Positions 1-64,000 of a stretch of 64,000 bases of DNA are shown here, in pieces. Every line of letters begins with the position of its first letter. Positions within the stretch are counted from its first letter, which is position 1. Made by a program: the position numbers and the translations under genes. Under the pieces are notes generated by a model that was given only the letters and a program-made list of their open reading frames with translations, was not told the DNA's origin and did not search any database. The stretch lies in contig CALULA010000001.1 in the NCBI GenBank assembly GCA_944321365.1, positions 372,001-436,000 of the forward strand. The letters run 5' to 3'. Origin of the DNA: an uncultured Paraprevotella sp. GTDB taxonomy: Bacteria > Bacteroidota > Bacteroidia > Bacteroidales > Bacteroidaceae.

Positions 1-1
1 T

Positions 2-265
2 ATTCTGATGAGAAAATTGCGTCAGGCAGCCAAGGATACAGGAATACGCCAGGTGGCTGTGGCCGGTGGCGTGTCGGCCAACAATGGATTGCGCAACGCC
101 TTCCGCGAACATGCCGCGAAATACGGCTGGCACATCTTCATCCCGAAATTCAGCTATACGACAGACAATGCTGCAATGATAGCCATTACGGGCTATTTTA
201 AGTATCTTGACAAGGACTTCTGTCCGATAGATCTGTCCGCCTATTCAAGAGTAACATTAAAATAA
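2..265 (+). CDS. tsaD: tRNA N6-adenosine threonylcarbamoyltransferase TsaD, C-terminal end (partial)
   Basis: This is the last 87 codons of a gene that begins before the window. TsaD is the catalytic subunit that transfers the threonylcarbamoyl group to A37 of tRNAs reading ANN codons. The visible part carries two hallmarks of the family C-terminus: VAGGVSANNGLR, from the ATP/metal-binding lobe, and the TDNAAMIA box near the end. The reading frame is open from base 2 and stops at 263-265. cinA follows 8 bp later on the same strand, so the two are probably co-transcribed. The N-terminal metal-binding histidines lie outside the window. Confidence 0.93.
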   Translation: MLMRKLRQAAKDTGIRQVAVAGGVSANNGLRNAFREHAAKYGWHIFIPKFSYTTDNAAMIAITGYFKYLDKDFCPIDLSAYSRVTLK

Positions 266-273
266 ATGGATAT

Positions 274-780
274 ATGATGAATGTAGAAGCTAAGATTATA
301 AGTCGTGAGATCAGCCCGCTCTTGTGGAAAGCCGGAGAAACACTTTGTACGGCTGAGAGTTGTACGTCCGGACAGATTTCGGCTGCCATTACCAGTGTTC
401 CGGGAAGTTCCACTTATTTCAAGGGAGGGATCATTTGTTATACGAATGAGATAAAGACGCGCTTCCTTGGCGTTCCGTCGGAACTGTTGGAAGAAAAAGG
501 CGCCGTTAGCGAAGAAGTAGTACGCGCCATGTTCGATGGCGCTCTTAAATCGATGGATACCACCTATGCTATTGCCATTACCGGTTATGCCGGTCCGGGC
601 GGAGGCGATGAGGCTCCTGTGGGTACCATCTGGATTGCAGTGGGCGACAAAGATGAAGTCGTGGTGGAAAAACTGGAGGGTGACGACGGGCGTGACATGA
701 ATCTGGCTAAAGCGACCTTGGTAGCCTTGCAGCTGTTGCTTGATTTGCTTAAAAAACGTCATCCGTCAGAAGAAGAGTGA
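274..780 (+). CDS. cinA: CinA C-terminal domain protein (nicotinamide-nucleotide amidase type)
   Basis: A 168-residue protein made only of the CinA C-terminal (PncC-like) domain, which in characterised members deamidates nicotinamide mononucleotide for pyridine nucleotide recycling. Visible motifs are TAESCTSG near the N-terminus, containing the catalytic serine/threonine region, and ITGYAGPGGG in the middle. The N-terminal molybdopterin-binding-like domain of full-length CinA (about 400 residues) is absent, as is common in Bacteroidales. Two ATG codons are adjacent at 274 and 277, and either could be the start. The protein is cytoplasmic. It lies 8 bp after tsaD. Confidence 0.88.
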   Translation: MMNVEAKIISREISPLLWKAGETLCTAESCTSGQISAAITSVPGSSTYFKGGIICYTNEIKTRFLGVPSELLEEKGAVSEEVVRAMFDGALKSMDTTYAIAITGYAGPGGGDEAPVGTIWIAVGDKDEVVVEKLEGDDGRDMNLAKATLVALQLLLDLLKKRHPSEEE

Positions 781-797
781 TTTTTTACTGAAAATAC

Positions 798-828
798 TTG
801 TTTGTTTGGTTTTTAAGTACTAATTTTG
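798..828 (+). promoter_or_regulatory. Promoter of the rpmB-rpmG operon
   Basis: The Bacteroides-type -7 element TAATTTTG is at 821-828, with a TTG at 798-800, 20 bp upstream. It lies between the cinA stop and the L28 start, 51 bp before the ATG. Confidence 0.7.
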
Positions 829-878
829 CACTCTGTTTGAAGGAAGCTAATAGAAATAAACGAAAAAGGAAGATAGAA

Positions 879-1139
879 ATGTCTAAGATTTGTCAAATTA
901 CCGGTAAGAAAGCCATGGTAGGCAACAACGTTTCCCATTCAAAGCGTCGTACAAAGAGACGGTTTAATGTGAACTTGTTTACGAAGAAGTTTTATTATGT
1001 AGAGCAGGATTGCTGGATAAGTCTGAACATCAGTGCCGCAGGATTGCGCTATATTAACAAGGTGGGCCTTGACGCTGCGCTGATAAATGCCGTAGAAAAA
1101 GGCTATTGTGATTGGAAAAGCATTAGAGTAATTGCATAA
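879..1139 (+). CDS. rpmB: 50S ribosomal protein L28 (bL28)
   Basis: An 86-residue basic protein beginning [20 protein letters not shown], the usual L28 start. An in-frame ATG at 798 would lengthen it, but that extension covers the promoter region and does not look like L28, so 879 is chosen. bL28 is a large-subunit protein. It heads a three-gene ribosomal transcript with rpmG 19 bp downstream and a DUF4295 gene after that. This cluster is conserved in Bacteroidota. Confidence 0.95.
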
Positions 1140-1158
1140 TTAAAGGAGAGTAGGACTT

Positions 1159-1347
1159 ATGGCAAAGAAGGCTAAAGGCAATAGAGTGCAGGTTATTCTG
1201 GAATGCACTGAAATGAAAGAAAGCGGTCTTCCCGGAACATCTCGCTATGTAACGACGAAGAACAGGAAAAATACGCCCGAAAGAATGGAGCTGAAGAAGT
1301 ATAATCCGATTCTGCGGAGAATGACAATTCATAAAGAAATCAAATAA
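1159..1347 (+). CDS. rpmG: 50S ribosomal protein L33 (bL33)
   Basis: A 62-residue basic protein, [20 protein letters not shown] and so on, with the family features [24 protein letters not shown]. The paired CxxC zinc-ribbon cysteines of the C+ form are missing: only one Cys (in LECTE) is present, so this is the zinc-independent type. It sits 19 bp after rpmB and 14 bp before the DUF4295 gene, and is clearly co-transcribed. Confidence 0.95.
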
Positions 1348-1361
1348 ATATTTAGGATACT

Positions 1362-1520
1362 ATGGCAAAGAAAACAGTGGCAACTCTCCAGACTGGTAAA
1401 ACAGATGGGCGTTCCTACACAAAAGTTATCAAGATGGTGAAGAGTCCCAAGACCGGTGCTTATATCTTTGATGAGCAGATGGTACCTAATGAGGCTGTAA
1501 AGGATTTCTTCAAGAACTAA
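1362..1520 (+). CDS. DUF4295 family small protein
   Basis: A 52-residue basic protein beginning MAKKTVATLQTGKTDGRSY and ending EAVKDFFKN. It matches the small Bacteroidota-specific DUF4295 family, which occurs directly after rpmB-rpmG. Its function is unknown. The position in a ribosomal operon, the size and the high lysine content suggest a ribosome-associated role, which is inference. The start ATG at 1362 is preceded by the A+T-rich stretch typical of the phylum. An intrinsic terminator follows 26 bp after the stop. Confidence 0.88.
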   Translation: MAKKTVATLQTGKTDGRSYTKVIKMVKSPKTGAYIFDEQMVPNEAVKDFFKN

Positions 1521-1546
1521 GAACGATAAAATAATCAACTACAAAT

Positions 1547-1579
1547 AATCCCTTCCACTTCCAATGGAGGGGATTTTTT
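1547..1579 (+). terminator. Intrinsic terminator of rpmB-rpmG-DUF4295
   Basis: An 11-bp stem (one G-U pair), 1547-1557 with 1565-1575, has a 7-nt loop and runs into six T at 1574-1579. It closes the ribosomal protein transcript. Confidence 0.85.
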
Positions 1580-1612
1580 GTATCTCTATGCCTGAATTAA
1601 AAAAACTTATGC

Positions 1613-1620
1613 TATCTTTG
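1613..1620 (+). promoter_or_regulatory. Promoter -7 element of ftsY
   Basis: TATCTTTG matches TAnnTTTG and lies 31 bp before the ftsY ATG, just after the upstream terminator. Confidence 0.65.
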
Positions 1621-1650
1621 TGCTTGTATAGTACATTAAATAAAAGGTAT

Positions 1651-2607
1651 ATGGGAATCTTCAGTTTTTTCTCGAAAGAAAAAAAAGAAACACTTGACAA
1701 AGGGCTGGAAAAGACAAAAGAAAGTTTTTTTGGCAAGCTGACACGCGCCGTAGCCGGAAAGTCCAAGGTGGACGATGAAGTGCTAGACAATCTGGAAGAA
1801 GTACTCGTCACATCGGATGTAGGCGTGGATACGACCCTGAATATCATCGACAGGATACAGAAGCGTGTGGCAAAAGATAAATATGTTACGACAAACGAGC
1901 TGAACGAGATCTTACGGGATGAAATCGCTTCGCTGCTGACAGAAAACAATTCGGAGGATACTGAAGGCTTTGTTATACCAGAGGGCAGAAAGCCCTATGT
2001 GATAATGGTCGTGGGTGTGAATGGAGTAGGGAAAACGACTACAATAGGGAAATTGGCTTATCAGTTCAAGAAAGCCGGGAAAAAAGTCTATCTTGGGGCC
2101 TCGGATACCTTTCGGGCGGCGGCAGTAGAACAGTTGGTGATATGGGCCGAGCGCGTCGGTGTGCCTATAGTGAAGCAACAGATGGGAAGTGATCCGGCTT
2201 CAGTGGCTTTTGACACGCTGAGCTCGGCTGTGGCCAATGGTGCGGATGTGGTGCTGATAGATACGGCGGGGCGTCTGCATAACAAGAAAGGTCTGATGGA
2301 TGAATTGTCCAAAATAAAGAGAGTAATGCAAAAAGTCATTCCGGATGCCCCCCACGATGTCATGCTTGTGCTGGATGGAAGTACCGGACAGAATGCTTTT
2401 GAACAGGCCAAACAGTTCACTTTGGCTACGGAAGTGACCAGTATGGCTATCACTAAGTTGGATGGAACGGCCAAAGGGGGCGTTGTGATCGGCATATCCG
2501 ACCAGTTCAAAATTCCGGTCCGTTATATCGGGTTAGGTGAGGGAATGGAAGATTTGCAGCCGTTTAACCGCAGAGAGTTTGTAGATTCTCTGTTCGGGAA
2601 AAAGTGA
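1651..2607 (+). CDS. ftsY: Signal recognition particle receptor FtsY
   Basis: A 318-residue SRP-family GTPase that docks the SRP-ribosome complex at the inner membrane for co-translational insertion. It has a short charged N-terminal segment, then the NG domain. The P-loop GVNGVGKT is at residues 122-129, DTAGR at about 204-208, and TKLDG at about 268-272. ATG 1651 gives the normal start MGIFSFFSKEKK; an upstream in-frame ATG at 1564 lies inside the terminator and promoter and is rejected. The acidic A domain is almost absent, as in other Bacteroidota FtsY. It has its own promoter, and rimO follows 33 bp downstream. Confidence 0.95.
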   Translation: MGIFSFFSKEKKETLDKGLEKTKESFFGKLTRAVAGKSKVDDEVLDNLEEVLVTSDVGVDTTLNIIDRIQKRVAKDKYVTTNELNEILRDEIASLLTENNSEDTEGFVIPEGRKPYVIMVVGVNGVGKTTTIGKLAYQFKKAGKKVYLGASDTFRAAAVEQLVIWAERVGVPIVKQQMGSDPASVAFDTLSSAVANGADVVLIDTAGRLHNKKGLMDELSKIKRVMQKVIPDAPHDVMLVLDGSTGQNAFEQAKQFTLATEVTSMAITKLDGTAKGGVVIGISDQFKIPVRYIGLGEGMEDLQPFNRREFVDSLFGKK

Positions 2608-2640
2608 TGTTGCTGTATAATTCATTAAATTGATATTGTT

Positions 2641-3942
2641 TTGCGGAAAAATACGATAGATGTCATAACATTGGGCTGCTCCAAGAATCTGGTAGATTCG
2701 GAGAAACTGATGCGTCAGCTTGAGGCTAATGGCTATAAGGTGACACATGATGCGGAACATCCTGATGGCGAGATAGCTGTGATTAATACGTGCGGATTCA
2801 TTGGTGATGCCAAGGAAGAAAGCATTAATATGATACTGGAATTCTGCCAGGCTAAGGAAGAAGGGCGTCTGAAAAGGCTATATGTGATGGGATGTCTCTC
2901 AGAACGCTATTTGAAAGAGCTGGGTGAGGAAATTCCTCAAGTGGATAAGTTTTACGGGAAGTTCGATTGGGACGCGTTGGTAACGGATTTAGGCAAAGCT
3001 TATTGCCAGAACCTACGGTTGGATCGTAAGCTGACCACCCCCTCTCATTACGCTTATCTGAAAATATCGGAGGGCTGTGACCGTCATTGTGCTTATTGTG
3101 CCATTCCTATTATTACGGGCAGGCATGTTTCACGTCCGATGGAAGAGATACTGGATGAAGTGCAACTGTTGGTGAACCGTGGAGTGAAAGAATTCCAAGT
3201 GATTGCACAAGAACTTACATATTACGGCGTGGATCTGTATAAACGGCAGATGTTGCCGGAGCTGATAGACCGTATGGCGGGTATAAAAGGCGTGGAATGG
3301 ATTCGGTTGCACTATGCATATCCGGCCGGTTTTCCTGAAGACTTGTTCCGTGTTATGCGAGAGCACCCGAATGTATGTAAATATATGGATATAGCTCTGC
3401 AGCATATTAGTGATAACATGTTGCAAAGAATGCGCCGGCATGTGTCGCGTGAACAGACTTATGACCTGATTCGACGGTTTCGTGAGGAAGTTCCCGGTAT
3501 TCATTTGCGTACTACATTGATGGTCGGTTTCCCTGGAGAGACAGAAAAAGATTTTGAAGAATTGATGGATTTTGTCCGTCAGGTGAAGTTTGATCGGATG
3601 GGGGCGTTCGCTTATTCAGAGGAAGAAGGTACTTATTCTGCCGAGCATTATGAAGATAATGTCTCGGCAGAGGTTAAGCAGGCGAGGTTGGATAAACTGA
3701 TGGCGTTGCAACAACGTGTGTCGGCAGAGTTATCGGCGGCAAAGATCGGCCGGACTTTTAAGGTGATTGTCGACAGATGTGAAGGAGATTATTATGTAGG
3801 GCGGACTGAGTTTGATTCGCCAGAGGTGGATCCAGAGGTGCTGATTCCTTCAAGTGAAGGGGATTTATCGGTCGGCGACTTCTATCAGGTGAGAATCACT
3901 GACGCCGATGACTTTGATTTATATGGAACTTTGGATGTGTAA
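2641..3942 (+). CDS. rimO: Ribosomal protein S12 methylthiotransferase RimO
   Basis: A 433-residue radical-SAM methylthiotransferase that modifies a conserved aspartate of ribosomal protein S12. It has an N-terminal cluster-binding domain (TLGCSKNLVDSE, NTCGF, VMGC), a radical-SAM core with CDRHCAYC (Cys146, 150 and 153), and a C-terminal TRAM-like domain. The best start is a TTG at 2641, giving MRKNTIDVITLGCSKN, which matches the family N-terminus; no ATG is suitably placed. RimO and MiaB are paralogues, and the short TRAM region and the S12-type GCSKNLVDSE signature favour RimO. It is followed 14 bp later by an HU gene. Confidence 0.93.
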   Translation: MRKNTIDVITLGCSKNLVDSEKLMRQLEANGYKVTHDAEHPDGEIAVINTCGFIGDAKEESINMILEFCQAKEEGRLKRLYVMGCLSERYLKELGEEIPQVDKFYGKFDWDALVTDLGKAYCQNLRLDRKLTTPSHYAYLKISEGCDRHCAYCAIPIITGRHVSRPMEEILDEVQLLVNRGVKEFQVIAQELTYYGVDLYKRQMLPELIDRMAGIKGVEWIRLHYAYPAGFPEDLFRVMREHPNVCKYMDIALQHISDNMLQRMRRHVSREQTYDLIRRFREEVPGIHLRTTLMVGFPGETEKDFEELMDFVRQVKFDRMGAFAYSEEEGTYSAEHYEDNVSAEVKQARLDKLMALQQRVSAELSAAKIGRTFKVIVDRCEGDYYVGRTEFDSPEVDPEVLIPSSEGDLSVGDFYQVRITDADDFDLYGTLDV

Positions 3943-3956
3943 GAAAGACGAAGCGC

Positions 3957-4229
3957 ATGAATAATAAAGAGTTTATAGCAGAACTATCCCGCCGAACGGG
4001 GTATACGGCGAAGGAAACGTCTTCGTTGATGACGGTCCTTGTTGCAGAGATAACAGAGCAACTGGAAGACGAGAATGCGATAACAATCCAAAATATGGGG
4101 ACGTTTGAAGTTAAGAAGAAGCAAGAACGTGTAGTGGTGAATCCTGCAACTCAGCAGCGGATGTTGGTGCCGCCGAAGCTGATTATTAATTTCAGACCGA
4201 CAGCGTCTTTTAAAGAAAAAATGCAGTGA
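3957..4229 (+). CDS. HU/IHF family DNA-binding protein
   Basis: A 90-residue HU-fold protein beginning MNNKEFIAELSRRTGYTAKE. The arm region reads NMGTFEVKKKQERVVVNPATQQRM and the C-terminus INFRPTASFKEKM, the usual dimeric DNA-bending architecture. It overlaps nothing but sits only 14 bp after rimO and 4 bp before the HU-LysM gene, so two HU-fold proteins are expressed side by side and could heterodimerise (inference). It is one of three HU-fold genes in the window. Confidence 0.9.
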   Translation: MNNKEFIAELSRRTGYTAKETSSLMTVLVAEITEQLEDENAITIQNMGTFEVKKKQERVVVNPATQQRMLVPPKLIINFRPTASFKEKMQ

Positions 4230-4233
4230 TACC

Positions 4234-5745
4234 ATGAATAAGAAAGTGTTGCTACAGGATCTTTCCGAGAGCCTTGTGCGTCGTAGAGGGATGGACAAAG
4301 AGGATGCGAATGTGTTCGTCCGTTCCGTGTTTGATATTATTGCGGAATATCTGCAGGCGGATAAAATTATAAAAGTCAAAGGATTAGGGACGTTCAAACT
4401 GGTTACGGTGGACAGTCGGGAGAGTGTAGATGTAAATACAGGAGAACGAATTGTAATTAAGGAATACACTAAGGTTAATTTCACGCCGGATCCTGTACTG
4501 CGGGATGCGGTCAACAAGCCTTTTGCTCAGTTCGAGACGGTCGTACTGTATGAAGGTACAGATGTTGCGGAAATGGAGCGAATGGATTTCCCGGACGAGT
4601 CGGAACTGTTGGAAGAAGATGAGGAAGTAGGAGAAACGGAAAGCACAGCCATTGCAAATGAGCGTCTGCCGCAAGAGAATGTTCTTGCGGAAACAGAAGA
4701 GACGGCAACCGATGAAGCAAAGGTCGGGGCTGCACAGGTGGAAACGGAAGTCGCAGAAGAAGTTGTCGTAAATGAGCAGACTACAGATTCAATGAGCGAG
4801 CCGACGGAGGAGGCGGATGATATTCCGGTTTTAGGCAATCCGATGGACCGTATGGAAGAGGCGGAAATGGATGTGCAGGAGCAGAATAATGGGAAAACTG
4901 AGGAGGAATTGAGAAGCAAGGAGGTGCAGGAACAGTCTCAGGTTGAGCCCGAAAAACAGGAACAAAAAATGGACTCTTCCGCAAGGGATTCTGAATCTGC
5001 GGGAGAGAAACCGGAGAAGGCGAAAGAAGAAGGCAAGGTTCAAGGGCAAGATGGCATGCCGCTTTCTTCAGAAAAAAAAACGGATGATAGCCCTGAAACC
5101 AAGCAAGCCCGGTCAACTGCGATGCATGTTGCTACACAGCAAATAGAAGTACAGAAAGTAGAGCATCAGAATGTGGAGCATCAGCATATTGTACAAATGG
5201 TACCGGATAGCGGAACGCGCCGCATTTATCTGACTCCCTGGATGATTTTCTTCGTTTCGCTTGTTGTATTGGTACTGATGTCTTTCAGCTATTATTTGGG
5301 TTATAATCGTTTCTTCATGGAAGCGGATAACGGTGATGCGAAAGCTGTGTCTGCCGTCCGGCAGAACGTTAAGCAGCAGCCTGTGGCGGCGAAAACTGCT
5401 GTTCCAGATACGGTACAGGTCAAAAGAGATACCTTGCAGGCTTCATCTGCTCCGGAGGCTGGGCTTAGTAAAGAGTCGGAAAAAGCAGAGCAAAAACAAC
5501 CAGTGGAGAAAAATACTCCACAAACTCAGCTCCCTCAGGTGAAAGGTGGGGCTTATGAGATAATCGGAACACGCGAAGAACATCGTCTGAAAAGGGGAGA
5601 AACACTACGTGAAATTGCCTTACGCTATTATGGCTCCAAGAATTTCACGGTTTATCTTGTGACATACAATAACATTGTCAACCCTGACTTGGTCCCGGAA
5701 GGCATGTTGTTGAAAATTCCGGAGCTGAAATTAAAACACCGTTAA
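4234..5745 (+). CDS. Membrane-spanning HU-LysM fusion protein
   Basis: A 503-residue protein with an unusual domain order. Residues 1 to about 95 form an HU fold (KGLGTFKLVTVDSRESVDVN, then VNFTPDPVLRDAVNKPF). Residues about 100-330 are acidic and Glu/Gln/Thr-rich, probably disordered. A single hydrophobic segment (WMIFFVSLVVLVLMSFSYYL) spans about 336-357. A Lys/Gln-rich linker leads to a LysM-like domain from about 450 to the end (HRLKRGETLREIALRYYG, NPDLVPEGMLLKIP). With no signal peptide, the HU domain should be cytoplasmic and LysM periplasmic, so the protein could tether DNA to peptidoglycan. The architecture is read from sequence; the tethering role is inference. It is probably translated with the preceding HU gene. 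Confidence 0.85.
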   Translation: MNKKVLLQDLSESLVRRRGMDKEDANVFVRSVFDIIAEYLQADKIIKVKGLGTFKLVTVDSRESVDVNTGERIVIKEYTKVNFTPDPVLRDAVNKPFAQFETVVLYEGTDVAEMERMDFPDESELLEEDEEVGETESTAIANERLPQENVLAETEETATDEAKVGAAQVETEVAEEVVVNEQTTDSMSEPTEEADDIPVLGNPMDRMEEAEMDVQEQNNGKTEEELRSKEVQEQSQVEPEKQEQKMDSSARDSESAGEKPEKAKEEGKVQGQDGMPLSSEKKTDDSPETKQARSTAMHVATQQIEVQKVEHQNVEHQHIVQMVPDSGTRRIYLTPWMIFFVSLVVLVLMSFSYYLGYNRFFMEADNGDAKAVSAVRQNVKQQPVAAKTAVPDTVQVKRDTLQASSAPEAGLSKESEKAEQKQPVEKNTPQTQLPQVKGGAYEIIGTREEHRLKRGETLREIALRYYGSKNFTVYLVTYNNIVNPDLVPEGMLLKIPELKLKHR

Positions 5746-5802
5746 CTGGCTTGAAAAGTTTCTTAAATAGGGTGGTGAAAAACCTTTTTTAATAGAATCC
5801 CT

Positions 5803-5834
5803 GTTGCCATTCCGTACCAAAAAGACTAATTTTG
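5803..5834 (+). promoter_or_regulatory. Promoter of the moxR-bat cluster
   Basis: The -7 element TAATTTTG is at 5827-5834, with TTG at 5803-5805, 21 bp upstream. It is 41 bp before the moxR ATG. Confidence 0.7.
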
Positions 5835-5875
5835 AACCGTAAAAGAAAAGTATAATTAGTAAACACAAAATAAGT

Positions 5876-6871
5876 ATGGCTGAAGCGATAGACATTCGTG
5901 AGCTAAACGAACGAATAGAAAAACAGAGTGCTTTCGTGACCAACCTGATGACAGGAATGGATCAGGTGATTGTCGGACAAAAACATTTGGTAGAATCTCT
6001 TTTAATAGGCTTGTTGAGTGACGGACATGTGCTGTTGGAAGGCGTTCCTGGACTGGCCAAAACCTTGGCCATAAAGACTTTGGCCTCGCTGATTGACGGA
6101 AAGTTCAGCCGAGTGCAGTTCACGCCCGACTTGCTTCCTGCGGATGTCGTAGGGACAATGATGTACAGTCAGAAAGAGGAAACCTTTATAGCTCAACGCG
6201 GTCCCATCTTTGCCAATTTCGTTCTTGCGGATGAAATCAACCGTGCTCCTGCAAAAGTGCAGAGTGCTTTGCTCGAAGCCATGCAGGAACGTCAGGTTAC
6301 GATCGGGAAAGAGACATTTCAGTTGCCGGAACCTTTCCTCGTGCTGGCTACGCAAAACCCGATAGAGCAGGAGGGAACTTATCCTTTGCCGGAAGCTCAA
6401 GTGGACCGTTTCATGCTGAAAGTCATCATCGACTATCCGAAACTTGAGGAAGAGAAGAAAATCATTCGCCAGCAGATTAAAGGTGAAAAGGCAAAAGTCC
6501 GTCCGATTATGGGGACGGATGAAATCATTGCAGCCAGAAACGTGGTGAGAGAAGTCTATTTGGACGAGAAGATTGAGCAATATATTGCCGACATTGTCTT
6601 TGCGACCCGTTATCCTGGGCAGTACGGACTGAAGGATTTAGAGAATTATATAGAGTTCGGCGGTTCGCCCCGTGCGTCCATTAACTTGGCATTGGCTGCA
6701 CGTGCATATGCTTTCATAAAACGCCGCGGGTACGTCATTCCGGAAGATGTACGTGCCATCGCTCACGATGTCCTGCGTCATCGAATCGGTTTGTCTTACG
6801 AGGCGGAAGCCAACAACGTGAGCAGTGAGGAAATAGTCAGCCGTATCCTGAATAAAGTAGAAGTGCCTTAA
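5876..6871 (+). CDS. moxR: MoxR family AAA+ ATPase
   Basis: A 331-residue AAA+ ATPase of the MoxR class. It shows Walker A (EGVPGLAKT, about residues 60-68), Walker B (LADEINRAP), sensor-1 region (ATQNPIEQEGTYPLPEAQ) and the C-terminal lid. MoxR proteins act as chaperone-like ATPases together with von Willebrand A proteins encoded nearby. Here it heads the genes for a DUF58 protein and BatA-E, the layout of the Bacteroides aerotolerance (bat) cluster. It has its own promoter, and the DUF58 gene starts 14 bp after the stop. Confidence 0.93.
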   Translation: MAEAIDIRELNERIEKQSAFVTNLMTGMDQVIVGQKHLVESLLIGLLSDGHVLLEGVPGLAKTLAIKTLASLIDGKFSRVQFTPDLLPADVVGTMMYSQKEETFIAQRGPIFANFVLADEINRAPAKVQSALLEAMQERQVTIGKETFQLPEPFLVLATQNPIEQEGTYPLPEAQVDRFMLKVIIDYPKLEEEKKIIRQQIKGEKAKVRPIMGTDEIIAARNVVREVYLDEKIEQYIADIVFATRYPGQYGLKDLENYIEFGGSPRASINLALAARAYAFIKRRGYVIPEDVRAIAHDVLRHRIGLSYEAEANNVSSEEIVSRILNKVEVP

Positions 6872-6885
6872 TCGCAAGAGTGGGG

Positions 6886-7755
6886 ATGGATACGAGTGAG
6901 ATCTTAAAACGAGTCCGCCAGATTGAAATCAAGACAAGGGGGCTTTCCAGCAACATCTTTGCCGGTGAATATCATTCCGCGTTCAAGGGGCGTGGTATGG
7001 CGTTTTCAGAGGTGCGGGAGTATCAGTATGGAGATGATATCCGTGACATCGACTGGAACGTAACGGCGCGTTTCAACCGTCCTTTTGTCAAGGTGTTCGA
7101 AGAGGAAAGGGAGCTTACGGTCATGCTTCTGATTGATGTGTCGGGGAGCCTGAATTTCGGCACCGTTTCACAGACCAAACGCAATATGGTTACTGAGATA
7201 GCTGCCACATTGGCCTTTTCTGCCATCCAAAACAATGATAAGATCGGAGTGATTTTCTTTTCAGACAGGATAGAGAAGTTCATTCCGCCCCAAAAAGGCC
7301 GCAAGCACATCTTACGTATCATACGTGAACTGCTGGATTTTAAGCCGCAGAGTTCCTATACGGATATAGGACAGGCCGTTGAATATCTTACGCAAGCCAT
7401 CAAGCGTCGTTGCACGGCTTTTTTGATGAGTGATTTCATTGACCGTAAGGACTACCGTACAGCCTTGACTGTGGCGAACAGAAAACATGACGTGGTGGCG
7501 ATTCAAGTGTATGACCGTCGAATGGCGGAGTTGCCTGATGTGGGATTGATGAAGGTCCGTGATGCTGAGACTGGGCACGAACAATACATAGACACATCAA
7601 GCCGCAAGGTGAGAAAAGCCCATCATGACTGGTGGAAAAACCGCCAGAGTCTGCTACAGGATTTGTTTACCAAGAGTAATGTGGATGCAGTTTCCATCCG
7701 TACGGATCAGGATTATGTGTCACAGTTGATGACCTTATTTGCAAAACGAAGCTAA
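6886..7755 (+). CDS. DUF58 / VWA-like domain protein of the Bat cluster
   Basis: A 289-residue cytoplasmic protein with the DUF58 signature (FKGRGMAFSEVREYQYGDDIRDIDWNVTA is its core; read in parts) followed by a von Willebrand A-like fold with MLLIDVSGS, a MIDAS-type metal site. ATG 6886 is preferred; a GTG two codons earlier at 6880 is possible. DUF58 proteins usually pair with MoxR ATPases and are thought to be their substrates or adaptors. The gene lies 14 bp after moxR and 1 bp before the next gene, which supports tight co-expression. Confidence 0.9.
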   Translation: MDTSEILKRVRQIEIKTRGLSSNIFAGEYHSAFKGRGMAFSEVREYQYGDDIRDIDWNVTARFNRPFVKVFEEERELTVMLLIDVSGSLNFGTVSQTKRNMVTEIAATLAFSAIQNNDKIGVIFFSDRIEKFIPPQKGRKHILRIIRELLDFKPQSSYTDIGQAVEYLTQAIKRRCTAFLMSDFIDRKDYRTALTVANRKHDVVAIQVYDRRMAELPDVGLMKVRDAETGHEQYIDTSSRKVRKAHHDWWKNRQSLLQDLFTKSNVDAVSIRTDQDYVSQLMTLFAKRS

Positions 7756-7756
7756 A

Positions 7757-8860
7757 ATGAAGTCTTTTTATCGTCATAATGCCTTTCTGTTTTTGTGGCT
7801 CTGTCTGTTGGGACTCTGTTTCGCAGAGGCCGGGCGTGCTCAGGTGACGGTGGATGCCCGGATAGATTCTCTTGAACTTTTAGTGGGAGAGCAGGCGCAT
7901 ATCAAATTGGATGTCAGTGCGGATGCGAAAGCGAATCTGATTCTTCCGCAGTTGAAAGCCGGTGATATGCTTACGCCCGGAGTAGAAGTGGTGGAAGTGT
8001 CGCGGCCGGATACGCAGCAATTGAACGAAGGTGCGCGGATGTTGATAACACAACTTTATACGGTAACTTCTTTTGATTCCGCACTTTACTATCTTCCACC
8101 CTTTGTCGTTAAGGTTGACGGTAAAGAGTTTCAGTCGAAAAATCTTGCTTTAAGGGTCTTGTCTATTCCGGTAGATACGGTGCATACGGACCGTTTCCCC
8201 GGTCCGAAAGACATCGTGGACCTGCCATTCTCATGGTCGTCCGACGAGTCACCCGTGTTTTGGCTCGCGGTGGGTCTGTTCATATGGGTGCTGCTCCTGT
8301 TCTATTTATACATACGTTTCCGCGACAATAAGCCCATCATTAAGATTATTAAACAGGCTCCGAAACTTCCGCCTCACGCTGAAGCCATGCATGAAATCGA
8401 CCAGATTAAGGCTGAAAAGACGTGGGCCAAGGAAGATTCTAAAGAGTATTATACCCGTCTTACAGAGATTTTGCGTACCTACATCAAGAAACGGTATGGT
8501 TTCAATGCAATGGAAATGACTTCGACAGAAATCATTGACCGCCTTCTGGCCCTGAAAGATGCCGAGAGTCTGGACGAGCTGCGCTCCTTGTTCCGCACGG
8601 CAGACCTGGTGAAGTTCGCGAAGTATAACACCCAGATTAATGAGAATGACGCGAATCTTGTCAGTGCCATCGAATTTATCAACCAGACGAAAGTGGAGGC
8701 TGATCCGACAGTCAAGCCGAAACCTGATGCCGTCATGGTGGAACAGCAGCGTAGCCGCCGTAAGTTGTTGGGGATGCGGCTGATATTGATTGTACTGGCC
8801 GCTATTGGCTTTGCCTTATTGGGATGGATTGTGTGGATGTTGTACAATTTGATTGTATAA
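7757..8860 (+). CDS. Bat-cluster membrane protein of unknown function
   Basis: A 367-residue protein with a signal peptide (start at ATG 7757, one base after the DUF58 stop), a periplasmic beta-rich region to about residue 160, a transmembrane segment at about 165-187 (FWLAVGLFIWVLLLFYLYI), a cytoplasmic helical region, and a final hydrophobic segment at about 340-360. Homologues occur between the DUF58 gene and batA in Bacteroidales. I cannot assign an activity. The periplasmic domain resembles the beta-rich domains of BatD in general character, and the position argues for a scaffold role in the MoxR-Bat membrane complex (inference). Confidence 0.75.
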   Translation: MKSFYRHNAFLFLWLCLLGLCFAEAGRAQVTVDARIDSLELLVGEQAHIKLDVSADAKANLILPQLKAGDMLTPGVEVVEVSRPDTQQLNEGARMLITQLYTVTSFDSALYYLPPFVVKVDGKEFQSKNLALRVLSIPVDTVHTDRFPGPKDIVDLPFSWSSDESPVFWLAVGLFIWVLLLFYLYIRFRDNKPIIKIIKQAPKLPPHAEAMHEIDQIKAEKTWAKEDSKEYYTRLTEILRTYIKKRYGFNAMEMTSTEIIDRLLALKDAESLDELRSLFRTADLVKFAKYNTQINENDANLVSAIEFINQTKVEADPTVKPKPDAVMVEQQRSRRKLLGMRLILIVLAAIGFALLGWIVWMLYNLIV

Positions 8861-8877
8861 AATAAGTAGAGAAGGTT

Positions 8878-9876
8878 ATGACGTTTGCTAACAGTGAATA
8901 TTTCTTTTTATTGTTCCTGCTTGTACCATATATATTATGGTATATTCTGAAGAATAAGAAGGAAGAGCCTGCTTTGACGGTTTCTGATACTACGGCATAT
9001 AAGTATGCCCCGAAGAGTTATAAAAATCATTTGATTCATGCTCCGTTTATTCTGCGCCTGCTGACGTTCGTGATGATCATTGTCATTCTGGCAAGGCCTC
9101 AGACAAGTAACAGCTGGAAGAATACACAGGTGGAAGGCATTGACATCATGCTGGCGGTGGATGTGTCCACAAGTATGCTGGCCGAAGACCTGAAGCCAAA
9201 CCGACTGGAGGCAGCGAAAAAAGTGGCTTCCGAGTTTATTACCGGACGTCCGAATGACAACATCGGGCTGACGATCTTTGCAGGAGAAGCGTTCACGCAG
9301 TGTCCGATGACCACTGATCATGCTGTTTTGCTTAATCTGTTCAACAGCATTAAGACAGACATCGCCCAACGGGAAATGATAGAGGACGGAACAGCCATAG
9401 GAATGGGTATAGCCAATGCGGTTTCCCGGCTGAAAGACAGCAAGGCCAAAAGCAAGGTGGTGATTCTGCTGACTGACGGGACGAACAATTCGGGTGACAT
9501 CTCGCCGATGACGGCTGCGGAAATTGCCAAAAGTTTTGGAATACGCGTCTATACCATTGGTGTGGGGACGAACGGGATGGCACCGTATCCTATGCCGGTT
9601 GCCGGTGGCGTGCAATATCTGAATTACCCTGTAGAGATCGACTCCAAGACCTTGTCGGCCATAGCAGACCGTACGGACGGTGCTTTCTATCGCGCTACGG
9701 ATAATCAGAAGTTGGAGGAGGTTTATAAAGATATTGATAAACTGGAGAAGACAAAGTTGAACGTCAAGCAGTACAGCAAGCGTTATGAGGCTTACAGCCT
9801 GTTTGCCTGGATAGCCGTGATGAGCCTGTTGCTCGAACTGCTGTTGCGCATGACCCTATTGAAGAAAATACCTTAA
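8878..9876 (+). CDS. batA: BatA, VWA domain membrane protein
   Basis: A 332-residue inner-membrane protein. Hydrophobic segments lie near the N-terminus (FFLLFLLVPYILWYIL and a second at about 56-74), a von Willebrand A domain occupies the middle with an intact MIDAS motif (DVSTS, then TDGTN), and a final transmembrane segment is at about 306-326. BatA was described in Bacteroides fragilis as part of the aerotolerance operon. It is paralogous to the next gene, batB, and the pair probably forms a MIDAS-dependent complex regulated by MoxR (inference from family). It sits 17 bp after the preceding gene. Confidence 0.92.
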   Translation: MTFANSEYFFLLFLLVPYILWYILKNKKEEPALTVSDTTAYKYAPKSYKNHLIHAPFILRLLTFVMIIVILARPQTSNSWKNTQVEGIDIMLAVDVSTSMLAEDLKPNRLEAAKKVASEFITGRPNDNIGLTIFAGEAFTQCPMTTDHAVLLNLFNSIKTDIAQREMIEDGTAIGMGIANAVSRLKDSKAKSKVVILLTDGTNNSGDISPMTAAEIAKSFGIRVYTIGVGTNGMAPYPMPVAGGVQYLNYPVEIDSKTLSAIADRTDGAFYRATDNQKLEEVYKDIDKLEKTKLNVKQYSKRYEAYSLFAWIAVMSLLLELLLRMTLLKKIP

Positions 9877-9889
9877 TCCGTTCAGAATT

Positions 9890-10912
9890 ATGTTTCGTTT
9901 TGAAGAACCTTCATATTTATATTTATTGCTGCTGGTGCCTTTGTTGGTGGTGTTACATTATGTCACGAACTACTATCGGCATAAGCGGTTGGCACGTTAC
10001 GGCGATCCGGATTTGCTGAAAGAGCTGATGCCGGATGTGTCGGCAGCTCGGCGCGAAGTGAAGTCATGGCTGATGCTTGTGGCTTTTGCTTTGTTGCTGA
10101 TTGCTTTAGCGCGTCCGCAGTTCGGGACGAAGGTGGAGACACGCAAGCGTCAGGGCATAGAAGCCATCATAGCCTTGGATGTCTCCAATTCCATGTTGGC
10201 CACGGATGTGACTCCCAGCCGTCTTGACAAGTCGAAGATGTTGGTAAGCAGCATTGTGGACAAGATGACAGACGACAAGATTGGACTGATTGTCTATGCC
10301 GGAGAGGCCTATACACAGTTGCCTATAACCAGCGACTATGTGTCTGCCAAAATGTTTCTTGAGACGATTTCTCCCTCTATGATCACCACGCAGGGCACGG
10401 ATATAAAGCAGGCAATAGACCTGGCCATGAAAAGTTTTTCTCCGAATCAGGACGTCAGCAAGGCCGTTTTTGTGATTACCGATGGCGAGGACAATGAAGG
10501 CGGTGCTGCCGAAATGGCCAAGGCGGCAGCCGAACAGGGCATAAAAGTCTATGTATTAGGAGTGGGCTCTCCGCAAGGCGCACCGATACCGATGCCCGGA
10601 GGCTCAGGTTATATATTGGACAATGAAGGAAATGTCGTGGTGTCTAAGTTGAACGAACAGATGTGCCGTGAGATAGCGGCCGCCGGACAGGGAGCTTATA
10701 TTTACGTGGACAACAGCTCGTCGGCGCAAAAGCAGCTTTCGGCTTATGTAGACAAGTTGGCCAAAGTGGACATGGAGAGCACGGTATATTCCGAATACGA
10801 CGAGCAGTTTCAGGCCGTAACGCTGCTGGCCTTGTTCTTGCTTTTGCTGGATGTGCTCATCACGGAACGGAAGAATCCGATATTTAAAGGCATTAAGTTA
10901 TTTCGCAAATAG
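9890..10912 (+). CDS. batB: BatB, VWA domain membrane protein
   Basis: A 340-residue paralogue of BatA with the same layout: two N-terminal hydrophobic segments, a VWA domain with an intact MIDAS (DVSNSM, later TDGED), and a C-terminal membrane anchor (VTLLALFLLLLDVLI). The region PIPMPGGSGYILDNEGNVVV replaces a similar loop in BatA. It ends at 10912 and the batC ATG begins at 10913, so the two reading frames abut exactly, suggesting translational coupling. Confidence 0.92.
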   Translation: MFRFEEPSYLYLLLLVPLLVVLHYVTNYYRHKRLARYGDPDLLKELMPDVSAARREVKSWLMLVAFALLLIALARPQFGTKVETRKRQGIEAIIALDVSNSMLATDVTPSRLDKSKMLVSSIVDKMTDDKIGLIVYAGEAYTQLPITSDYVSAKMFLETISPSMITTQGTDIKQAIDLAMKSFSPNQDVSKAVFVITDGEDNEGGAAEMAKAAAEQGIKVYVLGVGSPQGAPIPMPGGSGYILDNEGNVVVSKLNEQMCREIAAAGQGAYIYVDNSSSAQKQLSAYVDKLAKVDMESTVYSEYDEQFQAVTLLALFLLLLDVLITERKNPIFKGIKLFRK

Positions 10913-11659
10913 ATGAGAAGCATGTTACGTTGGAACTATAAATACGGATTGTTGTTGTGCGGCCTGCTGATGGCATCAGGCATGCAGGCACAGCAGAATA
11001 CAGATCGTTACTATCTGAGAAACGGGAACCGCCTTTACCGTGACAGTCTGTACACTGAGGCCGAGGTGGACTACCGCAAGGCCATCGAACAGAACAACCG
11101 TTTCCCGCAGGCTTATTTCAATCTGGGCAATGCCTTGTTCTGGCAACAGAAGCCCAAGGATGCCATGCAGGCTTATGAGACAGCCGCGAGACTGGAGACG
11201 AACAAGACGCGTCTGGCTTCCATCTATCACAATATGGGCGTCATCCTTCAAAGCCAAAAGCAGTTTGCCCCGGCGATAGAGTGCTACAAGAATGCCCTGC
11301 GCAACAATCCTAAAGACGATGAAAGCCGTTACAATCTGGTGTTGTGCCAGCATCAGCTGAAGAACAATCCGCCGCAGGAGAACGAGAACAAGAACGACAA
11401 AGACCAGAAGGACGGCGACAAGCAGAATCAGCAACAGGACAAGCAGGACAAACAGCAAAATCAGGACAAGGACAAAGAGAAGAAAAATCAGCAGCAGGAG
11501 CAGCAGAAACAGCAGAATCAGCAGCAGGACAACACCATGTCGAAAGAAAACGCTGAGCAGCTGTTGAAAGCGGCCATGCAGAACGAGAAAGAAACGCAGG
11601 AGCGGCTCAAGAAGCAAATGAACCAGCCGCAGCGGAAACGGTTGGAGAAACAATGGTGA
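10913..11659 (+). CDS. batC: BatC, TPR protein with low-complexity tail
   Basis: A 248-residue protein with an N-terminal signal-anchor (YGLLLCGLLMASGMQAQ) and about three tetratricopeptide repeats at residues 35-140 (AYFNLGNALFWQQKPKDAM, IYHNMGVILQSQKQFAPAI). Residues about 153-207 are an extreme Gln/Asn/Lys/Asp/Glu low-complexity tract, followed by a basic C-terminus. The TPRs should mediate contacts within the Bat complex; the polar tract is probably disordered and periplasmic. The codons there (cag, aac, gac, aag) form an imperfect repeat prone to length variation. The stop overlaps an in-frame ATG of batD, but the better batD start is 11677. Confidence 0.88.
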   Translation: MRSMLRWNYKYGLLLCGLLMASGMQAQQNTDRYYLRNGNRLYRDSLYTEAEVDYRKAIEQNNRFPQAYFNLGNALFWQQKPKDAMQAYETAARLETNKTRLASIYHNMGVILQSQKQFAPAIECYKNALRNNPKDDESRYNLVLCQHQLKNNPPQENENKNDKDQKDGDKQNQQQDKQDKQQNQDKDKEKKNQQQEQQKQQNQQQDNTMSKENAEQLLKAAMQNEKETQERLKKQMNQPQRKRLEKQW

Positions 11660-11676
11660 TAAAGGAGCGACAGGAA

Positions 11677-13512
11677 ATGGTTATGAAAAGATATATTCTA
11701 TTACTTTGGTTGTGCCTGTTCTGCGTGGGGATGTACGCCGGCGTGCAGGTGAGTGTCTCTGCACCGGAACAGGTGGAGGAGGGAGCGCAGTTCCGCGTGT
11801 CCTTTACCGTCAATACGCAGGACGTCAGCAATTTCAGCTGGCCTGGTTCGGATGGGTTCAGCATCGACTATGGGCCGAGCCGTTCTTCGCAAAGCAGTTT
11901 TCAGATGATTAACGGGCGCACCACGCAAAGCAGCTCGATTACCTATACCTATATGTTGAGTGCCCTGAAAGCCGGTACTTATACGCTTCCGGCAGCTACG
12001 GCAACGGTGGGCGGCAAGCAGTATAAGTCGCGCGCGCTGAAGATTGAGGTGCTGAAGAGCGCAGGCGGCGGGCAAGGCTCTTCCGCGCAAGGCCGGGGAG
12101 GCAACCGTGGCGGCAGCATGCGCATGCAGAGTTCCGGTGAGAGAATCACGGGTAAAGATCTGTTCGTCTCTGTGACGGCAGACAAGAAACGGCTGTATGA
12201 GCAGGAGGCTGTGGTGGTGACCTACAAGGTCTATTCACTGGTCAACCTGTCGCAATTGGCCGGAGGCATGCCCGACCTGGAAGGATTTCATACGCAGGAG
12301 ATTGCCCTGCCGCAGCAGAAAAGCCTGAAGATGGAGACGCACAACGGGCGGACTTATGGCACGGTGGTGTGGCGGCAGTATGTGCTGTTCCCGCAGCGTA
12401 GCGGCAAGCTGACCATCCCCTCCATCAACTTTGAGGCCATTGTCGTTCAGCAGAACCGCAATATGGACCCGTTCGACGCCTTTTTCAATGGCATGGGGCT
12501 GACCACCGAGGTCAAGAAGACGATTGTCGCCCCGTCGCTGACCCTGCAGGTAGACCCCTTGCCTGAGCGTCCGGCCAACTTCTCCGGTGCGGTCGGGAAG
12601 TTCAATATCAGTGCGTCGCTCACGCCCAAGGACATCAAGACCAACGATGCGCTGACGCTCCGCGTGACGGTTTCGGGCAGCGGCAACATGCAGCTGATGA
12701 AAGCTCCGGAGGTGAAGTTCCCCAAAGACTTTGAGACTTATGACCCGAAAGTGACCGATGACACGAAAATCGGGCGCGGCGGTGTGGCCGGCAACAAGAT
12801 ATTCGACTATCTGGCCGTTCCGCGTCACCAGGGCGAGTATACCATTCCGCCGGTGGAATTCTGTTATTTCGATACGGAGGCGAAGGCCTATAAGACCATC
12901 CGGACGGAAGAGTTTGCGGTGAATGTGGCGAAGGGGAAAGACAACGGAAGCCGCGGGATGAACTTTACGGACAAGGAAGATGTGCGACTCTTGGCTTCGG
13001 ATGTGCGTTACATCCATCTGGGCGACGTGAATCTCCGCAAGGCCGGTGATGCTTATTTCGGCACGGCTGGCTATGTATGGAGTTACCTGATTCCGTTGTT
13101 GCTGTTCATCGTGCTGGTGGTTGTGTTCCGCAACAAAGCCAGGGAAAGTGCCAATGTGGCCAGAATGCGAACGAAGAAAGCCAACAAAGTGGCGTCCAGA
13201 CGTCTGAAAGTGGCCGCATCTTTGCTGAAATCCAACAAACCGGGCGAGTTCTACGACGAGGTGCTGAAAGCATTATGGGGCTATCTGGGCGACAAGCTGA
13301 ATATCCCGGTGGCCGAGCTGAACAAGGACAATGTCAGTGAGAAGCTGGCGGAAAAAGGAGCGGACGACGGGGTCATCAAGGCTTTGGTAGACGTCATGAA
13401 TGAATGCGAGTTCGCACGCTATGCACCGGGCGATCCGGCGCAGACGATGGATAAGATTTACGTTGCGGCAACTGACGTGATAAACAAGATGGAAAGTTCG
13501 ATTAAACGATAG
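11677..13512 (+). CDS. batD: BatD, large periplasmic/membrane protein
   Basis: About 611 residues: signal peptide (RYILLLWLCLFCVGMYAG), an Ig-like beta-rich periplasmic region containing the BatD repeat (VSAPEQVEEGAQFRVSFTVN; later VTADKKRLYEQEAVVVTY), one transmembrane segment at about 463-485 (WSYLIPLLLFIVLVVVF) and a cytoplasmic helical tail. An ATG at 11653 overlaps batC, but AAGGAG at 11662-11667, 9 bp before ATG 11677, favours the later start. BatD is required for full aerotolerance function where tested in other bacteria. A glycine/serine/arginine-rich insert lies near residues 130-150. Confidence 0.88.
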   Translation: MVMKRYILLLWLCLFCVGMYAGVQVSVSAPEQVEEGAQFRVSFTVNTQDVSNFSWPGSDGFSIDYGPSRSSQSSFQMINGRTTQSSSITYTYMLSALKAGTYTLPAATATVGGKQYKSRALKIEVLKSAGGGQGSSAQGRGGNRGGSMRMQSSGERITGKDLFVSVTADKKRLYEQEAVVVTYKVYSLVNLSQLAGGMPDLEGFHTQEIALPQQKSLKMETHNGRTYGTVVWRQYVLFPQRSGKLTIPSINFEAIVVQQNRNMDPFDAFFNGMGLTTEVKKTIVAPSLTLQVDPLPERPANFSGAVGKFNISASLTPKDIKTNDALTLRVTVSGSGNMQLMKAPEVKFPKDFETYDPKVTDDTKIGRGGVAGNKIFDYLAVPRHQGEYTIPPVEFCYFDTEAKAYKTIRTEEFAVNVAKGKDNGSRGMNFTDKEDVRLLASDVRYIHLGDVNLRKAGDAYFGTAGYVWSYLIPLLLFIVLVVVFRNKARESANVARMRTKKANKVASRRLKVAASLLKSNKPGEFYDEVLKALWGYLGDKLNIPVAELNKDNVSEKLAEKGADDGVIKALVDVMNECEFARYAPGDPAQTMDKIYVAATDVINKMESSIKR

Positions 13513-13516
13513 GGAA

Positions 13517-14260
13517 ATGAAGAGGTTTTTACTGATAGTCATAGCTTGTGTGGGCTTTCTTGCACTGCATGCGCAGACAAAGGCTGAGGCCGACAGTGCC
13601 TATGCGGCCGGAAGATACGGGCAGGCTGCCAAGATTTATGCGGCGATGCTGAAAAAGGGAGTGAGCTCCGATTTATATTACAATCTGGGAAACTGTTATT
13701 ATAAAACAGACAATATTGCCGGTGCCGTGCTGAACTATGAGCGGGCTTTGCTGCTCTCTCCGGGGGATGCCGACGTCCGTTTCAATCTGGAACTGGCCCG
13801 TGCGAAGACGGTGGACAAGATTGTGCCGGAGAGCGAGATGTTTTTTATCACCTGGTTCAGGAATCTGGTGAATGTGACGGGGATGGACGGATGGGCACGT
13901 ACGGGAGTCATCACTTTCGTGGCGGCTTGTCTGCTGGCCCTGCTGTTCCTTTTCGGAAACAAGATAGTGCTGAAAAAGGTGGGCTTCTTCGGTGCGGTGG
14001 CGATGTTGCTGGTGACGGTGCTGTCCAATGTCTTTGCCTGGTGGCAGCATGAGCGTCTGAATAACCGTACGGGGGCGGTGGTGATGAGCACGTCTGTGGT
14101 CGTCAAGAGCACGCCGAGCCATTCAGGTACCGACCTGTTCGTGTTGCACGAAGGCACGCGCGTGGAAGTGATAGATGATTCCATGAAAGAGTGGAAAGAA
14201 ATACGTCTGGCAGACGGCAAGATAGGCTGGATGCCGGTAAAAGATATGGAGGTGATATAA
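13517..14260 (+). CDS. batE: BatE, TPR and SH3-like domain protein
   Basis: A 247-residue protein with a signal peptide, two TPR units (AYAAGRYGQAAKIYAAMLKK; YYNLGNCYYKTDNIAGAVL), two transmembrane segments at about 129-146 and 155-176, and a bacterial SH3-like domain at the C-terminus (VVVKSTPSHSGTDLFVLHEG; WKEIRLADGKIGWMP). The SH3 domain may contact peptidoglycan or partner proteins. It starts 4 bp after batD and is the last canonical bat gene; the PAP2 phosphatase gene begins 3 bp later. Confidence 0.88.
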   Translation: MKRFLLIVIACVGFLALHAQTKAEADSAYAAGRYGQAAKIYAAMLKKGVSSDLYYNLGNCYYKTDNIAGAVLNYERALLLSPGDADVRFNLELARAKTVDKIVPESEMFFITWFRNLVNVTGMDGWARTGVITFVAACLLALLFLFGNKIVLKKVGFFGAVAMLLVTVLSNVFAWWQHERLNNRTGAVVMSTSVVVKSTPSHSGTDLFVLHEGTRVEVIDDSMKEWKEIRLADGKIGWMPVKDMEVI

Positions 14261-14263
14261 GCA

Positions 14264-14953
14264 ATGAGTCTGGCAGACTGGATAACGTTCGATCAGCAAC
14301 TGTTGTTGCGTCTTAACGGCAGTGATTCCCTGTTCTGGGACAATGTGATGACGGGAATCACCAGTACGGTGGCATGGATACCGGTGGGAGCGGTGCTGTT
14401 TTACGTGTTCATCAAGAATAATTCCATGCGCGAGGTAGGGCTGATCGTGCTGTTCTTCGCGCTGACCATTTTGCTGGCAGACCAGTTCTCGTCATCCTTC
14501 TGCAAGCCCTATTTCGCACGGTTCCGCCCGGCACAGGATCCCCAGCTGATGTATCTGGTGGATGTGGTGAACGATTACCGTGGCGGACGATACGGTTTCA
14601 TATCCAGCCATGCATCCAACACATTCGGTGTGTTCGTCTTCGTGTCTTTGTTGATCCGCAATGTGTGGATGACCGGTTCGATGTTTCTTTGGGCGCTCTT
14701 GTGCTCTTATTCCCGTATATATCTCGGTGTTCACTATCCGGGCGATATATTCTTCGGTATGCTGTGGGGATTGCTGTGCGGCGCATTGTGCTATTTCCTG
14801 TTCAGCTACTGTCAGCGTCGGTTCTTCTCCGACCGGAAGTTTATTTCCAGTCAATATACATCGACGGGATACGCTGTCGCCGATTTGGATGTGTTCCAGA
14901 CGGTTCTTTATCTGACGTATGTTGTCTTGCTGCTGCGGGCAGTGTCGGTGTGA
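14264..14953 (+). CDS. PAP2 superfamily membrane phosphatase
   Basis: A 229-residue integral membrane phosphatase of the PAP2 superfamily. The three active-site motifs are present: KPYFARFRP (K-x6-RP), SSHASNTFG, and SRIYLGVHYPGD (SR-x5-H-x3-D). Such enzymes dephosphorylate lipid pyrophosphates or phosphatidates, for example undecaprenyl pyrophosphate or lipid A substrates; the exact substrate cannot be read from sequence. It starts 3 bp after batE and so belongs to the same transcript, hinting at an envelope role shared with the Bat complex (inference). Confidence 0.88.
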   Translation: MSLADWITFDQQLLLRLNGSDSLFWDNVMTGITSTVAWIPVGAVLFYVFIKNNSMREVGLIVLFFALTILLADQFSSSFCKPYFARFRPAQDPQLMYLVDVVNDYRGGRYGFISSHASNTFGVFVFVSLLIRNVWMTGSMFLWALLCSYSRIYLGVHYPGDIFFGMLWGLLCGALCYFLFSYCQRRFFSDRKFISSQYTSTGYAVADLDVFQTVLYLTYVVLLLRAVSV

Positions 14954-15002
14954 TGCTTTCTGTATGTTTTTTTCCTGATCCGGCATGGTGCTGTTTTTCC
15001 GT

Positions 15003-15090
15003 GCGCACAAACGGACACGGCTGTGCGCACAACCGTCCGCGTCTGTGCGCAAAAAAAGCCGCGTTGTTGCGCAACGCGGCCCACGGTTTT
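15003..15090. repeat. 22-bp phased repeat array A
   Basis: Four core sequences start at 15003, 15025, 15047 and 15069, exactly 22 bp apart: GCGCACAA twice, then GCGCAAAA and GCGCAACG. Between cores the DNA is variable. The array lies between the convergent PAP2 and GH25 genes and its last two units overlap the GH25 terminator. It belongs with the arrays at 23608, 26926, 37920 and 57200. Confidence 0.8.
15051..15080 (-). terminator. Intrinsic terminator of the GH25 gene
   Basis: A 9-bp perfect GC-rich stem (15058-15066 with 15072-15080) has a 5-nt loop. Read on the minus strand it is followed by seven T (15051-15057). The loop coincides with the last core of repeat array A. Confidence 0.8.
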
Positions 15091-15207
15091 TCTCGCGATT
15101 TTATATATTGGTGAATATCAATGAGTTGACTGTCCTTACGGGTGAAGAGGGATAAGGCGGTGGAATGTCCGCTTTTTTCGCATCCGGCAGGCAGGCCGGA
15201 CGCCCTT

Positions 15208-16014
15208 TCATTTGCGGATAAGAATGTCGCCCAGATGATATTCATCCATGAAACGGCTGCGGTCTACCGGTCCGTCGATTCCGTTGATGCGTCCGTTGGC
15301 GGTGAACTGCCACATGACGAACTGGATGTCGTCGGTCAGTTCCGGCACTTCGTCCTTATACCGTGCAATCATGTACTTGTAGTCGGTGTATTTCCCGGCG
15401 AGATATTCGTTGTAGAAATTGCTTGATGTGTAGATGATGGGCTGTATGCCGTAGTGCTCTTCCACCATCCGGAGGAATTCGGTGAGCCTTTCGCGGAATT
15501 TGTGTATGCTTCCCCGTCCGCGGTTCTCTACGTCGACGATAGGAATCAGGTCCTGCTCGTTGAGTTTGACCACGCTGCTGAAATTGTTGAATTGCGTTTC
15601 CGGATCTACGGTGGGGCTGAAAAAATGATAGCAGCCTACTTTCAGTCCGGCCTTGCGTGCCTCGGCCAGGTTGTAATGATAGGTGTTGTCCACCAGCGAC
15701 GCGCCTTCCGTTGCTTTCAGATAAACGTAACCGACGTTTTTGTCTGTCTTCACGGTCGGCCAGTCTATCTGGCCCTGATAGCGTGACACGTCTATCCCAT
15801 AGCGGTGTTCGTTGTAGTTTATGTGATGCCTTTGGGCTTCTTCTACGGGCTTTACTATGGCATGTGACAGGCTCTTTTCCGGCATCACGTCCGGTTCTGC
15901 CAGGGCTATGACGGGGATTTCGGCTTTTTTCTTGTCTTTTCTTCGTCCTTCTGCAGGAAGGACAGTCAGTCCGGATAATAGTATGACTAAGGGGAGCAGG
16001 GTGACTTTTCTCAT
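15208..16014 (-). CDS. GH25 family lysozyme, secreted
   Basis: A 268-residue secreted glycoside hydrolase family 25 protein (muramidase type, cleaving the N-acetylmuramic acid to N-acetylglucosamine bond of peptidoglycan). Start ATG 16014 gives a clear signal peptide (MRKVTLLPLVILLSGLTVLP); an upstream in-frame ATG at 16065 lies within the promoter. Motifs: YGIDVSRYQGQIDW near residue 75, KATEGASLVD, HFFSPTVDPETQ, and PIVDVE, which supplies the catalytic DxE pair. It may act in cell-wall remodelling or on competitors. It is monocistronic, divergent from the esterase gene, with its own promoter and terminator. Confidence 0.9.
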   Translation of the reverse strand: MRKVTLLPLVILLSGLTVLPAEGRRKDKKKAEIPVIALAEPDVMPEKSLSHAIVKPVEEAQRHHINYNEHRYGIDVSRYQGQIDWPTVKTDKNVGYVYLKATEGASLVDNTYHYNLAEARKAGLKVGCYHFFSPTVDPETQFNNFSSVVKLNEQDLIPIVDVENRGRGSIHKFRERLTEFLRMVEEHYGIQPIIYTSSNFYNEYLAGKYTDYKYMIARYKDEVPELTDDIQFVMWQFTANGRINGIDGPVDRSRFMDEYHLGDILIRK

Positions 16015-16034
16015 GGTCTTTGCAACTTGTTTTG

Positions 16035-16065
16035 CAAAAATACATATTTTGCAGAGTAAATACAA
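16035..16065 (-). promoter_or_regulatory. Promoter of the GH25 gene
   Basis: On the minus strand TATTTTTG (16035-16042) has a TTG at 16063-16065, 20 bp upstream. It lies 20 bp before the ATG. Confidence 0.7.
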
Positions 16066-16096
16066 GCTTTTTGAACTGCATATTGGATTTTATTTT

Positions 16097-16104
16097 TATT
16101 TTTG
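16097..16104 (+). promoter_or_regulatory. Promoter -7 element of the two-domain esterase gene
   Basis: TATTTTTG on the plus strand, 26 bp before the ATG at 16131. The upstream -33 element is not clear. Confidence 0.55.
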
Positions 16105-16130
16105 CATCCGGACATTTTTATACAATACGT

Positions 16131-17612
16131 ATGATGAAAAGGAAGCTGTTGGCCGTATGCCTGTTGGGCTGTGCTGCTCTCTGGAGTATAAGGATGGACG
16201 CACAGACGCAATTCAGTGTTCTTCTTTGGGAACAGGGACTTCCCAATTCCAATGGCAGGGATCATGAGGCGGAACAGCCGGCGGACGGGATATTCACGCC
16301 GGATGTAAAGGTTTTTCTGCCCGATTCTGCCGTGGCTACGGGGCGGGCGGTGCTGGCTTGTCCGGGAGGCGGTTATTCCCATCTGGCTTTGGCGCATGAG
16401 GGGTATGACTGGGCTTCTTTTTTCAACCGGCTGGGAATCGCTTATGTCGTGTTGAAATATCGTCTGCCGTTCGGACATCCTGAGGTTCCGGTCAGTGATG
16501 CGGAAGAAGCCATGCGGCTGATTCGGAAAAATGCGGCGGCATGGCGTATAAATCCTTACGACGTGGGCATTATGGGCTCTTCGGCCGGAGGGCATCTGGC
16601 CGCCACTCTGGCTGTTTCGGCTCCGCTGGACTGCAGGCCGGATTTTCAGATTCTGTTCTATCCCGTCATTTCTTTGGAGTCGCCGAATCAGGGCGGTTCC
16701 TCTTCGGCCTTTCTGGGGGCCGGAGTCACGGCGGAGGTGCGGCGTGAATGGTCTGCCGACCGCCGTGTGTGGCGTCATCTCGTTCCGCCTGCCTTGTTGC
16801 TGCTCAGCAGTGACGACCGCACCGTTCCGCCGTCAGAACACGGGCTGTTGTACTATCAGGCTTTGTCTCAGGCGGGAGTATCGGTCAGTATGCATGTCTA
16901 TCCTGCGGGCGGGCACGGATGGGGCTGTAAGCCGTCGTTTGTCTGCCACAATCAGATGTTGTCGGATCTGGAATCCTGGCTTGCCGGATTGCCTGCTCCT
17001 CGCAAGGATGTTTTGCGGGTGGCCTGTGTGGGCAACAGCATCACCGACGGGCATGGCATTCCGCAGCCTGACGCGAATGGTTATCCGGCTATATTGGGAC
17101 GCAGATTGGGCGACGGCTATTTGGTCCGTAACTTCGGTGTGAGCGGTCGGACGATGTTGGACAAGGGTGACCAGCCGTATATGGCGACAGATGTCTATCA
17201 ACGCTGTAAGGAGTTTAATCCTGATATCGTGGTGGTGAAGCTGGGCACGAACGACAGTAAACCGCAAAACTGGCGGCATAAGGACGAGTTCATTTCCGAC
17301 ATGCAGCAGATGATCGATGAGTTGCGTGCCTTGTCATCGCATCCGGATATTTATCTGGCACTTCCGATTAAGGCGATGAGCAGTTCATTCAATATATCCG
17401 ATAGTGTGATTGTGAACGGAATCATTCCGATGATACGCCAGGTGGCTGAGCGGAACAGTCTGAAGGTCATTGATTTGTACTCCGTGTTCGAGGGGCATCC
17501 TGAGTGGCTTTTGCCCGACGGCATACATCCTGATACGAATGGGGCTGCGGTGATAGCCTCTGAAGTGGAGAAAGCGATTCTGGGCACGCGAAGGCACCGT
17601 GAGGAATCGTGA
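16131..17612 (+). CDS. Secreted two-domain esterase: alpha/beta hydrolase plus SGNH hydrolase
   Basis: A 493-residue secreted protein joining two unrelated hydrolase folds. After a signal peptide (KRKLLAVCLLGCAALWS), residues about 30-285 form an alpha/beta hydrolase of the acetyl-xylan/feruloyl esterase (BD-FAE) type: ACPGGGYSHL oxyanion region, GSSAGGH nucleophile elbow, DDRTVPP acid and AGGHGWG histidine. From about 300 on is an SGNH hydrolase: GNSITDGHG, GTNDS, and LPDGIHPDTNG with the Asp-x-x-His pair. Both active sites look intact. Such proteins de-esterify plant hemicelluloses, so a role in polysaccharide breakdown is likely; no polysaccharide-utilisation locus surrounds it. The doubled ATG at 16131/16134 leaves the exact start open. 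Confidence 0.87.
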   Translation: MMKRKLLAVCLLGCAALWSIRMDAQTQFSVLLWEQGLPNSNGRDHEAEQPADGIFTPDVKVFLPDSAVATGRAVLACPGGGYSHLALAHEGYDWASFFNRLGIAYVVLKYRLPFGHPEVPVSDAEEAMRLIRKNAAAWRINPYDVGIMGSSAGGHLAATLAVSAPLDCRPDFQILFYPVISLESPNQGGSSSAFLGAGVTAEVRREWSADRRVWRHLVPPALLLLSSDDRTVPPSEHGLLYYQALSQAGVSVSMHVYPAGGHGWGCKPSFVCHNQMLSDLESWLAGLPAPRKDVLRVACVGNSITDGHGIPQPDANGYPAILGRRLGDGYLVRNFGVSGRTMLDKGDQPYMATDVYQRCKEFNPDIVVVKLGTNDSKPQNWRHKDEFISDMQQMIDELRALSSHPDIYLALPIKAMSSSFNISDSVIVNGIIPMIRQVAERNSLKVIDLYSVFEGHPEWLLPDGIHPDTNGAAVIASEVEKAILGTRRHREES

Positions 17613-17622
17613 AGGGGAAAAA

Positions 17623-17666
17623 CAGAAAAGGTTGCAATGGAAAATTCCGTTTGCAACCTTTTTCTG
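17623..17666. terminator. Bidirectional intrinsic terminator
   Basis: Arms 17623-17637 and 17651-17666 pair over 15 bp with one bulged base. A/T runs on both sides let it serve the convergent esterase gene and the RNase G gene. Confidence 0.8.
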
Positions 17667-17671
17667 TAGGG

Positions 17672-19255
17672 TTAATTTGAATGTTTGATCTCGATTTCTT
17701 CTTTCATGTCTATCTCTTGTCCGTTCCTGTCATAAAATTCGTATTGCAGGAATCCCAGTTTTTGGCTGGGTATCACCTTGATGCCGAAACCGTATTTCAT
17801 CTGCCATTTCCGTTTGAGTGAAACCAGTCCTTGGTTGATATATGCCGCGACATAGGGGTGCACGTGCAGGGTGAAGCTTTTAATGCCCAGTTTGTTGGCC
17901 ATTATGTTTATTTTGCTTTCCAGTACATCGGTAAAAAGGAAACTGGATTTGATGGTTCCTTTTCCGAAACAAGTGGGGCAGACCTCATCCACATTGACAT
18001 CCATTACCGGGCGTACGCGCTGGCGTGTGATTTGCATCAGTCCGAATTTGCTCAGCGGCAGGATGTTGTGTCTGGCCCGGTCTTTCTTCATGTTTTCGCA
18101 CATGCGCTCATAGAGTTTCTGACGGTCTTCCGCCAGATTCATGTCGATGAAATCCACTACTATGATTCCTCCCATGTCACGCAGGCGCAACTGCCGCGCC
18201 AGTTCGTCTGCCGCTCCCAGATTTACGTCCAAGGCGTTGGCTTCTTGTCCGTCTTTTGATTTGGAACGGTTTCCGCTGTTTACGTCCACCACGTGCAAAG
18301 CCTCTGTGTGTTCTATAATCAGATAAGCACCATGTTTGTAGGATACTGTCTTTCCGAATGAGGATTTGATCTGTTTGGTGACGTCGAAATTGTCGAAGAT
18401 GGGGACCTTGCCAGTGTATAGTTTTACGATACCCGCGCTTTCCGGGGCTATCAGTGTTACGTAGTTCTTCACCTCGTTGTAAATATCATTGTCGTTGATA
18501 TAGATATTTTCATACGATGGATTGAACAGATCTCTCAGCATGGCAACCGTCCGGCTTGTCTCTTCAAATACCAGTTCCGGCAGTTTGCTGGCGTTTTGTG
18601 CCTTGGCGATGGTGTCCTCGCATCTTTTCAACAATATTTTCAGCTCTGTATCAAGCTCTGCCACTCTCTTGCCTTCTGCTACGGTCCTTACGATGACTCC
18701 GTAGTTCTTAGGCTTGATGCTTTGTATGAGTTGTTTCAGGCGTGCGCGCTCTTCCGAGGATTTGATTTTGGAAGAAACGGAGACTTTGTCCTGAAAGGGC
18801 ATCAATACCAAGAAACGTCCGGGAAACGAAAGTTCGCAGGTCAGGCGTGGCCCTTTTGTGGAAATGGGCTCCTTTACGATCTGTACTAAAATTTCCTGGC
18901 CTTGCTGGAGCGTGTTTTGCACGCTTCCGTCCTTTTCCAGATCGGGCAGATTGGCAGCTTTGGAGATTGACGGTAGCTTTTTTTTGTTACTGGTTACCTG
19001 TTTGAGGTATTTGGCATAAGAGTTGAATTTCGGACCAAGATCAAGATAATGTAAGAAGGCATCGCGTTCATAGCCAACATTCACAAAGCATGCATTCAGT
19101 CCTGGCATCAGTTTTCTCACTTTTGCCAGATATATGTTGCCCACAATGAAAGACGCCGACCGTCCTTCTTTTTGAAACTCCACCAGTCTTTTGTCCTCCA
19201 ACAAGGCTATGGATATTTCTTTGGGGTGAACATCTACTATTACTTCGCTTGTCAT
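17672..19255 (-). CDS. rng: Ribonuclease E/G family protein
   Basis: A 527-residue endoribonuclease of the RNase E/G family, involved in mRNA decay and rRNA processing. Visible: an S1-type insert near the N-terminus (GLNACFVNVGYERDAFLHY), VDVNSG and VVDFIDM carrying the metal-binding catalytic aspartates, and CPTCFGKG, the zinc-link motif. The length matches RNase G rather than full-length RNase E with its long degradosome scaffold. No clear promoter lies directly upstream, so it is probably transcribed from the HU promoter through the 29-residue ribosomal protein gene. A strong stem-loop sits 49 bp before its start. Confidence 0.93.
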   Translation of the reverse strand: MTSEVIVDVHPKEISIALLEDKRLVEFQKEGRSASFIVGNIYLAKVRKLMPGLNACFVNVGYERDAFLHYLDLGPKFNSYAKYLKQVTSNKKKLPSISKAANLPDLEKDGSVQNTLQQGQEILVQIVKEPISTKGPRLTCELSFPGRFLVLMPFQDKVSVSSKIKSSEERARLKQLIQSIKPKNYGVIVRTVAEGKRVAELDTELKILLKRCEDTIAKAQNASKLPELVFEETSRTVAMLRDLFNPSYENIYINDNDIYNEVKNYVTLIAPESAGIVKLYTGKVPIFDNFDVTKQIKSSFGKTVSYKHGAYLIIEHTEALHVVDVNSGNRSKSKDGQEANALDVNLGAADELARQLRLRDMGGIIVVDFIDMNLAEDRQKLYERMCENMKKDRARHNILPLSKFGLMQITRQRVRPVMDVNVDEVCPTCFGKGTIKSSFLFTDVLESKINIMANKLGIKSFTLHVHPYVAAYINQGLVSLKRKWQMKYGFGIKVIPSQKLGFLQYEFYDRNGQEIDMKEEIEIKHSN

Positions 19256-19303
19256 TCTCTGTTATTTACTTGTTATATTCTTACGGCTTTGTCTGTCTTA
19301 TAC

Positions 19304-19356
19304 AAAGAACAAACTTGTCGGCATCAGCAGAATGAGCACATCCAAGTTTGTTCTTT
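19304..19356 (-). promoter_or_regulatory. Stem-loop in the rng 5' leader
   Basis: A perfect 14-bp inverted repeat (19304-19317 and 19343-19356) encloses 25 nt. It lies between the stop of the 29-residue protein gene and the rng start. There is no strong T run, so it looks like a leader or processing structure rather than a terminator. Confidence 0.7.
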
Positions 19357-19385
19357 ACTTTTTTTCTTCTACAGACAAGCGTTGG

Positions 19386-19475
19386 CTACTTGCTCTTATG
19401 TCTGTTCTTTCTTAATCTCTTTTTCCGTTTGTGAGTAGCCATTTTGTGTCTTTTCTTTTTCTTTCCGCTTGGCAT
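19386..19475 (-). CDS. mS38/COX24-like (AURKAIP1 domain) small ribosomal protein
   Basis: A 29-residue, extremely basic protein: MPSGKKKKRHKMATHKRKKR then LRKNRHKSK. Eighteen of the residues are Lys, Arg or His. It matches the tiny Bacteroidota proteins annotated with the AURKAIP1/COX24 domain, related to the mitochondrial ribosomal protein mS38, which sits on the small subunit near the decoding region. It lies between HU and rng on the same strand, 53 bp after HU. It is easily missed because of its size. Confidence 0.82.
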   Translation of the reverse strand: MPSGKKKKRHKMATHKRKKRLRKNRHKSK

Positions 19476-19528
19476 AGCTTTACTTTTTTTATGAGTTAAT
19501 AAATCTGTTTACTGTCACTTTTGGGGCT

Positions 19529-19807
19529 TTACTTTTTCACCGCGTCCACAAATATCTTGGCGGGCTTGAAAGCCGGGATGTTATGCTCGTCAATAATGAT
19601 GGTCGTATTCTTGGAAATGTTCCGGGCGGTTTTTTTAGCTCTCTTCTTCAGAATAAAGCTTCCGAATCCCCGTAAATAGACGTTCTCTTCTTTTTCTATT
19701 AAGGATTCCTTCACTGACTCCATAAACGCTTCCACGGCAGTCAACACGGTCATCTTTTCGATTCCCGTCTTTTTAGAAATCTCGTTTACAATATCTGCTT
19801 TTGTCAT
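19529..19807 (-). CDS. HU family DNA-binding protein
   Basis: A 92-residue HU-type histone-like protein (MTKADIVNEISKKTGIEKMT; ENVYLRGFGSFILKKRAKKT; IPAFKPAKIFVDAVKK). It binds and bends DNA as a dimer and helps compact the nucleoid. It is a more canonical HU than the two HU-fold genes at 3957 and 4234. It is first in a minus-strand group with the 29-residue ribosomal protein and RNase G, and has its own promoter in the divergent region shared with mutY. Confidence 0.93.
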   Translation of the reverse strand: MTKADIVNEISKKTGIEKMTVLTAVEAFMESVKESLIEKEENVYLRGFGSFILKKRAKKTARNISKNTTIIIDEHNIPAFKPAKIFVDAVKK

Positions 19808-19860
19808 TGCTTTGTAAAAATTATTGTTTATATTAGCCTATTTCTTAAAGTTTTGGCATG

Positions 19861-19868
19861 CAAATATA
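19861..19868 (-). promoter_or_regulatory. Promoter -7 element of the HU-rng group
   Basis: TATATTTG on the minus strand, 53 bp before the HU ATG. Confidence 0.6.
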
Positions 19869-19944
19869 TAGCTTTTTGGCAAGGAAAGAAAATATATCTT
19901 TGAAAAAAACTCTTTTTTTTGCTTTTTTTGCGCCTCAAAACAGC

Positions 19945-19952
19945 TAATTTTG
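19945..19952 (+). promoter_or_regulatory. Promoter -7 element of mutY
   Basis: TAATTTTG, 22 bp before the mutY ATG. A second match, TATCTTTG at 19895-19902, lies upstream and may be an alternative promoter. Confidence 0.6.
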
Positions 19953-19974
19953 TGCCTGTATATCTGATTCATAT

Positions 19975-21054
19975 ATGACAAATGAAAGCTTTTTTGCGGA
20001 TGAGATTCTGCAATGGTATGAAAAAAATCGTCGTTTTTTACCATGGCGAGGAACAAAGGATCCTTATCGCATTTGGATTTCCGAAATAATTCTTCAGCAG
20101 ACGCGGGTGGCTCAAGGATATGATTATTTTGTACGTTTCATTGAGCGTTTCCCGGATGTGCAGGCTTTGGCCGCAGCGTCGGAAGATGAAGTGCTGCGTT
20201 GCTGGCAGGGGTTGGGGTATTATTCTCGTGCGCGTAATTTACATTGTGCAGCCAGACAGATCGTTGCGTCCGGCGGATTCCCGATGGATTATGAAGGAAT
20301 TCGGAATTTAAAAGGGGTTGGTGATTATACGGCGGCGGCTATAGCTTCTTTTGCATTTGGGTTGCCTCATGCTGTTGTGGACGGTAATGTTTATCGTGTA
20401 TTGTCTCGTTATTTCGGTGTGGACGAGGCCATTGACACAGGTCGTGGCCGGAAGTGTTTTGCAGAGTTGGCTCAGGCTCTTTTGCCGGACAGGGAACGTG
20501 TGGCTGATTATAATCAAGGTCTGATGGATTTCGGTGCATTGCAGTGTGTGCCCAAGTCGCCGCGCTGCATGGATTGTCCTCTCAATGAAAGTTGCATGGC
20601 TTTTCGGGAGGGGCGGGTGAAGGACTTGCCTGTAAAAGTTAATGCTCTGATCGTTTCGAAACGTTACTTGCATTATTTCTGGGTGCAGGTGGGAGGGGAA
20701 ATGGTCTTGTTCCGTCGGGAAGGTAAGGATATTTGGAAAGGACTATACGAACCGATGTTGGTGGAAACGGATACGGCTTGTTCTCCGGAAGCATTGTTTG
20801 ACCGACAGGATATGCCTTCTTTCTTGCTTGCGAAAGATAGTGTAAGGACTTTGTTGTGTGCGGGGATATGTCATCAGCTGACTCACCGTACTTTGATTTG
20901 TGATTTCCATCATGTGGTGTTACAGGAAAAGCCTACAGACGAAATGTTCGGGCGTAAAGCTTGCTGGATACATCGGGAAGAATTGTCGGATTATGCCATG
21001 CCGCGGCTGGTAACTTTGTTGTTGGAGAAAAGTGGTATCCTGTCAGAAAATTGA
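19975..21054 (+). CDS. mutY: A/G-specific adenine DNA glycosylase MutY
   Basis: A 359-residue base-excision repair enzyme that removes adenine mispaired with 8-oxoguanine. Residues about 1-215 hold the HhH-GPD glycosylase core: SEIILQQTRV with the catalytic Glu region, LKGVGDYTAAAIASFAF (helix-hairpin-helix) and VVDGNVYRV with the catalytic Asp. The [4Fe-4S] loop follows (CVPKSPRCMDCPLNESC). The C-terminal part is a NUDIX-like MutT domain used to recognise 8-oxoG. Size and motif order are standard. ssb lies downstream with its own promoter. Confidence 0.95.
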   Translation: MTNESFFADEILQWYEKNRRFLPWRGTKDPYRIWISEIILQQTRVAQGYDYFVRFIERFPDVQALAAASEDEVLRCWQGLGYYSRARNLHCAARQIVASGGFPMDYEGIRNLKGVGDYTAAAIASFAFGLPHAVVDGNVYRVLSRYFGVDEAIDTGRGRKCFAELAQALLPDRERVADYNQGLMDFGALQCVPKSPRCMDCPLNESCMAFREGRVKDLPVKVNALIVSKRYLHYFWVQVGGEMVLFRREGKDIWKGLYEPMLVETDTACSPEALFDRQDMPSFLLAKDSVRTLLCAGICHQLTHRTLICDFHHVVLQEKPTDEMFGRKACWIHREELSDYAMPRLVTLLLEKSGILSEN

Positions 21055-21081
21055 GCGGAAAAAGAAAAAAACAGTCCGGAT

Positions 21082-21114
21082 TTTGGGAAAAGTGTTTTTT
21101 ATATGCTAACTTTG
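21082..21114 (+). promoter_or_regulatory. Promoter of ssb
   Basis: The -7 element TAACTTTG is at 21107-21114, with TTTG at 21082-21085, 21 bp upstream. It is 25 bp before the ssb ATG. Confidence 0.7.
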
Positions 21115-21139
21115 AAAAGATTTTTAAATAGAAGAAAGT

Positions 21140-21565
21140 ATGTCATTGAATAAAGTAATGCTGATAGGCAACGTGGGAAAGGACCCCGATGTCCGATACC
21201 TGGACACGGGAGTGGCTGTTGCCACAGTTGTGTTGGCTACGACAGAAAGAGGATATCGCTTGCAGAACGGTACGGAAGTGCCGGAACGGACGGAGTGGCA
21301 CAATATCATTTTCTGGAGAGGCATGGCCGAGACGGTGGAAAAATATGTCCATAAAGGAGACAAGTTGTTTGTAGAAGGCAAGATCCGTACCCGTTCCTAT
21401 GATGATCAGAATGGGGTGAAACGTTATGTGACAGAGATATTTGCCGACAATATGGAGATGCTGACCCCGCGTGGTGTCGGTGCACAGCAGGCACCTCAGT
21501 CGGCGGCTTCGGGAGCGGCACCGGTCGCTTCTAAGATGGACGACAAGGATAATTTGCCGTTCTAA
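21140..21565 (+). CDS. ssb: Single-stranded DNA-binding protein
   Basis: A 141-residue SSB. The OB fold spans residues 1 to about 105 (MSLNKVMLIGNVGKDPDVRY; TEWHNIIFWRGMAETVEKYV; KLFVEGKIRTRSYDDQNG). A short flexible linker rich in Gln/Ala/Ser leads to the acidic C-terminal tip DDKDNLPF, which recruits replication and repair partners. The linker is shorter than in E. coli SSB (178 residues), usual for Bacteroidales. gldE follows 22 bp later. Confidence 0.95.
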   Translation: MSLNKVMLIGNVGKDPDVRYLDTGVAVATVVLATTERGYRLQNGTEVPERTEWHNIIFWRGMAETVEKYVHKGDKLFVEGKIRTRSYDDQNGVKRYVTEIFADNMEMLTPRGVGAQQAPQSAASGAAPVASKMDDKDNLPF

Positions 21566-21587
21566 TGTGTAATTTAAAGAATTGATT

Positions 21588-22943
21588 TTGGACTCAGACG
21601 CATTTTTATTCCGCTTTTTAGATTGTTTTGATCACATAGAGGTGATTCCTCCCGACTTGGGAGCCATTGTTGCACTCCTCTTGGCTATTGTCTTGTTGCT
21701 GTGTTCCGGTTTCGTCTCAGCGTCAGAGATAGCTTTCTTTTCGCTTTCTCCTGACGATTTGAATGCGATAGAAGAGGACAAGCATTCTTCAGACAGAAAA
21801 ATTCTTTTTCTCAGGGAAGATTCCGAACGCTTGTTAGCCACTATTCTGATTTCTAACAACGTCGTGAATGTGTCCGTCATCATGCTGGCGAATTTCTTTG
21901 TTGTACGAACGCTGGATTTCGGAACGAACGAGATTTTGGAGTTCTTGTTTCTGACCGTACTGCTGGTGTTTTTTTTGTTGCTTTTCGGTGAAATCATGCC
22001 GAAAATCTATTTTTCGCAGCATGTGTTGAGCATCTGCCGGCTGACGGCTCCGGCTTTTATTGTTCTTGAAAAGGTGTTTTGGCCGCTGTCATCCGTATTG
22101 GTGCGTTCCAAGAAGCTGGCGACAAAAGTCGTGCATAAGCAGAACCGTGCGATTTCCGTTGACGAGTTGGAGCAGGCATTGGAACTGACGGATAAGAAAG
22201 ACATCGCAGAAGAGCAGAATATGCTGGAAGGCATCATCCGTTTCGGTGGCGAGATGGCCCGTGAGATTATGACGCCGCGGATTGATATTGTGGATTTGGA
22301 CATGAAAACGCCTTATCCCGAAGTGCTTCGCTGCATCGTTGAGAGTAATTATTCCCGCATTCCCGTATATGCAGGTTCAAGAGACAATGTGAAAGGCATC
22401 CTTTACATCAAGGACCTGTTGCCTCATCTGAACAAACCGGCCAACTTCCGTTGGCAGTCGTTGATACGCCCGCCTTATTTTGTTCCTGAGACAAAAATGA
22501 TAGATGATTTGCTGAGAGATTTCCAGACCAACAAGGTGCATATCGCCATTGTGGTGGATGAATTTGGCGGAACTTCGGGAATTGTGACGATGGAGGACAT
22601 CATAGAGGAGATCGTCGGAGAGATCAACGATGAGTATGATGAGGAAGAACGTCAGTATGTAAAGCTGAATGCCAACACTTATGTGTTTGAAGCCAAGGTC
22701 TTGTTGACAGACTTCTCCAAGATTATGCAGGTCGATGATGACTTCTTTGACGACGTGGAGGGGGATGCCGATACGCTGGCCGGGCTTTTGCTGGAGATAA
22801 AGGGCGAGTTTCCGGAGCGGCATGAGGTCATAGAATATAAGAACTTCCGTTTTGAGGTTTTGGAAATGGACAATCGGCGCATCTTGAAAATTAAGGTGAC
22901 GGTAGAGGAAGCCTGGTCGGAAGAACCGGAAAAAAAATCCTGA
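21588..22943 (+). CDS. gldE: GldE-type CBS-domain membrane protein (CorC/HlyC family)
   Basis: About 451 residues: an N-terminal transmembrane DUF21 (CNNM-like) region with several hydrophobic segments (LGAIVALLLAIVLLLCSGFV; FLTVLLVFFLLLFGEIMP), a cytoplasmic CBS pair (MTPRIDIVDLDM; VVDEFGGTSGIVTMEDIIEE) and a C-terminal CorC/HlyC domain. Homologues are annotated GldE, linked to gliding in Flavobacterium, but occur in non-gliding Bacteroidales too; ion-efflux or envelope roles are equally possible. There is no ATG at the N-terminus: TTG 21588 gives MDSDAF, and TTG 21582 is an alternative. It lies between ssb and the PPTase gene, which starts 4 bp after it. Confidence 0.88.
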   Translation: MDSDAFLFRFLDCFDHIEVIPPDLGAIVALLLAIVLLLCSGFVSASEIAFFSLSPDDLNAIEEDKHSSDRKILFLREDSERLLATILISNNVVNVSVIMLANFFVVRTLDFGTNEILEFLFLTVLLVFFLLLFGEIMPKIYFSQHVLSICRLTAPAFIVLEKVFWPLSSVLVRSKKLATKVVHKQNRAISVDELEQALELTDKKDIAEEQNMLEGIIRFGGEMAREIMTPRIDIVDLDMKTPYPEVLRCIVESNYSRIPVYAGSRDNVKGILYIKDLLPHLNKPANFRWQSLIRPPYFVPETKMIDDLLRDFQTNKVHIAIVVDEFGGTSGIVTMEDIIEEIVGEINDEYDEEERQYVKLNANTYVFEAKVLLTDFSKIMQVDDDFFDDVEGDADTLAGLLLEIKGEFPERHEVIEYKNFRFEVLEMDNRRILKIKVTVEEAWSEEPEKKS

Positions 22944-22947
22944 GTCT

Positions 22948-23589
22948 ATGCCTTTTTTCCAGAAAATAGAGTGCGGGAATGCCTGGGGCGGGGTATGGCA
23001 GATCACGGAGTCGTTCGATGAGTTGTGCGACCGTTTGCCCGATGGGGCCGGACATAAGGCTTATGCCATGCGGCGGTTTGCTGCCGAAAGGCGGAAACTG
23101 GAGTATGCGGCTGTCCGGATGTTGATATATGTACTGACGGGAAAAGACAAGACAGTCGATTACCTGTTGTCTGGACATCCTTTTTTTTCAGACGGGAGCA
23201 TGCGTATATCCATCTCACATACGACGGGGTATGCGGCGGTTTTGCTTTCCCGCATTGAAGAAGTGGGGATTGACATAGAGGCTTATTCAGGGCGGGTGCT
23301 ACGGTTGAAGGACCGTTTGATAGGGGCAGATGAGAAGGCTGACAGCCTTTATGAGATTCTGTTGCATTGGTCCGCCAAAGAAACTGCGTTCAAGATATTG
23401 GATGAACAAGGCATTGATTTCCGTACGCATTTGCAGGTGAAAGGCATGAACTGTCCGGCAAATGAGATCAGTCCGGAAAGTGGGGGAGATTTTTCTTTGT
23501 CCTATCATTTGTCGGACGGAAAGGCGGGAGTGTTTCATATTCATTATCGTACGACAGCCGATTTCGTCTTGACTTATGCCTTGCATTGA
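22948..23589 (+). CDS. 4'-phosphopantetheinyl transferase superfamily protein
   Basis: A 213-residue Sfp-type phosphopantetheinyl transferase, which loads coenzyme A-derived phosphopantetheine onto carrier proteins. Signatures: MRISISHTTGYAAV, VGIDIEAYSGRVLRLKDR with the Mg-binding Asp/Glu, and LLHWSAKETAFKI (WxxKEAxxK). The larger Sfp form is used for fatty acid or secondary metabolite carriers; no biosynthetic cluster is nearby. It starts 4 bp after gldE. Repeat array D begins 18 bp after its stop. Confidence 0.88.
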   Translation: MPFFQKIECGNAWGGVWQITESFDELCDRLPDGAGHKAYAMRRFAAERRKLEYAAVRMLIYVLTGKDKTVDYLLSGHPFFSDGSMRISISHTTGYAAVLLSRIEEVGIDIEAYSGRVLRLKDRLIGADEKADSLYEILLHWSAKETAFKILDEQGIDFRTHLQVKGMNCPANEISPESGGDFSLSYHLSDGKAGVFHIHYRTTADFVLTYALH

Positions 23590-23607
23590 GGCAGGGAAGA
23601 AATCCTT

Positions 23608-23740
23608 CCGCAAGACCGCTTCCCGTTCTTCCGCAAGACTTTCTCCGTTCTTCCGCAAGATCGTTTACTGTTTTCCGCAAGACTGCTTCCCGTTTTCCGC
23701 AAGGGCGGCTTCGCTTTTCTGCGTGATTTGTCCTGCTTCT
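23608..23740. repeat. 22-bp phased repeat array D
   Basis: Cores CCGCAAGA or CCGCAAGG start at 23608, 23631, 23653, 23675 and 23697, with a degraded sixth core CTGCGTGAT at 23719. Spacing is 23, 22, 22, 22 and 22 bp. Each core is preceded by TT and most units end in a T-rich stretch. It is the most homogeneous of the five arrays and lies at the convergent 3' ends of the PPTase and methyltransferase genes. The rest of the 425-bp gap holds only a doubtful minus-strand frame. Confidence 0.85.
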
Positions 23741-24018
23741 GTTTTTTGTATGGAACAGGGAAGGACGGATTTTGTGCTGTCTGCCCGGTCTGCATTGTCG
23801 TCCCGTTCTCCATGCTGAGCGGTGTGCAGCCGTTCGCCTCCGGGCCGGTAGTGCCGACGGAACGTGACTTTCGCTGTCAGGCACTCCGGCGTGACCGGTC
23901 GGATACGCACGTCAGTTACGTTGCCGGTCGATTCTCCTGTAGCCGACAGCGTAGTGAAAACGATGGTAAGTATTTCCGCCGTCTCCATGTGTTGACAGCG
24001 TTTGGCCGATGCGCTCAT
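23665..24018 (-). CDS. Doubtful small ORF coupled to the methyltransferase gene
   Basis: A 117-codon frame whose ATG overlaps the methyltransferase stop as ATGA (24015-24018), the arrangement of a translationally coupled gene. The first 55 residues (METAEILTIVFTTLSATGES and VTDVRIRPVTPECLTAKVTF) look protein-like, but the last third simply translates repeat array D. I recognise no family. It may be the remnant of a real gene whose end was overwritten by repeats, or chance. It is included because of the coupling only. Confidence 0.25.
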   Translation of the reverse strand: MSASAKRCQHMETAEILTIVFTTLSATGESTGNVTDVRIRPVTPECLTAKVTFRRHYRPGGERLHTAQHGERDDNADRADSTKSVLPCSIQKTEAGQITQKSEAALAENGKQSCGKQ

Positions 24019-24662
24019 AGTTGTGGTCTGAAAGTGGCGGCTTCGTCTTCGGCAGCCGTGATGCAGAATTGCCCTTTGTCCCCCTTGTAGATGTTGATAT
24101 GGCTGAAGCCTGTCTGTGAGAGCATGTTTTTGATTTCACGGACAGGGTGAATCACCATGCCTTCTATCCGGCGAGTCCACCGTGTGTCTGCCGGGTCGCC
24201 GGCCTCGCAGCAGATCATGAACTGCCCGCCGGGCTTCAGCACCCGGTAGACCTCGGCGAAAGCTTTTTCCGGATCGGTCCAGAAATAGATGGTCTCGAAT
24301 GCCGTCACCATGTCGAACGTGTCGGCATCGTAGAGCAGCTCTTCGGCTCTGCCCGGCGTGATGAAGCATCGGCGGTCCAGGGCTTTCCGGTTGAGCCGGC
24401 GGGCAAAGGCCACGCTTTCTTCCGACACGTCCATGCCATGTATGATACCTTGCGGGCACAAGTCCAGCATGCGTGCGATGTTGGCCCCCCCGCCGCAGCC
24501 GATATCCAGCACGGTCCATTTTTTCCCCCATTCTACATGACTGAAACCCCATTCGGCCAGTTGCGCGTGTCCTCTGTTCATGGCCCGCAGGATTATCCGC
24601 CCCCAGAAGCCTTCCGGGCGGCGGGTGTTCTGCAGGATGTTGTTGATGAAGTTTGTTTTCAT
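24015..24662 (-). CDS. Class I SAM-dependent methyltransferase
   Basis: A 215-residue methyltransferase with the Rossmann motif I VLDIGCGGGANIARM, motif II around GMDVSEESVAFARR, and the post-motif FEVFR-like LKPGGQFMICCEAGDPAD. The fold belongs to the UbiE/arsenite-type group of small-molecule methyltransferases; the substrate is unknown. It is on the minus strand, with a ruined TetR regulator gene directly upstream in the same orientation, so the two may once have formed a regulator-target pair (inference). Confidence 0.82.
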   Translation of the reverse strand: MKTNFINNILQNTRRPEGFWGRIILRAMNRGHAQLAEWGFSHVEWGKKWTVLDIGCGGGANIARMLDLCPQGIIHGMDVSEESVAFARRLNRKALDRRCFITPGRAEELLYDADTFDMVTAFETIYFWTDPEKAFAEVYRVLKPGGQFMICCEAGDPADTRWTRRIEGMVIHPVREIKNMLSQTGFSHINIYKGDKGQFCITAAEDEAATFRPQL

Positions 24663-24786
24663 TGCTTTATGAGTGATTTTGTCCTTTATGTGTTTCTTTC
24701 TGTTTGTGCTTTCAGCTGATACTGTATCCCAGCAGTGAGCTGAACTGGAAGCTGAAGCGGGGGAAGCGGGCTGACAGTCGCATGCC

Positions 24787-24997
24787 TCAGCCCCAGCGTG
24801 CGGTGGAGTGACGCTGGTAGCAACTTTGCTCTATCAGACGGAGCGACGGCACCCACCGTTCCACTTCGTGTCCGTCGCTGACGCCGGAGCGGAACGCTGT
24901 TTCCCGCATGGGCACTTTCCGGTAGCCCTTTTCGAGGAACAGCGTCGCGGCAGAGCGCATGATGTTCAGACTTGATGTGGTCTTTTGCTGTTTGCAT
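24787..24997 (-). pseudogene. TetR-family regulator fragment (frameshifted, truncated)
   Basis: The frame that includes 24787 contains a clear TetR-type helix-turn-helix: NIMRSAATLFLEKGYRKV then MRETAFRSGVS. The plausible start, ATG 24997 (MQTAKDHIK), is in a different frame, so a frameshift near 24970 separates start from HTH. After GVS the TetR similarity ends and the frame stops at 24787, without the usual ligand-binding domain of about 140 residues. A good promoter element is retained at 25018-25025. The rest of the 434-bp gap down to the methyltransferase start holds no recognisable gene. Confidence 0.7.
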
Positions 24998-25017
24998 AAA
25001 CGTCCTTGTTTATGCTG

Positions 25018-25025
25018 CAAAATTA
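25018..25025 (-). promoter_or_regulatory. Promoter -7 element in front of the TetR remnant
   Basis: TAATTTTG on the minus strand, 20 bp before the putative original ATG at 24997. It could still drive the downstream methyltransferase gene. Confidence 0.55.
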
Positions 25026-25096
25026 GGGTGGCCGTCTTGCTGGTGCAATACCCAAAAGAGATGATTTTGACGGCGTGGAGGGCAATGGTGGCTGCC

Positions 25097-26758
25097 CTAC
25101 ATGAAGAGCATCAGTATCACTTGGCTGAGAATGACCCGGACAAACATGCCCAACGGATAGACGGTGGCATAACTGACGGACGCTTCGTTGCCCGGATAGC
25201 TGTCGTTCAGATAGTTCAAGGCCATGGGGTTGGCCATACTGCCACAAAGCATGCCGCATGTGGTCCCGAAGTTCATCCGGCATGCCCGCATGGCAATAAC
25301 GGCCACGATGAGCAAGGGTACCACCGTGATCAGAAAACCGCATGCCACCCAGAGGATGCCTTCGGGCCGCACTACGGTTTCAAAGAAGTGCGCCCCCGCG
25401 TCGATGCCGATACCGGCCAGGTAGAGTGAAAGACCGATGCCCCGGAGCATGAGGTTGGCACTGCGTGTGGTATAAGTGCGCATGTGCAGGCGCGGACCGA
25501 AACATCCCACCAGAATACCTACAATGATGGGTCCGCCGGCCAGCCCCATTTTCACGGGACTGCTGATGCCCGGAAAATTGAGAGGCACAGATCCCAGCAC
25601 TAATCCCAATACGATGCCGATGAAGATGGCGGCCAGATTGGGCTCGCGCAGGGTGGAAGCCGAGTTGCCCAACAGCCCGGCGACACGCTTGATGGCTTCT
25701 TTCTCGCCGATGACGGTCAGACGGTCGCCCAACTGCAGCACCAAGTCCGGTGTGGCCAGTATCTGTACACCGCTGCGCAGCACGCGGCTGATGTTGATGT
25801 CGTACGCGTTGCGCAGGTGTAGCGACCCCAGTCGTTTGCCGTTGATTTCAGAGCGGGTCACCACGATATGTTCCGACACCAGATTGCGGTCGATGCTGTT
25901 CCAGTCGATGTCTTCCTGATTCCAGTCGCGGTTTTCCTGCTCGCCGAACAGCAGCGTCAGGCTGGGCATTTCCTTTTCTGTCGTGATGACCAGGATGCGG
26001 TCGTTCTCCAGCAACTCTGTCGTACTGGTCGGGATGGTTACTTTGCCGTCGCGCCACAGACGTGACACCACGAACTTCAGATGGCTGTGTACGCCTAATT
26101 CTTTCAGCGTCTTGTGAAAAACACCGGGGTTGTGCACCTGAAATGCCGCTACATACGGTGCGTTCTCTGTTTCCGTATTCTTCTCTTTCAGGTCATCGGG
26201 GTGGGCCAGCAGTTTGCGGATGACCAAGATGGCCAGGATGACTCCCACCACGCCCAGCGGATAAGCCACGGCCGCACCCAGGGCTGCTCCGCTCGATGGC
26301 TCGCCCATTTGTTTCAATGTCTGTTGAGCCGCGCCGAGAGCCGGTGTGTTTGTTGTCGCACCGCAAAGCACGCCTACCATTTCCGGCAGGGGGATGGACA
26401 GCAGGTAGCTTAACAGCAGGGTGAGGGCCGTTCCGCCGAAAATCACACCGAGACTTAACATGTTGAGCGGAATGCCGCCGTGACGGAATGAGCTGAAAAA
26501 GCCGGGACCCACTTGCAGGCCGAGCGCATAGACGAACATGACCAGTCCGAAACTTTCTGCATAGTTCAGCATATCGGCATCCAGCGAAATGCCTAAATGC
26601 CCGGCCAGAATGCCCATAAAGAAAACAAAAGTAACGCCAAGCGATATGCCGCATATATGAATCTTGCCCAGCCAGAGCCCTGTGGCTGTTACCAGCGACA
26701 GCACGACTATGGCTTGTATGGCACTGTGCTCGAAGAGTATGCTGTTTATCCATTCCAT
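25097..26758 (-). CDS. AspT/YidE family antiporter with RCK_C domains
   Basis: A 553-residue inner-membrane transporter of the aspartate:alanine exchanger family. It has two homologous membrane halves (first: SAIQAIVVLSLVTATGLWLG to PLGVVGVILAILVI; second: LAAIFIGIVLGLVLGSVPL to the end) flanking a cytoplasmic region with two TrkA-C (RCK_C) domains (VTIPTSTTELLENDRILVIT; LATPDLVLQLGDRLTVIGE). Characterised AspT exchanges aspartate for alanine; the substrate here is unknown. Its -7 promoter element lies only 4 bp before the ATG, so the mRNA may be leaderless. Confidence 0.87.
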   Translation of the reverse strand: MEWINSILFEHSAIQAIVVLSLVTATGLWLGKIHICGISLGVTFVFFMGILAGHLGISLDADMLNYAESFGLVMFVYALGLQVGPGFFSSFRHGGIPLNMLSLGVIFGGTALTLLLSYLLSIPLPEMVGVLCGATTNTPALGAAQQTLKQMGEPSSGAALGAAVAYPLGVVGVILAILVIRKLLAHPDDLKEKNTETENAPYVAAFQVHNPGVFHKTLKELGVHSHLKFVVSRLWRDGKVTIPTSTTELLENDRILVITTEKEMPSLTLLFGEQENRDWNQEDIDWNSIDRNLVSEHIVVTRSEINGKRLGSLHLRNAYDINISRVLRSGVQILATPDLVLQLGDRLTVIGEKEAIKRVAGLLGNSASTLREPNLAAIFIGIVLGLVLGSVPLNFPGISSPVKMGLAGGPIIVGILVGCFGPRLHMRTYTTRSANLMLRGIGLSLYLAGIGIDAGAHFFETVVRPEGILWVACGFLITVVPLLIVAVIAMRACRMNFGTTCGMLCGSMANPMALNYLNDSYPGNEASVSYATVYPLGMFVRVILSQVILMLFM

Positions 26759-26762
26759 GCTG

Positions 26763-26770
26763 CAAAGGTA
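26763..26770 (-). promoter_or_regulatory. Promoter -7 element of the AspT-type gene
   Basis: TACCTTTG on the minus strand, ending 4 bp before the annotated ATG, which leaves almost no 5' leader. Confidence 0.6.
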
Positions 26771-26925
26771 TTACTTTTTGCTGACATAACAGACGGGAGA
26801 AAGGAAGAAGTGTGTCGCACACTTTCATTTTCCGTGTAGGGCGAACCGGGTGCAGATTTTCAGGACGGGTGGTTTGACCGGCTGATTTGACCGGCGGCTG
26901 TCGGCTTATGTCCGGTTGGGCCTAT

Positions 26926-27013
26926 GCGGAAAGCTCTTCGTTGCTTTGCGCACAGACGTCAGAGGTTTTCCGCAAGACTGACTGCGGTCTTGCGGAAAAC
27001 CTCTGACCTCTGT
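26926..27013. repeat. 22-bp phased repeat array E
   Basis: Cores start at 26926 (GCGGAA), 26948 (GCGCAC), 26970 (CCGCAAG) and 26992 (GCGGAA), exactly 22 bp apart. GCGGAA is the reverse complement of TTCCGC, so both core orientations occur in one phased array. It lies between the end of the trp operon and the AspT-type gene; the remaining part of this 333-bp gap holds the AspT promoter and nothing else recognised. Confidence 0.75.
26953..27012. repeat. Long inverted repeat within array E
   Basis: A perfect 21-bp inverted repeat (26958-26978 with 26987-27007) encloses 8 bp. Beyond one C-C mismatch it continues for 4 more pairs (26953-26956 with 27009-27012). There is no T run on either side, so it is not a standard terminator. 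It could form a cruciform in DNA or a very stable hairpin in RNA that protects trp mRNA 3' ends. Confidence 0.85.
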
Positions 27014-27091
27014 CGGGTGCCTTTAACGTTGGTGGTGCTTCAGCGGAAAATTGTTTCGGGTTGCCGGCGGGAAGACACCCGGCAGGAATCT

Positions 27092-27865
27092 TTATTTTTT
27101 CAAATCGTCCATCAGACGCTCCAGTGCGGCATTCGTGTCGTGACACTCATCGAGCAATGTAACGAAACGGCTGCCGATGATGGCTCCCGCCGCATTCTGC
27201 CATGCCGACTCCAGCGTCTGCCTGTTGCTGATGCCGAAGCCTATCATGCGCGGATGCTTCAGCTGCATCCGGTTGACGCGGTTGAAGTAGGCCTGCTTTT
27301 CGGCATTGAATTCCTTTTGCGCGCCTGTTGTGGAAGCTGACGATACCATATAGATAAACCCGTCGGTGTTCGCGTCAATGAACCGGATGCGTTCTTCGCT
27401 GGTTTCGGGCGTGATGAGCATGATGATTTTCAGTCCGTAGCGGTCGGCTATGGGCTTGTAGGTCTTCATATAGTCGTGGAAGGGCAGGTCTGGGATGATG
27501 ACGCCGTCTATGCCGCATGCGTTACAGCTTTGGCAGAAAGCCTCAAAACCATAATGGAAGATGGGATTCAGGTAGCCCATCAGAATGAGCGGTATGTCCA
27601 CATCGCGGCGGATGTCTGTCAGCTGATCGAACAGCCGTCGCAGACTCATGCCGTTTTTCAGTGCTTTTGTGGCTGCGTCCTGTACGACGGGACCATCGGC
27701 CATGGGGTCGCTGAAGGGGATGCCCACTTCGATCATGTCTATACCGTTGTGGGCCAGCGTGCGGATGATGTCAGCCGTTCCCTCGGCGGTGAGGTGTCCT
27801 GCACAGAAATACAGGGAGAGGATATGCTCTTTCTTTTTGTTGAATAGTTCGTTGATTCTGTTCAT
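27092..27865 (-). CDS. trpA: Tryptophan synthase alpha subunit
   Basis: A 257-residue TIM-barrel enzyme that cleaves indole-3-glycerol phosphate to indole and glyceraldehyde 3-phosphate and passes indole to TrpB. Visible: MIEVGIPFSDPMADGPVVQ with catalytic Glu and substrate residues, LMGYLNPIFHYGFEAF, GVIIPDLPFHD with the catalytic Asp, and MVSSASTTGAQ. It is the last gene of the trp operon, 19 bp after trpF. The alpha subunit is separated from its partner trpB, which is first in the operon. Confidence 0.96.
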   Translation of the reverse strand: MNRINELFNKKKEHILSLYFCAGHLTAEGTADIIRTLAHNGIDMIEVGIPFSDPMADGPVVQDAATKALKNGMSLRRLFDQLTDIRRDVDIPLILMGYLNPIFHYGFEAFCQSCNACGIDGVIIPDLPFHDYMKTYKPIADRYGLKIIMLITPETSEERIRFIDANTDGFIYMVSSASTTGAQKEFNAEKQAYFNRVNRMQLKHPRMIGFGISNRQTLESAWQNAAGAIIGSRFVTLLDECHDTNAALERLMDDLKK

Positions 27866-27884
27866 AATGTATTGTTTTATAGTT

Positions 27885-28532
27885 CTATACTCTTGTTTGT
27901 TTACGTAGTTCTTCCATAAATGTGCGCAGGCTTTCCACGTCCTTCAGGCCCGGTGAACATTCAAAGCGGGAGTTGATGTCTATGCCGGCCCAGCAGGGGT
28001 GGTCGAAGCGGGCGAGCCGTTCCACATCGTCCGGTCCGATGCCTCCGCTGAGCAGAAACGGCCTATGTCCATGGTAGTGTCGCAGTGTCGTCCAGTTGAA
28101 ACTCCGTCCGCTGCCGCCTTTCCCGGCACATTGCGTGTCGAAGAGGAAGTAGTCGCACACCGGGGCATAGGCTTCTGTGTCGGGGAACGGTGCGTCGGCG
28201 GCGATGCTGAAAGTCTTAATCACTTCTACGTCGCGTCCGTTCTGCGAGAGTGTTTCCCTGATGCGGCGGCAGAAGTCAGGAGTTTCCTCTCCGTGCAATT
28301 GGATGAGCTGCAGTCCGAGCCTTTCTGTCTGGCAGGCCACATATTGCAGTTCCGGGTTGACGAACACCCCCACGCGGCGGCAATGCTCCGGCAGATAGGC
28401 GGGTGTTTCAATGACATGCCGTCGGGAGCCTTCCCAGCAGATGAACCCCATCCAGTCCGGTGCAAGCTGTTCCACTCGCTTTATGTTGTCGGCTTCGCGC
28501 ATGCCGCAGATTTTGATGATGAGGCGTCTCAT
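27885..28532 (-). CDS. trpF: Phosphoribosylanthranilate isomerase
   Basis: A 215-residue TIM-barrel isomerase converting phosphoribosylanthranilate to the enol CdRP, step three from anthranilate. Signatures: IKICGMREADNI with the catalytic Cys, LIQLHGEETPDFC, FLLSGGIGPDDV and GIDINSRFECSPGLKD. It is a separate gene rather than fused to trpC as in enterobacteria. Its ATG overlaps the trpC stop by 4 bp (ATGA), so translation is coupled. Confidence 0.95.
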   Translation of the reverse strand: MRRLIIKICGMREADNIKRVEQLAPDWMGFICWEGSRRHVIETPAYLPEHCRRVGVFVNPELQYVACQTERLGLQLIQLHGEETPDFCRRIRETLSQNGRDVEVIKTFSIAADAPFPDTEAYAPVCDYFLFDTQCAGKGGSGRSFNWTTLRHYHGHRPFLLSGGIGPDDVERLARFDHPCWAGIDINSRFECSPGLKDVESLRTFMEELRKQTRV

Positions 28533-29368
28533 TGTTCTACGGCTTTGATGAAGGTTCTCAAGGCTTGTCCGGGGTCGGGTTGCCGCATGAATGTCTCTCC
28601 GATCAGAAAGCCGCGGAAGCCGGCGTCGCGCAACAGCCTGACGGTCTCAGGGTCTGATATGCCGCTTTCCGACACCAGCAACAGGTTGTCCGGCAACCGT
28701 GATGCGATGCGGAAGGAGTTTTCCACGTTCGTGTGGAATGTGCCGAGGTGGCGGTTGTTTACGCCCAGCATGTCGGGCTGTGTGTCCGCATAGGGCAGTT
28801 CTGTTTCGCTATGGATTTCCAGCAGCACTTCCATGCCCAGCTCGTGGGCTTTCCGTGTGAGCCCGGTGCACTGGTCTTCGGTCAGGGCGGCGGCGATCAG
28901 CAAAACGGCATCCGCTCCTGCCTTCCGTGCCTGATAGAGCTGATATTCATCGATGATGAAATCTTTGCGCAGTATGGGGACATCCACAGCGGGACGCACT
29001 CGGCGGATGAAGTCAAGTTCGCCGCCGAAATAAGTGCGGTCGGTCAGTATCGACAGGGCCGATGCTCCGGCACGGGCGTATGTCGGGGGGATGACTTCCA
29101 CCTGGCCGTTCTGTCGGATCCAGCCTTTCGAGGGAGACTTCCGCTTGAATTCGGCGATGATGCCCGAACGGGAGCGGGCCAAAGCCTTTCGCATGGAGCG
29201 ACACTTGCGCAAAGTGCACTTATTTTCTTGATTTGATTGCGGTTGTTGGTCAGCATCGCTTAGCATTTTTTCCACTTCGCCATAGAGCTGTTGTGGGGGA
29301 ATCTGCTTTTTTTCCTCTTCTATCTCAATCCGTTTGTTGGCCAATATTTCTTCCAAAATGTCTTTCAT
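28529..29368 (-). CDS. trpC: Indole-3-glycerol phosphate synthase
   Basis: A 279-residue TIM-barrel enzyme that cyclises CdRP to indole-3-glycerol phosphate. Signatures: IIAEFKRKSPSKGWI with the catalytic Glu and Lys, ALSILTDRTYFGGEL, VPILRKDFIIDEYQ with the second Lys, and VSESGISDPETV. Residues about 40-55 hold a polar insert (DADQQPQSNQENK) relative to typical family members. It lies 9 bp after trpD. Confidence 0.95.
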   Translation of the reverse strand: MKDILEEILANKRIEIEEEKKQIPPQQLYGEVEKMLSDADQQPQSNQENKCTLRKCRSMRKALARSRSGIIAEFKRKSPSKGWIRQNGQVEVIPPTYARAGASALSILTDRTYFGGELDFIRRVRPAVDVPILRKDFIIDEYQLYQARKAGADAVLLIAAALTEDQCTGLTRKAHELGMEVLLEIHSETELPYADTQPDMLGVNNRHLGTFHTNVENSFRIASRLPDNLLLVSESGISDPETVRLLRDAGFRGFLIGETFMRQPDPGQALRTFIKAVEQ

Positions 29369-29377
29369 CGTTCTTTA

Positions 29378-30373
29378 TTAACCGTTGAGTTCTACATATT
29401 TTTTCAGGCAGGCCAGTGCCCGTCCGCTTTCCAGCGATTCGCGGGCAATGGCCAGACATTCTGCGATGTCCTTGTCGCGTTCGATCACCTTGATGGCAAA
29501 AGCTGCATTAGCCAGTACAACGTTCTTTCGGCTTTCCGTGCTGCGGTTTTCCAGAATACTGTCGAAGATTTCGGCAGCTTCCTCTACAGTCTTTCCGCCG
29601 AACAGCTCTTCGGGGCGCACCGCAGGCATACCGATGTCGGCGGGACGGAATATTTTCTCCATCGAATTGGCCTTTACCTTGAAGTTTCCGGTGAGTGATA
29701 TTTCGTCATATCCGTCGATGCTGTTTACGATGCCGTAGCCGATGCCCAATTTTTCGTAGACACTGCTGTACAGTCTCATCTGATTGAGGTTGGCCACGCC
29801 CAGCAACTGGTAGGCCGGCCTGCAGGGATTCACCAGTGGGCCTAACAGGTTGAAGCAAGTGGGAATCTGGAGCTGCTTGCGTACCGGTGCCACCGATTTC
29901 ATGCCATGGGCAAACAGTGGGGCATGCAGATAGGCAAAATGACAGACGTCCATGCTGTGGCGGAGCTTGTCTGTATCGGCGGTAAATTTTATGCCGTGCT
30001 GTTCCATGACATTGCTTGCGCCGGAGGTGGAAGTGGCTGCATAGTTGCCGTGCTTGGCAACGTGATAGCCGGCTCCCGCCACAACGAGGCAGGCACAGGT
30101 GGAGATGTTGAATGTGTTTTTTTCGTCTCCGCCGGTCCCTACGATGTCGATGACCTTATGGGGAGCGAAGTCTACAGGCTGTCCGGTTTCGATCAGCCCG
30201 TCGCACAGGCCGAGCAGCTCATCCACTTTGATGCCCCGCATGATGAGTCCGGTGAGCAATGAGCTGATTTGTACTGTGTTGTATTGTCCGTCTACGATGT
30301 TGTGGATGATCAGGCGGGTCTCTTCACGGCTCAACACTTCGCCGTTTACGATTCTTGTGAGTATTTTTTTCAT
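29378..30373 (-). CDS. trpD: Anthranilate phosphoribosyltransferase
   Basis: A 331-residue enzyme that joins anthranilate to PRPP. Signatures: DIVGTGGDEKNTFNIST (PRPP-binding GTGGD), KHGNYAATSTSGASNVME, and NLLGPLVNPCRPAYQLLGV. It is a free-standing protein, not fused to the glutamine amidotransferase. The order trpG, trpD, trpC is kept, with 12 bp after trpG and 9 bp before trpC. Confidence 0.95.
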   Translation of the reverse strand: MKKILTRIVNGEVLSREETRLIIHNIVDGQYNTVQISSLLTGLIMRGIKVDELLGLCDGLIETGQPVDFAPHKVIDIVGTGGDEKNTFNISTCACLVVAGAGYHVAKHGNYAATSTSGASNVMEQHGIKFTADTDKLRHSMDVCHFAYLHAPLFAHGMKSVAPVRKQLQIPTCFNLLGPLVNPCRPAYQLLGVANLNQMRLYSSVYEKLGIGYGIVNSIDGYDEISLTGNFKVKANSMEKIFRPADIGMPAVRPEELFGGKTVEEAAEIFDSILENRSTESRKNVVLANAAFAIKVIERDKDIAECLAIARESLESGRALACLKKYVELNG

Positions 30374-30385
30374 GTGGTGTCTGGT

Positions 30386-30973
30386 TTATAAGGATGATGC
30401 TGGAGTAGTTTTATGCCGCAGAAAGTTTTCCACAATATGGCGGCCGTCCGGTGTCAGCACGGATTCCGGGTGGAACTGTATGCCATGAATGTCATGGTTC
30501 CTGTGGCGCAAGGCCATGATTTGCCCCTCCTGGCTCCGGGCTGTAACCATCAGGCATTGCGGCAGTCCCTTGTCGGACACTATCCATGAGTGGTATCGTC
30601 CGACGGCTATTTGCCTGGGCAGCCCGTCGAAGAGATAGTCATCGCCGGTCAGCAGGCAGGGAGTCTGTACTCCGTGGAATACTTCGGGCAGATTGACCAG
30701 TTGCGCACCGAACGCTTCGCCTATGGCTTGATGGCCGAGGCAGACACCGAGCATGGGCTTGCGTCCGGCATAGGTGCGGATGACGTTCAGCAAAAGTCCG
30801 GCCTCTTCCGGTATGCCCGGCCCCGGACTAAGAATGATTTTGTCATAAGTCTCCAGTTCCTTCAGGGCGAAAGAGTCGTTGCGCAGCACGGTGACTTCTG
30901 CTCCACATTCCCGTATCAGATGGGAGAGATTGTAGGTGAAAGAGTCGTAATTGTCGATAATAACTGTTTTCAT
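30386..30973 (-). CDS. trpG: Anthranilate synthase component II (glutamine amidotransferase)
   Basis: A 195-residue class I glutamine amidotransferase that supplies ammonia to TrpE. Signatures: IIDNYDSFTYNL, LSPGPGIPEEAG, LGVCLGHQAIGEAFGA with the nucleophile Cys, and GIQFHPESVLT with the His-x-Glu pair. It could in principle also serve folate synthesis (PabA), but its place between trpE and trpD assigns it to tryptophan. It starts 23 bp after trpE. Confidence 0.94.
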   Translation of the reverse strand: MKTVIIDNYDSFTYNLSHLIRECGAEVTVLRNDSFALKELETYDKIILSPGPGIPEEAGLLLNVIRTYAGRKPMLGVCLGHQAIGEAFGAQLVNLPEVFHGVQTPCLLTGDDYLFDGLPRQIAVGRYHSWIVSDKGLPQCLMVTARSQEGQIMALRHRNHDIHGIQFHPESVLTPDGRHIVENFLRHKTTPASSL

Positions 30974-30996
30974 AAGGCTGTTTGTGTTGTGGATGT

Positions 30997-32397
30997 TTAC
31001 ATGTTCTCTGCCATTTGGATGGCGCGTCGCAGGGCACCCAGTTTGTTGTTGACTTCCTGTAATTCATATTCTTCGTTGCTTTTGGCTACGATGCCGCCTC
31101 CGGCTTGGAACCACAACTCGTTGTTGCGACTTACGAAAGTGCGGATCGTGATGGCCTGGTTCAATGAACCGTTCAGGCCGATGAAGCCGATGCACCCTCC
31201 GTATGCGCCGCGGTTGTGCGGCTCCAGCTCACTGATGAGTTGCATGGCCCGCACTTTGGGCGCACCCGACAAGGTTCCGGCCGGAAAGGTGTCTATGAAT
31301 GTTTTCACCGGATCGGCCTGCTCATCCAGTGTCCCGCTGACACGGCTCACCAGGTGAATTACATGACTGTAATACTGCATGTCCTTATAGAAGTCCACTT
31401 TCACGTCGTGACAGTTGCGGCTCAGGTCGTTGCGGGCCAGGTCTACCAACATGACATGTTCGGCATTTTCTTTCGGATCGTTTTTCAGAAACCGTGCGTT
31501 CTGTTCGTCCAGTGCCATGTTGCCCGTGCGTCTGGTAGTTCCGGCGATGGGGTCGATGTAGGCAGTCCGTCCCTCGATGCGGCAGTGTGTTTCGGGCGAA
31601 GAACCGAAGATGCGGAAGCCGCCAAAGTCGAAATAGAACAGATAGGGGCTGGGATTGATGCTCCGTAAGGCACGGTAGAGCTTGAAATCGTCGCCCTCGT
31701 AGCATTGTACGAAACGGCGGCTCAGCACAATCTGGAACACGTCGCCACGCAGACAGTGCGCGATGCCTTGCCGGATATTCGCTTTGTGCTCTTCGTCGGT
31801 CAAGGTGCTGGTCGTTTCTCCTACAGGATGAAAATCGTATACGGCAAAGTTGTGGTTGCGTATCACTTTCTCCAGTTCGTCGAGAGTGTCCGGCTCGTTG
31901 TTCTCGATGAGCTCAGTGAGCGTGAGTGTGTTGTTGAAGTGGTCGAAAACGATAACATATTTATACAGGATATACAGGATGTCCGGGGCATCGTTGCGCT
32001 CCTCCATGCTGTCTTTGATAGGGATATGTTCAAAATAGTGTACGGCATTGAACGAAGTGTAGCCGTAGAGTCCGCAGAATTCTCTTTTATCTCCTTCCAC
32101 TTGAAAGCATTGCAGAAAGTCGTTGATGGCCCGTTCGACGGGATAGTCTTCGTTGATGCTCCGGCTGGTTTGCGTGCCGTCGGGCAGCAATGCGGTAGAC
32201 ATGCCGTGTCCGATACTGATGCTGCCTATCGGATTCAGGGCGATGAATGAACGGCTGTTGTCATGACTGTGGTAATCAGAGCTTTCCATAAGTGCGCTTT
32301 GCGGATAAAGGTCGCGGACTTTCAGATAGGTGCTCACGGGAGTGTACAAGTCGCCGAGGATCTGTCGGCTGGCTACGTTATAGTGAAAAGTATTCAT
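30997..32397 (-). CDS. trpE: Anthranilate synthase component I
   Basis: A 466-residue chorismate-utilising enzyme forming anthranilate from chorismate and ammonia. The N-terminal half contains the LMESSDYHSHDNSRSF region, a variant of the LLES tryptophan feedback-binding motif. The C-terminal half has IVLSRRFVQ, LFYFDFGGFRIFGSSPETHCRIEG (read in parts), IAGTTRRTGN, HVMLVDLARNDLSR and FPAGTLSGAPKVRAM, all typical of the active site. It is second in the operon, 33 bp after trpB. Confidence 0.95.
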   Translation of the reverse strand: MNTFHYNVASRQILGDLYTPVSTYLKVRDLYPQSALMESSDYHSHDNSRSFIALNPIGSISIGHGMSTALLPDGTQTSRSINEDYPVERAINDFLQCFQVEGDKREFCGLYGYTSFNAVHYFEHIPIKDSMEERNDAPDILYILYKYVIVFDHFNNTLTLTELIENNEPDTLDELEKVIRNHNFAVYDFHPVGETTSTLTDEEHKANIRQGIAHCLRGDVFQIVLSRRFVQCYEGDDFKLYRALRSINPSPYLFYFDFGGFRIFGSSPETHCRIEGRTAYIDPIAGTTRRTGNMALDEQNARFLKNDPKENAEHVMLVDLARNDLSRNCHDVKVDFYKDMQYYSHVIHLVSRVSGTLDEQADPVKTFIDTFPAGTLSGAPKVRAMQLISELEPHNRGAYGGCIGFIGLNGSLNQAITIRTFVSRNNELWFQAGGGIVAKSNEEYELQEVNNKLGALRRAIQMAENM

Positions 32398-32430
32398 ATT
32401 AATGGTGTTGTGTGAAACATGTTGTCATAT

Positions 32431-33630
32431 TCAGTCTTTGATGCCTTTGTCATTTTGGTGGGCCAGATACGTGTCGAGGTCTTTGTCACCCCGTCCGCTT
32501 ACGGTGAGTACCACCACGTCGTCTTTTTTGAACCGTATTTTGGGCAGCATGCCGAGTGCATGTGCAGATTCCAGAGCTGGAATGATGCCCTCCAGACGAG
32601 TCAGTTCAAAGGCGGCACGCAGAGCCTCATCGTCATTGATGGCCATGACGGTGGCCCTGCGGTTTTCGGCCAGACAGGCGTGAAGCGGACCTATGCCGGG
32701 ATAGTCCAGACCGGCCGACAGAGAATAAGGCTCTATGATCTGGCCGTCTTCGTTCTGCAGTACCAATGTGCGGCTTCCGTGCAGTATACCCAGCGAACCG
32801 CGTTGTATGGTGGCTGCGGTCTCTCCACTGTCAATGCCGTGTCCGCCTGCCTCGCCAAGGTAAATCTTCACCCGCAAGTCGTCGACATAATGATAGATTG
32901 TTCCGGCTGCGTTCGACCCGCCGCCCACACAGGCCATGAGACAATCCGGATAATCGCGTCCTTCCTTTTCCAGCAGTTGTTCACGGATCTCGCTGCTGAT
33001 GACGCTTTGCAGGCGGGCGACCAAGTCGGGATAAGGGTGCGGTCCGACGGTCGATCCGATGATATAGAACGTATCTTCAGGATGACAGCACCAATCTCTG
33101 ATGGCCTCGTTGGTGGCATCCTTCAGCGTCTTGTTGCCACTCTCCACCGGAAACACCTCGGCACCCAGCATCTTCATGCGCTCCACGTTGACGTGCTGTC
33201 GTTTGACGTCTGTGGCTCCCATGTACACCCGACAGGGCATGTCCAGCAAGGCGCAGACGGTAGCCGTGGCCACTCCGTGTTGTCCGGCTCCGGTTTCGGC
33301 GATGATACGTGTTTTTCCCATCTTGCGGGCCAGGAGAATCTGTCCGATGGCGTTGTTGATTTTGTGCGCTCCGGTGTGGTTCAGGTCCTCGCGTTTCAGG
33401 TAAAGTCTGCAACCATACTTCTCGCTCATTCTTCGGGCATAGTAGAGAGGAGAGGGGCGTCCCACGTAATCTTTCAACAGTGCGTGGTATTCGTCTTTGA
33501 ATTCTTTGCTTTCCAGAATCGGCAGATAAGCCTCTTTCAGGTTTTCAACGGTCTTGTAGAGAATTTCCGGCACGTATGCACCGCCGAATTCTCCATAATA
33601 GCCTTCATTGTCTACGTGATAAGTTTTCAT
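32431..33630 (-). CDS. trpB: Tryptophan synthase beta subunit
   Basis: A 399-residue PLP enzyme joining indole with serine. Signatures: [20 protein letters not shown] with the PLP-binding Lys, [25 protein letters not shown] phosphate loop and [15 protein letters not shown]. It is the first structural gene of the operon, 33 bp below the T run of the leader terminator, so it is directly exposed to attenuation. Placing trpB first gives the order BEGDCFA, seen in Bacteroidales. Confidence 0.96.
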
Positions 33631-33662
33631 TTTCTTCTTATTTTATTTTAGCGTGTTTACAG

Positions 33663-33698
33663 AAATAAAAAAAGGCCTGTCGTGAATACGACAGGCCT
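33663..33698 (-). terminator. trp attenuator terminator
   Basis: An 11-bp perfect GC-rich stem (33673-33683 with 33688-33698) has a 4-nt loop. Read on the minus strand it runs directly into a T-rich tract (33663-33673). It lies 40 bp after the leader-peptide stop codon and 33 bp before trpB, the position of an attenuator. Confidence 0.9.
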
Positions 33699-33737
33699 CC
33701 AATATCCTTAGATGAGTACATATACGGGGCTTGCTCC

Positions 33738-33797
33738 TCACGACGTTTGCGGTCTTGAGTTGCGCCACCACCAATATGTATTCTGATTCTGGTACAT
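33738..33797 (-). CDS. trpL: trp operon leader peptide
   Basis: A 19-codon reading frame, MYQNQNTYWWWRNSRPQTS followed by TGA, with three consecutive TGG tryptophan codons at positions 9-11 (33765-33773). It starts 34 bp after a promoter-like -7 element and ends 40 bp before an intrinsic terminator that precedes trpB. The last codons and stop (33738-33744, minus strand GTCGTGA) are complementary to TCACGAC at 33679-33685 in the terminator loop and 3' arm. A ribosome stalled at the Trp codons would leave this segment free to break the terminator; a ribosome at the stop codon would cover it. The tandem Trp codons are seen directly; the switching is inference. Confidence 0.88.
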   Translation of the reverse strand: MYQNQNTYWWWRNSRPQTS

Positions 33798-33830
33798 GTT
33801 ATTTTTCTTCTTGTTCTTGATTCTTGGCTG

Positions 33831-33865
33831 CGAATATACGGATTTTTTATGAATGTGTAAACAAA
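33831..33865 (-). promoter_or_regulatory. Probable trp operon promoter
   Basis: On the minus strand TATATTCG (33831-33838) differs from TAnnTTTG at one base, with TTTG at 33862-33865, 23 bp upstream. It is 34 bp before the leader ATG. The rest of the 321-bp gap is the leader region. Confidence 0.5.
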
Positions 33866-33951
33866 ATCACATCTTTTTTCAGAATATGGCTAAAAAAAGT
33901 CATGTCTATCCGGTCGGTCGGGCTGCAAAAGTGGCAGAATGCGTGTGAATG

Positions 33952-34494
33952 TCACTTCCGGTTTTCCGGCTCTTCTACACTGAATCCGTAGGCTTTGAAA
34001 TCACCGTATGCATTGACAGGTTGTTGCGACAAGTCCACCAGTATGTATTCTCCTGCAGGAAGCGGTGTGAGCGGTGTTACGGCAAATCCCATCTGCGGGA
34101 GGTTTTCTATGCGGAACAGTCCCAGTTCTACACGGGTATACTCACAGTCCCTGAGTTCGGTCTTCGGCAGATAGCGGCAGCCGCGTTTCCTTTTCAGCCG
34201 GACGATGGCATAGTCGTTCAGTTCCTGAGTGGTGGGATAAATGGCGAATCTGGGTTGAGGACCGGTGACTTGATGAGCTTTGTCGCCTGAAAAATAGCGT
34301 CTGATTTTCCGTCCTACGCTGATTCCTTGAATGTCCCATCCTTTTTTTATTTCGCTCTGACTGGTCTGGGCGTGCATGGTGAACGTGGAGTCGCCTACGA
34401 AGATGAATACTGTTGGCGGCGGTTGTTTCATCTGAGCCTGCATCTGCACGAGCATGATGAGTGAAAGGCAAAGTGTTGAGAGCAATCTTTTCAT
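33952..34494 (-). CDS. Secreted protein of unknown function
   Basis: A 180-residue protein with a signal peptide (MKRLLSTLCLSLIMLVQMQA) and no recognised domain. ATG 34494 gives the signal peptide; an upstream in-frame ATG at 34587 does not and overlaps the previous gene. The mature part has short beta-rich blocks (PTVFIFVGDSTFTMHAQTSQ; FAIYPTTQELNDYAIVRLKR; PLPAGEYILVDLSQQ), which suggests a small extracytoplasmic beta protein. It follows the B3/B4 gene by 70 bp on the same strand. Confidence 0.7.
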   Translation of the reverse strand: MKRLLSTLCLSLIMLVQMQAQMKQPPPTVFIFVGDSTFTMHAQTSQSEIKKGWDIQGISVGRKIRRYFSGDKAHQVTGPQPRFAIYPTTQELNDYAIVRLKRKRGCRYLPKTELRDCEYTRVELGLFRIENLPQMGFAVTPLTPLPAGEYILVDLSQQPVNAYGDFKAYGFSVEEPENRK

Positions 34495-34564
34495 GTGCTT
34501 ATGGATTTGTGTCATCTGTCTGGCGGGGTTGCGGCATTTGATGCTGTCGTGACGGTAATGTGTA

Positions 34565-35230
34565 TCAGTACAGGTGGATGGTACCACCGTCGGAGGCGGT
34601 GTATTTCTTCAGCAGTTCCTGTATGTATTTTGCACAGGCCAGCACTTGCCCGCTGTTGCCGTCGTATCCGTTGACGAGAGCCAGCAGATGCGTTGTCGAT
34701 GTGCTGAGTTTCGTCCGTTCATGATCGCTGGTGGGCGTACCGATGCCTCCGTTGCGGTCGCGGTATACGGGCAGGCCATCTATGTTGAGCTGGCCGCGTC
34801 CGATGCCTTCGTATGGTTCTCCTGCCTTTCCGATGCCCAGTGTGAGGACATCGCCTGCGATTTTGTCGGCGTCGAATCCGCCGATGGAATAGCCATAGGC
34901 GATGGAGGCCAGGTTAATGAGATCTACGGCGGTGTTGATTTGGTAAAGGTCGTGTCCTTTCAGCATGCGGCGCACCAGGGCCTCGGCAGACGGGCGATAG
35001 CGGCTGGGGTCTTTGCCGCATGCTTTATATACGGCGCGGGTGGCCTGTATGGCGGGCATTTCCTTGAGTGATTCCGTAGTATATTTCCGGCAGTAGTCTG
35101 CCTGGAAATTTCGGATTTCGTCCCAAAGCGGGGCAGAATAGGTCGTGTTACAGAAGGTCGCTTCCAAGGCTGCTCCTACAAAAGTCGGGCATACGCTGCG
35201 TATTTCTTCCGAAACCTGAATGTGTATCAT
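34565..35230 (-). CDS. B3/B4 domain protein
   Basis: A 221-residue protein of the B3/B4 family, a fold found in the beta subunit of phenylalanyl-tRNA synthetase and as stand-alone proteins proposed to edit mischarged tRNA. Visible family stretches: AIQATRAVYKACGKDPSRYR, SAEALVRRMLKGHDLYQINT and VDLINLASIAYGYSIGGFDA. It is cytoplasmic with no signal peptide. It sits between the S41 homologue (33 bp upstream) and the secreted 180-residue protein. The editing role is a family-level suggestion only. Confidence 0.82.
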   Translation of the reverse strand: MIHIQVSEEIRSVCPTFVGAALEATFCNTTYSAPLWDEIRNFQADYCRKYTTESLKEMPAIQATRAVYKACGKDPSRYRPSAEALVRRMLKGHDLYQINTAVDLINLASIAYGYSIGGFDADKIAGDVLTLGIGKAGEPYEGIGRGQLNIDGLPVYRDRNGGIGTPTSDHERTKLSTSTTHLLALVNGYDGNSGQVLACAKYIQELLKKYTASDGGTIHLY

Positions 35231-35263
35231 AAGAGTATGACTGTATGGCTATGTTGTTTTTTC

Positions 35264-36670
35264 TTATTGCGGCAGAATGGCTGCGGGAAACTTTTTCTTG
35301 CTGAAAGAAGAGTAGTCCGGTGAGGCATGACCTGACAGGCGCATGGCGGTGGTGCTTCCGTCTTCGCCCGGTTCTTCCGGAGCGGGAAGGTTTTCCGCAT
35401 CGGACGGAATGCCGCCGGCCACCCATTGCAGCGCATTCTTCAGCAGAAGTTCGTTCGGGTCGCCCAATTCATACCAGGGATAATAGTTCAATTCGGTGAT
35501 GATGTACTCCGGAGTGAATCCTGAAGCGTAGTCCGATTCGCCGTTGGCATTGAGAATCGTGGAGGTCACCGGGTACATGACGAAGCCATACGGGCTTTCT
35601 GTCCGGCTCAGAGCCACGTTCTTGCCGACGGTGCGCGTGCCGATCTGGTGTACGGTCATATACGGACTCAGGTTGTTTATCATCATTTCCGATGCTGCGG
35701 CCGTGTATTGTCCGGTTATGATGAAAAGGCGGTTCAGATTCAGATTATAGGCGGCATATTCTGTCGGAATGTACAGACTGTAGTTGTCGGCCTGATGCTT
35801 GTCGTTGAACTCGAAACGGGCGAACTCCTTCCCGATGCATTCGGAGGGGACCAACAGGGCAGCCATGAGCTGGGCACAGCTCACTTCGCCGCCCTGATTG
35901 TAGCGGAGGTCCAGAATGACGTCAGACACGCCCTGTTGTTTGAACCGCTGAAACGTTTGCAGCATTTGGTCTGCGTAAGTCTGGTCTGCCTCATGAATGC
36001 CTGATTTGAATTCGTCATATACCAGATAACCTGTCCTCTTGCCGTCATGCTCAATCACGGTGGAAAGGTATAATGGATTGCTTTCCAAAGTGATGGCGGC
36101 AGGCAGCGTAAGCAGGATAGTGTCGGTGCTCCATTCAAATTCTTCTGTTTCTTCATTGAGGGTCAGCGGGAGTACGGTGAGCATCGCGCCGCTGCCCGAT
36201 TCCAGTGAAGCCTGATTCTGGCTGCTTATGTTGCTTCCGTCTACTTGTACGATGAAGTCGCCCCGTTTCAGTCCTGCCGCTTCGGCCGGTGAATCGGGCT
36301 GTATCCGGAGCACACGTGCCACATCGCGCGATGATGTATGCGTAGGGTCATCCGTCAGGACAAAGTCAAAGCCATAAGTCACGTTGCTGAGGCCGTCGGA
36401 CATTTCCGTTTCTGACGGAACTTCTATATAGGAATAGTCGTCATAAGAGGCCAGCACTTTGGGAAAGACGTCTTCGGGCGCGCCAAAATAGTCTCTCATT
36501 TCCAGCTGGGGCATGTCCTGGTAATAGAGATAGATGTCCCTCATCTGCGTCTCTATCCAGTTGCCCACTTCGGTCTTTTCCAGATACTGGTAGGTGCGGT
36601 CTTCCCCGCAGGATGGCAGCAGCAAGGCTGCCAAGGCTGCCAAGGCTGCGGTATGATTTTTTCGTTTCAT
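35264..36670 (-). CDS. S41 family protease homologue, lipoprotein; expected nucleophile replaced by Ala
   Basis: A 468-residue predicted lipoprotein: signal peptide ending LLLPSC, lipidated Cys21 followed by acidic GED, which resembles surface-export signals in this phylum. A PDZ-like domain lies at about 105-175 (AAGLKRGDFIVQVDGSNI) and the S41 tail-specific protease domain follows (ILDLRYNQGGEVSCAQLMAA; FIITGQYTAAASEMMIN; GTRTVGKNVALS). In S41 enzymes the nucleophile is the middle Ser of SASASE, 25 residues before the catalytic Lys. Here Lys350 is present but residue 325 is Ala (T-A-A-A-S-E). The protein may be an inactive binding homologue, or Ser327 may substitute. It lies 39 bp after the porin gene on the same strand. 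Confidence 0.85.
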   Translation of the reverse strand: MKRKNHTAALAALAALLLPSCGEDRTYQYLEKTEVGNWIETQMRDIYLYYQDMPQLEMRDYFGAPEDVFPKVLASYDDYSYIEVPSETEMSDGLSNVTYGFDFVLTDDPTHTSSRDVARVLRIQPDSPAEAAGLKRGDFIVQVDGSNISSQNQASLESGSGAMLTVLPLTLNEETEEFEWSTDTILLTLPAAITLESNPLYLSTVIEHDGKRTGYLVYDEFKSGIHEADQTYADQMLQTFQRFKQQGVSDVILDLRYNQGGEVSCAQLMAALLVPSECIGKEFARFEFNDKHQADNYSLYIPTEYAAYNLNLNRLFIITGQYTAAASEMMINNLSPYMTVHQIGTRTVGKNVALSRTESPYGFVMYPVTSTILNANGESDYASGFTPEYIITELNYYPWYELGDPNELLLKNALQWVAGGIPSDAENLPAPEEPGEDGSTTAMRLSGHASPDYSSFSKKKFPAAILPQ

Positions 36671-36709
36671 GTGGCTTTTCAGTTAAATGGTTGCAGACGG
36701 ACGGGGCGG

Positions 36710-37813
36710 TCAGAAACGCCAGTAAAGTTGAACCTCACCGGTGTTGTGGTGCTGGTCGCCGCTATATGTCCGGTCCTCGGTGAAAGCGTAGAGCAACTGT
36801 ATCTTCAGATTTTTATAGAAGTTGTAGTTCATCGACAGCGTGTAGAGGCTTTTGCGGCTGGCATTGTCCTTTTGGTCGCGGTAGACGTCCCACTTGCCAT
36901 AGATTTTGCATCTGGAAGTGACGGGGACGCCTACCGTGGCATACCATCCGTCTGCCTGATCTTTGCCGGTTACGGTGGTGGTGCCGTCGTCGGCCACATG
37001 GTAGTCGCTCACCTTGTGTCCCTGGCTGGTGATGTATTCTCCGCGTACGGTCCAGCGCGATTCATACTTCAGTCCGAACGCCATACGGTTGCGGTCTACC
37101 GTGATTTTCTGTCCGTTGACATCGCTGCTGTAGTCTCCCGTCCATCCGAAAGCACCGATACACAAGTCTTTGACCGGACAAATCCACAGGCCGCCGATAA
37201 TATCCTTGGTGTTGTTACGGTCGGCATGATTGACGCCTTGTCCGTTGTATACACCGATCTGGTAGTGTAGCCAGTTATGTCCGTCCTTGCGTGATTTGAA
37301 CAGATCGCCTTGTATCTGAATACCCAAGTCGCGCCCGTTGCAGGAATGTTCGCCCACGCGGTCGTTCATACCCGCCAGCGAGGTGGTGGCCAGGGAGTAG
37401 GCTCCGAAGCCGATGTCCCACGGGTTCATGGGGTTTTCAAACGTGAATCCCCGTTTGAACTGTCCGAACTTGACGGACAGGAAGCTGAACTTGCACCATT
37501 CTGCCCATGCGTCCAGCACGCGCGGCCCTTTCTCGGAGCTGTTGCCGGCCACTCCACTCATTTCCATCTGCAGACCATATTTGAAATCCCAAACGCGCCC
37601 GTTCACGTAGGCCCGTATGAGGCGGATGTCGAACGTGGAATGCGATTCGTTTTTGCTGTCCAGATCCTGGTCGTTGAAAGCGGCTTTGCCGATGACATAG
37701 CCGCCGAATGTCGTATTCTGTTTGATGTCCTGCCACCATTTTTTCCCTTCCTCCTGCGCGTTACTGTTGAGGAGCATGAGAAAAGAGGCGGCAAAAAGAG
37801 TGATTCTTTTCAT
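36710..37813 (-). CDS. OprO/OprP-like porin (phosphate-selective type)
   Basis: A 367-residue outer-membrane beta-barrel. Signal peptide MKRITLFAASFLMLLNSNAQ, then NTTFGGYVIGKAAFNDQD, alternating strands with aromatic girdles, and a C-terminus ending VQLYWRF, with the terminal Phe expected for Bam insertion. The family includes the phosphate/pyrophosphate-selective porins OprP and OprO. Divergent placement next to a PiT phosphate transporter supports phosphate uptake, although selectivity residues cannot be judged by eye. Its promoter element is 23 bp upstream. Confidence 0.85.
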   Translation of the reverse strand: MKRITLFAASFLMLLNSNAQEEGKKWWQDIKQNTTFGGYVIGKAAFNDQDLDSKNESHSTFDIRLIRAYVNGRVWDFKYGLQMEMSGVAGNSSEKGPRVLDAWAEWCKFSFLSVKFGQFKRGFTFENPMNPWDIGFGAYSLATTSLAGMNDRVGEHSCNGRDLGIQIQGDLFKSRKDGHNWLHYQIGVYNGQGVNHADRNNTKDIIGGLWICPVKDLCIGAFGWTGDYSSDVNGQKITVDRNRMAFGLKYESRWTVRGEYITSQGHKVSDYHVADDGTTTVTGKDQADGWYATVGVPVTSRCKIYGKWDVYRDQKDNASRKSLYTLSMNYNFYKNLKIQLLYAFTEDRTYSGDQHHNTGEVQLYWRF

Positions 37814-37835
37814 TGCCGTGTCCGTTTTATGGCTG

Positions 37836-37843
37836 CAAAGTTA
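37836..37843 (-). promoter_or_regulatory. Promoter -7 element of the porin gene
   Basis: TAACTTTG on the minus strand, 22 bp before the porin ATG. Confidence 0.6.
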
Positions 37844-37919
37844 GCCCAAAAAAACGGATATTCAGTTCTATTCCTTTCTTTTTTCGCATTACTTTTTCGC
37901 GTCGGCCTGTTTTTTTCTT

Positions 37920-38007
37920 GCGCAAGAGACCTTTCGCTTTTGCGCAAGAATGGGCGGACTCTTGCGCAATACTTTCCGGCGTTTTGCGCAAGGAATGGTC
38001 CGATGGC
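37920..38007. repeat. 22-bp phased repeat array B
   Basis: Cores GCGCAAG, GCGCAAG, GCGCAAT and GCGCAAG start at 37920, 37942, 37964 and 37986, exactly 22 bp apart, most preceded by CTT or TTT. It lies in the 400-bp divergent region between the porin and PiT genes, 77 bp from the porin promoter element and about 115 bp upstream of the Pho-box-like repeats. Confidence 0.85.
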
Positions 38008-38124
38008 TGTGGTGCCTGCCGGCGGAATTGCCGCCGGTGAGGGCGGATGCCCGGTGGGCGGGCTCTTCCGCACGGCAAGGCGGCAGGCGGTGGAGCTGCC
38101 GGGTGAACCGTCTGTTTTGCATGT

Positions 38125-38153
38125 TGTAACAGGATTTTAACATGAATGACACA
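38125..38153 (+). promoter_or_regulatory. Pho-box-like direct repeats upstream of the PiT gene
   Basis: Three related 7-mers at an 11-bp period: TGTAACA (38125-38131), TTTAACA (38136-38142) and TGACACA (38147-38153), each separated by 4 bp. This is the geometry of PhoB-binding boxes (7-bp direct repeats, 4-bp spacers). The last repeat ends 20 bp before the -7 element, where it would cover the -33 region. Confidence 0.55.
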
Positions 38154-38173
38154 TGTCTTACATGTTGCGGCCG

Positions 38174-38181
38174 TAATTTTG
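38174..38181 (+). promoter_or_regulatory. Promoter -7 element of the PiT gene
   Basis: TAATTTTG, 32 bp before the ATG. The -33 position is occupied by the third 7-mer repeat rather than TTTG, which suits an activated promoter. Confidence 0.65.
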
Positions 38182-38213
38182 CACACAAATTATCAACACA
38201 TATTGCTTAAATT

Positions 38214-40457
38214 ATGGATTCGGTTTATTTTAGTTTCATTCTGTTCTTGTTCATGCTGGCGGTCGTAGACCTGATAGTAGGTGTGAGCAATGACGCCGTG
38301 AATTTCCTGAACTCCGCCATCGGAGCTAAGGTCGCACGTTTCCGCACGGTATTGATTATCGCTTCGCTTGGCGTTTTTGTCGGAGCTACGATGAGTAACG
38401 GCATGATGGACATTGCCCGTCATGGTATTTTCCAGCCGCAGATGTTCAGTTTCAACGATCTGCTGTGCATCTTCCTGGCTGTGATGGTCACGGATGTGGT
38501 GCTGCTGGATGTGTTTAACACGTTAGGAATGCCCACTTCGACCACAGTGTCCATGGTCTTTGAATTATTGGGCGGTACGTTTATTCTTTCGCTCTTGAAA
38601 GTAGTGTCGGATCCCACGGGCATGCTGGGATTTGCCGATTTGCTGAACACCGACAAGGCTCTTTCCGTCATTCTGGGCATATTCCTTTCGGTGGCCGTGG
38701 CGTTCTTTTTCGGCACTTTCGTGCAGTGGATTTCACGTCTGATTTTCTCTTTCAATTATAAGACGAACCTGAAGTGGAAGATTGGCATCTTCGGTGGTAT
38801 CGCCACTACGGCCATACTCTACTTCGCCTTGCTGAACGGCCTGAAGGGAACGACGTTCATGACGTCTGATTTGCATGAGTGGATTGACGGAAACACCCAG
38901 ACGCTGGTGATTGGCTGTCTGGTCGTGAGCACGGTGGTGATGCAGATTCTGCACTGGTGCAAGATAAACGTATTCAAGATCGTGATATTCTTGGGCACGT
39001 TCGCTCTGGCCCTGGCCTTTGCCGGTAACGACCTTGTGAATTTTGTCGGTGTGCCTTTGGCTGCCTATTCCGCTTATCAGGACTATTCTCTCAACGGTGC
39101 GGGGCAAGCCGGGACGTATATGATGGATTCTTTGAATGAAAGTGCCAAGACACCTTTCATCTTCCTGTTCATGTCTGGTGTGGTGATGGTGTATGCCCTG
39201 GCCACTTCCAAGAAAGCGCAGAATGTGGTGAAGACGTCGGTCGACTTGTCCCGTCAGGACGAGGGTGAGGAAATGTTCGGCTCTTCCCGCGTGGCACGGA
39301 GTATCGTGCGCGGTGCGAACAACGTGTCGGAATTTGTCACACAGTACACTCCCAAGCCGTTGTTGCGTTGGATCGATTCCCGTTTCAACAAGGACGAAGT
39401 GATTCTGGCCGACGGCGCAGCATTCGATCTGGTGCGTGCTTCTGTCAATCTGGTGCTTTCAGGGTTGCTGATAGCGGTCGGCACGTCTTTGAAGTTGCCT
39501 TTGTCCACGACGTATGTCACTTTCATTGTCGCCATGGGTTCTTCTTTGGCCGACCGGGCTTGGACACGTGAGAGTGCCGTATTCCGTATCACCGGTGTGC
39601 TGAATGTCATCGGCGGCTGGTTCCTGACAGCCGGCATCGCGTTTACGGCTTGTGCGGTGGTGACGATTGCCATGTACTACGGCGGTGCGGTGGCGATGGC
39701 CTTGTTCGTATTCGCTGCGATATTCATCCTGATTAAGAGCAATTTCTCAACCAAGCGCAAGGATGAGATGAGCTATCAGGACCAGCTGTTCAAAGGCATA
39801 ATGGGAACGAAGGACAAAAGCGAGTGTTGGACCTTGTTGAAAAAGCACGTAAGCGTTACGCAACAAGAGATGTTGGATTTCGTATGGAAGACTTATGAGG
39901 ATGTGGTGAACGGCTTTGTCGATGAGGATCTGAAGACTCTCCGCCGTGCCGTGAAGCGTATTGATGCCGAAAAGTCCATGCGAAAGAAACTGCGCCAGCG
40001 CGAATTGGTGGGGATGCGCCGCATAGACAAGCAGCTTTCGCTGGAGAAGAACACATGGTTCCACCTTGCGTCCAACAGCGGAGAGCAGATGTTGTATTGC
40101 CTGAAGCGCATGTCGGAGCCTTGCAAGGAGCATGTGGACAATAATTTCAACCCGCTTTCGAGAGACTGTATAGAAGAGATTCTTCCGGTGAAGAAGAAAA
40201 TCGTGGATTACCTGATGAGAAGTGAACAGATCATAGAGGATCAGGACTACGAACATATCGATGCCTTGCTGGCCGAAGAGGAGGCTTACAAACAAAAGCT
40301 CTCCGAAATGCGCAAGGCACAGGAAGACAGGATTCAGATGGACATATCGCAGGGACTGAAGGTTTCTCTGGTATATCTGAACTTGTTGCAGGAAACTCAG
40401 GAACTGTTGAGCAGCTTGCGTCATTATCTGCGTGCTTCCAAACGGTTCCAGCAGTAA
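38214..40457 (+). CDS. PiT family phosphate transporter with C-terminal PhoU-like domain
   Basis: A 747-residue inner-membrane protein. Residues 1 to about 505 form a PiT (Pho-4) permease with the duplicated signature GVSNDAVNFLNSAIGAKVA and later FAGNDLVNFVGVPLAAY, a low-affinity metal-phosphate symporter type. Residues about 510-745 are a soluble, helical, charge-rich domain (LDFVWKTYEDVVNGFVDEDL; RRIDKQLSLEKNTWFHLASN; SLRHYLRASKRFQQ) resembling PhoU/DUF47 regulators, which are usually separate proteins beside PiT genes. The fusion suggests built-in control of phosphate import. The gene is divergent from the porin and is followed by a terminator and ppk-ppx. Confidence 0.88.
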   Translation: MDSVYFSFILFLFMLAVVDLIVGVSNDAVNFLNSAIGAKVARFRTVLIIASLGVFVGATMSNGMMDIARHGIFQPQMFSFNDLLCIFLAVMVTDVVLLDVFNTLGMPTSTTVSMVFELLGGTFILSLLKVVSDPTGMLGFADLLNTDKALSVILGIFLSVAVAFFFGTFVQWISRLIFSFNYKTNLKWKIGIFGGIATTAILYFALLNGLKGTTFMTSDLHEWIDGNTQTLVIGCLVVSTVVMQILHWCKINVFKIVIFLGTFALALAFAGNDLVNFVGVPLAAYSAYQDYSLNGAGQAGTYMMDSLNESAKTPFIFLFMSGVVMVYALATSKKAQNVVKTSVDLSRQDEGEEMFGSSRVARSIVRGANNVSEFVTQYTPKPLLRWIDSRFNKDEVILADGAAFDLVRASVNLVLSGLLIAVGTSLKLPLSTTYVTFIVAMGSSLADRAWTRESAVFRITGVLNVIGGWFLTAGIAFTACAVVTIAMYYGGAVAMALFVFAAIFILIKSNFSTKRKDEMSYQDQLFKGIMGTKDKSECWTLLKKHVSVTQQEMLDFVWKTYEDVVNGFVDEDLKTLRRAVKRIDAEKSMRKKLRQRELVGMRRIDKQLSLEKNTWFHLASNSGEQMLYCLKRMSEPCKEHVDNNFNPLSRDCIEEILPVKKKIVDYLMRSEQIIEDQDYEHIDALLAEEEAYKQKLSEMRKAQEDRIQMDISQGLKVSLVYLNLLQETQELLSSLRHYLRASKRFQQ

Positions 40458-40472
40458 AAGAAAGTCTGTGTT

Positions 40473-40508
40473 CTAACCGGGATGTGAAGATTCCGGTTAG
40501 ATTTTTTT
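40473..40508 (+). terminator. Intrinsic terminator after the PiT gene
   Basis: An 8-bp stem (40473-40480 with 40493-40500) has a 12-nt loop and is followed by A then seven T. Confidence 0.85.
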
Positions 40509-40537
40509 GTGTTTTATCTTATTTTACCATATATTTG
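40506..40537 (+). promoter_or_regulatory. Promoter of ppk-ppx
   Basis: TTTG at 40506-40509 lies 20 bp before the -7 element TATATTTG at 40530-40537. It overlaps the T tract of the preceding terminator and is 28 bp before the ppk ATG. Confidence 0.7.
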
Positions 40538-40565
40538 TTGTATCACATTGATGTAAAAAGGTCGT

Positions 40566-42677
40566 ATGGAAGCTAAAAAGTATGGGGGCAGAGTTTTGCC
40601 GGTCGTCCCGCGTGATGTGAGTTGGATGTATTTTAATTACAGGATTCTGCAAGAAGCGCAAAATAAGGATGTACCCTTGTTGGAACGGTTGGGCTTCTTA
40701 GGCATTTATAGCAATAATCTGGATGAATTTTTCCGCGTCAGGATGGCTACGCTGGCCCGCATTGCGGAAAGTGAGGTGAAGCAAATGAAGGCGCAGGCCG
40801 AGGACGCGCAGCGCACCATTAAGGAAATCAACCGACTGAACAGCCGTTATAACAAAGAATTTGAACATGTGGCCCAGCAGTTGACGAAAGAATTGGCGGA
40901 GGAAAGAATCTGCATCATCACCGAAAAGCAGTTGAATGAGGGGCAGCAGACATTTATCCGCCGGTTTTTCCGTAATAATCTGGCAGGATTCACCAATCCC
41001 GTCTGGCTTTCGCAGGCAGACCGGTTGTCCAATGAGTCGGACGACACGATATATCTGGCCATCAAATTGACACGGTGGCATGACGACGCCAGGAAACCTA
41101 AGAAAGATTATGCATTGGTGAAAGTTCCGGTGGATAAGTTCGGGCGCTTCGTTGTTTTGCCCGTGGAGAATGACACTCATTATATAATGTATATAGATGA
41201 TGTCATAAGGTACTGCCTGCCTATGATTTTTGTCAGTGTGGATTACGACCATTTTGAAGCCTATTCTTTCAAATTCACAAAGGATGCCGAGATGGAATTG
41301 GACAACGAGTCGGATGCCGGGACGTTGCAGAAAGTGCAGAGGGCTGTGAGAAGCCGTAAGAACGGACAGCCCATCCGTGTGATTTTTGACGCGTCGATGC
41401 CGAAAGACCTGTTCAAGAAAGTCATGCTGAACATGTCCCTTGACAAGTTTGACACGACATTGTCCGGCGGACGTTATCAGAACCACAAGGACTTGATGAA
41501 GTTTCCTGATTGTGGAAGGACGGATTTGAAATACCCGCAGTGGAAGCCGTTATTCCTGCCGGAATTTACGGGAGCACGGAGCATGCTGGACTTGATTCGC
41601 GAAGAAGACCGTTTCCTGCACGTCCCTTATCACTCTTTTGACCATTATATCCAGTTGCTTTGTGAGGCTGCCATCTCACCGAGAGTGAAATCTATCAAGA
41701 CCACGCTCTATCGTCTGGCCAAAGACAGCAAGGTGGTGGAAGCTCTGATTGCAGCTGCCAAGAACGGGAAGAAAGTCACGGTGGTCATTGAGCTGTTGGC
41801 ACGCTTTGATGAATCGAGCAACATCAAGTGGAGCAAACGCATGAAAGATGCAGGCATCAATGTGATATTCGGTGTAGAAGGTCTGAAAGTGCATTCCAAA
41901 CTTTTGTGGGTAGAGATGGGAGGCGGCCATGACATAGCGTGCGTGGGAACGGGCAATTTCCATGAGGGGAATGCCAGGGTCTATACCGACTGCATGCTGA
42001 TGACGGCAGCTCCGTCTGTCGTCAAGGATGTGGCCAACGTGTTCCGCTTTATAGAAAAACCTTTCCTTCCTGTGAAGTTCAAGGAACTGCTGGTTTCTCC
42101 GAACACCATGAAGAAGAATGTTCTTGCCATGATACAGACGGAAATAAAGAATAAACGCTTGGGAAAGGAGGCTTACATAAAAGTGAAAATCAACCATATT
42201 ACGGATGAAGACGTGATGAAGAAACTTTATGAAGCCTCTGCTGCGGGAGTCGATGTTGATTTACTTGTGCGAGGCAACTGTTCGTTGGTAACAGGTATAC
42301 CAGGCAAAAGCGACAAGATACGTATACATGGCATCATTGATCGTTACCTGGAACATAGCCGTATTCTTATTTTCTGCAACGGTGGTGACGAACGTTATTT
42401 TATCGGTAGCGCGGATTGGATGCCGCGTAATCTGAACAGCCGTATAGAGGTGATGACACCGGTTTACCATGTCGCTATACGCAGGGAATTGAAACGTATT
42501 GTTGAATGGGGCATGAAAGACAATCAGAAAGGACGTATCGTGGACGGAACTGGTGAAAACCGTTTCTATGCCGGAGATGAAAATGCCGTTCCGTTCCGTT
42601 CGCAAGAGGAATTATATCGTTATTATGAGGAACAAGTCGCGGAAATGAATGCCGTGCATAAAAACAATGAGTTATGA
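40566..42677 (+). CDS. ppk: Polyphosphate kinase 1
   Basis: A 703-residue PPK1 that reversibly makes inorganic polyphosphate from ATP. All four domains are represented: N domain (WMYFNYRILQEAQNKDVPLL), head domain, and two phospholipase D-like C domains with KTTLYRLAKDSKVVEALIAA and GVEGLKVHSKLLWVEM. His443 in the VHSK motif is the likely autophosphorylated histidine. Its stop overlaps the ppx start (ATGA at 42674), so synthesis and degradation enzymes are made together. Confidence 0.95.
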   Translation: MEAKKYGGRVLPVVPRDVSWMYFNYRILQEAQNKDVPLLERLGFLGIYSNNLDEFFRVRMATLARIAESEVKQMKAQAEDAQRTIKEINRLNSRYNKEFEHVAQQLTKELAEERICIITEKQLNEGQQTFIRRFFRNNLAGFTNPVWLSQADRLSNESDDTIYLAIKLTRWHDDARKPKKDYALVKVPVDKFGRFVVLPVENDTHYIMYIDDVIRYCLPMIFVSVDYDHFEAYSFKFTKDAEMELDNESDAGTLQKVQRAVRSRKNGQPIRVIFDASMPKDLFKKVMLNMSLDKFDTTLSGGRYQNHKDLMKFPDCGRTDLKYPQWKPLFLPEFTGARSMLDLIREEDRFLHVPYHSFDHYIQLLCEAAISPRVKSIKTTLYRLAKDSKVVEALIAAAKNGKKVTVVIELLARFDESSNIKWSKRMKDAGINVIFGVEGLKVHSKLLWVEMGGGHDIACVGTGNFHEGNARVYTDCMLMTAAPSVVKDVANVFRFIEKPFLPVKFKELLVSPNTMKKNVLAMIQTEIKNKRLGKEAYIKVKINHITDEDVMKKLYEASAAGVDVDLLVRGNCSLVTGIPGKSDKIRIHGIIDRYLEHSRILIFCNGGDERYFIGSADWMPRNLNSRIEVMTPVYHVAIRRELKRIVEWGMKDNQKGRIVDGTGENRFYAGDENAVPFRSQEELYRYYEEQVAEMNAVHKNNEL

Positions 42678-43663
42678 TGGAAGGTATGAATTTTGCAGCT
42701 ATAGATATCGGGACGAATGCTGCTCGGTTGCTGATTAAGAACATCGACCACAATCCGCTGGGAGAAACCAAGTTCAGGAAAGTGCTTTTTATCCGTTATC
42801 CGCTTCGTTTGGGTATGGATGTTTTCTCGAAAGGGAAAATCGGACGTGAGCGGGCCGAGATGATGATGCGTATGATTAAAGGATTCAAACAGATGATGCG
42901 CATGTATGACGTGATAGACTACAGAGCTTGTGCGACAAGTGCCATGCGCGATGCTAAGAACGGAAAAGCGTTGATTAAAAAGATAGAGAAGAAAACGGGT
43001 ATCCATATAGATTTGATCGACGGGAAGGAAGAAGCGGGTATTTTATATGGCAATCATATCGAGAAACTTCCAAACAAGGAGGGTACATTCATGTATGTGG
43101 ATGTAGGCGGAGGCAGCACGGAGATAACTTTGCTGCATCGTGGAAAGATGGTCGGTTCGATGAGCTACAATATAGGTACGATCAGATTGCTGAACCGTGC
43201 GGTGAAAGATGGTATTGTAGATGGTTTGAAGGCAGATATGGAGGGCATGTTTATCAATTACGGACCGATCAATATCATTGGAAGCGGAGGAAATATCAAT
43301 AAATTGTTCAGGTTGGCTGAGGAAAAGAACAAGAAAGAGCTGAAACTGCCTATTGCTTCCTTGCGTCGTTTGCACGATGAATTGCATCCATTGTCCATCG
43401 AGGAACGTATGGACCGTTTCGGATTGAAGCCAGATCGTGCGGATGTGATTGTGCCGGCAGCCGAGATATTCCTTATCATTGCCGAATGCATACATGCAGA
43501 GTATGTGTATGTTCCGACGATAGGATTGGCAGACGGTATCATAGGGGAGTTGTATGCTAAGGTTACACGCAAGGAAGAAGAACGTATACGGCGGGGCAGG
43601 CTTCAATTGAGTGCGGAGGCAAGTGGGTTGATGAATGCGGAAACGCTGGAGAGTGACGATTGA
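42674..43663 (+). CDS. ppx: Exopolyphosphatase (Ppx/GppA family)
   Basis: A 329-residue ASKHA-fold phosphatase hydrolysing terminal phosphates of polyphosphate, with possible pppGpp activity. Signatures: FAAIDIGTNAARLLI (phosphate 1), YVDVGGGSTEITLL (phosphate 2), and IIGSGGNINKLFRL. It corresponds to the short form that lacks the C-terminal HD-like domains of E. coli Ppx (513 residues). Two ATG codons, 42674 and 42677, are possible starts. It overlaps ppk by 4 bp, indicating translational coupling. Confidence 0.92.
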   Translation: MMEGMNFAAIDIGTNAARLLIKNIDHNPLGETKFRKVLFIRYPLRLGMDVFSKGKIGRERAEMMMRMIKGFKQMMRMYDVIDYRACATSAMRDAKNGKALIKKIEKKTGIHIDLIDGKEEAGILYGNHIEKLPNKEGTFMYVDVGGGSTEITLLHRGKMVGSMSYNIGTIRLLNRAVKDGIVDGLKADMEGMFINYGPINIIGSGGNINKLFRLAEEKNKKELKLPIASLRRLHDELHPLSIEERMDRFGLKPDRADVIVPAAEIFLIIAECIHAEYVYVPTIGLADGIIGELYAKVTRKEEERIRRGRLQLSAEASGLMNAETLESDD

Positions 43664-43734
43664 CATCAGTGCTTTCCCGACTGTATTATAAAAAATAAAA
43701 AAGGTATATTGAGAACTTTTTTGCGCTTTTTTTG

Positions 43735-43742
43735 TACTTTTG
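43735..43742 (+). promoter_or_regulatory. Promoter -7 element of the M6-type protease gene
   Basis: TACTTTTG, 21 bp before the ATG at 43764. Confidence 0.6.
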
Positions 43743-43763
43743 CTTCCACAAAGTAAAAAACTT

Positions 43764-45773
43764 ATGAGATTGTTTTATACATTGGGTTGTCTGTTGTTGG
43801 CTGCAAACCTTTTGGCTGTTCCTGCCCGGCGCTTCACTTTTCAGGCGCGGATGACCGACGGAACTCTTGAGAATATTACTTTCTGCGGAGATGAGTATCA
43901 GAGCTTTTATCTGAGTGAAGACGGTTATGTCGTGGAGAAGTCGGTCCGTGGTGACGGTTATATCAAAACTGGAAAGCGTCCTGCCGACTTGTTGTCGGAC
44001 ATGCGGTCCGTACAGTTGCGCAGTGGCATCGGCTCTCCGGAAGATGCACCGATCAAATCGGTCGGTAGCCCTAAGATACCGGTTATATTGGTAAATTTCA
44101 GCGATACGAAAATGACGGTGGCTGATGCTGATGCTGACCTCCGTGACTACTATGACAAATATTGCAACGGGACACGTGACGGCGTACTTTATACCGGTGC
44201 CGGGAGTAAGGGAGCTGTGCGAGATTATTTCGTACAGCAGAGCGATAGCTTGTTCTTGCCTGAATTTGAAATCGTCGGACCGGTTACGTTGTCCAGGCCA
44301 TTGGCATATTATGGCGAGAACTCAGGCGGAAAAACAGATGTTAATTTCTCTGATTTTTGTGAGGAAGCCTTGCAGTTGTCAATGGAACTGCGCCCGGACT
44401 TTGAGGGCACCTTTGACAACGACGGAAACGGAACGGTGGATCTGGCGTTCTTCATCTATGCCGGTTTGTCCGAGGCGGAATGTCGGGGCGGGATGCCGGA
44501 AACCATTTGGCCAAAGGAATGGCTGCGTCCTACAGTCGTCAATGGCGTGACGGTTTCTGTGATGGCCTGTACTTCAGAACTGTCTGTTACATCGGCAACG
44601 GTAGATGAGGACGGAACAGTGACCATCAATAAGACTGAGCCTGCCGGCATCGGGACAATGTGTCATGAGGTAGCTCATTCGTTGGGGCTTCCTGATGAAT
44701 ATGACACAAGGAATGGAGTGGCACTGGGTATGTCTTACTGGTCGTTGATGGATTCCGGAAACTATTGTGACAATGGGAAGACACCGTGCGGACTGACTGC
44801 TTACGAAAGAGATTTCTTGGGGTGGAGACCGTTAGAAGTGTTGGGCACAAGTACTACGGTGCGTCTGCGTCCCTTGGAAGCTGGAGGTGGTGCTTGTAAG
44901 GTGGTCAATCCGGAACATGCGGACGAATATTATGTGTTGGAAAACCGTCAGACAGTAGGATGGGACAGTGGATTGTGTAAATTGGGGCATGGAATGTTGG
45001 TGGTCCATGTGGATTATAATGCAGCCTCTTGGGCATCTAATATTCTGAATGTCGATCCGGATCACCAGCGTATGAGTTTTATTCCGGCTAATAATATATA
45101 TGTAGGGCCTTCAAACGCAACTTCACAAGTCGAATTACTGAATGCTCTGGGGGGACAGCCCTATCCGGGAATAACGGGTAATGTAGCATTGACCGATGAA
45201 ACTGTGCCGGCTGCCACTGTGTTTCAGGGAGGTCTGATGGGACGTCCGGTTACGCAGATTCGTGAATTGGATAATGGGGATATCGTATTTAAGTTCATGG
45301 CCAAAGGGCAGCTTGCCGCTCCTGAGAATCTGAAGGCCGATGAGTTGACGTCTGCAGGCTTCCGGTTGTCATGGGACAAATCTGTCAATGCCGGTTGTTA
45401 TGCCGTACAGGTTTATGGCATTGATGCTGAAGATAAGATGTCGGAAGTGCCCGTCTTTGCTGTAGATTCAGTCTATTCAGAGACCTGTGAGGTTACATTG
45501 GGCAAGAATGCTTCTTATACTTCTTATGCTTGTAGTGTTTCTGCATTGCACGATGAGTATGAGGATTCTCCGTGGTCTGATTCCTATGTGGTGAGATGGT
45601 CAGCCGATGGTATACGGTCGGCTGAAACGGATAGAGAAGATGGTGAAGTGAAGATTTATTCTTTGCACGGAATTCTGGTGGGAGATTCACGTGCGGATTT
45701 AAAGACACTTCCGTCCGGTATATATATAATAGGTATAGACGGACGCCGGTCAAAAATAGTTGTGGGCAAGTAA
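43764..45773 (+). CDS. Secreted M6-type zinc metalloprotease with T9SS-like C-terminal tail
   Basis: A 669-residue secreted protein. Start ATG 43764 gives a signal peptide (RLFYTLGCLLLAANLLAVPA). The catalytic domain contains GTMCHEVAHSLGLPDEYD, a HExxH zinc motif with the downstream Asp of the M6 (immune inhibitor A-like) family, and later GMSYWSLMDSGNY, a Met-turn. A fibronectin-III-like module follows (LKADELTSAGFRLSWDKSVN). The last 40 residues (VKIYSLHGILVGDS, LPSGIYIIGIDGRRSKIVVG) have the pattern of type IX secretion sorting domains. It is probably exported or surface-bound and degrades proteins outside the cell. The DUF4923 gene is 25 bp downstream. Confidence 0.85.
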   Translation: MRLFYTLGCLLLAANLLAVPARRFTFQARMTDGTLENITFCGDEYQSFYLSEDGYVVEKSVRGDGYIKTGKRPADLLSDMRSVQLRSGIGSPEDAPIKSVGSPKIPVILVNFSDTKMTVADADADLRDYYDKYCNGTRDGVLYTGAGSKGAVRDYFVQQSDSLFLPEFEIVGPVTLSRPLAYYGENSGGKTDVNFSDFCEEALQLSMELRPDFEGTFDNDGNGTVDLAFFIYAGLSEAECRGGMPETIWPKEWLRPTVVNGVTVSVMACTSELSVTSATVDEDGTVTINKTEPAGIGTMCHEVAHSLGLPDEYDTRNGVALGMSYWSLMDSGNYCDNGKTPCGLTAYERDFLGWRPLEVLGTSTTVRLRPLEAGGGACKVVNPEHADEYYVLENRQTVGWDSGLCKLGHGMLVVHVDYNAASWASNILNVDPDHQRMSFIPANNIYVGPSNATSQVELLNALGGQPYPGITGNVALTDETVPAATVFQGGLMGRPVTQIRELDNGDIVFKFMAKGQLAAPENLKADELTSAGFRLSWDKSVNAGCYAVQVYGIDAEDKMSEVPVFAVDSVYSETCEVTLGKNASYTSYACSVSALHDEYEDSPWSDSYVVRWSADGIRSAETDREDGEVKIYSLHGILVGDSRADLKTLPSGIYIIGIDGRRSKIVVGK

Positions 45774-45798
45774 AACAAATCCATAAAATTAGAATAGG

Positions 45799-46464
45799 AT
45801 GAAAAAGATGAGTTTGAAATTACTCCTGTTGGGAGTGGGAATGTTGTTCTCAATGAGCGCAGATGCGCAGATTACTAACTTGTTGAAGAATGTATTAGGT
45901 AATACAAAAACAGAAACAAGCAGTGATGATACAACAAGCGAAACGCAAAGTGGTGGCATCGTCTCTTTGTTCAAAAATCTGATTGGAACGGCGAAAGTCG
46001 ATGGCTCCAGTCTGAAAGGCAACTGGTCGTACGAAAGTCCGGCTGTAGTCTTTGAGTCAGAGAATCTTTTAAAGAAGGCAGGAGGCTCTTTGATTACCAG
46101 CACTGCTGAAAAGACTTTGCAGAAATATCTGAGAAAGATTGGCTTTGAAGAAGGTAAGGTATCCATCTCGTTTGACGGGGATGAGTCTTATACTATGCAG
46201 ATAGGGACAAAATCAATTAACGGAACTTACACGGTGGCAGATAATGAAATCACGCTACAGCGTACCGGTCTGTTGAGTCAGCCCATTAAGGCCAACCTGG
46301 CTTTACAAGGTAATGAGATGCAGATTACTTTTAAGGCAGACAAGTTATTGGAGTTCCTGACCAAGATTTCAAGTCTGACAGAGAACAGCACACTGAACTT
46401 AATCGGTAATATTGCCGGTGGTTATGACGGAATGCAACTTGGATTCCAATTCAAAAAACAATAG
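45799..46464 (+). CDS. DUF4923 family secreted protein
   Basis: A 221-residue exported protein with a signal peptide (KLLLLGVGMLFSMSADAQ) and an N-terminal segment rich in Thr/Ser (NTKTETSSDDTTSETQSG). The C-terminal two thirds (LKGNWSYESPAVVFESENLL; YTMQIGTKSINGTYTVADNE; MQITFKADKLLEFLTKISSL) match the lipocalin-like DUF4923 proteins of Bacteroidales, of unknown function. ATG 45799 is taken; ATG 45808 is also possible. It is probably co-transcribed with the protease. Confidence 0.75.
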   Translation: MKKMSLKLLLLGVGMLFSMSADAQITNLLKNVLGNTKTETSSDDTTSETQSGGIVSLFKNLIGTAKVDGSSLKGNWSYESPAVVFESENLLKKAGGSLITSTAEKTLQKYLRKIGFEEGKVSISFDGDESYTMQIGTKSINGTYTVADNEITLQRTGLLSQPIKANLALQGNEMQITFKADKLLEFLTKISSLTENSTLNLIGNIAGGYDGMQLGFQFKKQ

Positions 46465-46540
46465 AATATCTTTTATTCTATGTGAAATATATGCCAACGA
46501 AACGGTTGCCTTTTAAGAAGGAGCCGTTTCGCCTTTCTGA

Positions 46541-46954
46541 TTACCTCCGTGGAGTAAAGGTAAGATCACGGGGTATCTTTACCAGTTTTTTACCTACGAC
46601 TTTCTTAATAACAGCTCCGTCTTCCTGCTCAAACAGATATGTAGAATCATCTTTTATGGTAAGGCGGACTTGTTGTGTTTCAGAGCCAAAGTCGTTGGAG
46701 AGTCTGATAATGGCCGTTTTTTCATCCTTAATTTCAGAAGATGTAATCATCCATATTCCATAAACATTTCCGTTCATGTAACCTTTCATGGGGCCAAACA
46801 TCTCCATTCCTGGAACGTTGATGCTTTCTTCATATAAATCTATGTGGAGGTTTATTTTGTTTTTCGGGTCATATAAGTTTTGCTTGAAAGGCCGTTGGGC
46901 TATTATAAAGCTTGTTTGTAAGCAAAAAGCAATTAAGAACAGATATTTTTTCAT
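46541..46954 (-). CDS. Small exported protein of unknown function
   Basis: A 137-residue protein with a clear signal peptide (KKYLFLIAFCLQTSFIIA). The mature region alternates polar and hydrophobic residues (NKINLHIDLYEESINVPGME; YGIWMITSSEIKDEKTAIIR; VRLTIKDDSTYLFEQEDG), typical of a small beta-barrel or lipocalin-like fold. I do not recognise the family. It converges with the DUF4923 gene, 76 bp apart, and is divergent from glycogen synthase. Confidence 0.7.
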   Translation of the reverse strand: MKKYLFLIAFCLQTSFIIAQRPFKQNLYDPKNKINLHIDLYEESINVPGMEMFGPMKGYMNGNVYGIWMITSSEIKDEKTAIIRLSNDFGSETQQVRLTIKDDSTYLFEQEDGAVIKKVVGKKLVKIPRDLTFTPRR

Positions 46955-47118
46955 GTCAAACTTCTTTTTATGTAAAGATAGGTTGTCTTTTGTTTCAGGC
47001 GAAATAAATTAATGCTTTTTCATGAGTATTTATTTTGATTTGAATTTCTTTTCGGAAACGATTAACTGTTTTTTATGAATGTTTTAGCAGAATGTGTTTA
47101 ATAGCAGGCTATTTCTTT

Positions 47119-47147
47119 TTGTTGTTTTCATATTTTTTGTAACTTTG
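47119..47147 (+). promoter_or_regulatory. Promoter of the glycogen synthase-phosphorylase pair
   Basis: The -7 element TAACTTTG is at 47140-47147, with TTG at 47119-47121, 18 bp upstream. It is 22 bp before the ATG. Confidence 0.65.
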
Positions 47148-47169
47148 TAAAGTTTATAAAAGGTTAAAA

Positions 47170-48855
47170 ATGAGTAAGAAATTGTACGTTCCTGATTTCA
47201 TCTTTGAATCCAGTTGGGAAGTTTGTAACAAAGTTGGGGGGATTTACACCGTATTGTCTACGCGGGCAAAGACACTTCAAAATGAATTTCCGGATAAAAT
47301 AATGTTCATTGGGCCTGATTTATGGCAGGGAAAGGAAAACCCATTATGGGCAGAGGATGAAACTTTGTGGACGGATTGGCGCGCGATAGCGAAGCAAGAG
47401 GGACTGAATGTACGAATAGGCCGATGGAATGTTCCGGGAAAACCAATGGCGGTTTTGGTGGATTTTCAGTCTTTCTTTGCCATTAAGAATGATATTTATA
47501 CACATCTGTGGGAAGATTTTGGCGTGGATTCTCTGCATGCTTACGGTGATTATGATGAAGCTTCCATGTTTTCATACGCTGCAGGAAGAGCTGTTGAGAG
47601 TTTCTATAACTGCATGTTAAAAGGTCATAGTGAGAATGTCATTTATCAGGCAAACGAGTGGATGACAGGGTTAGGGGCCTTATATGTCAAGAAGCATGTT
47701 CCTGAAATTGCCACCATATTTACCACGCATGCAACGAGTATCGGGCGTTCCATAGCCGGTAATCACAAACCGTTGTATGAATATCTCTTTGCATATAACG
47801 GTAATCAGATGGCACAAGAGTTGAATATGCAGTCTAAACATTCGATAGAACGTGAGACAGCTCATAATGTGGATTGCTTTACAACTGTGAGTGAAGTGAC
47901 GAACCGAGAATGTGCGGAATTGTTGGACAAACCGGCTGATGTGGTTCTGATGAATGGTTTTGAGAAAGATTTTGTCCCTTCTGGTGCTCAGTTTACAGCG
48001 AAACGCGAGGAGGCACGTAAAAAGATTATAGATGTTGCGGAGGCATTGTTGGGGACAGAGTTTGATGATAATGTGATGATTGTGTCTACCAGCGGGCGAT
48101 ATGAATACCGCAACAAGGGAATCGGGTTGTATATGGAGGCTTTAAACCGCTCGTTACGGAATAAGGATCTGAAACGACAAGTGCTGGCATTGGTTCAGGT
48201 TCCTGCGTGGGTCGGCAGTCCAAGGGAAGATTTACAACAACGGTTAGCGTCAGGCTTGAAATACAAAACTCCTTTGGAGTGGCCGCTCTTGACGCATTGG
48301 TTGCATGAGATGTCGCATGATCAGGTGATAGATTACATGAAGCGTTACAATATGTGGAATCATCCTGAAGATAAGGTAAAGGTTATTTTTGTTCCATGTT
48401 ATTTAGACGGAAAAGACGGAATCTTCAATACGCCATATTATGATCTGCTCATCGGAAATGATCTGACTATATATCCTTCATATTATGAGCCATGGGGGTA
48501 TACACCATTGGAGAGTGTGGCTTTTCATGTGCCTTGCATCACGACGAATCTTTCCGGATTTGGCATGTGGGTCAATCAGCTTTTGGGTAGGAATGGTGAG
48601 TTGGAAGATGGAGTACAAGTGCTGACACGGACAGATTACAACTATTCGGAAGTGGCAGATGCTATAAAGGATTCTATCGCGGCTTTTGCTTCATTCAGTA
48701 GTGAGAAGATAGAAAATGCGCGGAAGAATGCGGCACGGATTGCCGAGCATGCTCTGTGGAAAAATTTTATTCAGTACTATTATCAAGCTTATGATTTTGC
48801 TTTGCGGAAAGCCAAGCAGCGTTGTGCTGTGAAGCTGTCGGCAGGCAAAGAATAG
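47170..48855 (+). CDS. Glycogen synthase (GT3-like)
   Basis: A 561-residue retaining glycosyltransferase. Its start, FIFESSWEVCNKVGGIYTVL, resembles eukaryotic-type (GT3) glycogen synthases, which use UDP-glucose, rather than bacterial GlgA (GT5), which uses ADP-glucose. The E-x7-E nucleotide-sugar motif is intact in YEPWGYTPLES (Glu440 and Glu448). It should elongate alpha-1,4-glucan. It is co-transcribed with the phosphorylase gene 40 bp downstream. The sugar-nucleotide preference is inference. Confidence 0.88.
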   Translation: MSKKLYVPDFIFESSWEVCNKVGGIYTVLSTRAKTLQNEFPDKIMFIGPDLWQGKENPLWAEDETLWTDWRAIAKQEGLNVRIGRWNVPGKPMAVLVDFQSFFAIKNDIYTHLWEDFGVDSLHAYGDYDEASMFSYAAGRAVESFYNCMLKGHSENVIYQANEWMTGLGALYVKKHVPEIATIFTTHATSIGRSIAGNHKPLYEYLFAYNGNQMAQELNMQSKHSIERETAHNVDCFTTVSEVTNRECAELLDKPADVVLMNGFEKDFVPSGAQFTAKREEARKKIIDVAEALLGTEFDDNVMIVSTSGRYEYRNKGIGLYMEALNRSLRNKDLKRQVLALVQVPAWVGSPREDLQQRLASGLKYKTPLEWPLLTHWLHEMSHDQVIDYMKRYNMWNHPEDKVKVIFVPCYLDGKDGIFNTPYYDLLIGNDLTIYPSYYEPWGYTPLESVAFHVPCITTNLSGFGMWVNQLLGRNGELEDGVQVLTRTDYNYSEVADAIKDSIAAFASFSSEKIENARKNAARIAEHALWKNFIQYYYQAYDFALRKAKQRCAVKLSAGKE

Positions 48856-48895
48856 ATATGATGAACGTTTATATGTTTTATTAATTGTATAGTTT

Positions 48896-51460
48896 ATGAA
48901 AATTAAAGCGAGTTGCGCTAATGATGCAAGCTGGAAACAAGTGAATGTGAAGTCACGTATTCCGCAAGAACTAGACAAATTAGAAGAACTTGCCCGCAAC
49001 ATGTGGTGGGCGTGGAATCATGACGCACGCTCTTTGTTCCGGAGCTTGAATGAGGATTTGTACGAAGAAGTAGGAGGCAATCCCGTCATGCTTCTTGAGC
49101 GTCTTAGTTATGAACAAATGGAAGAGCTGGCCAATGACAAGGCTGTCATCCATAAGATGAATGTGGTATATGACATGTTCCGTGAATATATGGATGTGGA
49201 ACCGAACCGTAGTCGGCCTTCTGTAGCATATTTTTGTATGGAATATGGTCTGAGCCATGTGCTGAAGATTTATTCCGGTGGTCTTGGCGTATTGGCCGGT
49301 GACTATATGAAAGAGGCTTCAGACAGCAATGTCGATATGTGTGGCATAGGCTTCTTGTACCGTTATGGCTATTTCACACAGACACTTTCGATGGACGGGC
49401 AGCAAATAGCTAACTATGAAGCCCAAAACTTTGGCAGTCTGCCTGTGGAACGGGTGCTGGACGAGAGCGGCAATCCGATGATATTGGAAGTGCCTTATCT
49501 CAATTATAAAGTGTATGCTTCTGTATGGCGGGTAAATGTAGGACGCGTAAAACTGTATTTGTTGGATACAGACAACGACATGAATTCAGAATTTGACCGT
49601 CCTATCACGCATACTCTTTACGGCGGAGATTGGGAAAACCGATTGAAGCAAGAGATACTTTTGGGTATCGGCGGTGTCTTGTTGCTGAAGAAATTAGGAA
49701 TAAAGAAAGATATTTATCACTGTAATGAAGGGCATGCAGCTTTGTGTAATGTGCAGCGTTTGCTGGACTATGTTAAGGAAGGTCTTACGTTTAACCAGGC
49801 TTTAGAGCTGGTACGCGCTTCTTCTCTTTATACTGTTCATACTCCGGTTCCGGCTGGTCATGATTATTTCGATGAAGGCCTGTTTGGTAAGTATATGGGA
49901 GGTTATGCATCTGCATTAGGCATTTCGTGGGATGAATTCATCGGCATGGGACGTCAGAATCCGGATGATCATTCTGAACGTTTCTGTATGTCGACTTTTG
50001 CCTGCAACACATGTCAAGAGGTCAATGGCGTAAGCTGGTTGCATGGCAAAGTATCGCAGAAGATGTTCGCTAATATCTGGAAAGGCTATTTCCCGGAAGA
50101 GAGTCATGTGGGATATGTGACGAACGGTGTGCATTTCCTGACATGGGCAGCAACGGCTTGGAAACGGTTGTATGAGAAACACTTCGATAAGGAATTCCTG
50201 AACGACTTGAGTAATGAGAAGATTTGGGAGGCTATTTACAATGTTCCTGATGAAGATATTTGGAAAAACAGGATGGAGCTGAAGACCAAGCTGATTCATT
50301 ACATCCGCGAGAAGTTCCGTGATAGTTGGTTGAAGAATCAGGGAGATCCGTCGCGCGTTATTTCGTTGATGGACAGGATTAATCCCAATGCGTTGCTGAT
50401 TGGTTTCGGGCGTCGTTTTGCCACATACAAACGTGCGCATCTGCTGTTTACTGATTTGGACCGTCTGGCAAAGATCGTGAACAACCCTAACTATCCGGTG
50501 CAGTTCCTTTACACGGGTAAGGCGCATCCTGCTGACGGAGCCGGACAGGGACTCATCAAGAAGATTTATGAAATCTCACAGCGGCCTGAGTTCCTGGGCA
50601 AGATCATTTTCCTGGAGAACTACGACATGCAGCTGGCCCGGCGTTTGGTCAGCGGAGTGGACATCTGGATGAACACGCCGACACGTCCGTTGGAAGCCAG
50701 CGGAACATCGGGTGAGAAAGCCTTGATGAACGGAGTGTTGAATCTGTCTGTGCTTGACGGATGGTGGCTTGAAGGTTATCGCGAAGGAGCCGGATGGGCA
50801 TTGACGGAGAAACGCACCTACGATAATCAGGCTTATCAGGACCAGTTGGATGCCGCTACTATCTACAGCTTGTTGGAGAATGAGATTCTGCCATTGTATT
50901 ATGCCCGCAACAGCAAGGGCTATTCTACGGGTTGGGTGAAAGCCATTAAGAACTCTATCGCCCGCATCGCGCCGCATTATACGATGAAACGCCAGTTGGA
51001 CGACTATTACAGTAAGTTCTACAATAAGGAAGCTGCCCGCTTTAAACTTCTTGCAGCCAACAATTATGCCAAGGCAAAAGAGATTGCGGCTTGGAAAGAG
51101 ATGGTTGCCGAGAAGTGGGATCAGATTCAGGTGGTTTCGGCGGACAAGTGTGACGATTTGGTGAACGGAAGCATTGAAAGCGGAAAAGACTATACGATTC
51201 ACATTGTGGTGGACGAGAAAGGACTGGATGATGCCATTGGCATAGAATTGGTTACCTTGCATACGGATACCGATGGTGTTGATCATGTATATTCTGTGGA
51301 GCCTTTGAAGGTGATTAAAAGAGAAGGAAATCTGTACACCTTTGAGGTGGTGCATTCCATCAATAATGCAGGCAGTTTCAAAGTTTCATACCGGATGTTC
51401 CCGAAGAACAAGGATCTGCCTCACCGTCAGGACTTCTGTTATGTCAGATGGTTCAACTAA
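48896..51460 (+). CDS. glgP: Alpha-glucan phosphorylase (glycogen phosphorylase family)
   Basis: An 854-residue GT35 phosphorylase of the short alpha-glucan type, releasing glucose 1-phosphate. The N-terminal region ([20 protein letters not shown]) is the DUF3417 segment typical of this subfamily. Active-site blocks: [45 protein letters not shown] and [20 protein letters not shown], where Lys608 should bind PLP. It pairs with the upstream synthase, giving synthesis and breakdown in one transcript. Confidence 0.92.
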
Positions 51461-51486
51461 TGAATGGCCTGATGTTTCATTACATA

Positions 51487-51520
51487 AAAGAATCCCGGAC
51501 AAGATTGTCCGGGATTCTTT
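51487..51520. terminator. Bidirectional intrinsic terminator
   Basis: A 16-bp perfect inverted repeat (51487-51502 with 51505-51520) with terminal A and T runs. It serves both convergent genes, the phosphorylase and the thioredoxin lipoprotein. Confidence 0.9.
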
Positions 51521-51559
51521 GTTTAAGCTCCTTCTTTATAACAGAATCTTTTGAGTCGG

Positions 51560-52663
51560 TCAGTCCAGATATTCCTTTACTTTATCTTCCAGTTCTTTTC
51601 CGCGGAGCTGTTGACCGATGATAGTCCCGTTGCTGTCTATCAGTATGGTGTAAGGGATGGAAGTCACGCCATACTGACGGGTCATGATATTGTCCCACGA
51701 TTGTAATTCAGATACTTGCGGCCAAGTCATGTTCATTTCTTCTACGGCCTGTTTCCACTCGTTCTCATCTTCATCGAATGAAATTCCGATAATCTCCAGT
51801 CCTTTTTCATGATATTTTTTGTAGAGGGAGACAACATTTGGCATTTCCTTGCGACAGGGCCCGCACCAGCTGGCCCAGCAGTCCACCAATGTCAGTTTGT
51901 TGTTTTTGATGATGTCAGCCAGACGCAGGTTACTTCCGTCTATGGCAGGCAAGGCTATGTCGGCAAACGACTGTCCGCTGGCCAGATTCATACCTCTTTG
52001 TGCTTCCTCCTTAATGTAATTGATGGTGCTGCTGTTCTTATAATTGGGGGCCACTTGGTCTGCCAGTTCTAAGATTTCTGCCGGAGTGAACATGTTGTAA
52101 CAAGACAGGAAAAGGAAGTATCCGACAGGTTTGTTTATATGAGCTTTCACATTTTCTTTCACCAACTCGTTGGATTGTCTGTCTAAGGCTATCAGCTGTT
52201 CCTCCGTTTCCGGATCGGGAGTGAACTCCATTGTGGAGTCTGTCAGAGCATGTTCCGAATAGATTTTGCTCATTTGTGCGTGAATGGCATAGACGGAATC
52301 CATCAGTTGCTGATAGATGTCATTACATTCTGTTCCGGAGACTTTGCCGTTTGAGCTGATTCCGAGTTTGACGTTCCCGTTTTCCATGAAGAAGATGTTG
52401 CTGTATATCTCATGGTTTTGCTTGTCTTGATAATAATAGCTTGCAATGACAGTGGAATCGCAAGCCACCTTCATGGAGAATTTCCCGTCGGTCAGCAGAA
52501 CGGTGTCCGTCGGAAGAAAAGTGCCGTCGGTCATTCTGGCGATGTACAGTGTGTCTCCGTCTTTGGCATTTTCCACAGTGCCTTCAATCTTGCAACTGTG
52601 CTGTGAGCAGGATGCACAGATGCCTGTGAATAATCCTGCCAGAAGTAAAGTTTTTGTATGCAT
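51560..52663 (-). CDS. Thioredoxin-fold (TlpA/ResA-like) lipoprotein with DUF4369-like N-terminus
   Basis: A 367-residue envelope protein. ATG 52663 gives a signal peptide (HTKTLLLAGLFTGICASC) with a possible lipobox Cys at 18. The first half resembles the DUF4369 domain (CKIEGTVENAKDGDTLYIAR; IFFMENGNVKLGISSNGKVS). From about residue 235 is an AhpC/TSA-type thioredoxin domain with LVDCWASWCGPCRKEMPNVV, an intact CGPC redox pair. It probably reduces periplasmic disulfides. An upstream in-frame ATG at 52741 is in the prs terminator region and is rejected. Confidence 0.87.
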   Translation of the reverse strand: MHTKTLLLAGLFTGICASCSQHSCKIEGTVENAKDGDTLYIARMTDGTFLPTDTVLLTDGKFSMKVACDSTVIASYYYQDKQNHEIYSNIFFMENGNVKLGISSNGKVSGTECNDIYQQLMDSVYAIHAQMSKIYSEHALTDSTMEFTPDPETEEQLIALDRQSNELVKENVKAHINKPVGYFLFLSCYNMFTPAEILELADQVAPNYKNSSTINYIKEEAQRGMNLASGQSFADIALPAIDGSNLRLADIIKNNKLTLVDCWASWCGPCRKEMPNVVSLYKKYHEKGLEIIGISFDEDENEWKQAVEEMNMTWPQVSELQSWDNIMTRQYGVTSIPYTILIDSNGTIIGQQLRGKELEDKVKEYLD

Positions 52664-52681
52664 AAGCTTTTTAAAATTGAA

Positions 52682-52723
52682 AAAGCCGCACGGACCTTTG
52701 ATTATGGGAGCTGTGACGGCTTT
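52682..52723 (-). terminator. Probable intrinsic terminator of prs
   Basis: On the minus strand a stem of 10 pairs with one bulge (arms 52713-52723 and 52682-52691) precedes a T-rich run. It lies 35 bp after the prs stop. Confidence 0.6.
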
Positions 52724-52758
52724 ATGGTGATTTATGTTCATTACGCCGGTGCGTAATA

Positions 52759-53697
52759 TCAGATCAGATATTGCGAGCTGATGGATTCGTTGTTCTCCAC
52801 ACGGCGGATGGTTTCAGCCAGGATGTCGGCAATGCTGATCTGTTTTACCTTGGCGCAACGGTTAGAATAAGGTATGCTGTCGGTGAACACTAATTCTTCG
52901 AGTGCGGAATCCTGGACACGCTCGGAAGCCGGTCCCGACATAATACAGTGGGTGGCGACGGCACGTACGGAGACAGCTCCTTTTTCTTTCATCAGATTGG
53001 CGGCTTTGGTGATGGTGCCGGCAGTGTCCACCATGTCGTCGACCAGGATGACATTGGCCCCTTTTACGTCGCCGATAATCTGAATGTCGGCCACTTCGTT
53101 AGGCTTGCGCCGTGTCTTATTGCACAGTACGAGAGGGCATTCCAAGTATTTGGAGTAGGTACTTGCACGTTTTGAGCCGCCTACATCAGGTGCGGCAATG
53201 ACGATATTTTTCAGTTTCAGCGATTTGATATAAGGTAATAATACGCTTGAAGCATACAAGTGGTCTACGGGAACGTCAAAGAACCCTTGTTCCTGATCTG
53301 CATGCAGGTCCATGGTGATCAGACGGTCAATGCCTGCCACACTCAGCATGTCGGCTACGAGTTTGGCACCGATAGACACACGCGGCTTGTCTTTGCGGTC
53401 CTGGCGTGCCCACCCGAAATAGGGGATAACGGCAATGATGCTTTTGGCAGACGCCCGTTTGGCTGCATCTATCATCAGGAGAAGTTCCATCAGATTGTCA
53501 GAGTTTGGGAAGGTGGACTGTACCAGAAAGACATCGCGTCCGCGGATGGACTCTTCGTATGACACCGAGAACTCTCCATCGGCAAAGTGTGTGATGACCA
53601 GTTTGCCGAGCGGGCACGATAAGCTGGAGCAGATTTTTTCTGCCAGATACTTGGATTTGGTTCCTGAGAAAACCATAAAAGAACTATTTTCACCCAT
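52759..53697 (-). CDS. prs: Ribose-phosphate pyrophosphokinase
   Basis: A 312-residue PRPP synthetase, supplying PRPP for nucleotides, histidine and tryptophan. Signatures: FADGEFSVSYEESIRGRDVF, PYFGWARQDRKDKPRVSIGA (ATP loop), ITMDLHADQEQGFF, and the PRPP-binding VILVDDMVDTAGTITKAA. The length is standard for class I enzymes. No promoter is obvious directly upstream; it lies between the TenI-like gene (50 bp upstream) and the thioredoxin lipoprotein. Confidence 0.95.
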   Translation of the reverse strand: MGENSSFMVFSGTKSKYLAEKICSSLSCPLGKLVITHFADGEFSVSYEESIRGRDVFLVQSTFPNSDNLMELLLMIDAAKRASAKSIIAVIPYFGWARQDRKDKPRVSIGAKLVADMLSVAGIDRLITMDLHADQEQGFFDVPVDHLYASSVLLPYIKSLKLKNIVIAAPDVGGSKRASTYSKYLECPLVLCNKTRRKPNEVADIQIIGDVKGANVILVDDMVDTAGTITKAANLMKEKGAVSVRAVATHCIMSGPASERVQDSALEELVFTDSIPYSNRCAKVKQISIADILAETIRRVENNESISSQYLI

Positions 53698-53747
53698 CTC
53701 TCTATAACGTATTAATGTGTTTTTTGTAGAAGTAGTTGTTTCTTATG

Positions 53748-54356
53748 TCAGTCTGCGGCCTTGCGCAATTTACGGAATTGATTGAGCAGCTCTTTGTAGT
53801 CCAGTGTGGAATGTATGTTGAAACGGTTCCACAAATCGCCCAGCACCACAACGCCGCCGAATCCCAGTTCGCGCACGATGCTCATATTTTCTGCCGTTAT
53901 GCCGCCCAGGGCCATCACTTTTTTGTCTATGATGTTGCGCTCTGAAGCCTGTTGCAGGACGTCCATACTGAAAGCAGCCGTATAGTCGGACTTGGAGATG
54001 CTGTCGAATATCGGGCTTAGAAAAACGTAGTTGAAGTTTTTCTTTTCGGCTTTCAGTTCGTCTATGTCATGGAACGACTTGCTCAGATGTCCTTTGTAAT
54101 TGGCCGGAGGATTCGGATTGCGGCTGTTCAGGTGGATGCCTCTCAGGTTGAATTCTTCTTTCAGATAAAAATAGTCGTGTACGACGATCTGACTGTGATA
54201 GCTTTCCGGAATCAAGGTCAGCAGACGTTCGGAGTAGACCGGCTCGGTGCCCGGCTTGCGCAGATGAAGAAGATCCAGTCCTTCTTCAAACAAGGCGGTG
54301 AGTATCTTATCTTCTTCCACAAAGAAATCCGGAGGCGTCAGTAATATCAGTTTCAT
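53748..54356 (-). CDS. ThiE/TenI-like protein
   Basis: A 202-residue TIM-barrel of the thiamine phosphate synthase/TenI superfamily. It keeps the fold markers (EEGLDLLHLRKPG; GIHLNSRNPNPP; MALGGITAENMS; GFGGVVVLGDLW), but it lacks the clear ThiE phosphate-binding and pyrimidine motifs seen in the gene at 56313 (for example its counterpart of GVHLGKNDMP is altered). A thiazole tautomerase (TenI) role is plausible. It has its own promoter and lies beyond the thiC terminator, so it is outside the riboswitch-controlled unit. Confidence 0.78.
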   Translation of the reverse strand: MKLILLTPPDFFVEEDKILTALFEEGLDLLHLRKPGTEPVYSERLLTLIPESYHSQIVVHDYFYLKEEFNLRGIHLNSRNPNPPANYKGHLSKSFHDIDELKAEKKNFNYVFLSPIFDSISKSDYTAAFSMDVLQQASERNIIDKKVMALGGITAENMSIVRELGFGGVVVLGDLWNRFNIHSTLDYKELLNQFRKLRKAAD

Positions 54357-54381
54357 GAGTACAATGTCGCTGTTTGTGTTG

Positions 54382-54389
54382 CAAAGTTA
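54382..54389 (-). promoter_or_regulatory. Promoter -7 element of the TenI-like gene
   Basis: TAACTTTG on the minus strand, 25 bp before the ATG. Confidence 0.6.
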
Positions 54390-54483
54390 GCAAAAAAACA
54401 TATCTAACCTATCAGTGCAGGGGGATTTCTTTAGTTTTTCATTTAAAAATCATTTGTTATACAAAGCCCGGCATCAGGCGACG

Positions 54484-54524
54484 AAAACCCCGTCCGTCTC
54501 AGGCCATGAGCCGGACGGACGGGG
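54484..54524 (-). terminator. Intrinsic terminator of thiE-thiC
   Basis: An 11-bp GC-rich perfect stem (54488-54498 with 54514-54524) is followed on the minus strand by TTTT. It lies 27 bp after the thiC stop. Confidence 0.8.
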
Positions 54525-54551
54525 CTGGTGTGCTGTATCGTTCTTATGCTG

Positions 54552-56312
<1,761 letters not shown>

Positions 56313-56936
56313 TTATGAATTCATGGTGTGCAGGATGAGGCGTGTTTCCTCAGCGGGGTCGGCGGCCCGCAGGATGGTGCCGCTCAAGGCAATACCGTCG
56401 ATGCCGGTTTGCAGCAGTTGTGGAATGTCGTTGCGTGTGATGCCTCCGATGGCCACGACCGGCAGTCGCAGCCCGCGGCTTTTCATGCCGGCCATTATCT
56501 TGCGGTAGCCTTCAGTGCCGAGCACGGGTGCCAGCCGCTCTTTGGTGGTAGTGAAGCGGTATGGGCCGCATCCTATGTAGTCGGCTCCACGGCGGGCATG
56601 CATTTCCACGTCTTCGATGGTGTTGGCTGTGCCTCCTATGATATGGCCGGGGCCTAATATCCGGCGGGCTTCGTCGATGGGCATGTCGTTTTTGCCCAGA
56701 TGTACGCCGTCGGCGTTCAGGATTTTCACCATGTCTACGTGGTCGTCAATGATGAATGTTGCGCCATATCGGCGGCAGAGGGCTTCTACTTCTGCTCCGG
56801 TCTGCAACCATTCTTCGCGGGATGCGTTTTTCATGCGGAGCTGTATCCAGCGGCAACCGCCTTCGAGAGCCATGCGGGCTGATTCGGCATAGGTGTATTG
56901 TTCCGTGTAGTGTGTGATAAATTGTAATTCGGGCAT
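56313..56936 (-). CDS. thiE: Thiamine phosphate synthase ThiE
   Basis: A 207-residue TIM-barrel that couples HMP-PP with the thiazole phosphate to form thiamine phosphate. Signatures: GGCRWIQLRMKNASREEWLQ, FIIDDHVDMVKILNADGVHL (read within), GKNDMPIDEARRI, GGTANTIED, DYIGCGPYRFTTTK and VAIGGITRNDI. It is the first gene downstream of the TPP riboswitch and is co-transcribed with thiC. thiG, thiS, thiH and thiF are not in this window. Confidence 0.93.
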   Translation of the reverse strand: MPELQFITHYTEQYTYAESARMALEGGCRWIQLRMKNASREEWLQTGAEVEALCRRYGATFIIDDHVDMVKILNADGVHLGKNDMPIDEARRILGPGHIIGGTANTIEDVEMHARRGADYIGCGPYRFTTTKERLAPVLGTEGYRKIMAGMKSRGLRLPVVAIGGITRNDIPQLLQTGIDGIALSGTILRAADPAEETRLILHTMNS

Positions 56937-57017
56937 ATTTCCTTTCTGTGGCTTGTTTCGTCATATCAGGGCAGAAAGGGGAGGAGACTTTGTCCGGCTG
57001 TGAGCGTTCTGGATTTC

Positions 57018-57100
57018 CATACAATCCCTTCGGCAGCATTATCTGCATCAGGTTCACAGGGTATGATCTCAGCCGTCACCAACGGGACAGCACCCCTTTG
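57018..57100 (-). promoter_or_regulatory. TPP riboswitch (THI element)
   Basis: On the minus strand the conserved core is present in order: GGGGTGCT (57089-57096), then GGCTGAGATCATACCC, CTGTGAACCTGATGCAG, ATAATGCTGCCGAAGGGA. This is the thiamine pyrophosphate aptamer. It begins right after the promoter and ends about 80 bp before thiE. TPP binding should reduce expression of thiE-thiC, by early termination or by hiding the start region; no strong terminator is visible after it. Confidence 0.95.
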
Positions 57101-57106
57101 CACGGA

Positions 57107-57114
57107 CAAAGATA
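57107..57114 (-). promoter_or_regulatory. Promoter -7 element of thiE-thiC
   Basis: TATCTTTG on the minus strand, directly upstream of the riboswitch, so transcription should start near its first base. Confidence 0.65.
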
Positions 57115-57199
57115 GTGATAATAATCAATATGTATGGACAGAAACGGGAAATATTTTTCATGAGGCTTTTCCACTATTGCCTGTGCCGTGGTTTTTCTT

Positions 57200-57287
57200 G
57201 CGCAAAAGTGCGCTCTGTGTTGCGCAAAACCATGGAGCGTGTTGCGCAAACCCCTTCGGCGTCTTGCGCAGGCATGTCTTGCATGGG
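57200..57287. repeat. 22-bp phased repeat array C
   Basis: Cores GCGCAAAA, GCGCAAAA, GCGCAAAC and GCGCAGGC start at 57200, 57222, 57244 and 57266, exactly 22 bp apart, each preceded by TTGCGC-type sequence. It lies between the rpsP terminator and the thi promoter. The 530-bp gap holds, in order, riboswitch, promoter, this array, and the rpsP terminator. Confidence 0.85.
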
Positions 57288-57389
57288 GTGCGGAATGCCT
57301 TCAATTCCGGGCATTCAGAGGCAGGGATATCCGGCAAGGGCGGAATCCGGCATTCCCGTCGGTCGGGATGATTTTGTGGAATGGAAATG

Positions 57390-57431
57390 GAAAAGGGCGG
57401 CATAAGTTCCGTCCGGAACCAGCCACCCTTT
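57390..57431 (-). terminator. Intrinsic terminator of rpsP
   Basis: On the minus strand a 10-bp stem with one G-U pair (arms 57422-57431 and 57392-57401) encloses a second 6-bp stem and is followed by T residues. It lies 36 bp after the rpsP stop. Confidence 0.75.
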
Positions 57432-57466
57432 GTGTTTGTTTGAAAGAAGTATAAATAGAAAATGGT

Positions 57467-58015
57467 TTATGCTTCGGCAGGAGTTTCTGTTGTTTCTTCT
57501 GCGGGAGCATCAGCAGGAGCTGCGGCAGCCTCGGCTTCAGCTTTTGCTGCGGCTTCAGCGGCTTTCTTCTCTGCAACTTTCTTAGCGATCTCTTCATTGA
57601 TTTTCTTTTCGGCCTGCAGACGGGCTTCGGCTGCTGCTTTCTTTTCTGTCGCTTGCTTTTCTGCGAAAGCGTCCAGACCTTTCTGCTTGTCGCTCTTCCA
57701 TGCTTCAAACTTAGCCTGTGCGGTAGCTTCATCGAAAGCGCCTTTCTTCACACCGCCGCGCAGGTGTTTCATCATGTAGACACCTTCTTTTGACAGAATG
57801 TTGCGGACAGTGTCCGTGGGCTGTGCTCCGGTTTCTACCCAATAAAGAGCGCGGTCGAATTTCAAATCTACAGTGGCAGGATTGGTGTTCGGATTGTATG
57901 TCCCAATCTTTTCTGTAAACTTACCATCACGTGGTGCTCTTACGTCTGCAATAACGATGCTGTAAAAGGCGTAACCTTTACGGCCGTTGCGTTGCAATCT
58001 GATTTTTGTTGCCAT
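57467..58015 (-). CDS. rpsP: 30S ribosomal protein S16 with long C-terminal extension (bS16)
   Basis: A 182-residue protein. Residues 1 to about 85 are bS16 ([60 protein letters not shown]), a small-subunit assembly protein normally 80-90 residues long. The remaining roughly 95 residues are a charged helical stretch ([20 protein letters not shown]) ending in an Ala/Pro/Glu/Thr tail. Long tails on S16 occur in Bacteroidota. It is monocistronic, with a near-ideal promoter and its own terminator. Confidence 0.94.
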
Positions 58016-58076
58016 AAAATAGTTTTTTTGTTTTTGATATAGGTTTGAAATATGCCGTCAACTCGTAACGGCGGCG

Positions 58077-58107
58077 CAAAGTTACGCTTTTTCTTCGAGA
58101 CGCCAAA
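58077..58107 (-). promoter_or_regulatory. Promoter of rpsP
   Basis: On the minus strand TTTG (58104-58107), exactly 19 bp, then TAACTTTG (58077-58084): a full match to the Bacteroides -33/-7 consensus. It is 61 bp before the ATG. Confidence 0.8.
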
Positions 58108-58112
58108 GGTTA

Positions 58113-60152
58113 TCAGTCTTTTTTATCTGTTTTTTTGCAGACGCCCGGTTTCCCCGTCCGGGTGCAGGCTTTTATTACATATATTATAAGAAGAGCGTAC
58201 ATGCCCAGGGCCAGCCATTCGCTGGCCGGGTTGGCCCACCATTGGCTGTAGTCGAACGATATGCCGCCGAAGCGGAGGGCGGCGCTGACCACTCCCATCA
58301 AGGCTCCGCCGGCAATGAAGCCGGAAGCGATGAGGGTGCCTTTTTCACCGCGTTGTTTGTTGGTCGCCGCGTCTTTGCTTCGTGTGGTTACATACCAGTT
58401 GATGAGTCCGCCGGCCAGCAACGGCAGGTTCAACTCCAACGGGATGAACATGCCTAGGGCAAAGGCCAGAGCAGACACGTTGCAGGCTGTCAGCACGATG
58501 GCGATGACGGCACCTATGCCATAGAGCAGCCAGGGGGCACCGGCACCGCTCATCAGCGGTTCGATGACGGCGGCCATGGCGTTGGCCTGCGGTGCTGCCA
58601 GCTGCCCGCTGGTGAAGCCGTAGGTCTCGTTCAGAATCATGATGACACCGGCTACGGTGGCTGCCGATACCAGTGTGCCCAGAAATTTGAAGGACTCTTG
58701 TTTCTGCGGGGTGCTGCCCAGCCAATAGCCTATCTTCAGATCGGTGATGAAACTGCCCGACGTGGCAAGGGCCGTACAGACGACACCGCCCATGATGAGT
58801 GCGGCCACCATGCCCGCAGGACCTTCCAAGCCCACCGCAACCATGATGACAGAGGCCAGAATCAGTGTCATCAGCGTCATGCCTGACACCGGATTACTGC
58901 CCACTATGGCTATGGCATTGGCTGCGACTGTGGTGAAAAGGAACGTGATGACGGCCACTAAAAAGATGCCGGTGAGCGTGAACAGCAGGTTGCCCTTCAT
59001 GACATCGAAATAGAAAAACAGGGCGACGGCCAGCAACGTGAGCAAAGAACCGGCGACGATGATTTTCATGGGTATGTCCTTCTGTGTGCGTGGAGTGCTG
59101 GCGGCGACCTGCGCCCGTCCCCTCATCTCCTGCGAGGCCAGCCTGACGGCGCCGGTTATGATTTTCCGGCTTTTGAGTATGCCTATGATGCCGGCCATGG
59201 CTATGCCGCCGATGCCTATGCTCTTGACATACTGGAAGAGCTGTTCCGGAGTGGCGGCAGCCGCCGTGAGCGGCAGGTCCGCAGAGCTGATGTCAAGGTC
59301 GGGAAACAGCAGACCCGTGAGCGGGATGATGATCCACCAGACGGCGACGGAGCCGCAGCAGATGATCAGAGCGTATTTCAGTCCGACAATATACCCCATA
59401 CCCAGAACGGCCGCGCCCGTGTTGATCTTGAACACGAGCTTGGTCTTGTCCGCTAGTGCCTGCCCCCATTCCATGCAACGCGACGTGACAGCCTCGTTCC
59501 ACCAGCCGAAGGTGGCGATGACAAAGTCATAAAGTCCGCCGATAAGCCCGGCAGTCAGAAGCGGCAGGGCCTGCCGGCCCCCCTTCTCGCCGGAAACGAG
59601 CACTTGTGTGGAGGCTGTGGCTTCGGGAAAAGGATATTTCCCGTGCATGTCTTTCACGAAATATTTGCGGAACGGGATAAGGAACAGGATGCCCAATACG
59701 CCTCCAAGCAGGGAAGAGATGAACACTTCGAGGAAATTCACCGTCATTTCCGGGTATTTGTCTTGCAGGATATACAGAGCCGGAAGGGTGAAGATGGCAC
59801 CGGCCACTACCATACCCGAACAGGCTCCTATGCTTTGGATGATGACGTTCTCGCCCAAGGCACCCTTGCGCCGGGTGGCTCCGGTCACGCCTATGGCTAT
59901 GATGGTGATGGGTATGGCCGCTTCGAACACTTGCCCGACCTTCAGACCCAGATAGGCTGAGGCCGCTGAGAATATGACAGCCATCAGAACGCCCCACAGA
60001 ACGGACCATACGGTCACTTCCTTGTACGCCTTGTCGGCTGACATTAAAGGCCTGTAAGTCTCGCCCTCTTTCAGCTCCCGGAACGCGTTTTCCGGCAGGC
60101 CCCCTTTTTCTTTCATATCTTCCATTGATTCTTCTGTTTGATGATTCTGCAT
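58113..60152 (-). CDS. OPT family oligopeptide transporter
   Basis: A 679-residue inner-membrane protein with about 14-16 hydrophobic segments, beginning after a hydrophilic N-terminus (about residues 1-45). Typical OPT stretches: AASAYLGLKVGQVFEAAIPI, LGENVIIQSIGACSGMVVAG, YPFPEATASTQVLVSGEKGG and GSNPVSGMTLMTLILASVIM. OPT members import oligopeptides or metal chelates; bacterial substrates are mostly undefined. It is monocistronic with its own promoter; the stop lies just outside the rpsP promoter. Confidence 0.9.
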   Translation of the reverse strand: MQNHQTEESMEDMKEKGGLPENAFRELKEGETYRPLMSADKAYKEVTVWSVLWGVLMAVIFSAASAYLGLKVGQVFEAAIPITIIAIGVTGATRRKGALGENVIIQSIGACSGMVVAGAIFTLPALYILQDKYPEMTVNFLEVFISSLLGGVLGILFLIPFRKYFVKDMHGKYPFPEATASTQVLVSGEKGGRQALPLLTAGLIGGLYDFVIATFGWWNEAVTSRCMEWGQALADKTKLVFKINTGAAVLGMGYIVGLKYALIICCGSVAVWWIIIPLTGLLFPDLDISSADLPLTAAAATPEQLFQYVKSIGIGGIAMAGIIGILKSRKIITGAVRLASQEMRGRAQVAASTPRTQKDIPMKIIVAGSLLTLLAVALFFYFDVMKGNLLFTLTGIFLVAVITFLFTTVAANAIAIVGSNPVSGMTLMTLILASVIMVAVGLEGPAGMVAALIMGGVVCTALATSGSFITDLKIGYWLGSTPQKQESFKFLGTLVSAATVAGVIMILNETYGFTSGQLAAPQANAMAAVIEPLMSGAGAPWLLYGIGAVIAIVLTACNVSALAFALGMFIPLELNLPLLAGGLINWYVTTRSKDAATNKQRGEKGTLIASGFIAGGALMGVVSAALRFGGISFDYSQWWANPASEWLALGMYALLIIYVIKACTRTGKPGVCKKTDKKD

Positions 60153-60165
60153 TGCAATGCGGGGA

Positions 60166-60173
60166 CAAAGATA
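60166..60173 (-). promoter_or_regulatory. Promoter -7 element of the OPT gene
   Basis: TATCTTTG on the minus strand, 13 bp before the ATG, leaving a very short 5' leader. Confidence 0.6.
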
Positions 60174-60322
60174 CGGATTTCAGGTCAGATGTATGCTCCT
60201 CGCCCCGCAGAATTTCCATAATTAACGCAATTCCGGCGGGAAAACGGGGCGGGAATACGGTCCGCCGTGCGGAACGGAAACCGGAATGGCGGGCCGGAAA
60301 AACCGGAAAACACGCGCTCAAA

Positions 60323-60349
60323 TCTATATCTCCAGGCTGGAGATATAGA
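60323..60349. repeat. Near-perfect palindrome in a GC-rich gap
   Basis: Two 13-bp arms (60323-60335 and 60337-60349) are perfect inverted repeats around one central base, reading TCTATATCTCCAG and its complement. It lies in the 360-bp divergent gap between the OPT and DUF5686 genes, amid short CCGGAA- and GCGGGA-like repeats. No gene is seen in the gap. Confidence 0.85.
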
Positions 60350-60478
60350 ATCCGTGCGGCTCGCGGGAAGGTTTTTTCCTGCAATGCCGGCAGAAGCTCT
60401 CCGCCCCGTGCACCTTTCTGCGCAGGACGGATTCACGTTAAATAGCGTAATTTGTACGATTGTTTTCCGCCTATTCAT

Positions 60479-60486
60479 TAACTTTG
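60479..60486 (+). promoter_or_regulatory. Promoter -7 element of the DUF5686 gene
   Basis: TAACTTTG, 25 bp before the ATG at 60512. Confidence 0.65.
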
Positions 60487-60511
60487 CAACTTGATTCTTT
60501 AAAGTCAGTCC

Positions 60512-63082
60512 ATGCTATCGCAGCTTAATTATAAAGTTCTTTTACTGTTGTTGTCAGGTTGGTGCGCCGCGCTGTCGGCGCATGCGCAGTTCAAGGGGCG
60601 GGTGACGGATGCGGAAACCGGTGCGCCCGTCCCGTCAGTGAACATCTATTTTGAGCAGCATCGTCAGGTGGGGACTGTGACAAACAGAAGAGGCTATTAT
60701 ACGCTGAGGCCCATCAGCGAGGGGGATTCTCTTGTGTTCTCGTGCGTGGGATATGCTACATATAAGGTATATGCGGCGAAGAATGCCGGCCGGCAGACGC
60801 TGGATGTGAAACTGCGCCCCACAGACTACCGCTTGTCGGAGCTGTCGGTGAAGCCTAAAAAGTACCGTTACAGCCGCAAGCATAATCCTGCGGTGGAGCT
60901 GATGCGCAAGGTGATCGATGCGAAGAAGAGCAACGACCTGAAGAATAATGAGTTTTACCGTTATGACAAGTACCAGCGCATAACGTTCGCGTTCAACAAC
61001 CTCACCCAGCAGTTTATGGACAGCAGCTTTCTGCGCAAGTTCCCGACGTTGCTGAAGCAGGTGGAATATTGCCCGCAGACACAGACCAACATTCTGCCGC
61101 TAACATATAACGAGACGGCATCGGAGCACATCTACCGTAAGAACCCTGAGGCTGAGCGCAATTTTCTGTTGGGCCAGCGTTCGGAGGGATTGAACGAGCT
61201 TTTTGCCACCGGTGATATTGCCAACATTGTCCTTCAGCGTTTCTTTACGGACGTGAACATCTATGACAATTCCATCAATCTGCTGGAACGTTATTTTACC
61301 AGCCCTTTGTCATCCGCCTCGGCCATATCTTTTTATCAGTATTTCATCATGGATACGCTGGATGTAGAGGGCGACCGGTGCATAGAGTTGAGCTTCATTC
61401 CGCAGAACCCGCAGGACTTCGGCTTTTCCGGACGCCTGTGGGTGCTGGCCGACAGCACTTACCGCGTGAAGCGTTGCCTGCTGAATCTGCCGCTCCGTTC
61501 CAGTGTGAATTTCATCAGCCGGCTGGTGATAGAGCAGGATTTTGCCACTTTGTCCAACGGGCAGCGGGCTTTGGTGAAAGACAATATGATAGTGGAACTC
61601 GGAGCCTTGAAGAAGTTCCATAACATGTTGGTCAAGAGAACCACGGCATACACGGGCTTCGATTTCTCTCCTATTGCGGACGAGGAGTTCGACCGGCGGG
61701 AAATGCCGCGCGAGGGTACGATGGAGACGAGGGACGAAGCGTTCTGGAACCGGCATCGGACTGATACGCTGACCCGCTCCGAAGCCGCCATGCCGGACAT
61801 GGTGCGCGACCTGACCCGGAAGCGGGGAGCGGGATGGATACTCTGGATTGTCAGGGCGTTTGTGGAAAATTATGTGGAAACCTCACCTCCGGGGAAAAAG
61901 AATTATGTGGACTTTGGCCCGGTCAACACCGTGATTTCCTCCAACTTTATCGACAAAATCCGTCTGCGTGCCAGCGCGCAGACCACGGCCAACCTGCATC
62001 CCCGCCTCTTTCTGAAAGGCTATGCGGCTTATGGCGTGCGCGACAGAAGGTGGAAATATGAGGGCGAGGTGGAATATTCGTTCCTGAAGAAGCAGTATTC
62101 TCCGGAGGAATTTCCCCGCAATTCCATAGCCTTGTCCACCCGTTACGATGTGATGGCCCCGTCTGATGCGATGCTTCCGACGGATAAGGACAACGTGTTT
62201 GCCTCATTCAAGACCCAGACCGTGGACCAGATGGCGTATTTCCGACAGTACAGCCTGCGCTATGTCTATGAATTTGACAGTCATTTCGGCATCACGGCCC
62301 AGTTGCGTCATATAACACAAAACCCTACGGGGTCGCTCTTTTACCGCACGATGGCGGGACAGGCCGTGCATGAAATCCGGCAAAGCGAGGCCACCCTGAG
62401 CCTGCGGTATGCGCCGGGTGAGGTGGTCGCCGTCACCAAACAAAGGCGTCATCCGGTGAATCATAACTTCCCGGTATATACGCTGTTGCACACGGCAGGG
62501 TTCAAGGGAGTGCTGGGCGGTGACTATGCCTCAAACTATACGGAGCTTTCTGTCACAAGGCGGTTCTGGCTGAACTCATGCGGCAGGATTGATGTCCATC
62601 TCCGTGCGGGAGCGCAATGGAACAGGGTGCCTTTCCCGTTGCTGATTGCTCCGGCTGCCAATAACTCTTACATCATCCAGCGCAGCATGTTCAATATGAT
62701 CAACAACATGGAGTTCCTGAACGACCGTTTCGTGTCGCTTGCCTTGCAATGGGACTTGAGCGGGAAACTGTTCAACCGCATTCCTTTGCTCAAACGCCTG
62801 AAGTGGCGTGAGGTGGTAGGCTTCAAGACGCTTTACGGCACCCTGACGGATAAGAACAATCCTTATGCGGCGGGCGGACAGGGCGACCTGTTCGAGTTCC
62901 CCTCGCGCAATGGTATGCCCACGAGCTTTGTCATGGGCGACGCACCTTATATGGAACTGAACGTCGGTGTGCACAACATATTCAAGATTCTCCGCATAGA
63001 CTATGTGCGTCGTCTGAATTATCTGAATCTTCCGAATGTGAAAAAGAACGGCGTAAGGTTTGTCTTGCAGTTTGACTTTTAA
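60512..63082 (+). CDS. DUF5686 outer-membrane protein with carboxypeptidase-regulatory-like domain
   Basis: An 856-residue exported protein. Signal peptide (VLLLLLSGWCAALSAHAQ), then a carboxypeptidase D regulatory-like (plug-associated) domain at about residues 28-110 (FKGRVTDAETGAPVPSVNIY; NRRGYYTLRPISEGDSLVFS), then a large DUF5686 region predicted to end as an outer-membrane barrel (RIDYVRRLNYLNLPNVKKNG and the terminal aromatic LQFDF). It resembles TonB-receptor relatives in design but has no TonB box or plug that I can see. Function unknown. It is followed 13 bp later by rarA. Confidence 0.87.
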   Translation: MLSQLNYKVLLLLLSGWCAALSAHAQFKGRVTDAETGAPVPSVNIYFEQHRQVGTVTNRRGYYTLRPISEGDSLVFSCVGYATYKVYAAKNAGRQTLDVKLRPTDYRLSELSVKPKKYRYSRKHNPAVELMRKVIDAKKSNDLKNNEFYRYDKYQRITFAFNNLTQQFMDSSFLRKFPTLLKQVEYCPQTQTNILPLTYNETASEHIYRKNPEAERNFLLGQRSEGLNELFATGDIANIVLQRFFTDVNIYDNSINLLERYFTSPLSSASAISFYQYFIMDTLDVEGDRCIELSFIPQNPQDFGFSGRLWVLADSTYRVKRCLLNLPLRSSVNFISRLVIEQDFATLSNGQRALVKDNMIVELGALKKFHNMLVKRTTAYTGFDFSPIADEEFDRREMPREGTMETRDEAFWNRHRTDTLTRSEAAMPDMVRDLTRKRGAGWILWIVRAFVENYVETSPPGKKNYVDFGPVNTVISSNFIDKIRLRASAQTTANLHPRLFLKGYAAYGVRDRRWKYEGEVEYSFLKKQYSPEEFPRNSIALSTRYDVMAPSDAMLPTDKDNVFASFKTQTVDQMAYFRQYSLRYVYEFDSHFGITAQLRHITQNPTGSLFYRTMAGQAVHEIRQSEATLSLRYAPGEVVAVTKQRRHPVNHNFPVYTLLHTAGFKGVLGGDYASNYTELSVTRRFWLNSCGRIDVHLRAGAQWNRVPFPLLIAPAANNSYIIQRSMFNMINNMEFLNDRFVSLALQWDLSGKLFNRIPLLKRLKWREVVGFKTLYGTLTDKNNPYAAGGQGDLFEFPSRNGMPTSFVMGDAPYMELNVGVHNIFKILRIDYVRRLNYLNLPNVKKNGVRFVLQFDF

Positions 63083-63095
63083 TCTTTATTCTATT

Positions 63096-64000
63096 ATGGC
63101 AGCACCTTTGGCAGAGAGAATGCGTCCCCGTACGCTGGACGATTATGTAGGACAGAAACATCTGGTCGGCCCGGATGCCGTCTTGCGCAAGATGATAGAT
63201 GCCGGGCGGATATCGTCGTTCATCCTGTGGGGACCGCCGGGAGTGGGGAAGACCACGCTGGCGCAGATTATCGCCCATAAGCTGGAAACTCCTTTCTATA
63301 CGTTGAGTGCGGTGACGAGCGGGGTGAAAGATGTCCGCGAGGTGATAGAAAAAGCCCGCAACAACCGCTTCTTCTCTCAGGCCAGTCCCATCCTTTTCAT
63401 CGACGAGATTCATCGTTTCAGCAAGTCGCAGCAAGACTCTTTGCTCGGAGCGGTGGAGCAAGGTACGGTCACTTTGATAGGTGCCACAACGGAAAATCCG
63501 TCTTTCGAGGTAATCAGACCCCTCTTGTCGCGATGCCAGCTGTATGTGCTGAAGAGTCTGACAAGGGATGATTTGCTGGAGCTTCTGCACCGCGCCATAG
63601 AGAAAGATACGGAACTCCGGACAAGACACATAGAACTGCGCGAGACGGATGCCATCTTGCGGTATAGCGGCGGCGACGCCCGCAAGTTGCTGAACATCCT
63701 TGAACTGGTGGTGGAAGCCGCCGGAACGGAAACGGTTGTCATCACAGACGCGGTGGTTACAGAGCGGCTTCAGCAGAATCCGTTGGCATACGAAAAGGAC
63801 GGAGAGCTGCACTATGACATCATATCCGCTTTCATTAAAAGCATCCGGGGCAGTGATCCGGACGCCGCTCTCTACTGGCTGGCACGGATGATAGAGGGCG
63901 GCGAGGATCCGGCTTTCATAGCACGGCGGCTGGTGATCTCGGCGAGCGAGGACATCGGGCTGGCCAATCCTAACGCGCTCCTGCTGGCCAATGCGGCTTT
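63096..64000 (+). CDS. rarA: Replication-associated recombination protein A (partial, 5' part)
   Basis: The first 301 codons of a clamp-loader-like AAA+ ATPase of the RarA/MgsA/WRNIP1 family, which acts at stalled replication forks. Start MAAPLAERMRPRTLDDYVGQ is the family start. Walker A is GPPGVGKTT (about residues 46-54), Walker B ILFIDEIHRF, sensor GATTENPSFEVIRPLLSRC with the arginine finger. The C-terminal tetramerisation region begins (DPDAALYWLARMIEGGEDP) and the frame runs off the window end without a stop. Confidence 0.94.
   Translation, partial: MAAPLAERMRPRTLDDYVGQKHLVGPDAVLRKMIDAGRISSFILWGPPGVGKTTLAQIIAHKLETPFYTLSAVTSGVKDVREVIEKARNNRFFSQASPILFIDEIHRFSKSQQDSLLGAVEQGTVTLIGATTENPSFEVIRPLLSRCQLYVLKSLTRDDLLELLHRAIEKDTELRTRHIELRETDAILRYSGGDARKLLNILELVVEAAGTETVVITDAVVTERLQQNPLAYEKDGELHYDIISAFIKSIRGSDPDAALYWLARMIEGGEDPAFIARRLVISASEDIGLANPNALLLANAA

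Follow-up and report, generated by a model that had tools for sequence, protein, structure and literature searches.

A Bacteroid-trp homologue upstream of the trp operon of an uncultured Paraprevotella: a probable ribosome-mediated attenuator with a putative antiterminator reaching into the terminator loop

The leader region upstream of trpB in the window (the whole 64,000-nucleotide stretch analyzed here) is in all likelihood a ribosome-mediated transcription attenuator of the trp operon, homologous to the Bacteroid-trp family RF01692 (probability roughly 0.9). The conserved Trp codons, the terminator, the trp synteny and the mutually exclusive pairings all fit this type of control. What the analysis adds is a proposed antiterminator, which is missing from the Rfam structure and was missed by the original prediction. 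The features, all on the minus strand, are the following:

33831–33861 (-), candidate promoter: -33 element TTTA at 33861–33858, 19-nt spacer, -7 element TATATTCG at 33838–33831 (from the sequence and same-genus relatives)
33738–33797 (-), leader ORF MYQNQNTYWWWRNSRPQTS: 19 codons and stop, ATG at 33797, TGA at 33740–33738; the Trp run and the core of the peptide are conserved across the 177 leaders parsed
33765–33773 (-), three tandem Trp codons, the regulatory codons 9–11 (from the sequence; runs in relatives)
33752–33779 (-), strand 1: 1a ACAUAUUGG... and 1b CUCAAGAC (33759–33752), from folding; the 5' side of the RF01692 hairpin
33737–33744 (-), strand 2a GUCGUGAG, overlapping the stop codon; partner 1b or the terminator loop and 3' arm (folding and comparison)
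33726–33734 (-), strand 2b GCAAGCCCC; partner the terminator 5' arm GGAGGCCUGU (folding and comparison)
33718–33729 (-), 3' side of the 1:2 protector hairpin, CCCCGUAUAUGU; partner ACAUAUUGG (folding and RF01692)
33667–33700 (-), intrinsic terminator: strand 3 at 33700–33688, loop AUUC at 33687–33684, strand 4 from 33683, T run at 33673–33667
32431–33630 (-), trpB, first gene of the proposed regulated operon (PF00291, 9e-41; operon order)
27092–32397 (-), trpE, trpG, trpD, trpC, trpF and trpA (Pfam for trpE, trpG and trpD; PF00290 for trpA)

The original prediction described a 19-codon leader with TGG TGG TGG upstream of trpB and, some 40 bp after it, an 11-bp GC-rich terminator. Both were found where it had placed them, on the minus strand, which it left unstated. 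The terminator hairpin, GGAGGCCUGUCGU-AUUC-ACGACAGGCC followed by the T run, begins 37 nt past the leader stop codon, and its stem contains 11 Watson–Crick pairs, or 13 when two G-U pairs are counted. Two features expected of ribosome-mediated attenuators, a cluster of Trp codons in a short leader and a terminator before the first gene, are both present. The fold of leader plus terminator has -54.9 kcal/mol (z -3.15), matched by none of 200 shuffles, and an ATG-initiated ORF containing TGGTGGTGG with a terminator at most 150 nt away occurs once in the window and in 0 of 60 dinucleotide shuffles of it. The interval originally pointed out (33663–33865) also includes the promoter-like sequence, which is of the Bacteroidota type, with one mismatch to the consensus in each element. 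Same-genus relatives carry the consensus TTTG ... TAnnTTTG at this position, with TATATTTG as the -7 element where the window has TATATTCG; given one substitution per element, the promoter of the window may be weaker than theirs. Downstream of the terminator lies a full trpBEGDCFA operon ending near 27092, whose products make the amino acid that would be sensed, tryptophan; trpC and trpF were assigned by position and a reading of the translations rather than by profile search.

The window element is a homologue of RF01692, the Bacteroidetes trp leader described by Weinberg et al. in 2010 (PMC2864571); the family is already known and the element itself is not new. It aligns over the full length of the model (1–131) with a score of 44.8 bits, below the gathering cut-off of 49 bits, which is a threshold for annotation and not for mechanism; the E-value is 0.013 for 16 kb and 5e-4 genome-wide. 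The window leader aligns with those of Paraprevotella clara, and same-genus leaders at trpB exceed the cut-off (55.8 and 55.5 bits), so that homology and synteny with accepted members are both found. With RF01692, the window shares the phylum Bacteroidota, the location upstream of trp genes, the Trp-codon leader, the same 1:2 hairpin and the blocks UGGUGGUG, GUCGUAAG and GGCUUGUC. In the RF01692 consensus structure, by contrast, the protector hairpin alone is paired, and the model ends at the first half of the terminator, with no antiterminator. A GlmZ identity for the same stretch was rejected as a chance match (17.6 vs. 60 bits).

A survey with RF01692, using strict filters by which weak matches are lost, gave matches in 90 genomes of the family (301 surveyed), 53 of the order (344) and 47 of the phylum (395). 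From these, 177 leaders (91 nonredundant) with Trp runs and terminators were parsed after relaxing the terminator criteria; seven loci were left unparsed. The original prediction had suggested comparing the leader frames of relatives, and this comparison bears it out: all 177 hold Trp runs or near-runs, of three residues in 124 and of two in 51. As only leaders with WW or W.W and a terminator were accepted in the parsing, these two traits are not independent evidence; the independent evidence among the parsed sequences is the conserved peptide core, the spacing and the synteny. The core N-T-Y-W-W-W-R is conserved, while the frame and the C-terminus are variable, and the next detected trp match is a trp gene in 164 of 177 cases (trpB 106, trpE 54, trpD 4). 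By sequence and comparison, the leader ORF, its Trp codons, the terminator and the downstream trp genes are shown to be conserved.

When charged Trp-tRNA is scarce, the ribosome would stall on codons 9–11 and cover strand 1. Strand 2, left free, would pair with the terminator as it emerges, from the 5' arm through the loop to the beginning of the 3' arm, and, with the antiterminator formed, RNA polymerase would proceed into trpB. When the leader is not translated, the 1:2 hairpin would form and transcription would stop. The antiterminator is a necessary part of this scheme, because the layout without it would be no switch. Three alternative pairings are supported by comparison and folding: the protector 1:2, the antiterminator 2:(3 + loop + start of 4) and the terminator 3:4.

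Equilibrium folding of the full transcript was uninformative: a finished strand 4 always made the terminator the more stable structure, and it was never disrupted when the complete leader was folded from successive 5' ends. Nascent 3' ends were therefore folded with a ribosome mask, for which a footprint reaching 16 nt upstream and 14 nt downstream from the A-site codon's first base was assumed. When any of Trp codons 9–11 occupies the A site and the RNA ends 6 nt into strand 4, the antiterminator dominates, with about 16 pairs in a whole fold of -22.2 kcal/mol, and hardly any 3:4 pairing is left. A ribosome whose A site holds the stop codon, or the lack of any ribosome, gives 3:4 pairing and no antiterminator. 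Constrained folding and covariation provide, computationally, mutually exclusive antiterminator and terminator structures selected by ribosome position. Since the complete terminator is always favored at equilibrium, any switching would have to take place during transcription, which is also how the E. coli leader works.

The sequence GUCGUGAG, around the leader stop codon, is complementary to UUCACGAC, which spans the terminator loop and the first part of the 3' arm. In relatives, the conserved RNA block GUCGURAG lies near the leader stop codon, with the same complementarity. At 33 loci, this block is kept with the stop codon lying outside it, upstream in 6 and downstream in 27, which indicates conservation as RNA and not as peptide. 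In the latter 27, among them L032, L044, L048, L049, L067 and L088, the leader frame is still open across strand 2 and ends only beyond it; masking by a ribosome at the stop codon cannot operate there exactly as in the window, and a different basal level is expected. Compensated pairs are found at several loci: UUGUGAG/CUCACAA (L119), UUUCGUGAG/CUCACGAAA (L086), AUCGUGAG/CUCACGAU (L083), GAGAGGU/ACCUCUC (L157) and AUGUGGC/GCCACAU (L186). The Bacteroid-trp antiterminator probably has a common form throughout the phylum: RNA around the stop codon would pair with the terminator loop, the 3' arm and the 5' arm, the choice of stop codon (UAA or UGA) would co-evolve with the loop, and the loop would offer strand 2 a toehold from which to prevail ahead of terminator closure.

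The most serious competitor accepts attenuation and makes the 2b:3 helix alone the antiterminator, as in E. coli, the similarity between stop region and terminator being a by-product of repeats. The canonical GUCGU is indeed common to the leader and the terminator arm, 2b:3 forms first among the antiterminator helices in the folding series, and some distant leaders, such as L179, L183 and L185, seem to rely solely on a 2:3 helix. Against this stand the divergent members L083, L086, L149 and L186, in which the stem differs and the complement lies at the loop or the other arm, while the match to the leader remains exact. The loop region by itself, in a test of own against swapped partners, also gives z -7.5. 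The 2b:3 helix is an unlikely sole antiterminator. For the whole leader–terminator duplex over 91 nonredundant loci, own partners average -16.08 kcal/mol and swapped ones -13.49 (z -8.7; 0 of 20,000 permutations as strong); both sets of permutations ignore relatedness. Ranked among all 91, the own partner has a median place of just 20, because the consensus is common to most loci. Some Bacteroides show weak 2a pairing (loop CACCAAG), a point against the proposed scheme.

The exchange between stop codon and loop was also followed in motif-anchored columns. The middle base of the stop codon is paired in 77 of 80 nonredundant loci vs. 64 in shuffles, which ignore relatedness, with 26 double changes. 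On a trpB tree of 55 loci, the exchange comprises five to six changes, with one independent pair on supported branches: too few for significance to be reached. As this column is weak on the tree, it cannot by itself carry the case for the loop-pairing antiterminator, which depends on how widely different compensated pairs occur.

An additional role in trans of the released leader RNA or peptide has a reported precedent in peTrpL of Sinorhizobium (PMC7298713), and the conserved N-T-Y-W-W-W-R core would suit it. RNA pairing can account for much of the peptide conservation (ACAUAUUGG is strand 1), and the leader frame and C-terminus vary; such a role appears improbable.

It is more improbable still that the hairpin is a constitutive terminator, for an upstream gene or stray transcription, with an incidental Trp-rich ORF. 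The terminator does always form at equilibrium, and a same-strand ORF (211 aa, 33952–34587, minus strand; no match in a Pfam search) ends upstream of the leader at 33952, but the promoter-like sequence separates the two, the layout is absent from shuffles, and the Trp runs, their distance to the terminator and the downstream trp genes are conserved phylum-wide. The conserved Trp codons and strand 2 would also be left unexplained. Ribosome-free control through a Trp- or tRNA-binding protein or RNA (TRAP, T-box, TrpR, a riboswitch), by which trp genes are regulated elsewhere, is very unlikely: searches of the 99.9% complete genome for TrpR, TRAP and T-box gave no match where control genomes matched, and a translated Trp run would be superfluous.

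The E. coli trpL leader has in common with the window Trp codons in a short leader, strands 1–4 and a terminator before the first structural gene. It contains two Trp codons instead of three, and its stop codon lies just before strand 2, whereas that of the window is inside it. The antiterminator proposed here, unlike that of trpL, spans the terminator loop into the 3' arm. In the window, the first gene is trpB instead of trpE, and no TrpR was found in the genome.

The original prediction knew of no experimentally studied example in Bacteroidales. This stands in so far as no direct tryptophan-response experiment in this order was found in the open-access literature, but the novelty was overstated, RF01692 having been published in 2010. 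A 2020 map of B. thetaiotaomicron mentions short ORFs resembling attenuation leaders, though not trp (PMC7366714). In Flavobacterium psychrophilum, also a member of the Bacteroidota, with leader peptides at amino-acid operons and Bacteroid-trp upstream of trp, two papers offer an explicit comparison of Bacteroid-trp with the E. coli trp leader (2019, PMC6414381) and strong clues from the transcriptome for leader-peptide attenuation before amino-acid operons (2021, PMC9723704); these attenuators belong to a different class member, and the evidence given there is transcriptome or annotation.

Attenuation needs ribosome and RNA polymerase to be in step. In Bacteroidota, translation initiates largely without Shine–Dalgarno pairing, and the transcription machinery is distinctive. 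A structurally defined trp attenuator present throughout the phylum would be a ready reporter for the coupling of the two machines there. The proposed antiterminator gives exact compensatory mutations for testing and would complete the Rfam model.

A histidine leader (five His codons) was sought in the same genome, and only long reading frames were found. In nine of the trp leaders (L012, L048, L051, L053, L055, L056, L059, L060 and L068), FFWW (Phe-Phe-Trp-Trp) replaces Tyr-Trp-Trp-Trp, and phenylalanine starvation might also relieve attenuation there. In Paraprevotella clara and a relative, trpD is immediately preceded by another Trp leader with its terminator, almost identical to that at trpB and some 5 kb beyond it (L021, G012:C39:114978-115120; L077, G007:C6:36574-36712); this internal duplicate is absent from the operon of the window. 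P. xylaniphila has two matches on one contig (L188 and L195). A Paraprevotella-type trp leader was also found in a record titled 'Clostridium sp.' (L187, JAMPGY010000008.1), a MAG that is probably mislabelled.
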